In this document: piece by piece, positions 1 to 42,435 of the stretch
Numbering within the stretch: position 1 is the first letter of the stretch
Layout of the letters: each line of letters starts with the position of its first letter
IMG/VR virus record: IMGVR_UViG_3300042477_000051
Location: 1 to 42,435 of that record
From: a virus
Direction: 5' to 3' (one strand)
Length of the DNA stretch: 42,435 nucleotides
Translations under genes and position numbers: made by a program
The notes under the pieces: generated by a model
Databases searched by the model: none
Seen by the model: only the letters and a program-made list of their open reading frames with translations
What the model was told of the DNA's origin: nothing

Positions 1-127
1 CAAATCCGGGAGTAATACAATGGCGCGCAAAAGCACTAAAGACGAGATCCAAAACCGCGTAAATGAAGTTTATGGTTTGCTTTTGCGCGCCTGGAATCAT
101 CATCAGATCGTTCAGTACGGTTCCGAA
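1..127. repeat. Left copy of 127-bp terminal direct repeat (circular overlap)
   Basis: Bases 1-127 are identical to 42309-42435. Bases 1-15 are the last four codons and TAA stop of the sliding clamp gene, and bases 20-127 begin the terminase small subunit. The two ends therefore join in frame and in normal gene order. The repeat length equals a common largest assembler k-mer, so this is most likely an assembly overlap of a circular or circularly permuted molecule and not a biological terminal repeat. Confidence 0.95.
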
Positions 128-343
128 AAGTGGGGGGTAAGTGATAGACAAGTGCGCGATTATTTGGCCGCAGCGCGTAAGCTGTTGGCGCTTGACGCTG
201 AGTTAGCTCGTCCCCAGTGGCTTGAAGGCGCATTAGCGCGAGCGCTGGAGTACGAACGCCGGGCATCTGAAAAGGATCAGCTCAACACTGCGTTGATCGC
301 GCTTGAGAAGCAGGCTCGGCTCTTGCAGTTTGAGATGTCATGA
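20..343 (+). CDS. terS: Terminase small subunit (putative)
   Basis: A 107-residue basic protein that should recognise the packaging site on phage DNA and recruit the large subunit. Residues about 25-55 (HHQIVQYGSEKWGVSDRQVR) look like a helix-turn-helix, followed by a helical, charged C-terminal half of the kind used for oligomerisation. A GGGAG ribosome site lies 5-8 bases before the ATG. Its TGA overlaps the ATG of the large terminase (ATGA), and this position is the main support for the call because small subunits diverge fast. The upstream neighbour across the circular join is the sliding clamp gene, whose stop is only four bases before this start. Confidence 0.8.
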   Translation: MARKSTKDEIQNRVNEVYGLLLRAWNHHQIVQYGSEKWGVSDRQVRDYLAAARKLLALDAELARPQWLEGALARALEYERRASEKDQLNTALIALEKQARLLQFEMS

Positions 344-1689
344 GCCTGTTGGCAGGCATTTGCGAGGATGTGCCGCTGTTGTCGTTCCTGCAGCAGCAGA
401 CGCCTGAGGACACCGCAGACCTGATCACCCGCATCCGCAGTGACCTGCACCCTGGGCAGCTTGCGTTTGTTGATGACACCGCAACGCAGATCATCGGCAT
501 CAGCGCGGGCTATGGCGCGGGCAAGACACGAGCGCTATGCGCTAAAGCGGTGATGCTGGCCGCGGTCAATCAGGGCTTCATCGGCGCGGTGATGGAGCCC
601 ACTGGTCCGCTTATCCGGGACATCTGGCAGACGGACTTCGACGACTTCCTTGATGCCTATGGCATCCCGTACACGTTCAGGGCTAGCCCGCTGCCGGAGT
701 ACATGTTGCACCTGCCAGGCGGTGACACCAAGATCCTGTGCCGCAGCTTTGAGAACTGGTCGCGCATCATCGGCTTGAACCTTGCTTGGGTGCTCGCTGA
801 CGAGATCGACACCGTAACGCCCAGCATTGCTAATAAGGCATTCCCCAAGATCCTTGGTCGCTTGCGTTCAGGCAACGTCCGGCAGTTTGGTGCTGCATCC
901 ACGCCGGAAGGGTTCCGGTGGATGTGGAACACTTTTGGCAGTGATGAGGCAAAGCAGCGTGATGACCGGCATCTCATCAAAATGCGCACGGCGGACAACC
1001 CGCACCTGCCGCCGGACTTCATCGAGCGGCTTGAGGCCAACTATGACCCCAGCCTGCTGCGCGCATACCTCGACGGTGAGTTCGTCAACCTGACAACTGG
1101 ACAGGTGTATGACCGCTTCGACCGGGCGAAGCATGTCACAACCACAGTGCCAGACATCACCCGCGAGCCGATCCGCGTTGGTATTGACTTCAACGTTGGC
1201 AACATGTCTGCGGTGATCGCTGTGCGGCTGAACAACGGCCTGCTGGTGATTGACGAGATCGCCGGTGCGCATGACACCGATACACTGGCGCAAGAGATCC
1301 GCCGCCGGCACCCGCAGCAGCAGATCTACGTCTATCCCGATGCCAGCGGTGGCAGCCGCAGCACCAACGCGAGTCAGACCGACATCCAGATCCTTGAGTC
1401 CTACGGCATGTCGAACCAGTCACCACGCAGCAATCCACCAGTGCGTGACCGGGTGGCAGCCGTGCAGGCACTGTTGGAGAACGGCAAAGGGCAGGTGCGG
1501 CTGCAGGTGGCGCAAGGCTGCCGCCGCGTGATCGAGTGCCTAGAGCTGCAGTGCTACACCGATAAGGGCGAACCGGATAAGGACGCCGGCTTTGACCACA
1601 TGAATGATGCACTCGGCTACCTGGTGTGGCGTGAGTTCAACCCATTGCACGCCGGCGCTGGGCGCGGCACGGGCGTAAGGCTCTACTAG
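340..1689 (+). CDS. terL: Terminase large subunit (ATPase-nuclease)
   Basis: A 449-residue DNA packaging motor. The ATPase domain has a Walker A-like SAGYGAGKT at residues 55-63 and a Walker B VLADE at 151-155. The C-terminal RNase H-like nuclease shows GIDFNVG (D283), a second acidic site in YPDASGG (D334) and DHMNDALGY near 419-427. The length is usual for the family. The start overlaps the small-subunit stop by four bases. The ATPase drives DNA into the prohead through the portal and the nuclease cuts the concatemer. The motif set is complete, so the protein should be active. Confidence 0.97.
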   Translation: MSLLAGICEDVPLLSFLQQQTPEDTADLITRIRSDLHPGQLAFVDDTATQIIGISAGYGAGKTRALCAKAVMLAAVNQGFIGAVMEPTGPLIRDIWQTDFDDFLDAYGIPYTFRASPLPEYMLHLPGGDTKILCRSFENWSRIIGLNLAWVLADEIDTVTPSIANKAFPKILGRLRSGNVRQFGAASTPEGFRWMWNTFGSDEAKQRDDRHLIKMRTADNPHLPPDFIERLEANYDPSLLRAYLDGEFVNLTTGQVYDRFDRAKHVTTTVPDITREPIRVGIDFNVGNMSAVIAVRLNNGLLVIDEIAGAHDTDTLAQEIRRRHPQQQIYVYPDASGGSRSTNASQTDIQILESYGMSNQSPRSNPPVRDRVAAVQALLENGKGQVRLQVAQGCRRVIECLELQCYTDKGEPDKDAGFDHMNDALGYLVWREFNPLHAGAGRGTGVRLY

Positions 1690-1691
1690 GG

Positions 1692-1720
1692 TTGACCACG
1701 GCGGCAATGGGTGGTATCTT
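1692..1720 (+). promoter_or_regulatory. Candidate sigma70-type promoter before the portal block
   Basis: TTGACC at 1692-1697 and TATCTT at 1715-1720 are separated by exactly 17 bases. They sit in the only sizeable gap (1690-1891) at this end of the structural operon. The -35 box matches consensus at five of six positions and the -10 box at four of six. It would start transcripts near 1727, ahead of the 44-residue protein and the portal gene. Confidence 0.5.
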
Positions 1721-1744
1721 GGGCGTGTCCACCGGATTCCAACC

Positions 1745-1879
1745 ATGATCAACCGCATTAACAATGCCATCTGCCTGCTGATGGTTACCGCCGTCTTTGC
1801 CATGATCGGCATTGAGGCCGGCAACCACACAGCACCAACTCACAGCGGCACTCAAGCCGTAAGCTATAGGCACCGATAG
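1745..1879 (+). CDS. Small predicted single-pass membrane protein
   Basis: A 44-residue frame starting at ATG 1745. Residues 8-25 (AICLLMVTAVFAMIGIEA) form a hydrophobic stretch long enough to span a membrane, followed by a short polar tail rich in His, Thr and Ser. It fills most of the gap between terminase and portal. No convincing ribosome site precedes it, so expression is uncertain. I do not recognise a family. A leaderless or weakly expressed small membrane protein, or a chance frame, are both possible. Confidence 0.4.
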   Translation: MINRINNAICLLMVTAVFAMIGIEAGNHTAPTHSGTQAVSYRHR

Positions 1880-1891
1880 CATCTACGCGCT

Positions 1892-3337
1892 GTGTATAGC
1901 GGTTACAACTTTTACGACCGTCCGCTTGCGCAGCGCACCGTATCTAGGGTCAATGACCCCAACACCAGCTGGTATGCGCAAGAGCCGCATTGGATCCTGA
2001 TTGAGGACCTGCTTGGCGGCACCTATGAGATGCGCAAAAAGCATCGCCGTTACCTGCCGCAAGAACCACGCGAGCTAGACGAGTCCTACGACAACCGCCT
2101 AGCCCGTAGCGTCTGCCCGCCGTATTACATCCGCCTAGAGCGCATGTTGGCCGGCATGCTGACCCGCAAGCCAGTGCGGTTGGATGACACTGCTGACGTC
2201 ATCCGTGAGCAATTGTTTGATGTAGACCTACAAGGTAATGACCTCAATGTCTGGACCTATGAAGCCGCTCGGAAGATGGTCCGTTATGGCCACATTGGTA
2301 CATTGGTGGATGCACCAGCTAATGGGGGTCGCCCCTATTGGGTGACCTACACGCCTCGGCAGATCCTTGGCTGGCGCACCGAAACGCAAGAGGGCAAGCA
2401 GGTGCTGACGCAGCTACGGCTGGCCGAAGTGGTCACGGTGCCTGATGGCGAGTTTGGCGAGAAATCCGTCGAGCAGGTGCGAGTCCTGACGCCTGGCGAA
2501 TATCGCATCCACCGCAAAGCTGATAGTGGCGAGTTCACCGTCGTTGATGAAGGCCGTACCAGCTTGAGTGAGATTTCATTCAGCATTGCCTACGCACAGC
2601 GGCATGGCTTCATGGAATCAAGGCCGCCGCTTGAGGACATCGCCGAGCTGAACCTGAAGACCTACCAAGTGCAGTCGGACCTCGACAACCAACTGCACAT
2701 CTCGGCGGTGCCGATGCTGGCGTTCTACGGGTTCCCATCAAGCGCCGAGGAGGTATCAGCAGGACCGGGCGAGGCGATCGCGTTCCCGGCTGAAGGACGC
2801 GCTGAATACATCGAGCCGGCAGGGCGTAGCTTTGAGGCGCAGTTCCGCAGGCTTGAGCAACTTGCGTTGCAGATCAACGAGCTGGGTCTGTCTGCCGTAC
2901 TCGGCCAGAAGCTAAGCGCTGAGACCGCCGAGGCCAAACGCATTGACCGCAGTCAAGGTGATTCCACCATGATGGTGATCGCGCAGAACATGCAAGACAT
3001 GATCGACAACTGCCTGCAGTGGCACGCCACCTACCTGGGCAATGCCGCAGCCGCAGGCAGCAGCTACGTCAACCGCGACTTCCTTGGTGCACGCCTCGAG
3101 CCGCAGGACATCCAAGCACTGCTAGCGCTTTACACCGCCGGCACCATCAGCCAAGAGACCCTACTGCGTGAGCTTGCCGAAGGCGACGTGCTAGGCGATA
3201 ACTTTGATGTGGATGAAGAGCTGGAGGCGACCTCTAATGCGGGACTTGATCTACCGTCTGCTGGACCGGCTGACAGACTGGCTAGTGGACCTGATGATAT
3301 GGATGGAGCCGAAGAAGCCCAGGAAGCAGGAACTTGA
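1892..3337 (+). CDS. Portal protein (DUF4055-like)
   Basis: A 481-residue portal subunit, predicted to form the dodecameric ring at the capsid vertex through which DNA enters and leaves. The N-terminal part (DESYDNRLARSVCPPYYIRL, about residues 66-85, then LERMLAGMLTRKP) matches my memory of the DUF4055 portal family, and the long alpha-helical C-terminal half with an acidic tail is usual for portals. The start is GTG 1892, the first codon able to give the conserved N-terminus. The gene lies directly between terminase and a MuF-type head protein, which is the standard order. Its last 101 bases overlap the next gene. Confidence 0.92.
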   Translation: MYSGYNFYDRPLAQRTVSRVNDPNTSWYAQEPHWILIEDLLGGTYEMRKKHRRYLPQEPRELDESYDNRLARSVCPPYYIRLERMLAGMLTRKPVRLDDTADVIREQLFDVDLQGNDLNVWTYEAARKMVRYGHIGTLVDAPANGGRPYWVTYTPRQILGWRTETQEGKQVLTQLRLAEVVTVPDGEFGEKSVEQVRVLTPGEYRIHRKADSGEFTVVDEGRTSLSEISFSIAYAQRHGFMESRPPLEDIAELNLKTYQVQSDLDNQLHISAVPMLAFYGFPSSAEEVSAGPGEAIAFPAEGRAEYIEPAGRSFEAQFRRLEQLALQINELGLSAVLGQKLSAETAEAKRIDRSQGDSTMMVIAQNMQDMIDNCLQWHATYLGNAAAAGSSYVNRDFLGARLEPQDIQALLALYTAGTISQETLLRELAEGDVLGDNFDVDEELEATSNAGLDLPSAGPADRLASGPDDMDGAEEAQEAGT

Positions 3338-3554
3338 CTACACCGTTTGCGACCTGCCTGATGAGGTGCTAGCTGTCATCCGGCTGACATGGTACAAAGA
3401 CGGCAAGGCCGATGAAGTGGATGAGCTGCGCATCATGGAAGACGGCCAGAATGGTTACGACGCCTTCGCTGCAGCAGTGCAGGGCGCATTAACCCGTGGC
3501 GCCAATGTAAGCATTAGGTCGCAATATCGCCCTGAGCAACTTGGTGTCATCTAA
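3237..3554 (+). CDS. Hypothetical protein overlapping the portal gene end
   Basis: A 105-residue protein of unknown function. I chose ATG 3237 because a perfect GGAGG sits nine bases upstream at 3223-3227; a longer frame starting at 3204 has no such site. The N-terminal 35 residues form a Leu/Arg/Trp-rich amphipathic helix (LIYRLLDRLTDWLVDLMIWM) and the remainder looks like a small alpha/beta domain with an acidic surface. It overlaps the portal by 101 bases and the next gene by one base. The position between portal and MuF suggests a head-related role, but nothing in the sequence proves it. Confidence 0.7.
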   Translation: MRDLIYRLLDRLTDWLVDLMIWMEPKKPRKQELDYTVCDLPDEVLAVIRLTWYKDGKADEVDELRIMEDGQNGYDAFAAAVQGALTRGANVSIRSQYRPEQLGVI

Positions 3555-4753
3555 TGGCTACACCAGAAGCGCTATATCGAAATGCCATTGACCTGAATAG
3601 GTTTAGCAATAGCGTTGCGCGGCGCATCATCAATGCCTACAACGACATCATCATTGATGCAGTTAATCAACTGCGGACGATTGATGAGCTGGCAGCGCCG
3701 GTCAAAGCTGCCAGGTTGCGGGCGATCTTGGCGCAACTGAAAGACAGCCTCGGCACTTGGGCAGGTGATGCAACCGAGATCACGGCAACAGAGTTGCAGG
3801 GCATCGCGCAGTTACAGTCTGAGTTCGTGACTGATCAACTGCGGCGTGCATTGCCTGCTGGCGCTCGCGATGCAGTGCGCACCGTTGAAATCAGTCCGCA
3901 GTTTGCGCAGTCGGTGGTCACGACCGATCCAACGCAGATCAACGTGGTCGCGCTGTCGGATGATCTGTTTGCGGCAGTGCAAGGCGCACCGGCTACGTTC
4001 AACCTGACCGCTGCTCAGGGCGCCACCATCACGTTGCCCAATGGTGAAGTGGTCAGCAAAGCGTTTCGCGGCATTGCCGTGGATCAGGCCGAACGGTTCT
4101 CGCAAGTCGTGCGGCAAGGATTGCTAACTGGCGAACCGACGCCTGACATTGCTAAGCGCTTAATTGGCAGCCTGCAGTTTGGCGAGGAGGCCAAGACCGT
4201 TAAGCAACTTGTCGCAGCAGGCGGGCAGGCAACAGCAGTAGCCGACAACCAGGTCATCGCCCTAGTTCGCACCAGCATCAACCAGGTGGCCAATACCGCC
4301 AGCCAGCAGGTCTATGAGGCGAATCAGGACATTACGCCGCGTTACAGGTACGTCGCCACGCTCGACATCCGCACCAGCGCGATCTGTCGGGCGCTTGATG
4401 GCCGTGAGTTTGAATACGGCAAAGGACCAACGCCGCCGCAGCATTTCAATTGCCGCAGCACGACCGTGCCGGTCATTGATTACAAAGAACTAGGGTTCAC
4501 GCCACCACCAGCAGGCACCCGCGCCAGTGCCGATGGGCAGGTGCCAGTCAACGAATCCTATGGCCAGTGGCTAGCTAAACAACCGCTACCGGTCAAGGCA
4601 AAAGCGCTTGGTGCCAACAAGGTTGCCTATTTTGACAAGCTGTCAGCCAAGTACGGACCTAAGGACGCTATTGCCAAGCTGGTCCGTGACGATGGGTCAG
4701 AGCTAACCTTGGATCAACTACGGGCTCGATACGGTGCCATTAAAGAAAGGTAG
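3554..4753 (+). CDS. Minor head protein, SPP1 gp7 / MuF-like
   Basis: A 399-residue capsid-associated protein. The diagnostic MuF C-terminal motif is clear near residues 276-302: [11 protein letters not shown], then [14 protein letters not shown], with the two conserved cysteines and a His. The N-terminal 270 residues are helical and Ala/Gln-rich, as expected of a protein bound at the portal. In related phages this family is packaged in the capsid at the portal vertex and helps prohead assembly or DNA exit. No extra toxin-like C-terminal domain is fused to it. The last 20 bases overlap the following small gene. Confidence 0.9.
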
Positions 4754-4877
4754 CTCCCAAAAGACCATCTCGGCCAATATCAAGGCTGAAATGAAGTCCG
4801 GCAAACCGCAAAAGCAGGCCATCGCCATTGCCCTGTCCAAAGCTGGCAAATCTCGCAAACCCAAAGGTAAAAAGTAA
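4734..4877 (+). CDS. Small basic phage protein (DUF6496-like)
   Basis: A 47-residue Lys-rich protein starting at GTG 4734. The sequence begins [16 protein letters not shown] and continues with [20 protein letters not shown], a pattern I recall from small proteins placed in the head modules of many phages (DUF6496-like). It overlaps the MuF gene by 20 bases and shares its last base with the next start. The function is unknown. Strong positive charge makes DNA or RNA binding, or a capsid-lumen role, plausible but unproven. The recognisable motif makes me fairly sure the gene is real despite its size. Confidence 0.7.
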
Positions 4878-5035
4878 TGGCTAAGAAACCTGGACTTTAC
4901 GCCAACATCCACGCCAAGCGCGAGCGGATTGAGGCTGGCAGCAAAGAGCGAATGGCACGCAAGGGTAAAAAAGGTCGCCCCAGTGCTGCTGCATTTAAGG
5001 CTGCAGCCAAGACCGCTAAGAAACCCAAGAAATGA
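4877..5035 (+). CDS. Small basic phage protein of unknown function
   Basis: A 52-residue protein, start ATG 4877 overlapping the previous TAA by one base. It begins [18 protein letters not shown], a motif I recognise from small conserved proteins of cyanophages and other tailed phages, and ends in an Ala/Lys-rich tail. About a third of the residues are Lys or Arg. It is the second of three consecutive small basic proteins between MuF and scaffold. The function is not known; a structural or DNA-binding role is only an inference from charge and position. Confidence 0.7.
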   Translation: MAKKPGLYANIHAKRERIEAGSKERMARKGKKGRPSAAAFKAAAKTAKKPKK

Positions 5036-5304
5036 TCACCTACCGCGGCGAGCAGTTTGAGGGTTACAACAAACCCAAACGTACGCCAAACCATCCGACC
5101 AAATCCCATGCGGTGCTAGCCAAAGAAGGCGAGACCGTCAAGCTGATCCGATTTGGGCAGCAAGGCGTTAGCGGTAGCCCAGCGCGCAAAGGTGAATCAG
5201 ACGCGGACAAAGCTAGGCGTGCATCATTCAAGGCAAGACATGCCAGTAACATTGCTCGCGGGAAGATGTCCCCAGCGTTTTGGGCGGACAAGGTGAAGTG
5301 GTAA
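5032..5304 (+). CDS. Conserved phage protein of unknown function
   Basis: A 90-residue basic protein starting at ATG 5032 with a four-base ATGA overlap. The N-terminal YRGEQFEGYNKPKRTP and the C-terminal ARGKMSPAFWADKVKW are patterns I recall from conserved small proteins of many phages, usually encoded near the head genes. A central stretch (KLIRFGQQGVSG) suggests a small beta fold. The role is unknown; association with the virion has been assumed because of its position. Its last 77 bases are overlapped head-on by a minus-strand frame. Confidence 0.75.
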   Translation: MITYRGEQFEGYNKPKRTPNHPTKSHAVLAKEGETVKLIRFGQQGVSGSPARKGESDADKARRASFKARHASNIARGKMSPAFWADKVKW

Positions 5305-5503
5305 CCGCTTCTTGACGGTGAATCCAATCCTTTAACTCTGAAACGTACCACCGCAAGTCTTGCGCTTTTGCCGCATGCCAGCCGTTGCCGGTGCTGCGGT
5401 ACAGGTGCTCGTGGCGATCTACCGCTTCAAGGCATGCCTTAATTAGCGGATTCCACGGCTCACGGATTGGTGTATCCCATTCACGCTTTGACACGATCAC
5501 CAC
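5228..5503 (-). CDS. Antisense small protein inside the head operon (hypothetical)
   Basis: A 91-residue frame on the strand opposite to the structural operon, filling the 241-bp gap between 5304 and 5546. Residues 9-65 look like real protein: WDTPIREPWNPLIKACLEAV, then LRWYVSELKDWIHRQE, which I associate loosely with small cyanophage proteins. Possible starts are GTG at 5503, 5500 and 5494; none has a clear ribosome site. A strong plus-strand promoter lies across these first codons. It may be an independently expressed late-acquired gene. Alternatively the region is non-coding and the frame is chance. Confidence 0.5.
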   Translation of the reverse strand: MVIVSKREWDTPIREPWNPLIKACLEAVDRHEHLYRSTGNGWHAAKAQDLRWYVSELKDWIHRQEAVTTSPCPPKTLGTSSREQCYWHVLP

Positions 5504-5516
5504 GCGCCATTACGAT
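5488..5516 (+). promoter_or_regulatory. Strong candidate sigma70-type promoter for scaffold and capsid genes
   Basis: A perfect TTGACA at 5488-5493 and TACGAT at 5511-5516 are spaced by 17 bases, giving a start near 5523, about 23 bases before the scaffold ATG. This is the best promoter match I found in the window. Its position just ahead of the two proteins needed in the largest amounts fits the expected expression pattern. Confidence 0.6.
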
Positions 5517-5545
5517 GGCAGTGTAATTAAGCCTGCGGCTTATCC

Positions 5546-6226
5546 ATGTCCGATGAAACACAAACCCAGGAGCCTGCGGCTACCTGGGGTGACAATACCG
5601 ACGCACTGCAACGCAGCGTTGAGGCATTAGAGCGCAAAAACAAAGAGCTGATTGCAGAATTGCGCGCTGCCAAAAAGGCGCCAGCGTTGCCTGATGGGGT
5701 TGATGTCAATGAGCTATTGGAGTTCAAGCGCAACCACGAACAGCAGCAGCTTGAGTCGCAAGGTAAGTATCAAGAGGCGCGACAAGCTCTGGAGCAGCAG
5801 TTCCGTGAGGCGACGGCGGAAAAGGACCAGCGCATTGCAACACTTGAGGCCCGCGTGCGCGAATTGGAATTGGTCACGCCAGCAGTGACCGCATTGGCGG
5901 ACATCGTCCACGATCCAGACCTGGTGCTGAAAACCAAGCTCAGCGCCGATCAGATCGAGCGTGATCCTGACGGCACAGTCGTGGTAGTCGATGGCTATCA
6001 ACGCACACCTGTTGGCGAATGGGCCAAGACGCTGCCGGCATGGATGCAAAAGCAACCCAAACCCCAAGGTAGTGGTGCACCATCAGCCGGTGCTAGCACT
6101 GGCGGCATTCCGGCAGGCATGGCAAACCCATTCAGCCGTGATAGCTTCAATCTGACCGAGCAAGCACGACTGTTCCGTACTGATCGTGATTTGTACGATC
6201 GCATGAAAGCAACAGCTAACCGTTAG
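5546..6226 (+). CDS. Capsid scaffolding protein (putative)
   Basis: A 226-residue acidic, helical protein directly upstream of the major capsid protein, the classic place for scaffold. Residues 18-105 are predicted coiled coil (ALQRSVEALERKNKELIAEL, and later EARQALEQQFREATAEKDQR). A flexible Gly/Pro/Ser region (about 175-195) leads to a C-terminal segment PFSRDSFNLTEQARLFRTDR that could bind capsid subunits. In such phages scaffold directs T-number and leaves before DNA filling. No separate protease gene is seen, so scaffold exit without cleavage, or cleavage by a host enzyme, is possible. The -10/-35 pair at 5488-5516 lies just upstream. Confidence 0.8.
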   Translation: MSDETQTQEPAATWGDNTDALQRSVEALERKNKELIAELRAAKKAPALPDGVDVNELLEFKRNHEQQQLESQGKYQEARQALEQQFREATAEKDQRIATLEARVRELELVTPAVTALADIVHDPDLVLKTKLSADQIERDPDGTVVVVDGYQRTPVGEWAKTLPAWMQKQPKPQGSGAPSAGASTGGIPAGMANPFSRDSFNLTEQARLFRTDRDLYDRMKATANR

Positions 6227-6248
6227 TATTTGAGCGTCTGCTCGTGAT

Positions 6249-6279
6249 GGCTGCGCCACACAGAGCCTGGGGCTGCGCC
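6249..6279 (+). repeat. Short direct repeat in the major capsid leader
   Basis: GGCTGCGCC occurs at 6249-6257 and again at 6271-6279, each followed by CACA or CCACAC, within the 84-bp gap between scaffold and capsid genes. The second copy is also a GGGC/GCCC mini-hairpin. It may affect capsid mRNA folding or stability. I see no promoter in this gap. Confidence 0.35.
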
Positions 6280-6310
6280 CACACCGTAAACCATTCCCCC
6301 GAGATGAATC

Positions 6311-7342
6311 ATGGCGACTCTTCGCTCTGACATCATCATCCCAGAGGTTTTTACGCCTTACGTCATTGAGCAAACCACGCAGCGTGATGCCTTCCTGGCT
6401 TCCGGTGTGGTCCAGCCCATGGCGGAGCTGAATGCAACTGAGGGTGGTGATTTTATCAACGTCCCCTTCTGGAAAGCCAACCTGACCGGTGACTTCGAGG
6501 TGCTGACTGACAGCACTTCGCTGACGCCTGGCAAGATCACTGCTGACAAGCAAGTCGGCGTTATCCTGCATCGTGGCCGCGCCTTTGAGTCCCGTGACCT
6601 TGCAGCCCTTGCTGCTGGCGCTGACCCGATGGCTGCCATCGGCGCCAAGATCGCTGATTACGTTGCCAACCAGCGCCAAAAGGACCTTTTGTCCTGCCTC
6701 GGCGGTGTGTTCGGCAGCCTGGGTTCTACCTCCAGTTCTGCTGCTTTCTTTGGCCTGACCATTGACGGCGAGTCTGGTGATACCCCCACCACGCTGAGCC
6801 CCCGTCACGTTGCCGAAGCCCGCAGCCTGCTGGGTGATCAAGGCGACAAGCTGGCCGCTGTTGCCATGCACTCCAAGGTCTATTACGACCTGGTTGAGCG
6901 CAAGGCGATCGACTATGTGACCGAGACAGACGCACGTCTGACCTCTAGCGTCACTGACTTTGTCGGCGGCAGCATTGCTGGTGCCTACGGCCCCGTGAGC
7001 GTGCCGACCTACATGGGTCTGCGCGTGATCGTGTCTGACGATGTGCAGACCGACGGCAGCGGCAGCTCGACTGAGTACGCCACCTACTTCTTCACCCAGG
7101 GTGCTGTTGCTTCCGGCGAACAGCTGGCAATGCAGACCGAAACCGATCGTGACATCCTCGCCAAGAGCGATGCCATGTCGATCGACCTGCACTATTGCTA
7201 CCACCCCGTTGGTGCCAAGTGGGGCGTGACTACCGTCAACCCGACCCGCGCTCAGCTCGAGACGGTTGGCAACTGGTCGAAGGTGTACGAGCTGAAGAAC
7301 CTCGGCATCGTGCGCGCCACCAACACCTCTAACTTCGATTGA
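6311..7342 (+). CDS. Major capsid protein (HK97-fold)
   Basis: A 343-residue coat protein. It opens with MATLRSDIIIPEVFTPYVIE, runs through GDFINVPFWKANLTGDFEVL and VGVILHRGRAFESRDLAALA (about residues 90-110), and contains LSPRHVAEARSLLGDQGDKL near 160-180. I recognise these as conserved segments of a major capsid family common in siphoviruses and phage-like particles. The length fits an HK97-fold subunit without a long N-terminal delta domain, consistent with a separate scaffold upstream. Codon choice here is strongly G/C-ending and uniform, as expected of a highly expressed gene. Confidence 0.95.
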   Translation: MATLRSDIIIPEVFTPYVIEQTTQRDAFLASGVVQPMAELNATEGGDFINVPFWKANLTGDFEVLTDSTSLTPGKITADKQVGVILHRGRAFESRDLAALAAGADPMAAIGAKIADYVANQRQKDLLSCLGGVFGSLGSTSSSAAFFGLTIDGESGDTPTTLSPRHVAEARSLLGDQGDKLAAVAMHSKVYYDLVERKAIDYVTETDARLTSSVTDFVGGSIAGAYGPVSVPTYMGLRVIVSDDVQTDGSGSSTEYATYFFTQGAVASGEQLAMQTETDRDILAKSDAMSIDLHYCYHPVGAKWGVTTVNPTRAQLETVGNWSKVYELKNLGIVRATNTSNFD

Positions 7343-7353
7343 GGTAACTAACC

Positions 7354-7752
7354 ATGGCACAACCTTCCCAGTTTGAACTGTCTACAGAGCAGTATCTTGA
7401 AGCCACTTTTTACGGGGCATCCTCGATTGCCGACGTGCAATTCTGGACTGCTCCCGTTAAGTGTGAAGTGGTGGCAGTGCGTGAAGTTCACGCAACTGCC
7501 GGTAGCGATGGCAGCGCCGTAACCGGCACCGTCCGTCGTTGCCAAGGCACTGAAGCCGCCACCGCTGGCGACGATCTGCTGAGCGCCACCATCAACTTCA
7601 AAGGCACTGCTCTTACCGAGCAGACTCCTGCCTTGACCACGACTGCTGCTGACCTCGTTCTTGAGGTTGGCAACCGGCTGTCGCTGGACGTGACAGGTAC
7701 TACCACCGCCTTGGCTGGTGTGATCCTGACCGTGCTGCTTAAGCGCGTCTGA
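7354..7752 (+). CDS. Capsid decoration / head-stabilising protein (putative)
   Basis: A 132-residue protein rich in Ala, Thr, Val and Gly, with predicted beta strands throughout and only a few charged residues. It follows the major capsid gene by 11 bases with a GGTAA-like site upstream. Small beta-rich proteins in this position usually bind the outside of the capsid as trimers or monomers and stabilise it. I do not see a specific family signature, so the call rests on position, size and composition. A head fibre base or an early connector protein are alternatives. Confidence 0.6.
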   Translation: MAQPSQFELSTEQYLEATFYGASSIADVQFWTAPVKCEVVAVREVHATAGSDGSAVTGTVRRCQGTEAATAGDDLLSATINFKGTALTEQTPALTTTAADLVLEVGNRLSLDVTGTTTALAGVILTVLLKRV

Positions 7753-7943
7753 TGGGGCTGTTCGCTTTCCGGCGACTGCGTGAAGCCGAGGCTGCCTCTT
7801 CGGAGGTGGCCTCTCTTTCTATGCCAGAGCCTAAACTAGACATACCGGAGGTGCCCACGGATGCCAATAGCAATCGACGCAACAGTGGGCGGCGCAAACG
7901 CCAACAGCTACCTGACGCTAGCAGCAGCGCAAGCGATCATTGA
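7752..7943 (+). CDS. Small hypothetical protein in the head module
   Basis: A 63-residue protein starting at ATG 7752, sharing one base with the previous stop. It begins MGLFAFRRLREAEAASSEVA, continues with a Pro/Glu-rich stretch and ends in a basic NRRNSGRRKRQQ tail. I recall similar short FRRLRE-type proteins in phage head modules. Its last 83 bases overlap the next gene in another frame, which has its own strong GGAGG at 7847-7851. The function is unknown; low complexity suggests an unstructured protein. Confidence 0.6.
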   Translation: MGLFAFRRLREAEAASSEVASLSMPEPKLDIPEVPTDANSNRRNSGRRKRQQLPDASSSASDH

Positions 7944-8424
7944 CGGCTTTGTGCAGGATGCTGATGTCACAGCATGGGCATCGGCTACCACTGACCAAAA
8001 GAACCGGGCACTCTTTACCGCGACGCAACGGCTAGACCGCGAGCGGTTCCTTGGCGCACGGGCGACCGATACGCAGGCGCTGCAGTGGCCGCGTACTGGC
8101 GTGCGCAAGCCTGACACTTACATCAACACCTATGCGGTTGGATTCCCGTTTCGCATTACTACTGATTATTTCACTGATACCGAAATTCCAACGCAAATTC
8201 AGTACGCGCAAACCGTGCTAGCGGTATTCCTCCATAACAACACCGACGCGCTTGGGCTTAGCGGATTGGAGGATTACAAGAATGTCAAGATCGGCAGCCT
8301 TGACGTGACGCCTAATCTTGGCTATGGCGCCGTTGGCGCTGATAAGGTGCCACCGCTGATGGAGCGTTACCTGACAGGGCTTAGAATAAGTGGACCTGGT
8401 AACGTTGCAATTCGCCGGAGCTAA
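7861..8424 (+). CDS. Head-tail connector protein (adaptor, DnaT-like fold family)
   Basis: A 187-residue protein. The N-terminus (IDATVGGANANSYLTLAAAQ) and RALFTATQRLDRERFLGARA near residues 48-67 match a phage adaptor family whose fold was named after DnaT. Such proteins bind below the portal as the first ring of the connector. GGAGG at 7847-7851 is nine bases before the ATG, which fixes this start. The downstream order (structural proteins, stopper, HK97 gp10-like, tail terminator, tube) is that of a siphovirus neck. DNA replication is not implied by the family name. Confidence 0.8.
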   Translation: MPIAIDATVGGANANSYLTLAAAQAIIDGFVQDADVTAWASATTDQKNRALFTATQRLDRERFLGARATDTQALQWPRTGVRKPDTYINTYAVGFPFRITTDYFTDTEIPTQIQYAQTVLAVFLHNNTDALGLSGLEDYKNVKIGSLDVTPNLGYGAVGADKVPPLMERYLTGLRISGPGNVAIRRS

Positions 8425-8426
8425 TC

Positions 8427-8990
8427 ATGCCTGATCTTATTTCTCCTGCCGGCGGTGACATTGGCCTACAGCGTAGGTCTGACGGCAGTTATGCAAGCCT
8501 TGTGGCAGGCGGCGCCTACCGCACTACTGCCACTATTACCCGTCCATCTAACACCACCGCCTACACCGCTGGGGACGTGGTTGGGGACACAGGGGGTTCT
8601 GCCATCATCACCCTGGCCAACGCGGGCCCAAGTGGGGGCTTTGTGCTAATCCAGAGCCTGTCGTTGGTGCTTAGCGACAGCACGGTGCCCAGCGGCATGG
8701 GCGCGTTCCGGGTTCACTTGTACTCCGCTAGCCCTACCGCTATTGCGGATAACGCCGCCTTTGACCTGGTGAGCGATGAGCGGGCCACCTACATGGGCTT
8801 CATCGACCTGCCCGCCCCGCAAGATTTGGGCAGCACGCTGTACACGCAGACCGATTATCCCGGCCGGCTGGTCAAGCTAGCCGCTGCTAGCACCAGTTTG
8901 TTTGCTGAGATCGAAACCCGTGGTGCATATACCCCGGTAAGCGCAAGCACTGTTGAACTCAGGGTCAACACCCTGGAGGCTGGACTCTGA
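8427..8990 (+). CDS. Hypothetical virion structural protein
   Basis: A 187-residue protein with alternating hydrophobic/Thr-Ser pattern typical of a beta sandwich, few Lys and no Cys. Recognisable segments include ITLANAGPSGGFVLIQSLSL and FRVHLYSASPTAIADNAAFD, a pattern I have seen in structural proteins of environmental siphoviruses. It lies between the connector adaptor and a large adhesin-like protein, and shares one base with the latter. It could be the base that attaches the adhesin to the head-tail joint. That is an inference from order only. Confidence 0.65.
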   Translation: MPDLISPAGGDIGLQRRSDGSYASLVAGGAYRTTATITRPSNTTAYTAGDVVGDTGGSAIITLANAGPSGGFVLIQSLSLVLSDSTVPSGMGAFRVHLYSASPTAIADNAAFDLVSDERATYMGFIDLPAPQDLGSTLYTQTDYPGRLVKLAAASTSLFAEIETRGAYTPVSASTVELRVNTLEAGL

Positions 8991-10858
8991 TGCGCGGCTC
9001 TGCAGCGTTCCGGGCAGCAGTAGCACCTGGTGGCGTGCTGGCTGGACCATGGGTCAAGAATGAACTATGGCGTCGTGCGCGTGCAGTGCCGTCACTGGAT
9101 CTGCGCTTTGCTGATGACAAGAGCCTGACCGACGCCGTTACTGGCCAATCGCTGGTGACCTTCACCCGCGCCAGCAGCGGCACTTATGTGGGTGCTGATG
9201 GGTTGATCAAGACGGCGGTGACGAATCTGGCGCTGCAGTCGGAAGATTTTTCAACGACGTGGGGTAGCAGCTCTTACACAATTACGACTAATGCAACAAC
9301 GGCGCCCAACGGAACGGCTTCCGCTGATAAAGCGGTTAGAGACACAACAAATGCGGTTACCGCAATAAATGCAAACGTTACTGTTACTGTTTCTACAGCA
9401 TACAACTTTAGTTGTTTCGTAAAAGCCGCAGAATGGAGCAAAATTGGCCTGCGCGAAGGAAGTAGTACCGGCAACTATGTAACCTTTGACCTATCAACTG
9501 GCAGCATTATTTCGTCCTTTGTTGCCACAGGCGCCATTACCGCTTACCCCAACGGCTGGTATCGCATTTCAATGCAGATGACCACAGGGGGTGCTCAGAC
9601 CACTTATGGATTGAGAGTAATTCCACTACCTCCTTCGTACACAAGTGGAACACCAAGTTACTCATTTACAGGCGACGGCACTAGTGGTTTATTCCTCTGG
9701 GGCGCCCAACTAGAGCAGTCCAGCACGGTCGGTGAATACATCCCCACCACCAGCACGATCAACAGCGCCCCACGCTTCGACCACAACCCCACGACGGGCG
9801 AAAGCCTGGGGCTGTTGGTGGAGGAGCAGAGGACGAACCTTAGAACGTACAGCGAGGCAATCCTTTCCGCAAATCTCTACGGAACAACCAATTCAACACT
9901 AACGACCGTCAGTATTGCAAACCCATTTGGCGGAACTACTGCGTCTTTGTTTACGCTAAATGTTGGCGCAAATACTGGCAATAATACAGATGGCTTTAAT
10001 TTTGGGAGCGGAGTTACACTTGTCAACTCAACGGCACACGCTCAATTTTTATTTGTTAAGCCTGCTGGTGCTACTGTTTTAAGACTTCGCAGCAATACCG
10101 GAGGTTCACTCTTTGACTTTACGTTAACAGGTAACGGCACGGCGCCAAGTCCTTCGGCTGATCTTCAGTCTGCCGCTATTGTTCCTTTTCCAAACGGTTG
10201 GTATCGCGTTTCTTGGATTTTCACTTCAACCACTTCGGCGCCTGGAAACCGTGGCGATTATTGGACAATCAAAACTAACGTTGCTGACGGGACCAATGGC
10301 TTGTATGTAGTGGGCGCCCAACTAGAAGCCGGGGCCTTCCCCACCAGCTACATCCCCACCACCACCGCCACGGTCACCCGCAGTGCAGACGTGGCCAGCA
10401 TTAGTGGTAGCAACTTCTCTAGCTGGTATCGGCAGGATGAGGGGACGGTGTTGGTGGAGACTCGGCTTCAGTCCACAGTCGCAAGAAATGCTGCTGGTAT
10501 TGATTTGAATGATAACTCAACAAATAACAGATTAATCTTTCGGGCGTTTACGACTGGCTCATTTGATCAATACATAGCTCGCTCGGGAGGCTCTACGGTT
10601 GCAACAATCGCGAGCGCAAACATTCCCTCTCTTCTTCTAAGGAAAAGTGCCATTGCTTATAGGGTCGATGATTTTGCACTAACTGCCGAAGGGTTGGCCC
10701 CCAATACTGATACATCAGGTGCTGTTCCAGTAGGAGTTAATCAGGCGTTTATTGGGTCTGCATTATCAGGAACTGAGTTTTTAGGGGGACACATCCGCCG
10801 CCTCTGCTATTGGAACCAGCGCCTCCCGAACTCCACTTTGGAGGCAATCACCCGATGA
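8990..10858 (+). CDS. Head/neck adhesin with two carbohydrate-binding-like modules and a lectin-like end
   Basis: A 622-residue fibre-like protein. After an N-terminal segment (LDLRFADDKSLTDAVTGQSL, then FTRASSGTYVGADGLIK) there are two repeats of about 204 residues: module 1 about 78-281 and module 2 about 281-485. Each starts with a TNL..SE segment, includes NGWYRIS or NGWYRVS, and ends with GAQLE and YIPTT. This pattern is known from phage head-spike and carbohydrate-binding proteins. The last 135 residues (DEGTVLVETRLQ ... GGHIRRLCYWNQRLP) look like a concanavalin-type lectin. The module cores are clearly A/T-richer than their borders. It probably binds host or biofilm glycans. Confidence 0.75.
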   Translation: MRGSAAFRAAVAPGGVLAGPWVKNELWRRARAVPSLDLRFADDKSLTDAVTGQSLVTFTRASSGTYVGADGLIKTAVTNLALQSEDFSTTWGSSSYTITTNATTAPNGTASADKAVRDTTNAVTAINANVTVTVSTAYNFSCFVKAAEWSKIGLREGSSTGNYVTFDLSTGSIISSFVATGAITAYPNGWYRISMQMTTGGAQTTYGLRVIPLPPSYTSGTPSYSFTGDGTSGLFLWGAQLEQSSTVGEYIPTTSTINSAPRFDHNPTTGESLGLLVEEQRTNLRTYSEAILSANLYGTTNSTLTTVSIANPFGGTTASLFTLNVGANTGNNTDGFNFGSGVTLVNSTAHAQFLFVKPAGATVLRLRSNTGGSLFDFTLTGNGTAPSPSADLQSAAIVPFPNGWYRVSWIFTSTTSAPGNRGDYWTIKTNVADGTNGLYVVGAQLEAGAFPTSYIPTTTATVTRSADVASISGSNFSSWYRQDEGTVLVETRLQSTVARNAAGIDLNDNSTNNRLIFRAFTTGSFDQYIARSGGSTVATIASANIPSLLLRKSAIAYRVDDFALTAEGLAPNTDTSGAVPVGVNQAFIGSALSGTEFLGGHIRRLCYWNQRLPNSTLEAITR

Positions 10859-11139
10859 CGCACTACCTACGCTTCCCCGACGAATCCACCGGCATGGCTG
10901 CGCTGGATGCTGCTGGCCTTCTGGACGCTGACGGCCACCCCCTCACCGCCAGCCACACGCACGCGCTGGATGTGATCGGCCCCATCTACCGAGGTGGCAC
11001 CTACGACCCCGACACCGGCGAGGTAATCACCCCACCCGTCCTGCTGGAAGGCTGGCACGTCAACTACATCGGTGACTTGCCTGATGGGTGGGCAGAGTAT
11101 GCGGTGAGCCCTGAGCAGCCGGTTAGAGTCTGGCTATGA
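10855..11139 (+). CDS. Hypothetical structural-region protein
   Basis: A 94-residue protein. The start ATG 10855 forms an ATGA overlap with the adhesin stop; an upstream in-frame codon at 10810 would force a 49-base overlap and is less likely. The middle contains YDPDTGEVITPPVLLEGWHV and the C-terminus ends in VSPEQPVRVWL. It is acidic and rich in Gly and Pro, resembling small chaperone or accessory proteins encoded next to phage fibres. The role is not established. Translational coupling to the adhesin suggests that it serves it, perhaps in assembly. Confidence 0.65.
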   Translation: MTHYLRFPDESTGMAALDAAGLLDADGHPLTASHTHALDVIGPIYRGGTYDPDTGEVITPPVLLEGWHVNYIGDLPDGWAEYAVSPEQPVRVWL

Positions 11140-11477
11140 GCGTTCAACCCGGCCAGCACAATATCGCCATCCAGCGTCGGGCTGACTATGACCTTTCGCT
11201 GCAGTTTAAAGATTCCAACAATGCCAATATCAACCTGACCGGCTGGACTGCTTACGCGCAAGTGTGGAATGAAGGCCGCACCACCAAATATGCTGACTTT
11301 GCTGTTACCTACACCAACCGCTCTGCTGGTCAAATCAGCATTGCCTTGACCGATACGCAGACTGCAGGCTTTCCCAATGAAGCCTATTACGATGTTTTGT
11401 TGGAAGACTCCAGCGGCTTGCGCAACTATTACCTAGAAGGCATCGTATTCGTCTCGGAGGGCTACACAGCACCATGA
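11136..11477 (+). CDS. Hypothetical structural protein (beta-rich, baseplate-N-like)
   Basis: A 113-residue protein with four-base overlaps on both sides. The segment IAIQRRADYDLSLQFKDSNN followed by INLTGWTAYAQVW resembles the N-terminal immunoglobulin-like domain seen in phage baseplate upper proteins and in many neck-encoded proteins, where it attaches fibres to the virion. The C-terminal half (LEDSSGLRNYYLEGIVFVSE) completes a small beta sandwich. The next gene encodes a fibre-like tip, so this may be its anchor. Family membership is a judgement from pattern, not from a search. Confidence 0.65.
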   Translation: MSVQPGQHNIAIQRRADYDLSLQFKDSNNANINLTGWTAYAQVWNEGRTTKYADFAVTYTNRSAGQISIALTDTQTAGFPNEAYYDVLLEDSSGLRNYYLEGIVFVSEGYTAP

Positions 11478-12004
11478 CATCCGTAATCGTCAACGAGGCT
11501 ACCAACACAGTCACTGTTACCACGCCAGGCCCTGCAGGCCCATCTGGCGCAGCTGCAGTTATGGTGCGCGGCCAAGCCAGCAAGATGGACAGCGGCACCA
11601 TTGACATAGTTACGCAGGGCGTATATGTCACCACCGGATTGACTGCAACGCTTGACGCCAGTACTGTCAACGGCATGACGCTTGGCACAACACATGCCTT
11701 TGCATTGAAAAACACCAGCGGTAGCACAAAGCTGCTGCGTTTTTATGGCAGCATCGACGCCAAGACCGTCAGCGGCAACAACAAAGTGCTCGGCATCAAG
11801 CTGGCCAAGAACGGCACCGCCATAGATCAAACCGAATGCCGCGCCTTTACCGGCTCGGGCAACGAGGAAGCCAAGTTGGTCACCAACTGGATGATCAGCA
11901 TGGCCGCTAACGATGAAGTAGCACTGTTCATCGCCAACCACAGCAGCAACGTTGACATCACCTTTAGTCGCGGCAGACTTGTAGCCAGCGAGGTGTTTGC
12001 ATGA
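11474..12004 (+). CDS. Short fibre/tip protein with collagen-like start and jelly-roll-like end
   Basis: A 176-residue protein. Residues 1-17 make a small strand region, then TTPGPAGPSGAAA gives a very short collagen-like Gly-x-y stretch. The remainder, with SMAANDEVALFIANHSSNVD near residues 147-166, has the strand order and hydrophobic pattern of a C1q/TNF-like jelly roll, a common trimeric tip for phage adhesins. It is translationally coupled to the preceding anchor-like protein. Together they probably form a second short spike near the neck. Host glycan or protein binding is an inference. Confidence 0.65.
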   Translation: MTSVIVNEATNTVTVTTPGPAGPSGAAAVMVRGQASKMDSGTIDIVTQGVYVTTGLTATLDASTVNGMTLGTTHAFALKNTSGSTKLLRFYGSIDAKTVSGNNKVLGIKLAKNGTAIDQTECRAFTGSGNEEAKLVTNWMISMAANDEVALFIANHSSNVDITFSRGRLVASEVFA

Positions 12005-12357
12005 CACTAGCCAGCCCTTTACGCAAGGTTGCCAGCAAGTTGATGGCAAAGTTTGGCGGTGTTGCAACACTACGCCGCGTCACGCCTGGCATCTACAACC
12101 CAACTACTGGCACCGTCAGCGAAACCACCAGCGATACCGCATTGCGTGGCGTGTTGGAAGATGTAAACCTGCGTGAAGTCAACGGCCTTATCCAAGCTGG
12201 CGACAAGCGGCTGACTATTGCAGCAGCAGATACCGCAGCAGCACCAACCACCGCTGATCGCGTCATCATTAGCACCCGTAGCTTGCATGTAATTGAGGTG
12301 CGCACTATCGAGCAAGACAACCAGCCAATCACCTACGAGCTAATCCTGAGGGACTGA
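12001..12357 (+). CDS. Head closure (stopper) protein, putative
   Basis: A 118-residue protein with ATGA overlap. It contains ATLRRVTPGIYNPTTGTVSE and ends TIEQDNQPITYELILRD, the pattern of phage head-tail joining proteins in which a small beta barrel closes the DNA channel until ejection. It is followed by an HK97 gp10-like protein and the tail terminator, the usual order of stopper, tail completion and terminator. Sequence conservation in this family is low, so the call leans on context and on the strand-rich pattern. Confidence 0.7.
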   Translation: MTLASPLRKVASKLMAKFGGVATLRRVTPGIYNPTTGTVSETTSDTALRGVLEDVNLREVNGLIQAGDKRLTIAAADTAAAPTTADRVIISTRSLHVIEVRTIEQDNQPITYELILRD

Positions 12358-12755
12358 TGGCACGCACTATCCGCGTTGGTGATATTGGCGATTACGTGAA
12401 CCAGCAGATGGAAAAGTTACTGCGGGTTGCTGTGTTAGAGACTGACTCAAGAGTCAAACAGGCAAGCCCTGTCGATACTGGAAGGTTTCGCGTTAGTTGG
12501 CAGGTAGGGGAGAATGCAGCGCCAGGCGGGGAGAAACCTGCGGGGACCTACAGCGGCACTCCGCAGATTGAACGCATCGGCTACCAGCAAGAAAATCTCG
12601 GTAACGTGTACAGCGTGCACAACAATCTGCCGTATGCAGAGCCTCTTGCCAATGGCAGCAGCAAACAAGCGCCGGCGGGGTGGGTGCAAGGCATCGCCAA
12701 AGACATCCAAGGCTTTGTGCACGTCAACGCTGACCGCATCGGACGCGAATCATGA
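12357..12755 (+). CDS. Tail completion / neck protein, HK97 gp10-like
   Basis: A 132-residue basic protein. The hallmark segment is KQASPVDTGRFRVSW (residues about 35-49), which marks the HK97 gp10-like family, followed by NNLPYAEPLANGSSKQAPAG, another conserved part. These proteins bind the tail side of the connector and complete head-tail joining. The start shares a base with the previous stop (TGATGG), and the end overlaps the tail terminator gene by four bases. Confidence 0.85.
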   Translation: MARTIRVGDIGDYVNQQMEKLLRVAVLETDSRVKQASPVDTGRFRVSWQVGENAAPGGEKPAGTYSGTPQIERIGYQQENLGNVYSVHNNLPYAEPLANGSSKQAPAGWVQGIAKDIQGFVHVNADRIGRES

Positions 12756-13174
12756 GTAGCACCATCAACGACGTCCGCGCTGCCATTGAAGGCCGCATTG
12801 CTACACAGATGGCGATTGCGCCGGCATATCCGGTGAGCTATCAGAACGTGCCATTTACGCCGCCAAACAATGCACCATGGCTGCAGGCATTCATCCGCTT
12901 TGGCGACAACGCCTATGCCACGCTGTTGCCTACAGGTAGCGCAGGGTTTAACCGGCACAATGGCGTGTTGACCGTGAACATCTTTACCCCTATTGGTGCT
13001 GGCACTGCAGCTAACTTCACCATTGCCGAGCGGGTTAAAGACTTGTTTGATCGCGTGACTGTATCAGGCATCATCTTTGATCCGGTATCCGGCCCGGCGC
13101 AAGTAACGCCTGCCGCGCCACAGCCTTATTACCAGACGCAGTTAACCGCAACGTTTGAAGCCTATTTAGACTGA
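12752..13174 (+). CDS. Tail terminator protein (DUF4128-like)
   Basis: A 140-residue protein expected to form the hexameric ring that ends tail tube growth and contacts the head. The N-terminal helix INDVRAAIEGRIATQM, the segment PWLQAFIRFGDNAYATLLPT and the end PYYQTQLTATFEAYLD match my recollection of the DUF4128 phage family. It sits directly between the gp10-like protein and the tail tube gene. The gap to the tube gene is 23 bases, one of few non-overlapping junctions here. Confidence 0.82.
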   Translation: MSSTINDVRAAIEGRIATQMAIAPAYPVSYQNVPFTPPNNAPWLQAFIRFGDNAYATLLPTGSAGFNRHNGVLTVNIFTPIGAGTAANFTIAERVKDLFDRVTVSGIIFDPVSGPAQVTPAAPQPYYQTQLTATFEAYLD

Positions 13175-13197
13175 GCGCAGCCACTACCGTTCACAAC

Positions 13198-13956
13198 ATG
13201 GCTGTTACTGTTCTGTCCGGTACGTCCGGCGCCCTCTACTACAAACCCGCCGGCACCAACGGCAACTTCCCCGAGTCTGGCGTTAATGCCAGCACGGATG
13301 TTATCACCGTTCAGCCGTACCTGAATTTCAAGGCTGGCGATCCGGTCAAGTTCCGCGTCATCAACAGCCAGACTGGCGGATCCGGCACTGGTACGCTGCC
13401 GTCTCCCATTGACGCTGCCACCACCTACTACGTGCTGTCTTACACAGCTGCGACTGGTGCGCTGACCGTCTCCACGTCCGCTGGTGGCACCATCCTTGCC
13501 ATCACTGACGACGGCACGGCGGTAGCACCCAACGAGTTTGAGGTGTACTACGCCGATTTCGCTGCCGTTGGGCAAGTGCAGTCTTGGTCTTTTGAGATCA
13601 GCCGCGCTGAGATTGACGTGACCACCATCGGTCAAACCGCTGGGCAGTATGCACCCTTCCGTGCCTACATCCCTGGCTTTGCCGACGGCAATGGCACTGC
13701 CACCGTCTACGTGACCAACGAAGACGCTGCACTGTCTAACCGCATGGTGGAAGACGTGCTGCAGCGTCAGCAAGTGGGCTGCGCCTTCAAGCTGTACACC
13801 GACAAGCAGGGGACTGAGGCGCTGAGCCGCAGTATTGCCATGGATGCAGTGTTGACCTCGGCCAGCCTGAACGTCAACCCTGACGATGCCCAGCAGGTGG
13901 AAATTGCCTTCCGTCCGGCTGGCGTGCCAACGTTTGATTTCAGCACCAGCGCCTGA
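13198..13956 (+). CDS. Major tail tube protein
   Basis: A 252-residue protein forming the hexameric rings of the tail tube. It begins MAVTVLSGTSGALYYKPAGT, has the strand-rich WSFEISRAEIDVTTIGQTAG (about residues 128-147) seen in tail tube proteins, and ends in a segment with NVNPDDAQQVEIAFRPAG. An inserted beta domain (about 35-110, LNFKAGDPVKFRVIN and TTYYVLSYTAATGALTVSTS) may be exposed on the tail surface. An intrinsic terminator follows immediately, consistent with very high expression of this gene. Confidence 0.88.
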   Translation: MAVTVLSGTSGALYYKPAGTNGNFPESGVNASTDVITVQPYLNFKAGDPVKFRVINSQTGGSGTGTLPSPIDAATTYYVLSYTAATGALTVSTSAGGTILAITDDGTAVAPNEFEVYYADFAAVGQVQSWSFEISRAEIDVTTIGQTAGQYAPFRAYIPGFADGNGTATVYVTNEDAALSNRMVEDVLQRQQVGCAFKLYTDKQGTEALSRSIAMDAVLTSASLNVNPDDAQQVEIAFRPAGVPTFDFSTSA

Positions 13957-13966
13957 TAGCAAAATC

Positions 13967-13992
13967 GCCCCGGCTTGCGCTGGGGCTTTTTT
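13967..13992 (+). terminator. Intrinsic transcription terminator after the tail tube gene
   Basis: GCCCCGGC at 13967-13974 pairs with GCTGGGGC at 13979-13986 (eight pairs, one G-T) around a TTGC loop and is followed directly by six T residues. It lies ten bases after the tail tube stop. It is the only strong intrinsic terminator I found and would lower expression of tail assembly genes relative to the tube. Confidence 0.92.
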
Positions 13993-14024
13993 GTGCTTAG
14001 AGTACACCTAACTCATCAACTTTT

Positions 14025-14381
14025 ATGGGATCCGCGCTTGCACGCCTCAAGAAAGCAGCCAACCTGACGCCAACCAAGCGGGTTGTAACGCTAACCGATG
14101 GCAGCGTGTTTGAGTTTTACTCCGCGCCACTCACAATGGCCGAACGCGAGCGCGCAGAGAACATGCCTGGCGGCAACAATGCCAATGGCTTTGCATTGAA
14201 CTTGCTGGTTACCAAGGCAATGGACGACACCGGCAAGCGCTTGTTTGCGGCCGGTGAAATTGCCGAACTCAAGGAAGAGGTGTTAGATGCTGACCTGCAA
14301 GGCATGATGCTGGCGATCATCACCAACCCAGAGGATGCAGAGCAGCTGGACATGAAAAGCATTAAAGAAGGAGCTAAGTAA
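14025..14381 (+). CDS. Tail assembly chaperone (lambda gpG-like)
   Basis: A 118-residue protein directly before the tape measure region. Residues 15-45 (KRVVTLTDGSVFEFYSAPLT) form the usual strand-rich start and the remainder is helical, with TNPEDAEQLDMKSIKEGAK at the end. Chaperones of this type coat the tape measure protein during tail assembly. The gene has the typical form of a short product that can be extended by programmed frameshifting: a second frame runs on past the stop to 14541. No good ribosome site precedes the ATG at 14025, and a terminator lies upstream, so limited expression is likely. Confidence 0.85.
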   Translation: MGSALARLKKAANLTPTKRVVTLTDGSVFEFYSAPLTMAERERAENMPGGNNANGFALNLLVTKAMDDTGKRLFAAGEIAELKEEVLDADLQGMMLAIITNPEDAEQLDMKSIKEGAK

Positions 14382-14541
14382 AGACAATCTGCTACTGCTA
14401 CAGCTTGGCGTTGCAAAGGAGCTTGGCTATAGCTTGGCTAGGCTCAATCAAGAGGTGACGCTAGAGGAGTTGCTCATCTGGAGCAGCTACTTTGAGCTTC
14501 AAAACGAGGAGCAGGAGCGTAGAATGAAGCAAAAGCGGTAG
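14356..14541 (+). CDS. Frameshift extension of tail assembly chaperone (lambda gpT-like)
   Basis: The +1 frame is open from 14356 to the TAG at 14539-14541 and encodes KDNLLLLQLGVAKELGYSLA, then NQEVTLEELLIWSSYFELQN and a basic end. This is the typical T-domain pattern (LG.SL....T.EEL..W..YF). It has no usable start codon in its first part, so a +1 (or -2) ribosomal shift from the G frame is expected, giving about 171 residues. The shift must occur between 14355 and 14381 because the +1 frame has TGA at 14353-14355. Candidate sites are A-AAA-A at 14355-14358 and AAA-G at 14364-14367. Confidence 0.75.
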   Translation, partial: KALKKELSKDNLLLLQLGVAKELGYSLARLNQEVTLEELLIWSSYFELQNEEQERRMKQKR

Positions 14542-14550
14542 GGTTGCGCT

Positions 14551-16896
14551 GTGTCTGTCGTCGCTAATGTTGCCATTAACGTTGACAGCCGCAATGCTGT
14601 TAGCAAGCTGCGGCAGGTGCAGCAAGGTGCGCAGGCAACCAGCCAAGCGGTTGATAAGCTCAATACAAGCGCGGCCGCAACGGGCGACAAATTTAAATCT
14701 GCTGGATCAGGGGCAAGTGCTTTAGCCGCAAGCCTAGGAAAGCTTGCGACCGCATATTTTACGCTGCAAACAGCGCAGCGTGCAGTTCAGGCCGGCATTC
14801 AACGCGAAGAATCTGGCCGCAGGCTTACATTTTTGGCTCGGGGATACGGCGAAATTGCCCAAGCCCAGCAAGCTGCTGCCAGAGCTGGACGGCAATTTGG
14901 ACTAAGCGCAACTGAATCCAATCAGCAATTTGCGCAGCTTTATGGCAGACTGCGCCCCCTAAACGTATCGCTTACGGATATTGAATCTGCTTTTGTTGGT
15001 TTTAATACTGCGGCAAAAGTAAGTGGCACGTCTACCGCTGAAACCGCAGCGGCTTTGCTGCAACTAACGCAAGCCCTTGGTTCTGGCGTTTTGCGCGGGC
15101 AAGAGCTTAATTCAGTGCTTGAACAGGCGCCTGGTCTTGTTGTTGCATTGACAAAAGAGCTGGGAATGCCAGTTAATGAAATTCGCAAATTAGCCGAAGA
15201 AGGCAAAATTACAAGTGATGTTGTTATCCGTGCCCTTAAGCGAGCTGGTACCGAAGGCGCAGACCAACTCGCCGAAGCAATGAAGGGCCCGGCACAGCAA
15301 GTGAAAAATCTGCAAAACGCTTTTCAAGATTTTCAAGTTGCACTAACCAAGGATGTGCTGCCAGCATTTATAGAAATAATTAACGGAGCAACTTCGCTGC
15401 TTAAATTATTTGGGCAATTGCCAGGTCCAATAAAAACAATAACTGCCGTATCAATTGCACTGACCGCAGCCTTTGTTGCATTAGCACCTGCCATCAGCGC
15501 AACCATTGGATTACTGGGGGGTTTGTCGCTTGCTACTTTGGCAGCCGCTGGTCCATGGGTTGCGTTGGCTGCTGGCATCACAGCAGCAGCCATTGCGCTT
15601 AATGGCTATCGAACCGAATCACAAAAGTTAGGAGGGGCAGCCGCTGGTGGTGGCGCAGCAGATTTGGCAGCAGCGCGAAATGCAATGGCGCAAAAGGGGC
15701 AAACAATTAGTTTGCTAGAGCAACAAAGAAAAACCGCTAAAGGGCCTGCACGAGCAAGCATTGATAGAACAATTACCAGGGAAAGAAAAGCATTTGCAGA
15801 CCTAAAGGCAGGCGTAAACCGTGGCCAACAATCAGAAAATCCAATTGCGAACGCAATGGGCACCCCGATAGGCGCAACGGTTGGTGGGGGTGGCGGCCGC
15901 GCAGCAGGCAGTGGCGCAGCAAGCAAAGCAGCCAACGAAGCAGAACGCGCCGCAAAGGCAGCAGCTCAAGAAGCCGCAAGGGTTAAAGATGTCATCCGCG
16001 ATAGGTCGGCAGAAGGCCAATTTATGCGTCTTAAGTCGGAGATGCAAAACAGAATTGCAAATGCAGAAATTGCTGGCGACAAAATGCTGGCAGCGCGATT
16101 GAATGGCGCACAGCGTGAACTGGACATTCAATACCAATATGCGCAAGAGTTAGCAAAAGAAAAAGACATAGACGCTCAAAGGGCAATTATCTTTGAAGGC
16201 CAAGTCGCCTTGGTCGCCAATCAGCGCGAGGTTCAGCGAGAACTGAATAAACTGCAACAGCAAAACGACCAAGACAGACTTGCATCGCTGCAAAAAGCCA
16301 TTGAAAAACAATATGAACTTAATGCAGCTGTGCAAAATCAACTGCGGCTTGCCGATGGTGTTGCCAATACGCTGGGCGAAGGATTGGGATCAGCCTTTAA
16401 TGCCTTAATTGCTGGCGCGCAAGGATGGGAAAAGAGTCTGCAGCAAATTGCGTCTGGCGTTCTTCTTGATATCGCCAATCAACTAATTAGGATCTTTGTC
16501 ATTGAGCAGGCAATCAATGCCATCAAGACATTTTTGACGCCATTTAGCTTATCAACGCCATTAGGTGCCGGCGGTGGAAAGGTTGGCAAGTTTGGCACGC
16601 TTGGGCCAAATTACGGGATCCCGCAACGCGCCAAAGGTGGCCCGGTATCCAGCGGCCAAACCTACATGGTGGGCGAGCGTGGCCCTGAACTGTTCGTGCC
16701 TGGCCGCAGCGGGTCCATCGTGCCCAACGACAAGCTGGGCAGCGGCGGCAGCACCAGCGTTGTAGTGAACGTCGATGCCAGTGGCAGTAAAGTAGAAGGC
16801 AACGACCAACAGGGCAACCAACTGGGCCGCGTTATTGCTGCCGCCGTCCAGCAAGAACTCATCAAACAAAAACGCCCTGGAGGCTTGCTGGTGTAA
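14551..16896 (+). CDS. Tail tape measure protein
   Basis: A 781-residue protein, start GTG 14551, that fixes tail length and is ejected into the host with DNA. The N-terminus (VNVDSRNAVSKLRQVQ type, here INVDSRNAVSKLRQVQQGAQ) and residues 70-260 match the tape measure domain. A hydrophobic Ala/Leu/Ile region at about residues 285-350 holds possible membrane segments. A charged coiled-coil zone (about 460-600) follows. The end contains AKGGPVSSGQTYMVGERGPE and LFVPGRSGSIVPND, a signature of tape measure C-termini. At about 0.15 nm per residue the tail would be roughly 115-120 nm. Base composition is A/T-richer than in the adjoining genes. Confidence 0.93.
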   Translation: MSVVANVAINVDSRNAVSKLRQVQQGAQATSQAVDKLNTSAAATGDKFKSAGSGASALAASLGKLATAYFTLQTAQRAVQAGIQREESGRRLTFLARGYGEIAQAQQAAARAGRQFGLSATESNQQFAQLYGRLRPLNVSLTDIESAFVGFNTAAKVSGTSTAETAAALLQLTQALGSGVLRGQELNSVLEQAPGLVVALTKELGMPVNEIRKLAEEGKITSDVVIRALKRAGTEGADQLAEAMKGPAQQVKNLQNAFQDFQVALTKDVLPAFIEIINGATSLLKLFGQLPGPIKTITAVSIALTAAFVALAPAISATIGLLGGLSLATLAAAGPWVALAAGITAAAIALNGYRTESQKLGGAAAGGGAADLAAARNAMAQKGQTISLLEQQRKTAKGPARASIDRTITRERKAFADLKAGVNRGQQSENPIANAMGTPIGATVGGGGGRAAGSGAASKAANEAERAAKAAAQEAARVKDVIRDRSAEGQFMRLKSEMQNRIANAEIAGDKMLAARLNGAQRELDIQYQYAQELAKEKDIDAQRAIIFEGQVALVANQREVQRELNKLQQQNDQDRLASLQKAIEKQYELNAAVQNQLRLADGVANTLGEGLGSAFNALIAGAQGWEKSLQQIASGVLLDIANQLIRIFVIEQAINAIKTFLTPFSLSTPLGAGGGKVGKFGTLGPNYGIPQRAKGGPVSSGQTYMVGERGPELFVPGRSGSIVPNDKLGSGGSTSVVVNVDASGSKVEGNDQQGNQLGRVIAAAVQQELIKQKRPGGLLV

Positions 16897-17237
16897 TGGC
16901 TACCTTCCCCAACTACAAGCCGACATATTCGGCCACCAAAAGCAGCGAGCCAAAGATTCGCACTACGCAATTTGGCGATGGTTACCAGCAGCGCGTCACG
17001 TTCGGCCTCAACCAAAACCCCAAGGAATGGCGACTGTCTTTTAACGTCACCGACGATGACGCCGATGTCATCGAGGCGTTCCTAGACGCTCGGGCTGCTG
17101 ATGCCGCTTCTTTCACTTGGACCCCGCCAGGTGAAGCCGTCAGCTACAAGTGGATTTGCCCTAGCTGGACGCGCGAGCTATTTGATTTTGATCGCAGCAA
17201 GATTGACGCGACCTTCACGCAGGTATTTGAGCCGTGA
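16896..17237 (+). CDS. Minor tail protein M-like
   Basis: A 113-residue tail tip protein of the lambda gpM family. FPNYKPTYSATKSSEPKIRT, TQFGDGYQQRVTFGLNQNPK and the C-terminal [15 protein letters not shown] are conserved features. It forms part of the tip ring between the tube and the hub. One base overlaps the tape measure stop, and the end overlaps the L gene as GTGA. The order tape measure, M, L, K, I, J is exactly that of lambda. Confidence 0.9.
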   Translation: MATFPNYKPTYSATKSSEPKIRTTQFGDGYQQRVTFGLNQNPKEWRLSFNVTDDDADVIEAFLDARAADAASFTWTPPGEAVSYKWICPSWTRELFDFDRSKIDATFTQVFEP

Positions 17238-17956
17238 CCGTCCCCGTTTCTGATCTTCAGGCAATTGCGCCCAGCGCCGTTATCGAGCTATTCGTGCTGG
17301 AGCTGAACGTTCCGCAACACGGCGTAGCCGACATTTACCGCTTCCACGCTGGCACCAACCTGAATGCCGGCGGGCAATTGGTGTGGGCCGGCAATAGCTA
17401 CCTCCGGTTTCCCATTGAGGCAGACGGTTTTGCTTATGAAGGCAAGGGTTCGCTGCCGCGTCCACGCCTGCGCTGCAGCAACATCATGGGCACCATCACC
17501 GCAATCCTGCTGACCTTGCCAAAGGGCCTGGAAGGTGCCAAGGTGTCCCGGATCCGCACCCTGGCCCGCTACATCGATGCGGTGAACTTCCCCGGTGACG
17601 TCAACCCTTACGGCACCCCGGACCCGACAGCAGAGTTTCCACGCGAGGTCTACTACATCGACCGCAAGTCAGCGGAAACCCGCGACGTAGTGGAGTTTGA
17701 ACTCGCAGCGGCGTTTGACCTGATCGGAGTGCGGGCGCCACGACGCCAGTGCATCGGCAACATCTGCCAGTGGGCCTACAGGTCTGCAGAGTGCAGTTAC
17801 ACCGGCACTTCCTACTACAACGAAAACGATCAAAGCGTCGCCACCGCGCCAGAAGATGTCTGCGGCAAACGATTGAGCAGCTGCCGAATCCGCTTTGGCT
17901 CAACAGCTCCGTTGCCCTTTGGCTCCTTCCCCGGCGTGGGCACCTATTCCTCATGA
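17234..17956 (+). CDS. Minor tail protein L-like, probable Fe-S cluster protein
   Basis: A 240-residue tail tip hub protein with GTG start. The N-terminal domain includes [20 protein letters not shown] and [19 protein letters not shown]. The C-terminal domain has six cysteines in total; C178, C187, C210 and C217 are spaced 9, 23 and 7 residues apart, the same spacing I recall for the cluster-binding cysteines of lambda gpL. A bound iron-sulphur cluster is therefore likely. The start overlaps M and the end overlaps K by four bases each. Confidence 0.92.
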
Positions 17957-18672
17957 CCTGGCGTACCGCAGCACTCGATCACGCCAAGGCCGAGGATCCA
18001 CGCGAAGCCTGCGGGCTGCTGGTGGTGGTCAAAGGCCGCGAACGCTACTGGCCGTGCCAGAACCTCTGCACCGGCGCAGACCAGTTCATCCTCAACCCGG
18101 ATGACTACGCAGCCGCCGAAGATGCCGGCGAAATCATCGCGGTGGTCCATAGCCATCCGGTCACCCCGCCACAACCCAGCGGCCCTGATCTGGTGGCCTG
18201 CGAAAACAGCGGCCTGCCATGGCACATCGTCAACCCCAAAACCGAGGTGTGGGGCGGCTGCGAACCATCCGGCTACAAGGCACCCCTAGTCGGCCGCGAA
18301 TGGGCATGGGGCATTACCGACTGCTGGACGCTGGCCCGTGACTGGTACGTCGAGCATGGCCTGCAACTACCCGACTGGGAGCGCCCGCTGACGCCAGAGG
18401 CATTTGAGGCAGATCCCCTGTTTGATCGCTACTGGAAAGAAGCCGGCTTCCGCGAGCTGGACGAAGAGGAAGAGCTGCAGCCCGGCGATGCGCTGCTCAT
18501 GAACATCAGCGGTTCCGGCCTCAATCACGTCGGCGTTTACATCGGCGACCAGCTGGTGCTGCACCACATTCGCGGCCGGCTCAGTAGTCGCGACATGTAC
18601 GGCGGCTGGCTGCAGAAATGCACTGGCCGCCGTCTCCGCCATTACGATGCAGGGAGGCTAGAGCTGACGTGA
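17953..18672 (+). CDS. Tail tip protein K-like: JAB metalloprotease plus NlpC/P60 domain
   Basis: A 239-residue protein starting at ATG 17953 (ATGA overlap with L). Residues 1-100 are a JAB/MPN domain with a complete zinc motif H66-S-H68-P, S76 and D79 ([16 protein letters not shown]) and an upstream Glu in DPREACG. Residues 115-239 are an NlpC/P60 cysteine peptidase with C124 in [12 protein letters not shown]192 in NHVGVYIG and H204. Lambda gpK has the same two domains. The P60 part probably cuts peptidoglycan during entry, and the JAB part may act on a tail protein. Confidence 0.92.
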
Positions 18673-19271
18673 TGTTGCGCACAATCCGCATCTACGGGCG
18701 CTTGGCCAAGTTCCTGAAGCGCCGCAAGTTCGAAGCCGAAGTTTCCAATGCAGCCGAGGCTGTTCGCTTCCTTGTAACCAATTTCCCCCAGCTGGAACGC
18801 CACATGGCGGAACAGCACTACCGCGTAAGCGTCGGCACCTACGATCTGTCGCTTGACGAAATCCACGATCCAGCCGGCAGCCAAGAGATCAAGATCGTGC
18901 CAGTGGTGGCTGGCGCTGGTGCTGCGGGGCGGATTCTTGTTGGCGTCGGCTTAATTGCTGCTGCCTTTTTTACAGGTGGTGCAACTATTGGCCTGCTGGG
19001 CCTTGCGGCCCCACTTTCCGTTAGCACTGTCCTTGCTGGTATCGGCGTTTCTCTAGTGCTTGGCGGCGTAGCCCAGCTGCTTACACCTGTCCCAACACTC
19101 AGCACCCCCTCAACGGTCAACACCGACAAGGACCCTCGCAAGAGTTATTCCTTTAGTGGAATACAAAACACCAGCCGCCAAGGCACTCCAGTGCCCATCG
19201 TTTATGGCGAGACGCTGGTGGGCTCAATTGTGATTTCAGCAGGCATCGACACTGAACAGGTGACGGCATGA
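18672..19271 (+). CDS. Tail assembly protein I-like
   Basis: A 199-residue protein. The start ATG 18672 shares a base with the K stop (TGATG). Residues 1-75 form a ubiquitin-like/beta-grasp domain (LRTIRIYGRLAKFLKRRKFE ... EIKIVPVVAG) and residues 77-130 are a Gly/Ala-rich hydrophobic stretch, as in lambda gpI. The C-terminal part (YSFSGIQNTSRQGTPVPIVY) resembles the segment that contacts gpJ. In lambda gpI is needed for tip assembly but is not found in the finished virion. The end overlaps J by four bases. Confidence 0.9.
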   Translation: MLRTIRIYGRLAKFLKRRKFEAEVSNAAEAVRFLVTNFPQLERHMAEQHYRVSVGTYDLSLDEIHDPAGSQEIKIVPVVAGAGAAGRILVGVGLIAAAFFTGGATIGLLGLAAPLSVSTVLAGIGVSLVLGGVAQLLTPVPTLSTPSTVNTDKDPRKSYSFSGIQNTSRQGTPVPIVYGETLVGSIVISAGIDTEQVTA

Positions 19272-22200
19272 AACGGATTGGCGGTTCTGGTGGCGGTGGC
19301 GGTGGCGGCAAAGGCCGCAGCAGTGGCGGTGGGCCGCAGACCTACACCCCCACCGAAGCTGCCGACACGCTCAACTCAAGGCAATACGCCAACCTCATCG
19401 ACCTCATCAGCGAAGGCGAAATCCAAGGGCTCAAAGACGGCCACAAATCGATCTTCATCAATAACACTCCTCTACAAAATCAAGACAACTCATACAACTT
19501 CAACAACGTCACAGTCTGGACACGCAACGGAACACAGAACCAGGACTACATCCCAACTGTTGACGCTGTTGAGAACGAGGTTGCTGTTGGCGTAACAGTT
19601 CTCCAGGCAACGCCAGTCGTTCGTAGTATCACAGACACCGCAGTCGATGCCGTCCGCGTCACCATCAACATTCCTGCCCTGCAGCGAATCACGGATCAGG
19701 GTGACATTGTTGGCAGTGTTTTCAGATTTCAAATCTCCACGCAATACTCAGGCGGGGGTTACACCGTTGTTGTTGATGACGTAATCAGAGGCCGGACAGC
19801 CGATCTATACCAGCGCGATTACCTAATCACACTGACTGGATCCAAACCTGTCAATATCAAGGTGACTCGCGTCACCGACGACAACTCAGAGCAGGACGCC
19901 CCAGGCGGTGAATCCGCAAAAATCACAAACGCCTTCAGCTGGTCGAGTTACACAGAACTTACCTACGCAAAGCTCAGATACCCCAACAGCGCTTTGGTGG
20001 CAGTACGCATCGACGCTGAGCAATTCAACTCCATCCCTTCGCGCTCCTTCTTGGTGCGTGGCATCAAGGTCCGCATCCCCAACAACGCCACTGTCGATTC
20101 AGTTACCGGCCGCCTGATCTATGCAGGCGTGTGGAATGGCAGCTTTGGTGCTGCGCAATGGTGCAGCGACCCCGCCTGGATCTTGTGGGATCTGCTCACC
20201 TCAACCCGCTACGGATTCGGCCAGCACATCAGTGCCGCGCAGCTGGACAAGTGGGCCTTCTACTCCGCAAGCCAGTATTGCGCTGAACTGGTACCTGACG
20301 GCTTCGGCGGTCAAGAGCCCCGCTTCTCCTGCAACATCAACATCCAAACGCAGGAAGACGCCTACAAGCTGATCAATGACATGTGTTCGGTGTTCCGGGC
20401 CATGCCCTACTGGAGCACTGGGGCGCTGACCATCAGCCAAGACCGCCCCGCTGACTCCGCCTATCTATTCACGCTGGCGAACGTCTCTGAGGAGGGCTTC
20501 AGCTATTCGGGCAGCAGCCTGAAGACACGGCCGAACGTAGCCGTGGTCAGTTACCTCGACCTAGAGCTGCGGGATGTTGCCTACGAGGTCGTCGAGGATC
20601 AAACCTCGATCAGCAAATATGGCGCCATCACCACCGAGATCAGCGCCTTTGCCTGCACCAGTCGTGGGCAAGCTGGTCGAATTGGGGAGTGGCTTCTCTA
20701 CTCGGAGCAATACGAAGGCGAGGTAATCAGCTTCTCCGCCAGCATCGACGCCGGTGTGGTGGTGCGGCCTGGCCAGATCATCGAGGTCAGCGACCCCGTG
20801 CGAGCTGGCGCCCGTCGCGGTGGCCGCATTGCCTCCGCAACTACCACCGCAATCACCGTCGATGACGCAACCGGCCTGACATCGAGCGGCGCCACGCTAT
20901 CTGTCATCCTCCCGGATGGCACGGTGGCCGCCCGCAGCGTCGCCAGTATCGCCGGCAAGGTCATCAACCTCACCTCTGCCCTGCCCACGGCACCCAACGC
21001 CAACAGCATCTGGATCCTCGAAACCGCTTCAATCCAGACTTCGACCTGGCGCGTGATCAGCGTTGCCGAGCAAGATCAGGCTACCTATCAGATCTCGGCC
21101 CTCGCCTACAACTCGAGCAAGTACGCCTACGTGGAGCGAGGCCGGCCGCTTGAGGTTCGCGACATAACCGATCTCAACGAGATACCCGACGCACCAGCCA
21201 GCCTCTCATTTGAGGAAGCGCTCTACAGCTACCAGAACCAGATCCGCGCCAAGGTAATTGTTTCTTGGCCGGCGGTACTTGGCATTGCCCAGTACCGGGT
21301 GAAGTGGCGCAAAGACAGCGCCAACTGGGCCGTGGTTGATGTGCTGACCAACGACTACGAAATCCTCGACATCACGCCCGGCCTATTTGAGGTGCAGGTG
21401 TTCTCCATGAGCGCTGCTCTGAAGCTGTCCACCACAGCAGCCACCGGCAGCATCACGGCACTTGGCAAGACAGCCGCGCCGTCCAACGTGACTGGCTTCT
21501 CATCAGTCCTTGACGGCAACATCGGTGCCACCCTGATCTGGAACCCCGTCCCCGACCTCGATCTCAGCGAATACGAAATCAGACAGGGCACAGTCTGGGC
21601 GTCCGCCACCTTCGTCACCAACGTGGCCGCCACCAGTTACAAACTCGGCCAGCTGGCTCCCGGTACGCGCAGTTACATGATCCGCGCCATCGACACTTCA
21701 GGTGTCTACAGCGCCGCAGCTGCCAGCACCACCGTCACCATCACTTCACCTTCAACACCGAGCGTCACCGCCACAGTGGCCGGCGACTTGGTGACACTCA
21801 GCTGGCCAGCCTCTACCGCCAGCTATGCCATTGCCGCCTATGTGGTCCGGTCCAGCGCCGGTGCCATTGGCGAAATCAAGACCACCACCACCTCGCTACC
21901 GATCATCTGGAACGGCGTGCGGACTTTCTACGTGAAAGCGGTGGACTTGGCCGGCAACGAGAGCGCCGAAGGTTCAGCAACAGTCACAATCACCCAAGCC
22001 GCCGCGCCAACTGTCTCCGTTTCTTACACAGGCCAAAACGCCGTACTGACTTGGAGCGAAGTAAACGGTACGACAAAAACGCGCTTTTACCGAATTGCAC
22101 GCAACGACGCAACTGTTGCAATTTTGCAATCTACAAGCTACACCACGCGTATCGACTGGACAGGTTCGCAGACATTTACCGTCCAAGCTGTTGACGCAAA

Positions 22201-23494
22201 CAATAATCTTGGCGCTGCTGCAACTGTTGCTATCGCCCCCACGGCACCACCAGCTCCTAATGTGCAAAATACTTTCAGGGGCGAGCAGGTTCTGTTGAGC
22301 TGGGATCCCGTGCAGGGCAGCCTCGAAACGGCCTATTACAAAGTGCTCAGGGGCAACACCTTTGCATCAGCTACCTTATTGGCTGAAATCAAGTCCACTA
22401 CCTACAGCTTGAAGGTTGACTGGACAGGCACGCAGCGATTCTGGGTAGCGGCAGTTGACGTTATCGGCAAACAAGGCCCCGAGCAATTCCAAGACGTAGT
22501 GGTCACATCACCATCGGCGCCTGTGATCAGCCAGCAAGTGATTGACAACAACGTGTTGCTGCGCTGGACCGATTCAACACAAACGCTGCCCATCGTCTAC
22601 TACGAACTACGCCGCGGCACTACCTACGCAGGCGGCACCTCGGTCGGCACCAAACAGGGGCTGTTCACCACGGTATTCGAGACCGTCTCTGGCGCCTACA
22701 CCTACTGGCTGGCGGGCATCGACAGTGCAGGCAACGAAGGCACCCCGGCCAGTGTCTCCGCCCTCGTCAACCAGCCTCCGGATTACATCCTGCGCTCGGA
22801 CATCAACAGCACCTTTAGCGGCACCTCCACCAACCTGACGCCCAATGGCACGGGCCTGCTGGCAACGGTAGATACGACAGAAACTTGGCAGTCGCACTTC
22901 ACCTCCCGCGGCTGGAGCACACTGCAGGACCAAGTGAGCGCTGGCTTCACCATCTACGCCATGCCGTCTACCACCACCGGCAGCTACGTCGAGGAGTTCG
23001 ACTACAGCACCGTGCTGGCTGGCACCAAGATCACCTCAACGCTCACACGGCAGGCTGTGGCGGGCTCTGTGACGGTAACCCCAACGATCAGCGTAAAAAC
23101 CGCATCTGGCGACCCTTGGACCGACTACGCAAACCAAGAGTCCATCTATGCCACCAACTTCCGCTACGTGAAGGTCCGTTACGACTTCACCAGTGCTGGC
23201 GGCGATGACCTGCTGCAGCTCAGTGGACTGAACGTCCGCCTCGACATCAAGATCAAGAACGACATGGGCAATGGCACGGCAAACTCTGCGGATACTGGTG
23301 GAACGACGGTCAACTTCAATGTGCCGTTTGTGGATATTGAAAGCATTGGTGTCACACCAAGCGGAACGACGCCCAGAATCGCGATCTATGATTTTGTGGA
23401 CGTCGCCAATCCCACCAGCTTCAAGGTGCTGCTGTTCGATACCTCGGGCAACCGGGTGAGCGGCCCCTTCAGCTGGCAAGCCCGAGGAAGCTAA
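19268..23494 (+). CDS. Central tail tip / host specificity protein J-like with FN3 repeats
   Basis: A 1408-residue tail tip hub. It begins with a Gly-rich linker and then TEAADTLNSRQYANLIDLIS and EGEIQGL, the conserved gpJ N-terminus. Residues up to about 640 are the hub domains. About six fibronectin type III-like modules follow, starting near 640, 735, 825, 910, 1000 and 1090, with repeated W-P/V and Y.V.A.D features (for example YKVLRGNTFASATLL and YELRRGTTYAGGTS). The last 220 residues form a beta-rich end domain that is the likely receptor contact. Modules near 22.0-22.3 kb are A/T-richer than the rest, hinting at module exchange. Confidence 0.95.
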   Translation: MKRIGGSGGGGGGGKGRSSGGGPQTYTPTEAADTLNSRQYANLIDLISEGEIQGLKDGHKSIFINNTPLQNQDNSYNFNNVTVWTRNGTQNQDYIPTVDAVENEVAVGVTVLQATPVVRSITDTAVDAVRVTINIPALQRITDQGDIVGSVFRFQISTQYSGGGYTVVVDDVIRGRTADLYQRDYLITLTGSKPVNIKVTRVTDDNSEQDAPGGESAKITNAFSWSSYTELTYAKLRYPNSALVAVRIDAEQFNSIPSRSFLVRGIKVRIPNNATVDSVTGRLIYAGVWNGSFGAAQWCSDPAWILWDLLTSTRYGFGQHISAAQLDKWAFYSASQYCAELVPDGFGGQEPRFSCNINIQTQEDAYKLINDMCSVFRAMPYWSTGALTISQDRPADSAYLFTLANVSEEGFSYSGSSLKTRPNVAVVSYLDLELRDVAYEVVEDQTSISKYGAITTEISAFACTSRGQAGRIGEWLLYSEQYEGEVISFSASIDAGVVVRPGQIIEVSDPVRAGARRGGRIASATTTAITVDDATGLTSSGATLSVILPDGTVAARSVASIAGKVINLTSALPTAPNANSIWILETASIQTSTWRVISVAEQDQATYQISALAYNSSKYAYVERGRPLEVRDITDLNEIPDAPASLSFEEALYSYQNQIRAKVIVSWPAVLGIAQYRVKWRKDSANWAVVDVLTNDYEILDITPGLFEVQVFSMSAALKLSTTAATGSITALGKTAAPSNVTGFSSVLDGNIGATLIWNPVPDLDLSEYEIRQGTVWASATFVTNVAATSYKLGQLAPGTRSYMIRAIDTSGVYSAAAASTTVTITSPSTPSVTATVAGDLVTLSWPASTASYAIAAYVVRSSAGAIGEIKTTTTSLPIIWNGVRTFYVKAVDLAGNESAEGSATVTITQAAAPTVSVSYTGQNAVLTWSEVNGTTKTRFYRIARNDATVAILQSTSYTTRIDWTGSQTFTVQAVDANNNLGAAATVAIAPTAPPAPNVQNTFRGEQVLLSWDPVQGSLETAYYKVLRGNTFASATLLAEIKSTTYSLKVDWTGTQRFWVAAVDVIGKQGPEQFQDVVVTSPSAPVISQQVIDNNVLLRWTDSTQTLPIVYYELRRGTTYAGGTSVGTKQGLFTTVFETVSGAYTYWLAGIDSAGNEGTPASVSALVNQPPDYILRSDINSTFSGTSTNLTPNGTGLLATVDTTETWQSHFTSRGWSTLQDQVSAGFTIYAMPSTTTGSYVEEFDYSTVLAGTKITSTLTRQAVAGSVTVTPTISVKTASGDPWTDYANQESIYATNFRYVKVRYDFTSAGGDDLLQLSGLNVRLDIKIKNDMGNGTANSADTGGTTVNFNVPFVDIESIGVTPSGTTPRIAIYDFVDVANPTSFKVLLFDTSGNRVSGPFSWQARGS

Positions 23495-23497
23495 GCC

Positions 23498-25783
23498 ATG
23501 GCCAACTGGTCCAACCCACTGCTGACCAGCACCTACACCAACTTCCTCACGGAGGTCAAGGACCGCGACACGGACCTGGCGCTGCAGTTTGACGGCACAA
23601 CCAGTAGCAACATCCCCACAAACGCCATCCGCTGGAACAGCTCGGTCAACCGCTGGCAGAAGTGGAACGGCAGCAGCTGGGCAGAGCTAACCAGCACCTA
23701 TGCGCTGACCGGTCTCAGCACCACAGGCAACGCCACCATTGGCGGCACATTGGGCTCTGGGGCAATCACCAGCACGGGCAGCGTCAGTGGCACCGCATTG
23801 ATACCCACGGGCAACACCGTGCCAGCCACAGGCGTTTACCTGCCATCTACCAATGTGTTTGGCGTTGCGACGAGCAGCACAGCGCGAATCATCGTTGACG
23901 CAAGCGGTAATGTCGGCATCGGCACGCTGAGCCCGGTAGTGGGCTTGCACATTGCACAGGCTGCGGCTTCTGCCACAACAGGTAATTTCCTTGTTGCCCC
24001 ACCGGCTGCAGGCCAAGCACGGATGCGCCTGTATAACCAAGGCGGCCAGGCTGAGTGGATTTTTGGTCAAAAGACCGGCACAGACCACAGCTTCAAGCTG
24101 AGCAAAAGCGTCGCGGGTTCAGAGTCTGATTATCTGACAGTTGACACCACCGGCCGCGTGGGGATTGGGACTAGTAGCCCTAATTCTCGTCTTCACCTAA
24201 GCGATGGCGAGCTGACCATTTCCACAGGAGGAAACGTAACTGATGCAGGCGGGACTATTAATTTTGGCATTGCGGCACTGCCGTCATCTTCGCCTATGGC
24301 AACCGTTCAAGGGTTGCTAGTAAATGCAACAGGAACAGAATTGCAAGGTGGGCTAGGTTTCTTTACTCGTCCTAACGGTACAGCGGGTCAGTCGCTTCAA
24401 CGGCGAATGACCATCACCAGTGATGGGTCAATCGGAATCAATACCACTGCTCCCTACAGCCGCTTCACTGTTGTCCCGTCATCCACGCCTTCAACACCAG
24501 CGACGGCCAATCAAATCACCGTTGGCGAGTCATCCGGGAATGGCGCCTATCGATTGCAGCTCGGGTATCTCTACGACACGCTGGGTCGCGGCTCCATCCA
24601 GGCTTATGACAACGGCAACCCAAGCCCCCTGATACTCAATGGCGCGGGTGGAAATGTAGGGATTGGGACGAGTGCGCCTGTATATTCGCTTGACGTAAAC
24701 GGACGCATACGAGGTGTTGGATCCAGTGCCGCGCTTATAGCCTCCAATGGAAGTGGAACAAGCCAAACTTCAATCAGTCTTATTAGAGAAGGCGCAGCAA
24801 CTAATCAAAAAACATGGGAGCTACTTACTCTCTCAGGCGGTGATTTTAAAATCCGCACGATTAGCGATGACTATACAGCATCACAGGATGCCATAGTAGT
24901 CAATCGAGGTAGCGGTTTTTCTGTAGACAACGTCCAGTTACATGCCAACGGCAGCGAGCGCCTCCGCATTGACAGCTCCGGCCGCGTCGGAATTGGCACC
25001 ACAGCCCCTGGAACAAGCTTCGATGTTGCGTTGGCTGCACCTTCGGCCACGATTGGCAACATCCGCATCTCGCCCAGTTCTCCTGGCCAGGCCCGGTATC
25101 ACCTCTACAACGGAGGAGCCACGGCTGAGTGGGTGTTTGGCCAAGCCACTAGCACCAGTCACGACTTCACCTTTAGCAAGTCCGTTGGTGGCAGTGAAAG
25201 CGAGTACCTGCGCATCGGCACCTCCGGTCAGATCGGCATTGGCGGCGCCAACTACGGCACCAGCGGCCAAGTGCTCACCAGCAACGGCTCTGGTTCGTCG
25301 CCATCGTGGACAACTGTTGCCGCACTCACCGCCGGCACCGCCGTAAGCGCAACAGGCACTGCCGTTGATTTCACCGGCATTCCATCATCGGTAAAGCGCA
25401 TTACCGTGATGATTGACGCCGTGAGCACGGATGCCTCTGCCACACTCGCAGTTCAGCTAGGAGATAGTGGCGGCATTGAAACTTCTGGCTACACCGGAGG
25501 TCTTGCATGGACAGGTCCAAGTACAGGCAGCAGCGGATCGGCCAGCACATTCCCACTTGCTATAGGAGCCGCGAGTGATACCGTTTCTGGTCACGCTGTT
25601 ATTACTAAAGTTTCTGGCAACACATGGGTGCTATCCAGCACAGTGGCCCGTGACAATGATGACCTTGTATTTATCAGCGGTGGATCAAAAGGCCTCTCTG
25701 CAACATTGGATCGCATCCGCATCACCACAACGGGCGGCAGTGCATCCTTTGACGGAGGCACTGTGAACATTCTGTATGAGTGA
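23498..25783 (+). CDS. Tail fibre with G-x-x-G-I-G-T repeats
   Basis: A 761-residue fibre. The first 70 residues (LLTSTYTNFLTEVKDRDTDL, then WNSSVNRWQKWNGSSWAEL) are an attachment domain. The shaft has at least five copies of a G[NRS][VI]GI[GN]T..P motif at about residues 138, 219, 310, 385 and 495, plus a partial one at 577, a pattern of triple-stranded beta fibres. Residues 157-225 and 514-582 are a diverged duplication. The last 160 residues (FTGIPSSVKRITVMIDAVST onwards) look like a jelly-roll receptor-binding end. GAGGAAG lies 10-16 bases before the ATG. It presumably attaches to the J tip. Confidence 0.88.
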   Translation: MANWSNPLLTSTYTNFLTEVKDRDTDLALQFDGTTSSNIPTNAIRWNSSVNRWQKWNGSSWAELTSTYALTGLSTTGNATIGGTLGSGAITSTGSVSGTALIPTGNTVPATGVYLPSTNVFGVATSSTARIIVDASGNVGIGTLSPVVGLHIAQAAASATTGNFLVAPPAAGQARMRLYNQGGQAEWIFGQKTGTDHSFKLSKSVAGSESDYLTVDTTGRVGIGTSSPNSRLHLSDGELTISTGGNVTDAGGTINFGIAALPSSSPMATVQGLLVNATGTELQGGLGFFTRPNGTAGQSLQRRMTITSDGSIGINTTAPYSRFTVVPSSTPSTPATANQITVGESSGNGAYRLQLGYLYDTLGRGSIQAYDNGNPSPLILNGAGGNVGIGTSAPVYSLDVNGRIRGVGSSAALIASNGSGTSQTSISLIREGAATNQKTWELLTLSGGDFKIRTISDDYTASQDAIVVNRGSGFSVDNVQLHANGSERLRIDSSGRVGIGTTAPGTSFDVALAAPSATIGNIRISPSSPGQARYHLYNGGATAEWVFGQATSTSHDFTFSKSVGGSESEYLRIGTSGQIGIGGANYGTSGQVLTSNGSGSSPSWTTVAALTAGTAVSATGTAVDFTGIPSSVKRITVMIDAVSTDASATLAVQLGDSGGIETSGYTGGLAWTGPSTGSSGSASTFPLAIGAASDTVSGHAVITKVSGNTWVLSSTVARDNDDLVFISGGSKGLSATLDRIRITTTGGSASFDGGTVNILYE

Positions 25784-25831
25784 TGTTGCCTCTTTGGTAG
25801 CAGCTACACTTTCACCATCTAACCCCACCTC

Positions 25832-25987
25832 ATGTCCGAGTCCAAGCAAAAGCTGGTCGAGCTGATCGAGGCTTACGCCACCGCAAAGGCCACAGGTAAC
25901 TCCCTGCTCATCCAGTCAGCTGGCGCGACGCTCGTCGGCTACCTAGAGAGCGTGGAGATCACCGAAGCCGAGCAAGCCAATGACTGA
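25832..25987 (+). CDS. Small hypothetical helical protein
   Basis: A 51-residue acidic protein starting at ATG 25832. It contains KQKLVELIEAYATAKATGNS and GATLVGYLESVEITEAEQ, consistent with two helices. I recall similar tiny proteins near the fibre/lysis junction of cyanophages, but no function is known. It overlaps the next gene by eight bases. The 48-bp gap upstream has no clear promoter or terminator. Confidence 0.65.
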   Translation: MSESKQKLVELIEAYATAKATGNSLLIQSAGATLVGYLESVEITEAEQAND

Positions 25988-26300
25988 CATCACCTACACC
26001 TGGGTCATCTCCCAGCTGGACTGCGCCCCACAGGAGAACAACCTAGAGGACGTGGTAAAAACCATCCACTGGCGCTACCAAGCCACTGATGGTACGCACA
26101 CCGCTGACTGCTACGGCAGCATCGGCGTCGGCGAAGTGGATCCTGATGACTTCACCCCTTACGCCGAACTGACCAAGGACCAAGTGATTGCTTGGCTTGA
26201 GACTCAGTTGGATGTTGAGGAGCTTGAGCGGAACCTCGCCGGCCAACTGGCCGCGCTGGCTAACCCGCCGATCATCTCGCCTGATCTGCCGTGGCAGTAA
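25980..26300 (+). CDS. Conserved phage protein (DUF7936-like)
   Basis: A 106-residue acidic protein. Features are ITYTWVISQLDCAPQ at the start, VVKTIHWRYQATDGTH, the middle segment DDFTPYAELTKDQVIAWLET and a C-terminal NPPIISPDLPW. This arrangement matches a conserved small protein of cyanophages and other environmental phages that I recall as DUF7936. It is probably a small beta sandwich followed by a helix. Its place after the fibre gene suggests an accessory structural role, but this is not demonstrated. The last ten bases overlap the next start. Confidence 0.75.
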   Translation: MTDITYTWVISQLDCAPQENNLEDVVKTIHWRYQATDGTHTADCYGSIGVGEVDPDDFTPYAELTKDQVIAWLETQLDVEELERNLAGQLAALANPPIISPDLPWQ

Positions 26301-26428
26301 AAGCAAAGGCCGGCCTTTCTGGCACCATCCGCAAGGAATCGGTGCCCAAGACCACCAGCATCGGCCAAGGCGCCCGCAGCCGTCCCCGGCGACGTGGGCG
26401 TAAGAAGTTGCGCGGGCAGGGTCGCTAG
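26291..26428 (+). CDS. Very small, highly basic phage protein
   Basis: A 45-residue protein starting at GTG 26291 inside the end of the previous gene. It is almost one third Arg and Lys, with the end GARSRPRRRGRKKLRGQGR. I recall similar GNG/GQG..SRP....K..RGQG tails in phage small proteins, which supports a real gene. A role in binding nucleic acid or in neutralising DNA charge is possible, but there is no direct evidence. Confidence 0.6.
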   Translation: MAVKAKAGLSGTIRKESVPKTTSIGQGARSRPRRRGRKKLRGQGR

Positions 26429-26454
26429 GCTATTACTGAGGCGTAATTGCTCCC

Positions 26455-26721
26455 ATGCCACCAGCCGACGATGTCTCGCATGGGGACATTTACCACAAGC
26501 TCGGATCGCTCGAAGGTAAGCTCGAGACCGTGCTGATCCAGCTCGGCGAAAAACGCGGCGACATGGCTGCTGTATTCTCCCGACTCCGCGAGATTGAAAC
26601 CCGCGTCGCCATTGGCGTCGGCCTCGCCATCGGACTGAGCTTCCTCATCCCGTTCGCAATCAACGCAGCAGCACCCAAACTGCACTTTGAACACAGTCCA
26701 TCTACTCAGGTTGGCAAGTAG
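26455..26721 (+). CDS. Small membrane protein with coiled coil (putative holin or XhlA-like)
   Basis: An 88-residue protein. Residues 8-50 form a predicted amphipathic or coiled-coil helix (DIYHKLGSLEGKLETVLIQL), and residues 51-71 (VAIGVGLAIGLSFLIPFAI) are a transmembrane helix followed by a short polar tail. This layout resembles haemolysin XhlA-type proteins, which often assist holins. Its position two genes before the endolysin supports a lysis role. An alternative is an unrelated membrane protein that anchors a virion factor. Confidence 0.65.
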   Translation: MPPADDVSHGDIYHKLGSLEGKLETVLIQLGEKRGDMAAVFSRLREIETRVAIGVGLAIGLSFLIPFAINAAAPKLHFEHSPSTQVGK

Positions 26722-26730
26722 TCTTAAGAC
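26721..26730. promoter_or_regulatory. Perfect 10-bp palindrome before the small lysis gene
   Basis: GTCTTAAGAC at 26721-26730 is its own reverse complement and lies in the 24-bp gap between the two lysis-region membrane proteins. A protein binding site is possible, but a single 10-bp palindrome can also arise by chance. Confidence 0.25.
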
Positions 26731-26745
26731 ACCGATCTAAGCACA

Positions 26746-26886
26746 ATGAGCCCCGAGACTGCCGCCATCATCGCCATCGTCATCGCTGCTGGCAGCGAGA
26801 TCATCGCGATTAGCCCGCTCAAGTCCAATAGCTGGATCCAGCTGCTGCTGCAGGCTGGCCGGATGATGTTCCCCAAGCGCCGCTGA
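26746..26886 (+). CDS. Very small membrane-associated lysis-region protein
   Basis: A 46-residue protein. Residues 6-22 (AAIIAIVIAAGSEIIAI) form a hydrophobic helix, followed by the segment SPLKSNSWIQLLLQAGRMMF and a basic tail. I recall small proteins with the same SPLKSNSWVQL pattern in cyanophage genomes next to lysozyme-like genes. It lies three bases upstream of the endolysin, so it may be the holin itself. Function is inferred from location and hydrophobicity. Confidence 0.65.
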   Translation: MSPETAAIIAIVIAAGSEIIAISPLKSNSWIQLLLQAGRMMFPKRR

Positions 26887-26889
26887 GCA

Positions 26890-27972
26890 ATGGCCAACGC
26901 CGCCCCGATCACACTGGAGCAGCTGTTCCGGTTCTACAAAGGGCTGCCGCATCAGGCCGCGGCCATCAGCCAGCTGGAGCAGGACTTGGCCGTCAACGGC
27001 TACGCCGCGGCCATGCGGCGTGATCGGGCGTGGTTCAACACCTGGAGCCAGGACGGCAAGCAGGCAGACCTCGGCGCGGCGCTGAGCATGATCCAGCAGT
27101 TCGAGGGGTGCCACCTCGACGCCTACCCTGACCCGGCCAGCGGTGGTGAGCCGTGGACGATCGGCTACGGCACCACCCGCTACGGCGACGGCCGGCCGGT
27201 CAAGCGCGGCGACAGGATCAACGCCGTCGAGGCCGACATGCTGCTGCGGCAGGAGGTGGATCGGATCGCTGACAAGCTGCGCGCCACGGTGCCGCACTGG
27301 GGCGAGATGGCGGACCATCAGAAGTGCGCGCTGATCAGCTTCGCCTACAACCTCGGCAGCGGCTTCTACGGCGCCAAGGGCTTCGAGACCATCAGCAAGC
27401 GGTTGCGCGAAAAGGACTGGCCTGGCGTGCCTGATGCCCTGCTGCTCTACCGCAACCCCGGCACCAACGTGGAGGCCGGCCTGAAGCGGCGCCGCATCGC
27501 CGAGGGCGATCTGTGGGGCCGAGAGCGGCAGACCACTGGACCGATCGAGGCGACGTTCACGCCCGAGAGCCCCTTCAGCTTCAAGATCACACCGCACATC
27601 ACCTACGGCGAGTTCGCGCTCAACCAAGAGGCGCGGCGCTTCGATCACCAGCATCAGTGCGACACCGCGGTGAAGCTGACGCAGTTCCTTGAGAAAGTCC
27701 GCGTGCAGTTCGGCGGTAAGCCGATCATCATCACCTCCGGCTACAGGCCAGCAGCGATCAACCGCGCTGTCGGTGGCGCAGCAGGCAGTGAGCACCTGTA
27801 CGACGCTCCCAGCGTCGGCGCTGTGGACTTCTACGTCGATGGCGCTGACATCAACAAGGTGCAGGCATGGGTTGATCGTGAGTGGCCGTACAGCGTCGGT
27901 TATGGCGCACCTAAAGGGTTCGTGCACCTTGGCGTCCGCAAAGGCCAGCCTCGCGTGCGCTGGGACTATTAG
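26890..27972 (+). CDS. Bifunctional endolysin: GH24 lysozyme plus M15 peptidase
   Basis: A 360-residue cell-wall hydrolase with two catalytic domains. Residues 60-210 are a GH24 lysozyme with E72 in QQFEG, D81 and T90 in the segment WTIGYG. Residues 228-360 are an M15-type zinc peptidase with SGYRPAAINRAVGGA, H302 and D313 (SEHLYD ... GAVDFYV) and H346 in FVHLGVR. All expected catalytic or zinc ligands are present. It should cut both the glycan strands and the peptide cross-links. No signal peptide is seen, so release depends on a holin. It begins three bases after a small membrane protein gene. Confidence 0.93.
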   Translation: MANAAPITLEQLFRFYKGLPHQAAAISQLEQDLAVNGYAAAMRRDRAWFNTWSQDGKQADLGAALSMIQQFEGCHLDAYPDPASGGEPWTIGYGTTRYGDGRPVKRGDRINAVEADMLLRQEVDRIADKLRATVPHWGEMADHQKCALISFAYNLGSGFYGAKGFETISKRLREKDWPGVPDALLLYRNPGTNVEAGLKRRRIAEGDLWGRERQTTGPIEATFTPESPFSFKITPHITYGEFALNQEARRFDHQHQCDTAVKLTQFLEKVRVQFGGKPIIITSGYRPAAINRAVGGAAGSEHLYDAPSVGAVDFYVDGADINKVQAWVDREWPYSVGYGAPKGFVHLGVRKGQPRVRWDY

Positions 27973-28000
27973 ACTGCTGGTGTAAGCCGCTACACACGGC

Positions 28001-28855
28001 ATGGCGATCAGCGCAAAACGGCTATCGCCAGAATTGATAGAGATACGGATACCGTACGGCAGCCACAAAGAAGAATCAACATTTCTGCTCGCGTCAGATA
28101 TACACCTTGACAATCCAAAATGCAACCGCAAACTGCTACTGCAGCACTTAGCTGAATGCCGTGATGCTAACGGTCATGCGTTGTTTTTTGGTGATGTGCT
28201 GTGCCTGATGCAAGGCAAGAAAGACCGCCGCGGCAGTAAAGGTGACATCAGGCCAGAGCACCTAGGCGGCAACTACTTTGACCTAGTATTTCGTGAATCA
28301 GCAGATCTGCTGAAGCCATACGGCGACATGATCCTGATGATGGGTGACGGCAACCACGAAACCGCCGTGCTTAACAACCAAGAGATCGACCCGCTAGAGA
28401 ACGTGGTCCGACTCATGCGCAATGATGGTGCTGTCACTGAGCACATGGGTTACCAAGGGTTTGTGCGGTTTGTGTTCTATCGTGGCGAGAATGAAGCCGT
28501 CAGGCGGTGCACGTTGTTCTTCCATCACGGCGCATGGGGCGGCATCATCACCAAAGGCACAATGGGTGGAGGCCGGTATGCAAGCATTGCACCGGATGCG
28601 GATGTGATTGTCAATGGCCATAACCATGAGCGCAGCATTGTCGCGCATCCGTGCTACAGGATTGCTGACAACGGCAAGGCATGGATTGAGCAGCGCTGGC
28701 ACCTGCAAACCGGCACCTACAAGCAAGAGTTTGGCGGCACTGGCGGCTGGGCCATTGAGCGCATCGTTATGCCTAAGTCACTTGGTGGGATCTGGCTTAC
28801 GCTGAAGCCACGCAAACGCGGTGGCGTTGACATCACCTGCCGGCCAACCGTATGA
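28001..28855 (+). CDS. Calcineurin-like metallophosphoesterase
   Basis: A 284-residue protein with the full dimetal motif set: D33-x-H35 in ASDIHLD, D65 in FFGDVL, GDGNHE with N118 and H119, H175/H176 in LFFHHGAW, and H207/H209 in NGHNHE. It should hydrolyse phosphoester bonds; the substrate cannot be told from sequence. Possible jobs are DNA end processing or removal of a host signalling nucleotide. It lies after the endolysin with a 28-bp gap and overlaps the next gene by four bases. Confidence 0.85.
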   Translation: MAISAKRLSPELIEIRIPYGSHKEESTFLLASDIHLDNPKCNRKLLLQHLAECRDANGHALFFGDVLCLMQGKKDRRGSKGDIRPEHLGGNYFDLVFRESADLLKPYGDMILMMGDGNHETAVLNNQEIDPLENVVRLMRNDGAVTEHMGYQGFVRFVFYRGENEAVRRCTLFFHHGAWGGIITKGTMGGGRYASIAPDADVIVNGHNHERSIVAHPCYRIADNGKAWIEQRWHLQTGTYKQEFGGTGGWAIERIVMPKSLGGIWLTLKPRKRGGVDITCRPTV

Positions 28856-29034
28856 AGCAGTACGTTCTAGAGATCGAGTACACCATCGTCGTTGAAAGTG
28901 ACAACGATGATCCGGGCGAGGTATCAGATGACTTTGCAGCGCGACTCACTGAGTTAGCGCCGTCCAATGATCACATCCTGGGGTTATCGCTCCAGGTGCT
29001 ACCAATCCCCGAATTGCGTGGATCACTCGATTGA
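28852..29034 (+). CDS. Small acidic hypothetical protein
   Basis: A 60-residue acidic protein with ATGA overlap to the phosphoesterase gene. It starts MKQYVLEIEYTIVVESDNDD and continues with a helix and a strand (LSLQVLPIPEL), suggesting a small alpha/beta fold. No family is recognised. Coupling to the phosphoesterase suggests a related role, but that is only positional evidence. Confidence 0.65.
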   Translation: MKQYVLEIEYTIVVESDNDDPGEVSDDFAARLTELAPSNDHILGLSLQVLPIPELRGSLD

Positions 29035-29338
29035 TGGCTCTAACCTCGTTTCTAAGCGCAGTGCAAAGCATCAATTCAGGCAGCAGATCTTTGAGGCATG
29101 GGGTCATCAGTGCGCATACTGCAGCGCATTAGCCGACACGCTGGACCATGTCAAACCACGCCATAAAGGTGGCGCCACAGTTACAACCAACCTTGTGCCA
29201 GCGTGCCGCAATTGCAACCGTAGAAAAGGCAGTGAAAAATGGCGCGAGTGGTTCAGTCGTCAGGAATCATGGACTGTTGATCGCGCATTAAAAATTCAGG
29301 ATTGGTTGATTGATTCAACATCTGATGATAGAAAATAA
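29018..29338 (+). CDS. HNH endonuclease (small, zinc-binding)
   Basis: A 106-residue nuclease. The core reads CAYCSALADTLDHVKPRHKG followed by TTNLVPACRNCNRRKG, giving two CxxC zinc pairs and the catalytic His in LDH. I chose GTG 29018 because the conserved part begins near KRSAKHQFRQ and the overlap with the upstream gene is then only 17 bases. An ATG at 28967 would add 17 residues and a 68-base overlap. HNH proteins in phages assist terminase cutting or act as mobile homing enzymes. This one ends the plus-strand late region and faces the sigma gene. Confidence 0.85.
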   Translation: MDHSIDGSNLVSKRSAKHQFRQQIFEAWGHQCAYCSALADTLDHVKPRHKGGATVTTNLVPACRNCNRRKGSEKWREWFSRQESWTVDRALKIQDWLIDSTSDDRK

Positions 29339-29361
29339 GTGCTTGCCAGTCTTGCGCATGA

Positions 29362-30294
29362 TCACGGCACATGCCGTTGATGCATACGCGCCAGACGTAA
29401 CCGTGCCGCTTGATTGTTGGTTCCAAGAGGGGTATCCGTCAGAGGGTTGCTCATCAGCATGCGGATGCGGTTAATGCCGCGTTTGTAGATGTCGCTTAGG
29501 GTTATCTTAGAGATGCCATACTCTCGTTCAAGTTGCGCCCATGTGACGGCTGGATAACATGATCGCGCTTCAATGATCGCCTTGGTCCTGTCATCGAGGT
29601 ACTGATCAACGTAACGCAGCATGATTTGCACATCTTGACTGATGTCAGTATCAACTGCATTTGGGTCTGCAATGGTGTCAATAATGCTATGGCCTTCTGA
29701 GTTGTTGATCTGCTGGTCGATGCTGGTAACGGTGTAGGTTTGCCGGAGCAGATTAGACAACTCGCCAGGGTCCATGTCGATTTCTTGTGCCACTCTGGTG
29801 ATGCTCGGTTGGTAACCAAGCTGATGGCTAAGATCCTGGATTGTGCGGTTGATCTTGTACATCGTCTCGTGCACACCAATTGGTAGCCGGATGATGGCAT
29901 CGCTGCTGATCAATGCACGCGTGATGCCTTGGCGGATCCACCAATAGGCATAGGTCGAGAACTTGTAGCCGCGGCTTGGATCGAACAGCTCAACAGCACG
30001 AGCTAGGCCGATGTTGCCCTCCTGGATCAGGTCGAGCAGCTCCATGGTCTTGTTGTTGCGCTTGTCATACCTGCGAGCGACATGCACGACGAGTTGCAAG
30101 TTGCACTGAATGAACCGCTGGCGGGCGCGTTCACCGCTGCGCTTCTCACGCTGTTCGGCGTTGGTCAGCGAGCGATCCAGTGATTGCAACTCACGCAGCC
30201 GTTGCACGCGTCTGCCGAGTTGTATCTCTTGTTGCGGTGTCAACAGTGGATACTTGGCGATACTGTTGAGATAGTCCTTGATGCTGTCAGACAT
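29362..30294 (-). CDS. Phage-encoded sigma70-family RNA polymerase sigma factor
   Basis: A 310-residue sigma factor. Region 1.2 (SIKDYLNSIAKYPLLTPQQE) spans residues 4-23, region 2 (DLIQEGNIGLARAVELFDPS and YKFSTYAYWWIRQGITRAL) spans about 60-130, and region 3 (RLPIGVHETMYKIN) follows. Region 2.4 is well kept, so -10 recognition should be normal. Region 4.2 (TWAQLEREYGISKITLSDIY, residues 251-270) has a helix-turn-helix shape but lacks the usual RERIRQIE recognition helix. A 30-residue basic tail follows. It would redirect host RNA polymerase, probably to phage late promoters. Confidence 0.93.
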   Translation of the reverse strand: MSDSIKDYLNSIAKYPLLTPQQEIQLGRRVQRLRELQSLDRSLTNAEQREKRSGERARQRFIQCNLQLVVHVARRYDKRNNKTMELLDLIQEGNIGLARAVELFDPSRGYKFSTYAYWWIRQGITRALISSDAIIRLPIGVHETMYKINRTIQDLSHQLGYQPSITRVAQEIDMDPGELSNLLRQTYTVTSIDQQINNSEGHSIIDTIADPNAVDTDISQDVQIMLRYVDQYLDDRTKAIIEARSCYPAVTWAQLEREYGISKITLSDIYKRGINRIRMLMSNPLTDTPLGTNNQAARLRLARMHQRHVP

Positions 30295-30316
30295 GATGAA
30301 TCCGTTGGTTCACACA

Positions 30317-30496
30317 ATGGAAGCACAATTTCACGGCGCAGCCAATGCCCAGATGTTGCGCGAGCTACATGCAGCAAAGGACTACAACGCATTGCTGGAG
30401 TATGCACTGTTGCTGGCTGAGCAAGAGGCCAGCCAGCGATCACAGATCAAGTGGTTAATCGCTGAAGCGATGCGCTCATGCAGCGTTGAACCGTAG
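30317..30496 (+). CDS. Small hypothetical protein on the opposite strand to the sigma operon
   Basis: A 59-residue helical protein at ATG 30317; in-frame ATG codons at 30281, 30293 and 30296 are alternatives. The sequence NAQMLRELHAAKDYNALLEY and ALLLAEQEASQRSQIKWLIA has a Leu/Ala helix pattern and looks like real protein. It overlaps the dCTP deaminase end by 21 bases head-on and is divergent from sigma. I considered a distant NblA-like phycobilisome degradation protein because of the LL..LA.Q..R...LI pattern, but similarity is too weak to claim. No clear ribosome site is seen. Confidence 0.55.
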   Translation: MEAQFHGAANAQMLRELHAAKDYNALLEYALLLAEQEASQRSQIKWLIAEAMRSCSVEP

Positions 30497-31027
30497 CATC
30501 TGGCTGCGGCTGCTGAACTGCTTAGAGGCTGACACAAGCTGGTCGTTGTTGTAGCTGCCAGTCAGCGCGTAGCTCAGCGCCGGGCGTTGGCTCATGCGGA
30601 AGAATACCATTTGGCCGATCTTCAACCCTGGATACACCGGCAGCGGCTGCAACTGGCGTGCATTCTTCAGCTCAAGCGTCAATGCGCTGCCGTGCCACCC
30701 AGGATCGGCATAACCAGCGTGCAGGTTTTCGTAGCCCTCACGGGCGCGGCTGGACTTAAGGAAAAACAACCCAGCGACATCCTCAGGCATTGAGAACGTT
30801 TCCATCGTCTGCGCAAGGATGAACTGCCCTGGCACCAGCTCGTACGGATGGTCGGCGGTGTAGTCCTTGATTGACAGCGGAATCATCTGATGCGATTCCA
30901 CTGATTCAAGCATGATCAAGTCACCCAACCGCAGGTCCAAGCTGGCGGGATTGATCAGCTGCGGCTGGTGATGTTGCACCATGCCTTGCGCGATAAGGTC
31001 ATTGATCTCGGTGTCGCACAGAATCAT
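30476..31027 (-). CDS. dcd: dCTP deaminase (Dcd/dUTPase superfamily)
   Basis: A 183-residue nucleotide enzyme. NPASLDLRLGD (residues 26-36), KSSRAREG (91-98), HAGYADPGWHGSALTLEL (103-120) and GSYNND are the conserved motifs. DPGWHG and the Glu in TLEL (E119) point to dCTP deaminase rather than dUTPase. The reaction is dCTP to dUTP plus ammonia, or directly to dUMP in bifunctional versions, to supply dTTP for phage DNA. It overlaps the zinc-ribbon gene by 29 bases. A bifunctional enzyme cannot be excluded, as no separate dUTPase is present. Confidence 0.9.
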   Translation of the reverse strand: MILCDTEINDLIAQGMVQHHQPQLINPASLDLRLGDLIMLESVESHQMIPLSIKDYTADHPYELVPGQFILAQTMETFSMPEDVAGLFFLKSSRAREGYENLHAGYADPGWHGSALTLELKNARQLQPLPVYPGLKIGQMVFFRMSQRPALSYALTGSYNNDQLVSASKQFSSRSQMLRFNAA

Positions 31028-31205
31028 GGGTCCAGGTGATGAGGTGATTGGGTAAAAATTGCTCTTGAGGCTGAAACGTGTACCAGCGATGACCGCAGGG
31101 TTTACATTTGCGACGGCGGTAAATTATGCCGTCGTTTTGTTTTGTCAGGACCACATAGGTGCAGTAGCTGTTACATTTCGGGCACGGTGTTTGAACGGCG
31201 GGCAT
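30999..31205 (-). CDS. Small zinc-ribbon protein (NrdR N-domain-like)
   Basis: A 68-residue protein with two CxxC pairs: CPKC at the start and KCKPCGHRWYTFQ in the middle, separated by YRRRKC. The spacing and the RRRxC..CG.R..T pattern resemble the zinc-ribbon of NrdR, the repressor of ribonucleotide reductase, but the ATP-cone domain is missing. It lies between dcd and a ribbon-helix-helix-like regulator, overlapping both. A small DNA-binding regulator or anti-regulator is likely. The same pattern is also common in general phage zinc-ribbon proteins. Confidence 0.7.
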   Translation of the reverse strand: MPAVQTPCPKCNSYCTYVVLTKQNDGIIYRRRKCKPCGHRWYTFQPQEQFLPNHLITWTHDSVRHRDQ

Positions 31206-31431
31206 CTTCTAGGTTTTGTGCCATGACGGCTGCACTGCGCAGCATGGTACTGAGCTTGACTGGTTTCATGTCCTTCCAACAGGCGTACCGTATGGCATGA
31301 CGGAAGCCCATACTAATGTTGCCGTCGCCTAATTTGCGAGCTGCTTCGATCTCTTCACGGCTCATGCGGATGTTGACCGTGAAGTTACGACCCTTGCCGT
31401 CAGGCTTGCGATCGTTTAGCTTATCAGCCAT
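31171..31431 (-). CDS. Putative ribbon-helix-helix DNA-binding protein
   Basis: An 86-residue basic protein. KGRNFTVNIRMSREEIEAAR gives a strand followed by a helix, then NISMGFRHAIRYACW gives a second helix, the classic ribbon-helix-helix arrangement. The remainder is helical and may oligomerise. Members of this fold are short-range transcription regulators. It overlaps the zinc-ribbon gene by 35 bases and the next gene by 16, so it belongs to the dense minus-strand operon. The target is unknown. Confidence 0.65.
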   Translation of the reverse strand: MADKLNDRKPDGKGRNFTVNIRMSREEIEAARKLGDGNISMGFRHAIRYACWKDMKPVKLSTMLRSAAVMAQNLEDARRSNTVPEM

Positions 31432-31619
31432 TGCATGTACCAGTTGGCTTTGCGTAGTGATTCGGTTCCCTGTTTGTGCTTTTCACGCCAGACGTATTTG
31501 AGCACATTACCTTTGCAGTAACCCCGGAACTCTTCCGGGGTCAGTGCTGCCTGGATAGCCTCGATGCACTCAATGCCGCCTTGTGTGTAGTGCGGTGGGT
31601 GGTTGACCAGGTCAGTCAT
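31416..31619 (-). CDS. DUF3310 protein (nucleotide kinase family, T7 gp1.7-like domain)
   Basis: A 67-residue protein. I set the start at ATG 31619 because the conserved domain starts with VNHPPHYTQGGIECIEAIQA; the frame is open eight codons further upstream. EEFRGYCKGNVLKYVWREKH is the second conserved block. The DUF3310 domain is shared with T7 gp1.7, a nucleotide kinase, though the short version here may lack kinase activity. It lies among nucleotide and regulatory genes of the minus-strand operon. Confidence 0.85.
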   Translation of the reverse strand: MTDLVNHPPHYTQGGIECIEAIQAALTPEEFRGYCKGNVLKYVWREKHKQGTESLRKANWYMQWLIS

Positions 31620-31899
31620 TGTCGGCCTCCAGCTCGGCGGCAAAGTCCAGGTCGTAGTCCTTGCTTAGCTTCACCATGTCCTCGATTGCGCGGTATTCAT
31701 TGAAGGCAAGCTGACAGGCGCCCCGCATGATCAGCTTTTCGGTCATGCCAGCGGCTCCAAGGACGCTCTCAAAGACCTTGAACCAAGCATGAACTGAGCA
31801 GTCGTCCATGTCGGCCTCCCAGGTGGTGGTCATCTCGCCAGGTTCGTCAATGGATTCTTGGCGGTAGCGCTCGTCGGTGAGCTTGATTTCGAGTTTCAT
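31612..31899 (-). CDS. Hypothetical acidic protein
   Basis: A 95-residue strongly acidic protein. It begins MKLEIKLTDERYRQESID, has DDCSVHAWFKVFESVLGAAG in the middle and ends FAAELEADND. I do not recognise the family. It overlaps both neighbours by a few bases and is part of a run of six small unrecognised genes upstream of the DUF3310 gene. Acidic small proteins in early operons often act on host enzymes, but nothing specific can be said. Confidence 0.7.
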   Translation of the reverse strand: MKLEIKLTDERYRQESIDEPGEMTTTWEADMDDCSVHAWFKVFESVLGAAGMTEKLIMRGACQLAFNEYRAIEDMVKLSKDYDLDFAAELEADND

Positions 31900-32147
31900 T
31901 GGCCCTCCAGCTCGGCGGCGATGGCGAGGAACTTAGCGCGTACTTCTCCTGCTGAAATCATTGGAGTCAAAGTGGAGTTCCATGGTGTTGTGGTTTCCGG
32001 CACCACCTGATCCGCAGCAGCTCGCAGGGCGGCGGCGACAGTAGGGGCATCGAGTCGCCAACCCCAGTCCCGGATCTGTTGCTGATCGCTGTACAGAGCA
32101 ATCACGGCATCTTTCACCGCCTGCGATTGTGGTGATAGTTTAGTCAT
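31896..32147 (-). CDS. Hypothetical protein of the early minus-strand operon
   Basis: An 83-residue helical protein. VKDAVIALYSDQQQIRDWGW and APTVAAALRAAADQVVPE are the main recognisable parts, and it ends AKFLAIAAELEGQ. I have seen the AALRAAADQVVPE pattern in cyanophage small proteins, but no function is assigned. Four-base overlaps on both sides indicate translational coupling. Confidence 0.7.
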   Translation of the reverse strand: MTKLSPQSQAVKDAVIALYSDQQQIRDWGWRLDAPTVAAALRAAADQVVPETTTPWNSTLTPMISAGEVRAKFLAIAAELEGQ

Positions 32148-32479
32148 TCAGGTAACGCCTCCAGTGCGCGGCGGATTTGAGAGAGATCCACACCTTTACC
32201 CTCAAGCCCTAGATCGGCGTTAAGCGTATCGAGCTGAAGCAACGCCTGCTCCTTCAGGCTCGGCGGCTTGGGGCGGCGATGCTTGCGCAGGTCGTTTGCG
32301 CTCCATGGTGGCATCTTTGGAAGCCACCGACAGCACGCCTCTAGTTCCTGGTCGGCGCCCCATTGGGCGGCTTGGATAGCAACTTGCCGGCACAAAGTAG
32401 CTAGATCTTCGTAATGCGTGCCGTTAACAGTTGCCCATTGCTGCACCAACTCCGGCGGTGGGGTGATGGGATGGGTCAT
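32144..32479 (-). CDS. Hypothetical protein of the early minus-strand operon
   Basis: A 111-residue protein. The segment LATLCRQVAIQAAQWGADQE followed by LEACCRWLPKMP, and the basic middle NDLRKHRRPKPPSLKEQALL, suggest a helical protein with a basic linker. Three Cys residues do not form a zinc pattern. I associate this sequence type with cyanophage accessory genes of unknown role. It overlaps its neighbours by four bases each. Confidence 0.7.
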   Translation of the reverse strand: MTHPITPPPELVQQWATVNGTHYEDLATLCRQVAIQAAQWGADQELEACCRWLPKMPPWSANDLRKHRRPKPPSLKEQALLQLDTLNADLGLEGKGVDLSQIRRALEALPE

Positions 32480-32628
32480 CGCTCGGCCTCCTGCTGTATC
32501 AGCTCGACCAGCTTGAGGATGTGTTCAGCGAAGGCAACGTGGGTCATGACGGCATGGGTGCCCGGAGGCACCCCATAGCTGTCACACCACCACGCATCAA
32601 ATGCTGCTTTGATGGCGGTTTCGTTCAT
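32476..32628 (-). CDS. Small hypothetical protein
   Basis: A 50-residue protein with start ATG at 32628 and ATGA overlaps at both ends. It reads MNETAIKAAFDAWWCDSYGV, then FAEHILKLVELIQQEAER. The tryptophan-rich start and amphipathic C-terminal helix look like a genuine small protein. No family is recognised. Its tight fit between two coupled genes is the best evidence that it is translated. Confidence 0.65.
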   Translation of the reverse strand: MNETAIKAAFDAWWCDSYGVPPGTHAVMTHVAFAEHILKLVELIQQEAER

Positions 32629-32798
32629 TGTTTAAGCTCACTAATTGAATCAGCTAGTTTATGGATTGCAGCGCCCTGTATTTGGGCTGCAATTAATTCT
32701 GGATGTGCTTCTGCGTATCCTTCGCCAAAGTTTTCATCAATAGCCTCTCGAATTAAATCAATGGCGTAAGCCAAGTCAACGAATCGAGCTTCAATCAA
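32625..32798 (-). CDS. Small hypothetical protein with TTG start
   Basis: A 57-residue acidic helical protein. It starts at TTG 32798, seven bases after a GAGGAGG ribosome site that itself lies in the last codons of ssb; no ATG or GTG is available. It includes DLAYAIDLIREAIDENFGEG and HPELIAAQIQGAAIHKLADS. The end overlaps the next start by four bases. It is noticeably A/T-richer than the genes around it, which suggests more recent acquisition. Function is unknown. Confidence 0.6.
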   Translation of the reverse strand: MIEARFVDLAYAIDLIREAIDENFGEGYAEAHPELIAAQIQGAAIHKLADSISELKQ

Positions 32799-33136
32799 AA
32801 TGCAGCCTCCTCAGTCTTGGTGCGTGGCAGATACTCGAACCGTTGCACGTTCAGCACATGCTTGCTGCGCTTAGCGCCGGACTCTTTATCGGTCCAGTCT
32901 TGGCGGCGGATGGCACCTGTCACCATAATGCTGTCGCCTTTTTTGCAGTTGTCGGAAATCATCTCGCCGCCTTTACCCCAGACTTCTACATCAATGGCAT
33001 TATTGATGTAATTACCATCTTTGTCTTTGCCTTCGCTGATGCCACCACCGAAGTTGCAAACACAAGTGCCAGAATCAAAAAACTTAATCTGCGGTTCGCT
33101 AATAATACGAATGACGCCGGAAGCATAAAGGCTCAT
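32795..33136 (-). CDS. ssb: Single-stranded DNA-binding protein
   Basis: A 113-residue OB-fold protein. Conserved parts are CVCNFGGGISEGKDKDGNYI and IDVEVWGKGGEMISDNCKKG, and DSIMVTGAIRRQDWTDKESG. It protects single-stranded DNA in replication and recombination. It is shorter than bacterial SSB because the flexible linker is missing, but it ends TEEAAF, a possible short version of the acidic tip used for partner binding. It is coupled to the HTH gene upstream and to a TTG-start gene downstream. Confidence 0.88.
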   Translation of the reverse strand: MSLYASGVIRIISEPQIKFFDSGTCVCNFGGGISEGKDKDGNYINNAIDVEVWGKGGEMISDNCKKGDSIMVTGAIRRQDWTDKESGAKRSKHVLNVQRFEYLPRTKTEEAAF

Positions 33137-33336
33137 GGGTTGATGGGGGTAATGGAATTGGATTCTTCAAAGGCCAGTACATCCGCTATGGGATACCTGA
33201 CCCGCGACTCACCTAAGGGCAAGCCGAACCGGGGGACCGTGTAGTAAGACGGTCCCTGGTTACGCAACCGCTGGGATTTGATGGTGCTTGGCTTCAAGCC
33301 CCAGCGTGCTGCTAGCTGTTCAGTCGTCAGATACAA
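33133..33336 (-). CDS. Small helix-turn-helix protein (MerR/excisionase-like)
   Basis: A 67-residue DNA-binding protein. [20 protein letters not shown] is a winged helix-turn-helix of the type in MerR and excisionase-like proteins, followed by [12 protein letters not shown], the usual second part. I placed the start at TTG 33336, six bases after an AAGGAGG site; an upstream TTG at 33354 has no such site. It overlaps recT by 17 bases and ssb by four. No integrase is present, so a regulatory role is more likely than excision. Confidence 0.75.
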
Positions 33337-34075
33337 GATCAGCCTCCTTCTCAAGCATCTGCTGCAACAGCTTGTCGTGTTGCTCTTGCGTCAGGTCGCC
33401 ATCTTCTAGCCGCTTTGCCATGCGCGGTTGCAGGCTCTCGAGATCCTGCAGGCTCTTGGCTTTGGCGATGGCGGCAGCACCAGCGGTAAAGGTCTTGCTG
33501 GTGTCCTTGGCCTTGACAGCAGGTAGTGCCGGCGCGGCCTCAGTGGTGACCGTTACGGGCTCCGTCGCTTGGTCCATCTCGTCGGTGGTGTAAACGCCGG
33601 ACATGTCGGCAGGAAACGCCTTACGCAGCGCCAGTGCCTCAGAGCATTTAGCGATCATCGCGGCGGGCATCTTGGACCACAGCCCTTGGCCGGCGTTGTA
33701 GTCGGCAAAGCGGGCAACGCCAACAAACGGGTGCTGGCTGCCTTTGCGCCAGATGGTGGTCTTGGCTGCAGCCGGTGGCTTGGATGCAAGCCACACATCA
33801 CGCCAGTCGCCTTCTTCGCCACACCACTCGGTCTGGCTGCCGTCAAGCTGACCAGTGCGCTCGGCAATGGCACGGAGGCCATCAATGCCGGCTTGGATGG
33901 TCATCTTGCCGCCACGCTTGATGGCGTAGATCTGCTTGCTGAACGGATCTAGTCCAGTGCGTTGGCAGGCATAGGCAAATAGCCGCAACTCATCATTGGT
34001 GCAGCCCGGTGCAATGGTGCTGCTGATCAGTTGGACTTGGTCAGGGGTCCAGGTGGTGATTGAAACGCTGGTCAT
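33320..34075 (-). CDS. RecT/Bet-family single-strand annealing protein
   Basis: A 251-residue recombinase. The core is [40 protein letters not shown] and [20 protein letters not shown], typical of the lambda Bet/RecT family. The C-terminal 80 residues are Ala/Lys-rich and flexible, then helical. It anneals complementary single strands made by the exonuclease encoded just upstream. The two genes share one base, as exonuclease/annealase pairs usually do. SSB follows two genes later, completing the recombination set. Confidence 0.92.
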
Positions 34076-34860
34076 CAGAAGATCTCAGTTTGGATGGGAT
34101 TTGTCGCCCACTTAGGCAGGCTGATGGTATGAATGAACGTGTCGCTATAGCCAGGCCACACATTGGCGGCATGGCAACCGGCGATCACGTCCAACGCATT
34201 ATCCCGCGTGGTCCGCCCTAATGCAAGCGCATCGGCGTCCAGCTCGTACACGCCGACGGCGTGGGGGTGGGTTTTCTCGACTGCCACGAACACAAAACGC
34301 TCAGCGCCGTGCAAGCCAGCAAGGTAATGCGCCGCTTGGACGTGGTAGCCGAAAGTCGCCACGCTGCGGGCGAACGCCTGTGGGCTCGCGTCGGTAGTGG
34401 TCTTGATGTCCACCACAGTGCTGCCGTAGTACCAATCAGGACGGCACTTGCAGCGCATCCCGGTGGGCAGGTCATCCCACCAGAAGGACTGCTCGGCCTT
34501 GCCTTGCTTCAGCAATGCAGCCGCTGCACGGTGATTACGGACTGCAGCGCTCATGCCCATGGCCAGTGCCATGTCGTTGCTGGTGACCACCTCAATGCCC
34601 TCGGCCTCCATGGCCGCGGCTTGCTCCTTGCCGGCTTTGGTGTTGCGTGGTGCGCAGATGCCGTAGCGCTGCAGCAGCTCGTCTGGTTCAAGAATGGCGC
34701 AATGGGCAAGGCTGCCCAGCTTCATCGCAGCAGTCGGTTCAACCGGCTTGCGGTTGGGGTCAACGTACCGGCTCCAGTAGTGGTAAGGCGACTGCATTAC
34801 CGCCTTGAGGTGACTGGCGCTGACGGCTGAATCGGCATGGTACTGCTCGTTGCTGATCAT
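34075..34860 (-). CDS. PDDEXK exonuclease (RecE/lambda-exo type, DUF3799-like)
   Basis: A 261-residue nuclease. The catalytic set is D142 in RPDWYYG, D151-I-K153 in VVDIKTT and Q175..Y179 in [11 protein letters not shown], with [11 protein letters not shown] (H53) as the upstream motif. It probably digests one strand of DNA ends to supply RecT substrate. The start ATG overlaps the previous gene end by four bases. The length and motif spacing are normal for this family. Confidence 0.9.
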
Positions 34861-35045
34861 TTCTGCCTCAGTTGGCGGTGGATAAAGGTTTGGGGTCCAA
34901 AGCAGTGCTGTAGTTGCGGGAACGCCTGCAGCAGGATCTGTCGGTTGCTGGGGTCAGCAACCAGCCCTGCATCAGCAAGGCGCGAGATGAACCCGCCGCC
35001 GTGCTGCTTGGCGGTCTGGAATGTCCAGAAATCGTCTGATGTCAT
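34857..35045 (-). CDS. Small hypothetical protein
   Basis: A 62-residue protein with the start at ATG 35045, where it overlaps the upstream gene by four bases; an extended frame upstream is not supported. TSDDFWTFQTAKQHGGGFIS and ADAGLVADPSNRQILLQAFP resemble small cyanophage proteins I have seen beside recombination genes. The pattern suggests one globular helical domain. Function is unknown. Confidence 0.65.
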   Translation of the reverse strand: MTSDDFWTFQTAKQHGGGFISRLADAGLVADPSNRQILLQAFPQLQHCFGPQTFIHRQLRQK

Positions 35046-35230
35046 GGTTGGGCCAGTGCTAAACGGACGCGGTAACGGGTGATGTGCATATGCTCGGCAA
35101 TGCGCCGCTGCGACCAGCCGTAGCCACGCAGCCGCTTGGCGCGTTGCTCGGTGCTCTCGGTGGCCCACAGCAGGATCAGGATGGGCAGGATCAGCACCGC
35201 CAGCAGCAGCGCAATAGTGGTGGTCGTCAT
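35042..35230 (-). CDS. Membrane-anchored small helix-turn-helix protein
   Basis: A 62-residue protein. Residues 4-23 (TTIALLLAVLILPILILLWA) are a single strong transmembrane helix. Residues 34-59 (GYGWSQRRIAEHMHITRYRV) have the pattern of a helix-turn-helix. The start ATG 35230 is preceded by a leader almost identical to that of the next upstream gene. A membrane-bound DNA-binding protein is unusual; it might tether phage DNA or sense envelope state. The HTH may also be a general helical domain. Confidence 0.65.
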   Translation of the reverse strand: MTTTTIALLLAVLILPILILLWATESTEQRAKRLRGYGWSQRRIAEHMHITRYRVRLALAQP

Positions 35231-35246
35231 GGTTCTCGGTGTGGGG
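35226..35246 (-). repeat. Duplicated translation leader, copy A
   Basis: This 21-base stretch, which includes the start codon at 35230, matches 35557-35577 at 19 of 21 positions. The shared core is CGAGAACCATGAC. It contains no classical ribosome site, so it may be a special initiation or regulatory element. Confidence 0.6.
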
Positions 35247-35288
35247 TAAACGCCGGATTGGGTGCGGCTCCGGCAGGCCGCGTGATGG

Positions 35289-35561
35289 TCAGGCGATGCA
35301 AGCGTTGGCCAGCATTTGATTGGCAGTGTTAAGGCGTTGGAAGAGCTGCGGCAAGATGTGGAAGTGACGCTCGCGCTTGGCGGCTTCAATCATGCCCAGA
35401 GTCTCGTTGCGGAACTCTTGCCACTCTTGACGCTGTGACTTGCGTGCAGGTTTGGCAATTTGAATGATGACCGTGCCGCAGTGAGATTGATTGCGGTTGC
35501 TGGCCTTCCATGCAGCCAGCTCAGCGGCGGTCATGTTGGCGGTGATGGATGTGCGGGTCAT
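35289..35561 (-). CDS. Hypothetical basic protein
   Basis: A 90-residue protein. The segments ANMTAAELAAWKASNRNQSH, KPARKSQRQEWQEFRNETLG and LPQLFQRLNTANQMLANA indicate a mainly helical basic protein. It is the first gene after the promoter candidate at 35604-35631 and carries the duplicated leader. No function is recognised. The 58-bp gap to the next gene is unusual for this operon and contains only the second leader copy. Confidence 0.65.
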   Translation of the reverse strand: MTRTSITANMTAAELAAWKASNRNQSHCGTVIIQIAKPARKSQRQEWQEFRNETLGMIEAAKRERHFHILPQLFQRLNTANQMLANACIA

Positions 35562-35577
35562 GGTTCTCGGGTTGGGG
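35557..35577 (-). repeat. Duplicated translation leader, copy B
   Basis: The second copy of the 21-base leader, including the start codon at 35561. The two differences from copy A both lie in the C-rich part upstream of CGAGAACC. The first ten bases of the core also occur on the plus strand at 40627-40636. Confidence 0.6.
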
Positions 35578-35603
35578 TGGAAGCTCTCGCCTCCTGTCCC
35601 CGT

Positions 35604-35631
35604 ATCCTACACCTTGCGCCGCCCTCGTCAA
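35604..35631 (-). promoter_or_regulatory. Candidate sigma70-type promoter for the minus-strand early genes
   Basis: On the minus strand TTGACG (35631-35626) and TAGGAT (35609-35604) are spaced by 16 bases. Transcription would begin near 35597 and read the 35561 gene, the membrane HTH, exonuclease, RecT and SSB. It lies in the 66-bp gap after the VRR-NUC gene. Confidence 0.45.
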
Positions 35632-35975
35632 CCGTCTGCCGTCGTAATCCGTAACGCATCCTCGACGGACCTAGCCACACCAGCGATGCCGCCGGCTGCC
35701 TGCACTGCATCGAGCCACTGCTGCTGTTCTGGCCTGAGCCTGCCGGTTGGGGTCTTGACCTCGATGCTAAGGAACACAGCCACCTGGGTGCCGACCATGT
35801 CAGGCGTCACCGTGACCGTCCGCCAGCCGATCAGGTCAGCACTGCCCTTGCACAGGCCGAACTGCACCGGACGGCCATTGGCATCCTTAAGCGTGCCGGT
35901 GTTATTGCGGAAAACTTTGATATCGCCGTGGCTGATGGCTAGCCGGATCTCCTGCTGGATGCGCTGCTCGCTCAA
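35628..35975 (-). CDS. VRR-NUC domain nuclease
   Basis: A 115-residue stand-alone nuclease of the virus-type replication-repair family. Key features are KVFRNNTGTLKDANG, GLCKGSADLIGW with D47, SIEVKTPTGRLRPEQQQW with E72, K74 and Q84/Q85, then a helix with AGGIAGVARS. Such proteins often cut branched or junction DNA. It is coupled by ATGA to the SF2 helicase, a common phage pair thought to process replication intermediates. Confidence 0.9.
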   Translation of the reverse strand: MSEQRIQQEIRLAISHGDIKVFRNNTGTLKDANGRPVQFGLCKGSADLIGWRTVTVTPDMVGTQVAVFLSIEVKTPTGRLRPEQQQWLDAVQAAGGIAGVARSVEDALRITTADG

Positions 35976-37336
35976 ACCATGCCATGCCGCTTGGCCAACC
36001 TAGCCTGGTAGACGCGCTCTGCCCATCCGCGCTTGTAGCCGCGTTGCTGCGCCAGCTTGCGGAGGTCGTCGAGGGATTGCGCGGTGCCCTGCTCGCGTTT
36101 GCGCACCCGGGTGGTCAACTCCTGCAACTCACCCTCAACCACCTTTAGCTCCCTGGTCTCTTGCGGCGCGAACACATGCCCGCAGTCAGGGCAGACCTGC
36201 GTGGCGCTCATGCTGGTGGCAAAGCACACCGGGCATACCTTGACCGATGGCGCCTGCTCGCGGTCGCGTTTTTTGGCACCGTCCAGCGTCCAGTCGCGGT
36301 CTTCGAGATGGTGCCCCAGCCGCAGCGTATTGCCGACGTGGTCCAGCACGACGGCGGTCTTGCCTGCGGATGGCCTCAGGCACCGGCCGATCATCTGCAG
36401 GTGCAGGCCGACTGATTGCGTTGGCCTGAGCAGAATGCAGCCGCCGACGCTTGGCACGTCCACGCCTTCACCAATAAGTGAGCACGATGTAAGCACCTTG
36501 ATGCGACCGGTTCCGAGTGCCTGCAGTAGGTCCCTGCGCTGGTCGGTGGTCATGGTGCCGTCAATGCTGGCGGCTGCGATCCCCTGGCTCATAAACAGGG
36601 CAGCCACCGCCTCGGCATGTGCCACGCTGCAGCAGAATGCGATCGCGGTCTGGCCTGCCAGGTGCTTGCGGTAATGGCTGCAGCAGTCGCCCATGATGGT
36701 GCCGACACGCTGCTCGGCCTCCTTGGTGTCAAAGTCACCCATGCGCTTGCGCAGGCCAGTGGTATTGAATCCCGGTGGTGCCAGGACACGAGAATTGGCG
36801 AGGTAGCCGTTGTCGGTCAACCATGCAGCGCTGGGGCCTTGCACCATGGCCTGGTAGTGGTCACCAAGGCCGCGGCCGTCACCACGGCATGGCGTCGCTG
36901 TCACGCCTAGGACATGCGCCTGGTGGAAGTGCTGCAGCACCGTTGCCCACTGCCCGGCATTGGTGTGATGCGCCTCATCCACCACCAAGAGCTGGAAGAA
37001 TCCAGTCGGCAGCTTGTGCAGCCTGCGGGCCAGGGTCTGGACTGAGGCAACCTGCACCGCATGGCTCAGATCCATGCTGCGTCCGGCTGCGATGCGGCCA
37101 TGCGGCACGCCCATGCTGGTGAGGCTGCGGCTGGCCTGGTCCAGCAGCTCGGCCCGATGCACCAAGATGCAGACCCGGTTGCCCTTGCGGGCGGCGGATT
37201 GGGCGATGTAGCTGAAGCACACCGTTTTGCCGCCACCGGTGGGCAGCACTGCTAGAACCTTGTGGTGCCCTATCTGGTACTGCAGTCGGATGTCGGTGAT
37301 GAGCTGCTGTTGGTAGGGGCGGAGTGTTACTGCCAT
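35972..37336 (-). CDS. SF2 DEAD/DEAH-box helicase with C-terminal zinc ribbon
   Basis: A 454-residue helicase. From the chosen ATG 37336 it has Walker A PTGGGKT (residues 32-38), DEAH (120-123), TATP (146-149) and motif VI QMIGRCLRP near 311-319. A C-terminal zinc ribbon CPVC...CPDCGHVF follows. It resembles the XPB/UvsW-like helicases used for fork remodelling or origin opening. A frame extension of eight codons to 37360 is possible but would cut deeper into the HNH gene. Coupling to the VRR-NUC gene supports joint action on branched DNA. Confidence 0.93.
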   Translation of the reverse strand: MAVTLRPYQQQLITDIRLQYQIGHHKVLAVLPTGGGKTVCFSYIAQSAARKGNRVCILVHRAELLDQASRSLTSMGVPHGRIAAGRSMDLSHAVQVASVQTLARRLHKLPTGFFQLLVVDEAHHTNAGQWATVLQHFHQAHVLGVTATPCRGDGRGLGDHYQAMVQGPSAAWLTDNGYLANSRVLAPPGFNTTGLRKRMGDFDTKEAEQRVGTIMGDCCSHYRKHLAGQTAIAFCCSVAHAEAVAALFMSQGIAAASIDGTMTTDQRRDLLQALGTGRIKVLTSCSLIGEGVDVPSVGGCILLRPTQSVGLHLQMIGRCLRPSAGKTAVVLDHVGNTLRLGHHLEDRDWTLDGAKKRDREQAPSVKVCPVCFATSMSATQVCPDCGHVFAPQETRELKVVEGELQELTTRVRKREQGTAQSLDDLRKLAQQRGYKRGWAERVYQARLAKRHGMV

Positions 37337-37884
37337 TGGTCGCTCTTGCCTGCGTTGCAATCACGGCACAGCACCTGCAAGTTGTCAGGCTCGTTGGTGC
37401 CGCCTTTGGATACTGGGTGAATGTGATCTATCTCAAGCGTGGCGCCATCCTTGGCAGTTACTCCGCACATTTGACAGCGGTAATTATCGCGCTTGAGAAT
37501 CTCAAAACGCAGGCTGGGCTTGATGGGTTGACGTTTGGGCTTTTGTTCTTCAATGACAAGTCCAACCTCTCCCCATTCAATAAAAGTTTGCCCTTTATGC
37601 TGAAAAATTGCAAGTATTGATTTAGCGGGACAGTCTTCACAAGTAAAAAATATTTCCATTCCGTCGCGGCGAGGGCTCGGGCAATACGTCATTGAATAAT
37701 TTGTTTCTTGTGTTACCTTGAATCCCCCTTTTTCTGTTTTACACAAGATAACAAAATCGCCAGTCTCGCTGTCTTCATTCCTGTTGTAATAGAATATTCC
37801 TTCGTGATGCAGGTAATTGCCGCCGCACGCGGGGCAGTCAAGGCCGTCGTAGGCAAATTCGGTGCCTGATGTTGGTAGTTTCAC
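37327..37884 (-). CDS. HNH endonuclease with N-terminal zinc ribbon
   Basis: A nuclease of about 185 residues. The C-terminal HNH domain is complete: LKRDNYRCQMCGVTAKDGAT, EIDHIHPVSKGGTNEPDN and LQVLCRDCNAGK, with two CxxC pairs and the catalytic His. The N-terminal part has a second ribbon (DCPACGGNYLHHEG and FFTCEDCPAKS). I favour GTG 37884 because a possible -10 box covers the upstream TTG at 37917. The middle (37500-37800) is clearly A/T-rich compared with its neighbours, suggesting transfer. It may be a homing-type nuclease. Confidence 0.85.
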   Translation of the reverse strand: MKLPTSGTEFAYDGLDCPACGGNYLHHEGIFYYNRNEDSETGDFVILCKTEKGGFKVTQETNYSMTYCPSPRRDGMEIFFTCEDCPAKSILAIFQHKGQTFIEWGEVGLVIEEQKPKRQPIKPSLRFEILKRDNYRCQMCGVTAKDGATLEIDHIHPVSKGGTNEPDNLQVLCRDCNAGKSDQWQ

Positions 37885-37902
37885 GGGCTTGGACTGGATG
37901 CC

Positions 37903-37936
37903 TTGCAACCTTAGCAAAAAACGCTAGGCTGTGCAA
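37903..37936. promoter_or_regulatory. Divergent promoter/operator region with inverted repeat
   Basis: The 36-bp gap and its border hold an imperfect inverted repeat: TTGCA at 37903 mirrors TGCAA at 37932-37936, and CCTTAGC at 37909-37915 mirrors GCTAGG at 37923-37928. Facing promoters can be read: plus TTGCAA-16-TAGGCT and minus TTGCAC-17-TAAGGT. Both are weak matches. The arms coincide with the -35 boxes, so a bound repressor would block both directions. The adjoining ribbon-helix-helix protein is the obvious candidate. Confidence 0.45.
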
Positions 37937-37953
37937 GCCCACCGCTAAAACTC

Positions 37954-38118
37954 ATGGAGCTAGCACACCCACTTTCGGTCCAGTTCACGGCCGAGCAGCT
38001 TGCTTGGCTTGATTCCCGTCGCGTTGCTGGGTTGTCCCGTAGCGCAGTGCTAAGACTGGTGGTCGAAGAGGCCATGCGCCTGCATCGCAATGGCATCCTG
38101 CCAGCCACTAGCCGATGA
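37954..38118 (+). CDS. Small ribbon-helix-helix DNA-binding protein
   Basis: A 54-residue protein starting at ATG 37954. HPLSVQFTAEQLAWLDSRRV gives the strand and first helix, and GLSRSAVLRLVVEEAMRLH the second helix of a ribbon-helix-helix fold. It is the first gene of the plus-strand replication operon, next to an inverted repeat, and is coupled by ATGA to the primase-helicase. Autoregulation or control of the divergent operons is likely. A plasmid-partition-like or replication initiator role is an alternative. Confidence 0.75.
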   Translation: MELAHPLSVQFTAEQLAWLDSRRVAGLSRSAVLRLVVEEAMRLHRNGILPATSR

Positions 38119-40607
38119 GCATCCTCGACGCAGCACGCGGCAGGTGGCCAGACCTGCTGCAGCAGCTTGCTGGCTTGACCGCCGATCAGCTCACTGACAA
38201 GCATCAGCCGTGCCCGCTTTGTGGTGGCAAGGATCGTTACCGCTTTGACGACCAAGACGGCTCAGGCTCTTGGTTTTGCAACAAGTGCGGCGGCAAGGCC
38301 GGCACTGGCGGCGCAGGCAGCGGTATGGACATGCTGATGCGTCGCACGGGCTTGAGCTTTGCCGAAGCAGCGCAGCGGGTTGAGCAGCATCTCGGCCTAG
38401 CCAAGCCAGTACCAGCACCGCCTCTGAAAGGCTGGGATGCCCACTGGCGGTACACAGACACCTTTTATGTACTGCGGCGCAATTTGCCTGATGACGGCAA
38501 AGAAATTCGCCCCCTCTGGTTTGATGGCGAGGCATGGCGTCGCAAGGCACCGCCATCACCCCGTCCTTTGTACTGGGCGCGTCGTGATGCCAACCTGCCG
38601 CTGCTGATTGTTGAAGGCGAGAAGGCTGCCGATGCAGCCGCCGCGTTGTTTCCCGGCCATGCCGTACTGACCTGGGCGTCAGGCTGCCAGGCGATTGACA
38701 AAGCCGACTGGTCCCCTATCACTGGCCGCCGCTGCGTGTTATGGCCTGATGCGGACATGCCAGGCCGTGAGGCAATGGCCAAGCTAGCGCCACGGTTGCT
38801 TGCTGCTGGTGCCGCGCAGGTTCGCATCGTGCATCCGCCTCAAGGCGTACCAGAAGGCTGGGACCTCGCTGATGCGGACTGGTCGCCGGCTCAAGCTGCA
38901 GCGCATCTCATGTCCAACCGCTCAGCACCTGTTGAACTGCCGGATCCCGTGGATGCACCGTTGCTGAGTAAGCCGGTTCCAGAACCCGATCCCATACCGC
39001 AGGCTGATAGCTGCTTTACCTGCCTCGGCTTTGACAATGACAGCTTCTACTACCAGCCGCACAGCACCGGACAGGTAACCCGCCTCTCACGCAGCAGTCA
39101 CACCGGAACCAATCTCGTGTCACTGGCGCCTCTTGGTTACTGGGAAACCCTGTACCCATCCAAGACTGGCGTCAACTGGACCGCAGCAGCAAGCAGCTTG
39201 TTTGAACGCCAGGCCGCTGTTGGTGTCTACAGTCCAGACCGGATCCGTGGCCGTGGCGCTTGGTGGGATAAGCGCGTCAGCGTGCTGCATCTTGGTGATC
39301 GTCTGGTGGTTGACGGCGACCCGCGTGATGTCAGCGCTGGTTTGGCCGGCAGCGGGTACCTTTATCAGCGCCTTGCACGCCTGCGTGGTCCAGCAGATGC
39401 CAAGCCCCTAGCCGATGATGAAGCCTTTGTCCTGGCCGAGCTAGCCGAGCGTTTTCACTGGGAGGTCCCTGCATCCGGCCTACTGCTAGCTGGCTGGGCA
39501 GCGCTTGCTCCGATCTGCGGTGCGCTTGACTGGCGTCCTCATGCCTGGCTAACCGCAGGCGCAGGTTCCGGCAAGTCCGCCATCCTTGACCGCTACATCT
39601 CGCCGCTGCTAGGCGACATGGGTTTGGTTGTAGCTGGCAACACCACAGAGCCAGGCATCCGGCAAGCCCTACGAGCCGATGCCCTGCCGGTGGTCTTTGA
39701 CGAGGCCGAATCCAATGAGCGCACGGACCAGCAGCGGATGCAGGCCATCCTCGGCCTGGCAAGAGTGGCATCGAGCGAGTCCAAAGCCCACACCCTTAAG
39801 GGAAGCCCCGAAGGCGATACACAGCGTTACACCATCAGGTCGATGTTTCTAATGAGCAGCATTGCAACCGCGCTCAAACAAGGTGCTGATAAGTCACGCT
39901 TTGCTCAGCTCACATTGCGGAATCCGAATGAGCTACCAAAAGCTGAACGTATTGCCCACTGGGAAGCCTTAGACCGTGACCTTGACAAGCATGTCTCTGA
40001 AGCAATTGGGCAGAGATTGCAGGCTCGCACTATCGCTCTGATACCCGTAATCCGTGCTAGCGTGCGCATCTTTACCCGTGCAGCTGCTGAGGCATTTGAT
40101 AGCCAACGGCTTGGTGATCAATACGGCACGCTATTAGCAGGCGCGTGGTCTTTGCAGTCCAGTGAGGTCGTTACCCGAGAGCAAGCATGGCAATTGATTG
40201 AACAGAACAACTGGGAACCCTATTCTCAGTCCATTGAAATACCAGATGAAAAGCGCTGCTTACAGCGCATCTTGCAGCATCAAATACGGGTCGAGGGAGA
40301 TAAAACAGTAACCCGAACCATTGGCGAACTTGTAGATCTTGCGTTGCATCATGGCAATGACATGGTTGTAACAACCGAGCTGGCAGTGGCCACACTCGGG
40401 CGTAATGGCATCAAGGCTGAGCAGGGCGCTATCTGCGTGTCCAACACGGCCAACGCCATTGCAGGCATCCTTTCGGACACGCCTTGGAGCAACTGCTGGT
40501 CAACCGTGCTGGCGCGTTTGCCAGGCGCCGAGAAGGTGGGCGTTATTTGGTTCAAAGGTTCAGGCGGTAACAGTCGAGCCACCAAAATCCCCCTTGAAGC
40601 CGCCTGA
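38115..40607 (+). CDS. Primase-helicase (zinc ribbon, Toprim, DUF927-like ATPase)
   Basis: An 830-residue replication enzyme. Residues 33-58 form the primase zinc ribbon (CPLCGGKDRY ... CNKCGG). Residues 160-225 are a Toprim domain with VEGEK (E168) and PDADMPG (D212, D214). Residues 300-560 are a DUF927-like helicase with Walker A GAGSGKS (482-488) and Walker B VVFDEAE (526-532), followed by RSMFLMSSIATALKQGADKS. It should make primers and unwind DNA as one polypeptide. No phage DNA polymerase is seen, so host polymerase III is probably recruited through the phage clamp. Confidence 0.93.
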   Translation: MSILDAARGRWPDLLQQLAGLTADQLTDKHQPCPLCGGKDRYRFDDQDGSGSWFCNKCGGKAGTGGAGSGMDMLMRRTGLSFAEAAQRVEQHLGLAKPVPAPPLKGWDAHWRYTDTFYVLRRNLPDDGKEIRPLWFDGEAWRRKAPPSPRPLYWARRDANLPLLIVEGEKAADAAAALFPGHAVLTWASGCQAIDKADWSPITGRRCVLWPDADMPGREAMAKLAPRLLAAGAAQVRIVHPPQGVPEGWDLADADWSPAQAAAHLMSNRSAPVELPDPVDAPLLSKPVPEPDPIPQADSCFTCLGFDNDSFYYQPHSTGQVTRLSRSSHTGTNLVSLAPLGYWETLYPSKTGVNWTAAASSLFERQAAVGVYSPDRIRGRGAWWDKRVSVLHLGDRLVVDGDPRDVSAGLAGSGYLYQRLARLRGPADAKPLADDEAFVLAELAERFHWEVPASGLLLAGWAALAPICGALDWRPHAWLTAGAGSGKSAILDRYISPLLGDMGLVVAGNTTEPGIRQALRADALPVVFDEAESNERTDQQRMQAILGLARVASSESKAHTLKGSPEGDTQRYTIRSMFLMSSIATALKQGADKSRFAQLTLRNPNELPKAERIAHWEALDRDLDKHVSEAIGQRLQARTIALIPVIRASVRIFTRAAAEAFDSQRLGDQYGTLLAGAWSLQSSEVVTREQAWQLIEQNNWEPYSQSIEIPDEKRCLQRILQHQIRVEGDKTVTRTIGELVDLALHHGNDMVVTTELAVATLGRNGIKAEQGAICVSNTANAIAGILSDTPWSNCWSTVLARLPGAEKVGVIWFKGSGGNSRATKIPLEAA

Positions 40608-40651
40608 CTGTTCGGAGGCGTTCGGCCGAGAACCATTGGCATGACTGGAAA

Positions 40652-40677
40652 CTAACGGTCCTAACGGTCCTAACGCT
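40652..40677 (+). repeat. Tandem 9-bp iteron-like repeats, left array
   Basis: CTAACGGTC occurs at 40652-40660 and 40661-40669, followed immediately by CTAACGCT at 40670-40677. The three are head to tail with no spacer. They start 45 bases after the primase-helicase stop. Confidence 0.9.
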
Positions 40678-40689
40678 TTTTCAGAAGAG

Positions 40690-40756
40690 CCCCCCTTTAA
40701 GAGAGAGGATGTAAGTGTGTGGGTGGGTGGGGTGTCGCTCTTTATGTATGTATATG
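40690..40756. other. Skewed central part of the putative origin
   Basis: Between the left and middle repeat arrays lie a CCCCCC run (40690-40695), a purine stretch, three G runs (GGGTGGGTGGGG at 40721-40732) and an A/T-rich segment TTTATGTATGTATATGTTTT (40741-40760). The strand asymmetry and the A/T-rich block resemble an unwinding region. Only three strong G runs are present, so a full intramolecular quadruplex is not assured. No coding frame of note is seen. Confidence 0.5.
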
Positions 40757-40762
40757 TTTTTT

Positions 40763-40784
40763 AGCGTTAGGAGTGTTAGGTTAG
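40763..40784 (-). repeat. Iteron-like repeats in inverted orientation, middle array
   Basis: AGCGTTAG at 40763-40770 is the exact reverse complement of the third left repeat. GTGTTAG follows with a nine-base period (40773-40779), and GTTAG at 40780-40784. The middle array therefore mirrors the left one across the central region. Confidence 0.8.
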
Positions 40785-40826
40785 GGGCTCAGCCCAGTGG
40801 TGGCGGGCGATCTGCGCCGAACGCCC

Positions 40827-40855
40827 ACCGTTAGGCTACCGTTAGGACCGTTATG
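40827..40855 (-). repeat. Iteron-like repeats in inverted orientation, right array at the gene start
   Basis: ACCGTTAGG at 40827-40835 and 40838-40846, then ACCGTTATG at 40847-40855. The last copy includes the ATG of the ribbon-helix-helix gene, so a bound protein would cover the translation and perhaps transcription start. These are reverse complements of the left CTAACGGTC units. Confidence 0.88.
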
Positions 40856-41125
40856 AAAGAAGTCAAAGTCCGGTTTGAGCCTGCGGACCTCGCAGTGCTG
40901 GACCAGCAGGCCGCAGCGGCAGGCATCACCCGCTCTGAGCTGGTGCGCTCACGGGCACTTGTTTCAAATTGTCAACACGGCCTTACCGTTGCTGGTTACC
41001 ACCGTCTAGTGTCCGATGCGCTAGCCAATGTGCGCGGGGACATCCCACGACGCATAGTTGAGCAGCTTGTCGCTTATGTCATTACATGGATCTCATCAAC
41101 ATCTCAGCCAAACAGCAACCCGTGA
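40853..41125 (+). CDS. Ribbon-helix-helix DNA-binding protein next to the repeat array
   Basis: A 90-residue protein. KEVKVRFEPADLAVLDQQAA and AGITRSELVRSRALVS form a ribbon-helix-helix (strand, helix, turn, helix) in the first 45 residues; the remainder is helical and may oligomerise. The start codon lies within the last of a set of ACCGTTAG repeats. It is probably the protein that binds these repeats, either as autoregulator or as part of an origin complex. The end overlaps the next gene by 40 bases. Confidence 0.75.
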   Translation: MKEVKVRFEPADLAVLDQQAAAAGITRSELVRSRALVSNCQHGLTVAGYHRLVSDALANVRGDIPRRIVEQLVAYVITWISSTSQPNSNP

Positions 41126-41286
41126 TCAACCGGCTTCATGACGCCATGGAGCACGCGCTTGCGTATGCCGCTGCCATCCGCGACAATGCTCAAGACGATC
41201 AGCAGCCAATCCCTGCTGAACTGGTCAGCTCGTTTGAAGCCGATTACAACCGCCTGGTTTCAATCCTCACCGAAGCCGCCATATGA
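41086..41286 (+). CDS. Small hypothetical helical protein
   Basis: A 66-residue acidic protein. It contains VINRLHDAMEHALAYAAAIR and PAELVSSFEADYNRLVSILT, two amphipathic helices. The start ATG 41086 gives a 40-base overlap with the preceding gene; GTG 41123 would remove the overlap but also the first 12 residues. The end overlaps dnaN by four bases, so it is coupled to the clamp. I recognise no family; a clamp or replication accessory role is only a positional guess. Confidence 0.6.
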   Translation: MDLINISAKQQPVINRLHDAMEHALAYAAAIRDNAQDDQQPIPAELVSSFEADYNRLVSILTEAAI

Positions 41287-42323
41287 AACTCATCACCACG
41301 CAGGCTGATCTCAGCCATGCGCTGCGCACCATCGCCCCAGCCATCAGCACCAGCAACAGCCACCCGATCCTGAGCTGCTGCCTGATTGCTGCCGATGGCG
41401 CAACCATGACCGTGACCGGCTTCAACCTCGACCTGGGCATCACGGTCACCGTTCCCGCAGCCGTAGACACATCTGGCACCGTGGCGTTGCCGTACCGGCT
41501 TCTGGCAGGTCTCGTGAGCCGCATGGACGACGGCGAGCCTGTGACGCTGTCAGACGGCGCTGTGACGGCTTCCAGCGGCTCCTATGGGCTTGCTGTGCAG
41601 GATGCAGCCGATTACCCCGCCATGCCGGTTGTGAAGGCTCCTAGCGCTGAGCTGGACCTGACCGCTGGCGTGCGTGCTTGCATGGCAGCCGTCAGCACCG
41701 ATGCCAGTAAGCAGATCCTCCAAGGCATCCACATGGCAGCCGGGTTCATGGAGGCCACCGACGGCCACCGGCTGATGCGTGTGCCCGTAGCGCTGCCCGA
41801 TGGCATTGACCTGGTACTACCATCTAGCACCATGAAGCTGCTGCAGGACCGCACCGTCACCGTGGCAGCAGCAACCGGCCAAGCGGTGATTGACGCCGGT
41901 GATGGCATCACCATCTACAGCCGCATCCTTGACGGCAAGTACCCCGACGTGGCAGCGCTGATCCCCACCAGCTTCGAGCACGCCATGACCATGGACCGGC
42001 ACCGGTTCACCCGATGCCTAGAACGCGTCGCGTTGATCGCTGAGGCTCACAACAATGCCGTCAAACTCACGGCAAAAGGTGGTGCGCTCACAATCACCGC
42101 CGAGGCCGATGCCAACAACGGCAAAGAGCTGATCACCTTCGAGGGAATTGCCATTGGCTCGTGGGCGTTCAACGTGCACTACCTGCTCGATGGACTGAAG
42201 GCCATGCGGCAAGCAGAGACTGTTACAATGTCGGCCAATAGTGCAACAACGCCAGTCGCGCTGAGGCCGACTAGCATGACAGAGCAGACGTATCTCATCA
42301 TGCCAATTCAAATCCGGGAGTAA
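41283..42323 (+). CDS. dnaN: DNA polymerase sliding clamp (DnaN beta-type)
   Basis: A 346-residue complete beta clamp. The three-domain plan is visible: KLITTQADLSHALRTIAPAI at the start, VSTDASKQILQGIHMAAGFM and EATDGHRLMRVPVAL in the middle domain, ILDGKYPDVAALIPTSFEHA later, and YLIMPIQIRE at the end, like the bacterial C-terminus. It encircles DNA and tethers polymerase. Few phages carry a full DnaN. The stop is only four bases before the terminase small-subunit start, so the clamp is linked to the packaging operon. It may replace the host clamp. Confidence 0.95.
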   Translation: MKLITTQADLSHALRTIAPAISTSNSHPILSCCLIAADGATMTVTGFNLDLGITVTVPAAVDTSGTVALPYRLLAGLVSRMDDGEPVTLSDGAVTASSGSYGLAVQDAADYPAMPVVKAPSAELDLTAGVRACMAAVSTDASKQILQGIHMAAGFMEATDGHRLMRVPVALPDGIDLVLPSSTMKLLQDRTVTVAAATGQAVIDAGDGITIYSRILDGKYPDVAALIPTSFEHAMTMDRHRFTRCLERVALIAEAHNNAVKLTAKGGALTITAEADANNGKELITFEGIAIGSWAFNVHYLLDGLKAMRQAETVTMSANSATTPVALRPTSMTEQTYLIMPIQIRE

Positions 42324-42435
42324 TACAATGGCGCGCAAAAGCACTAAAGACGAGATCCAAAACCGCGTAAATGAAGTTTATGGTTTGCTTTTGCGCGCCT
42401 GGAATCATCATCAGATCGTTCAGTACGGTTCCGAA
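42309..42435. repeat. Right copy of 127-bp terminal direct repeat
   Basis: Identical to bases 1-127. It holds the last codons of dnaN and the first 108 bases of terS. See the left copy for interpretation. Confidence 0.95.
42328..42435 (+). CDS. terS: Terminase small subunit, 5' part cut by the window end
   Basis: The first 36 codons of the same small-terminase gene that starts at base 20. It is not a second gene; the window end cuts it and the circular join restores it. The GGGAG ribosome site overlaps the dnaN stop. Confidence 0.93.
   Translation, partial: MARKSTKDEIQNRVNEVYGLLLRAWNHHQIVQYGSE

Follow-up and report, generated by a model that had tools for sequence, protein, structure and literature searches.

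The conserved glycine-rich motifs in the gp38 adhesins of T4-type phages are presumed sites of recombination. In these adhesins the motifs alternate with hypervariable segments (PMC12529663). Mosaic side tail fibre genes have been described for P2, P1, Mu and lambda (stf), and in the account that cites them these adhesin genes have parts in common between unrelated phages (Haggard-Ljungquist, 1992; Sandmeier, 1994, as cited in PMC3945230). Furthermore, relaxed homologous recombination has been attributed to Rad52-like phage recombinases (De Paepe, 2014, PMC3945230), and domain mosaicism within single proteins has been reported for phage receptor-binding and host-interaction proteins (Smug, 2023, PMC10684548). 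The latter study worked on the protein and HMM level, and the words "synonymous" and "linker" are absent from its main text. Mosaic adhesins and relaxed phage recombination are already known (PMC10684548, PMC3945230), while the way in which phages with little else in common can trade segments of a single gene and keep it intact is mostly open.

The locus analyzed here lies in a viral record of 42.4 kb without a host genome (IMGVR_UViG_3300042477_000051; the whole stretch of 42,435 nucleotides is called the window). It resembles gp38 in that conserved stretches alternate with variable, putative receptor-binding segments, but the exchanged units are entire domains of about 460 bp, and conservation is found in a 150-bp border between domains, the silent sites of which are kept across phage families. 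The mosaics of side tail fibre genes have mainly been attributed to phage invertases (PMC3945230), whereas no match to a resolvase/invertase family was obtained in the window. With the mosaics of De Paepe it shares homology traces at mosaic borders and the combination of a Red-type annealing protein with an exonuclease, represented in the window by RecT and an exonuclease. However, only about a third of those mosaics had homology traces, and most of these only one (PMC3945230), while in the locus described here the same border block repeatedly flanks the exchanged cores and is conserved population-wide. In the literature searched, which left most subscription journals outside, no earlier report of an interdomain border conserved at silent sites across phage families was found, and these cross-family borders are the new part of the present study.

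A sequence-only reading of the window had proposed two binding modules of 612 bp with AT-rich cores and GC-rich borders. The two repeated words on which it was based were verified: GGGCGCCCAACTAGA is present at 9700 and 10312 (15/15 bases) and TACATCCCCACCACCA at 9737 and 10349 (16/16 bases), both with a spacing of 612 bp and both within one ORF. No extra copy of either word was found in the window when up to two mismatches were allowed. At this level, two copies were obtained in 3 of 100 shuffles for the first word and in 0 of 100 for the second, and chance is an even rarer source of the repeats because both words share a joint register. The GC profile revealed 43–49% in the cores (9250–9700 and 9850–10300) versus about 62% at 9700–9850 and 10300–10450. 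The contrast (border 0.586, core 0.482) was present in all 139 complete relatives. The layout of two bordered modules, proposed for 9222–10440, was retained with slightly different limits (Table 1). The exact repeats turned out to be the common first half of two border types that part after IPTT; type B continues with RFDHNPTTGESLGLLVEEQRTN and type A with TVTRSADVASISGSNFSSWYRQDEGT. Each block of about 150 bp encodes the terminal strand of a module and a disordered linker. An nhmmer search detected only two copies of the border block in the window, both in the adhesin gene, and no silent module copies were found elsewhere in the window. The module interiors differ, as had been claimed, with a protein identity of 30% between core 1 and core 2.

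Table 1. Position and supporting evidence of the features of the adhesin locus and of the candidate recombination genes in the window.
Feature	Coordinates	Strand	Evidence or remark
Conserved upstream partner gene, 187 aa	8427..8990	+	Several exchanges use it as the left homology arm
Modular adhesin / spike-fibre gene, 622 aa (P0001)	8990..10858	+	ORF; NCBIfam NF048003 (two matches); PHROG 5939; PDB 6tb9
N-terminal anchor, aa 1–80	8990..9229	+	Homology between window and L166 ends at 9229
Exchangeable core of module 1, beta-sandwich, aa 92–242 in model	9230..9690	+	No alignment with L082 or L166
Border block B (terminal strand FLWGAQLE, disordered linker, RFDHNPTTGESLGLLVEEQRTN)	9691..9838	+	nhmmer 9684–9857, 6.5e-52
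Exchangeable core of module 2, aa 298–447 in model	9839..10311	+	NF048003 match; AlphaFold2 model
Border block A (GAQLEAGAFPTSYIPTTTATVTRSADVASISGSNFSSWYRQDEGT), leads into C-terminal domain	10312..10459	+	nhmmer 10296–10463, 4.4e-49
C-terminal LamG/ConA-like domain, aa 484–608, AT-rich, replaceable too	10460..10855	+	100% identical in L082, replaced in L166
Conserved downstream gene (dn94), 94 aa	10855..11139	+	Serves as right homology arm in swaps that include the C-terminal domain; L166 homology back at 10816
RecT-like single-strand annealing protein, candidate recombinase	33320..34075	-	phrog_2780, 7.9e-65
Exonuclease VIII-like (RecE-type) exonuclease	34075..34860	-	phrog_412, 7.2e-90

The adhesin matched the NCBIfam family NF048003 (GTA_spike_fiber, phage head spike fibre domain) in two stretches (1.2e-64), and the score of the whole protein, 218.2 bits, was above the curated cut-off of 36 bits. 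It also matched PHROG 5939 (tail protein; 6.5e-106), while a Pfam-A search of the protein yielded no match. The relative in the PDB was the head spike fibre Rcc01080 of RcGTA (6tb9; phmmer 7.9e-24, and 1.4e-50 with a profile of 41 relatives), followed by phage baseplate and fibre proteins, with related domains in E217 gp45 and Pa193 baseplate proteins. The AlphaFold2 model (mean pLDDT 78) contained both modules and a third beta-rich domain (residues as in Table 1), with disordered linkers at aa 256–278 and 460–476. Foldseek matched CBM40, laminin-G, phage baseplate proteins and ConA-like phage proteins. The family match and the CBM40/LamG-like folds thus back the earlier reading of the modules as predicted binding modules. 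RcGTA head fibres let the particles attach to capsular polysaccharide of R. capsulatus (PMC7296036, PMC10218006), and therefore the protein is likely to be a sugar-binding adhesin, by analogy with its family. The window adhesin and Rcc01080 have module fold and sequence family in common. However, RcGTA has a single fibre protein of 325 aa with a head-anchoring (I/L)-G-L-G-L N-terminus (PMC7296036), whereas in the window adhesin a different anchor is followed by two modules and a LamG-like domain. The gene is located between the head-tail adaptor Ad1 and a gene at the head-closure position, and the PHROGs label is tail; the protein may be placed on either the head or the tail. The anchor is common to otherwise different proteins, e.g., gp11 of cyanophage S-B28 (67% over aa 24–87).

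The major capsid protein of the window was 86% identical to that of Cyanophage KBS-S-2A, 81% to that of Synechococcus phage S-H1 and 69% to those of Prochlorococcus siphophages. Therefore, the host is probably a picocyanobacterium, and the phage probably a cyanosiphovirus. The phage encodes a sigma factor of the RpoD/SigA type (29362–30294, minus strand), with a best match to a cyanobacterial RpoD-like subfamily model that stayed under its cut-off, and a DNA polymerase III beta subunit (sliding clamp; 41283–42323, plus strand), which was over the NCBIfam cut-off. The region around the adhesin gene (7861–12004) is a hypervariable slot, which holds between 0 and about 3.5 kb of unrelated fibre-like genes in phages with 85–100% identical capsid proteins. 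Among 80 records selected by this capsid identity, most were devoid of the upstream 187-aa gene, the adhesin and the downstream genes between Ad1 and the gene at 12001, and in the isolate S-H1 the slot is occupied by an annotated tail fibre gene. It was considered that the upstream 187-aa protein could be a counterpart of the RcGTA spike base protein, but this was rejected, as no relative was found in the PDB.

Relatives from IMG/VR were compared with respect to module exchange, and phages that are 94–99% identical on either side of the gene were found to have unalignable cores and recognizable borders. Colinear slow divergence without exchange, which the sequence-only reading had named as the observation that would speak against it, was looked for in these relatives, and this attempt at refutation failed. 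In blastn comparisons, both sides of the contig L082 matched the window with about 97% identity. The match broke off within the upstream gene at about 8740 and was restored at 10423, inside border A; beyond this breakpoint the sequences were identical at first and 97% identical overall. A contig from another metagenome (L169) had the same arrangement and matched L082 over the junctions with 99.7% identity, and thus the junction was assembled twice. In L166, with flanks 94% identical to those of the window, homology ended at the end of the anchor (9229) and restarted at 10816. Inside the gene it was confined to border B (9692–9838, 94.6%) and border A (10312–10459, 84%), i.e., all three domains were replaced and the joints retained. 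That the entire gene descends from a recent common ancestor was rejected, as the cores cannot be aligned.

This pattern was quantified with 24 phage pairs that had replaced cores and at least 90% identity in both flanks. The mean coverage was 0.11 for cores and 0.73 for borders, and it was higher for the borders in each of the 45 ordered comparisons. The gene set had first been cleared of near-identical, redundant members, so that the pair counts give no exchange frequency, and the pairs and genes compared are partly non-independent. The clustered ends of similarity in the gene interior fell into borders in 130 of 200 cases, while 53.9 were expected and the maximum of 2000 random placements was 76. 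In addition, 15 pairs had cores in common (at least 250 bp with at least 88% identity) although neither flank could be aligned. A recently exchanged segment between stretches of pre-existing homology, which defines a homologous recombination-trace mosaic in the sense of De Paepe, was thus found. In near-identical pairs the identity of border A (0.77–0.92) was lower than that of the flanks, indicating that borders are often replaced together with the module. Of 141 complete genes, 77 had one full module before border A, 45 had two, and a few had three or more blocks; this variation is as unequal crossing-over at the borders would give.

The exact 31-base border pattern was detected in 78 IMG/VR stretches. 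Among 34 border-carrying records tested, 29 had no match to the capsid protein of the window, and 5 encoded a T7-type RNA polymerase. One of these, L008, was 96.7% identical to the window in border B (over 153 bp) and 90.5% in border A; outside the borders, identity was restricted to the anchor (76%) and a part of the downstream gene (71%), and the rest of the locus could not be aligned. Cultured phages had only weak and partial border matches of 76–83%. Matches to the border block were also found in contigs binned to an alphaproteobacterial (L162, 2e-35), a Methylomonas (L163, 1e-16) and a Parcubacteria MAG (L164, 3e-15), which may be mis-binned phage contigs or prophages.

For an unbiased codon analysis, genes were collected by protein-level searches only, which resulted in 185 nonredundant ORFs with 161 border instances. 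In the GAQLE motif, leucine was encoded by CTA in 84% and alanine by GCC in 86% of the cases, compared with 11 and 21% elsewhere in the same genes; in the YIPTT motif, ATC was used for isoleucine in 93% and CCC for proline in 78%, compared with 35 and 23%. Codon homozygosity exceeded the background only from about 2 codons before GAQLE to about 29 codons past YIPTT. The identity of fourfold degenerate sites between phages was 0.69 in the ten motif codons and 0.59–0.63 in the next 30 codons of types A and B, versus 0.30 in the cores on either side, 0.33 in the conserved GWYR core motif and 0.36 in the upstream gene. It was also raised in the anchor and dn94 (0.50), and the few ltfc/tf176 relatives reached 0.68–0.71. 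The silent-site identity of the borders stayed at about 0.55–0.7 over most of the range of the neighbours (0.1–0.6). With the upstream gene at either 0.1 or 0.6 it was about 0.64–0.66, while it rose gently from about 0.5–0.6 to 0.7–0.8 when dn94 or the anchor was the yardstick, with 0.37–0.6 in the most diverged pairs. The borders thus appear to be nearly, if not perfectly, decoupled from the divergence of the neighbouring genes. Half of random phage pairs shared an exact border run of at least 20 bp and 15–25% one of at least 30 bp, compared with none for the cores; the minimum for Red-beta recombination is quoted as about 30 bp (PMC3945230). The same GAQLE motif is written with other codons in RcapMu, S-TIM54, P12024S and Manatee Spring phage, showing that the protein does not dictate the border DNA.

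The strongest silent conservation resides in two short words, TGGGGCGCCCAACTAGA, which holds the palindrome GGGCGCCC, and TACATCCCCACCACC. Together with the near independence from the genome background, this would fit a functional nucleic-acid site, e.g., a site for a site-specific recombinase or nuclease, an RNA structure or an overlapping gene, in place of a homology arm. However, the borders did not exceed shuffles in RNA structure (mean z +0.59 and -0.73), a search of the border for a conserved alternative reading frame found none, and serine recombinase, tyrosine integrase and reverse transcriptase families are absent from the window. In addition, the conservation spans about 45 codons, falls at both edges and is not centred on one site. 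A functional site is therefore regarded as rather improbable. Exchange driven by an invertase or serine recombinase was rejected (no PF00239 match in the window), as were an integrase (no family match in the window) and a diversity-generating retroelement (no PF00078 match and no second copy of the region in the window).

As nearly all sequences are metagenome contigs, chimeric joins are possible in some cases, and it had to be considered whether the swaps and shared borders could largely be mis-joins at repeated 150-bp tracts. Several contigs indeed start or end near border blocks (L018 begins at 10343, L047 and L050 end there, and L031 and L078 end or begin close by), as is expected where an assembler meets many variants with one common tract; such ends could also mark module pools. 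Moreover, L008/L047 (IMGVR_UViG_3300045999_005825) and L052/L078 (IMGVR_UViG_3300027621_000012) are each the two ends of one T7-like contig of about 44 kb, and both ends lie in the adhesin gene. They carry different alleles with similar anchor and border and a different core, which points either to variants that coexist in the population and meet at an assembly loop, or to a genome with two adhesin genes. An artefact is nevertheless very unlikely, as the L082 junctions recur in the second metagenome, many swaps break at different places (9229, 10423, 10816), including the outer genes, and mis-assembly cannot produce silent-site conservation.

Similarly little credence, and slightly less, is given to selection of the border codons for translation, i.e., pausing at a domain boundary so that folding can proceed co-translationally. 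CTA is an uncommon leucine codon in the adhesin genes and is located at the domain end, but the other fixed codons (GGC, GCC, TAC, ATC, CCC, ACC) do not belong to the rare codons there, and the codons of the downstream linker are fixed too. Divergence of the cores in place under diversifying selection, with borders held by purifying selection on the protein and without any exchange, can practically be dismissed: the cores do retain the family fold and a few residues, but they lack a DNA alignment between flanks of 97–99% identity, phages whose flanks are unrelated can have the same or nearly the same core, and protein selection does not fix silent sites, as the other GAQLE codons of RcapMu, S-TIM54 and others illustrate.

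The reading that is preferred, and considered quite probable, is that the product of the gene is a carbohydrate-binding virion adhesin with several domains, made by a picocyanobacterial siphovirus, and that its cores are swapped by homologous recombination with the borders of about 150 bp as arms. The earlier suggestion that the borders serve as homology for module swapping is supported by the clustering of breakpoints in them, their kept silent sites and the recurrence of cores with non-matching flanks. Modular anatomy, core exchange, border-enriched breakpoints and silent-site decoupling are visible in the genomes compared, and from this pattern we infer that recombination enzymes act at the borders. 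Co-infecting phages would exchange their binding cores, with the last module strand and the flexible linker as inner homology arms, and the anchor or upstream gene and the downstream gene as outer arms. The borders would be copied to and fro in a pool that spans phage families, and therefore their silent sites would stay homogeneous while the cores diversify. Glycan binding by the cores and selection for recombinable borders would be part of this scenario. On sequence data, homogenization by recombination and direct selection on the border DNA are not fully separable.

In the window, the Rad52/Red-like recombinase of the De Paepe mosaics is represented by the RecT-like and ExoVIII-like proteins, which are the candidate enzymes here; in other phages, other phage or host enzymes may act. 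Among the 34 border-carrying records, RecT was found in 3 (5 when weak matches are counted) and ERF in 2. RecT is therefore too rare to be the general agent, and a universal role of RecT was not supported.

Taken together, the joint between domains has become visible as a DNA object, as silent sites are kept in the strand-plus-linker while they approach saturation elsewhere in the gene and in several neighbours, and the joint occurs both in siphoviruses and in phages that encode a T7-type RNA polymerase. Homology-guided domain exchange thus becomes directly testable, and the border offers a DNA handle to locate adhesin module pools in metagenomes. With about even chances, the borders might be part of a community-wide cassette system, in which unrelated phage families on aquatic, probably picocyanobacterial, hosts would keep a common silent-site-conserved border of about 150 bp as an exchange standard, maintained because only genomes with matching borders could draw on the shared module pool.

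Follow-up and report, generated by a model that had tools for sequence, protein, structure and literature searches.

The alpha protein of phage P4 is a Zn-ribbon primase-helicase with a C-terminal DNA-binding domain and short iterons. Its origin-binding domain is reportedly a winged helix, in work (Yeo 2002) to which PMC4234260 refers. A related arrangement has been described for phage-inducible islands, since PICI origins comprise two iteron sets that flank an AT-rich region and are located immediately 3' of the initiator gene, with the iterons of several islands each displayed separately (PMC6092414). For SaPI Rep helicases, a passage of PMC7581432 citing Ubeda 2007 states that the C-terminal domain recognises iterons directly downstream of rep. 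The locus analyzed here presents a similar organization in a 42,435-bp IMG/VR virus record, the whole of which is referred to as the window. We consider it highly probable that its repeat array is a phage replication origin bound by the C-terminal domain of the upstream primase-helicase, with residue 812 in the wing of that domain reading the repeat word.

The repeat array and its conservation

The array lies directly 3' of the gene for an 830-aa primase-helicase (38115-40607), in the 245-bp gap that separates it from a ribbon-helix-helix (RHH) gene (40853-41125). The features of the locus are as follows.

38115..40607, + strand: 830-aa primase-helicase, presumed replication initiator, stopping 44 bp ahead of the first iteron
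40155..40604, + strand: C-terminal domain (aa 681-830), winged-helix-like origin-binding domain as predicted from an AlphaFold2 model
40530..40592, + strand: terminal beta-hairpin (wing), aa 806-826, model strands 126-133 and 138-146
40548..40550, + strand: codon 812 (TGG, W), whose residue covaries with bases 1 and 2 of the repeat word
40652..40678, + strand: left iteron set, CTAACGGTC, CTAACGGTC, CTAACGCTT
about 40690..40762, no strand: core, candidate unwinding site, a C-run and a GA/G-rich stretch followed by AT-rich TTTATGTATGTATATGTTTTTTAG
40765..40785, - strand: middle iteron set, inverted, CGTTAGG, TGTTAGG, GGTTAGG
40786..40828, no strand: spacer between the middle and right sets, with a partly palindromic element and the degenerate forward word CCGAACG
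40829..40855, - strand: right iteron set, inverted, CGTTAGG, CGTTAGG, CGTTATG
40853..41125, + strand: 90-aa RHH protein (NikA-like, PF21983, 1.8e-6), neighbour of the putative origin and not the word reader

The mirrored arrangement proposed in the initial annotation is present, with the left set in forward orientation and the middle and right sets inverted, and so is the G-rich and A/T-rich core at about 40690-40762, with an A+T content of 70% at 40740-40779 of the window sequence. The accompanying description of three, three and three 9-mers is correct for the core word if one-base variants are allowed, and fails for exact 9-mers. Exact copies of CTAACGGTC occur at 40652-40660 and 40661-40669, the third left copy being CTAACGCTT (40670-40678); the middle set contains a sole exact CGTTAGG (40765-40771), after which TGTTAGG and GGTTAGG follow; and the right set has CGTTAGG at 40829-40835 and 40840-40846 and CGTTATG at 40849-40855, the latter overlapping the RHH start codon at 40853. 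The left set is flanked by a spacer resembling that at 40786-40828. In total, nine CTAACG hexamers lie in the gap, six of them exact and three differing by one base. The hexamer and its complement CGTTAG are found 16 times in the 42.4-kb contig, 6/16 of them inside the 245-bp gap, where 0.06 copies are expected (Poisson P about 5e-11), and in 200 Markov genomes the maximum was 3 copies per window of equal size. Single-strand folding of the gap was stronger than that of shuffled sequences (z -3.5) because of the inverted arrays, and was hence not counted as evidence for a cruciform.

A search for the same arrays in related phages, as the initial annotation had advised, recovered the skeleton of iterons, AT/G-rich core, inverted iterons, spacer and inverted iterons in >200 IMG/VR loci and in the cultured Synechococcus phage S-H1, whose primase is annotated as hypothetical. 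In the relatives, a core of about 80-100 bp separates a forward set from a first inverted set, and a spacer of about 50 bp then leads to another inverted set, in front of which one forward copy is often found. A TATGTAT-type core is shared by many of them. The gap and the layout are thus kept, with positions and orientations nearly constant, and the repeat word itself varies; phages with a homologue of the window's primase carry, among others, CCTAACG, CCTCACG, TGTTACG, TGTAACG, TCTTACG, TCTCACG and TCTGACG. In other phages the equivalent position is occupied by two unrelated primase-helicase types, a Prim-Pol/PriCT-2/VapE-like initiator with the words AGGTGGG or AGGTAGG and a D5_N/DUF5906 initiator with the word GGCGGACGCAA, so that three unrelated initiator types, each with its own word, adjoin near-identical RHH and clamp genes. 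Related genes are present in Synechococcus, Cyanobium and Vulcanococcus genomes, which points to picocyanobacteria as hosts. Synechococcus sp. HJ21-Hayes (L454, L455, L468) and Cyanobium sp. Cruz-8D1 (L461, L463) each harbor several primase-helicase copies with TGTRACG-type arrays on separate contigs, which suggests multiple prophages or other integrated elements. Elsewhere in the window, the minus strand at 29362-30294 encodes a phage sigma factor for RNA polymerase (PHROG 351).

Residue 812 of the primase-helicase and the repeat word

The primase-helicase was identified through matches to Pfam Zn_Ribbon_Prim (PF08273; 4.7e-16, 59.2 bits versus a cut-off of 23) and to the PHROG DNA primase (9e-137). 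Its C-terminal 150 residues were modeled with AlphaFold2 from 33 sequences at a mean pLDDT of 88, and the last elements of the model are helix, helix, strand, turn and strand, with residue 812 near the tip of the first strand of the hairpin. The domain is predicted to be winged-helix-like, a label based on the order of elements in the model and on family context. Foldseek comparison with solved structures yielded no significant match, including to the P4 and SaPI origin-binding domains, and an HMMER sequence search of the PDB yielded no homologue; SaPIBov1 Rep (8tch), considered as a structural relative, was rejected as too weak at E 2.6. A viral fold search returned two significant matches, a Synechococcus phage S-CAM8 protein and H9C0J7, to which the search output attached no known function.

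Comparison of the family column by column confined the word signal to the last 30 residues of the primase. With the hybrid contig L230 excluded from the calculation, column 812 reached a symmetric uncertainty with the word of 1.0, and the next best of the 823 columns reached 0.62. The word takes the form XX-T-N-ACG, and its XX is CC in phages with W at 812, TG in those with R and TC in those with either Y or H. Residue 812 was scored in 144 phages and, setting aside one phage in which the script had parsed the wing wrongly, the remaining 143 paired with base 2 of the word without exception (R-G 78/78, W-C 43/43, Y-C 18/18, H-C 4/4), in a test that covers G versus C, since the word pattern permitted only these at base 2. 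Extended to both bases of XX, the pairing of W with CC and of Y/H with TC holds save for a few unresolved consensus calls. Many of the scored phages are closely related, and the independent evidence is therefore the number of switches. On a tree that omits the last 70 residues of the primase, about 7 switches of the residue (between R and not R) coincide with 7 of the base, and all five independent pairs on well-supported (starred) branches are in agreement (5 to 0).

Position 810 is a possible second code position, as K810 pairs with TGTNCCG (8/8) and non-K with NACG (136/136). The eight phages L390-L395, L398 and L399 combine wing K810 with the core TGTNCCG, not TGTNACG. A single wing residue setting the fourth base (N) of the word was sought and not found. 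L278 and L279 carry R812 and the word TGTCTAC/TGTAGAC, which is outside the TNACG pattern. A comparable relationship is seen in the Prim-Pol/VapE type, where K at the predicted wing tip occurs with AGGTGGG (220:53 sites) and A, T or I there with AGGTAGG (13:83), in counts pooled over related phages, so that a Fisher P overstates independence. The model of this initiator, poor over its first half and moderate (about 74-89) over its last 70 residues, likewise ends in a helix and a hairpin with the K in the turn.

The covariation of the repeat word with a single primase-helicase residue suggests a simple recognition code. The pairing could instead arise through linked cassette exchange, with residue 812 as a hitchhiking marker and another part of the protein reading the word. 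The wing codons end about 60 bp ahead of the first iteron, and whole initiator-plus-array modules have been swapped beside conserved RHH-clamp genes. Since the wing adjoins the array, linkage contributes to the residue-word pairing in some lineages; L155 and L156, in which Y812 is nested among R812 relatives and the words are a mixture of TCTTACG and TCTGACG, resemble a recent tract exchange that took wing and origin together. The pairing recurs, however, across separate lineages, and the other wing columns, which are linked equally, fail to track the word. L264 has W with CC despite a wing that otherwise resembles the Y group. L411 (R, TGTTACG; wing GPTRFPGIAGVSRSVAI) and L412 (H, TCTTACG; wing GPTHFRGIAGVSRSVAV) share wing and skeleton but differ at 812 and in their words; their downstream regions are 85% identical, and 10/43 mismatches fall on one word base, on either strand, as the G-to-C change of TGTTACG to TCTTACG, making whole-cassette exchange hard to invoke, although the two wings differ at a few further residues and the pair thus does not isolate residue 812. 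We regard cassette exchange as improbable and retain residue 812 as the preferred word reader. One contig counts against the code: L117, which is the same as L230 (IMGVR_UViG_3300016265_001324), carries Y812 and a hybrid array about 60-255 bp past the primase stop, with TCTCACG on the left and TGTAACG on the right, and may reflect either recombination within the core or a chimeric assembly.

Function of the array

In the reading that we favor, the primase-helicase would bind the iterons via its C-terminal domain, the wing tip reading the first bases of each XX-T-N-ACG word. Because the window matches the PICI origin layout, the opposed iteron sets would probably load helicase on either side of the G-rich/AT-rich core, where the DNA would melt and replication would start. 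We infer origin activity, one of the two functions put forward in the initial annotation, from the position of the array 3' of the primase-helicase gene, the occurrence of the layout in hundreds of relatives and the covariation of the word with the C-terminal wing. The GC-skew analysis recommended as a check lent no support, with no turning point at the array: the contig shows weak skew, whose turning points lie at about 4-6 kb and 27 kb. This is compatible with a partition, packaging or regulatory site that the same primase-helicase domain would bind and at which replication would not start, but the location 3' of the initiator and the iterons flanking an AT-rich core match origins demonstrated experimentally in PICI (PMC6092414), and initiation is the simplest role for the array because its presumed binder is a helicase. 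A function other than initiation is accordingly considered quite unlikely.

The initial annotation had also named the RHH protein encoded at 40853 as the binding protein, or the array as its autoregulated operator. This protein resembles the NikA mobilisation family, and its gene is found after the putative origin in three unrelated initiator contexts. A letter-identical RHH protein is encoded beside AGGTGGG arrays (L192, L205) and GGCGGACGCAA arrays (L189, L028), and proteins about 98-99% identical to it adjoin CCTAACG arrays, while the N-terminal strand MKEVKVRF/MKEIKVRF is common to different word classes. Identical RHH proteins beside unrelated words and primases indicate that the word follows the upstream gene, and the RHH protein was ruled out as word reader. 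No operator word conserved together with the RHH protein was found, nor was a sigma-70-like promoter for such an operator. The overlap of the last repeat with the RHH start codon, the placement of the RHH gene after the array in most relatives and the general tendency of RHH proteins to bind short direct repeats notwithstanding, these results, together with arrays 3' of primases that have no detectable downstream RHH match, render an RHH binding site, be it operator or RHH-bound origin, very improbable.

On balance, we lean towards a one-residue code (W, R or Y/H at 812) in which a concerted change of ~10 iterons would give rise to a new, mutually incompatible replication group, and towards unrelated primase-helicases having evolved the same wing-tip solution. 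The pattern suggests that incompatible replication between co-infecting phages or satellites has been selected for. To our knowledge, natural sequence rarely reveals protein-DNA recognition codes, and the about 140 phages analyzed here constitute a ready-made series, minimal pairs included, in which two bases of the putative origin word can be predicted from a single residue in the wing. A literature search for cyanophage origins found none, and an origin and its initiator are here proposed for a large group of cyanobacterial phages without a previously annotated origin.

Comparison with known replicons

As in PICI and SaPI, the iteron region of the window is located immediately 3' of a primase/helicase gene, and its left and middle sets flank an AT-rich core; binding of the iterons by the C-terminal domain is suggested in the window by covariation. 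In contrast to these satellites, the window represents a full tailed phage encoding terminase, portal, major head protein, tape measure, tail fibre and endolysin, and it differs further in having a third iteron set, with an RHH and a clamp gene downstream, and in a residue-to-word pairing that is visible over many phages. An origin layout that PMC6092414 called confined to phage-inducible islands would thereby be extended to full cyanophages. The likeness to P4 alpha consists of the zinc ribbon, the predicted C-terminal DNA-binding domain and the short iterons, whereas the P4 domain was matched neither by sequence nor by fold and the single putative origin region of the window lies directly downstream of the gene. 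The archaeal plasmid pRN1 likewise has an essential origin region just downstream of its primase-helicase gene and encodes a small DNA-binding copy-control protein, but it requires a 100-bp stem-loop instead of iteron arrays (PMC4234260). The RepA-iteron origin of PLE satellites is similar in that initiator-iteron specificity differs among related elements (PMC7145576, PMC8263062) and different in its RepA_N initiator, which lacks a helicase fusion, and in its semi-palindromic iterons of about 30 bp. Iteron variation in PLE has been shown to protect the satellite from the origin-directed nuclease Odn (PMC8263062), and we hypothesize by analogy that escape from such a nuclease may be one reason for word change in these phages.
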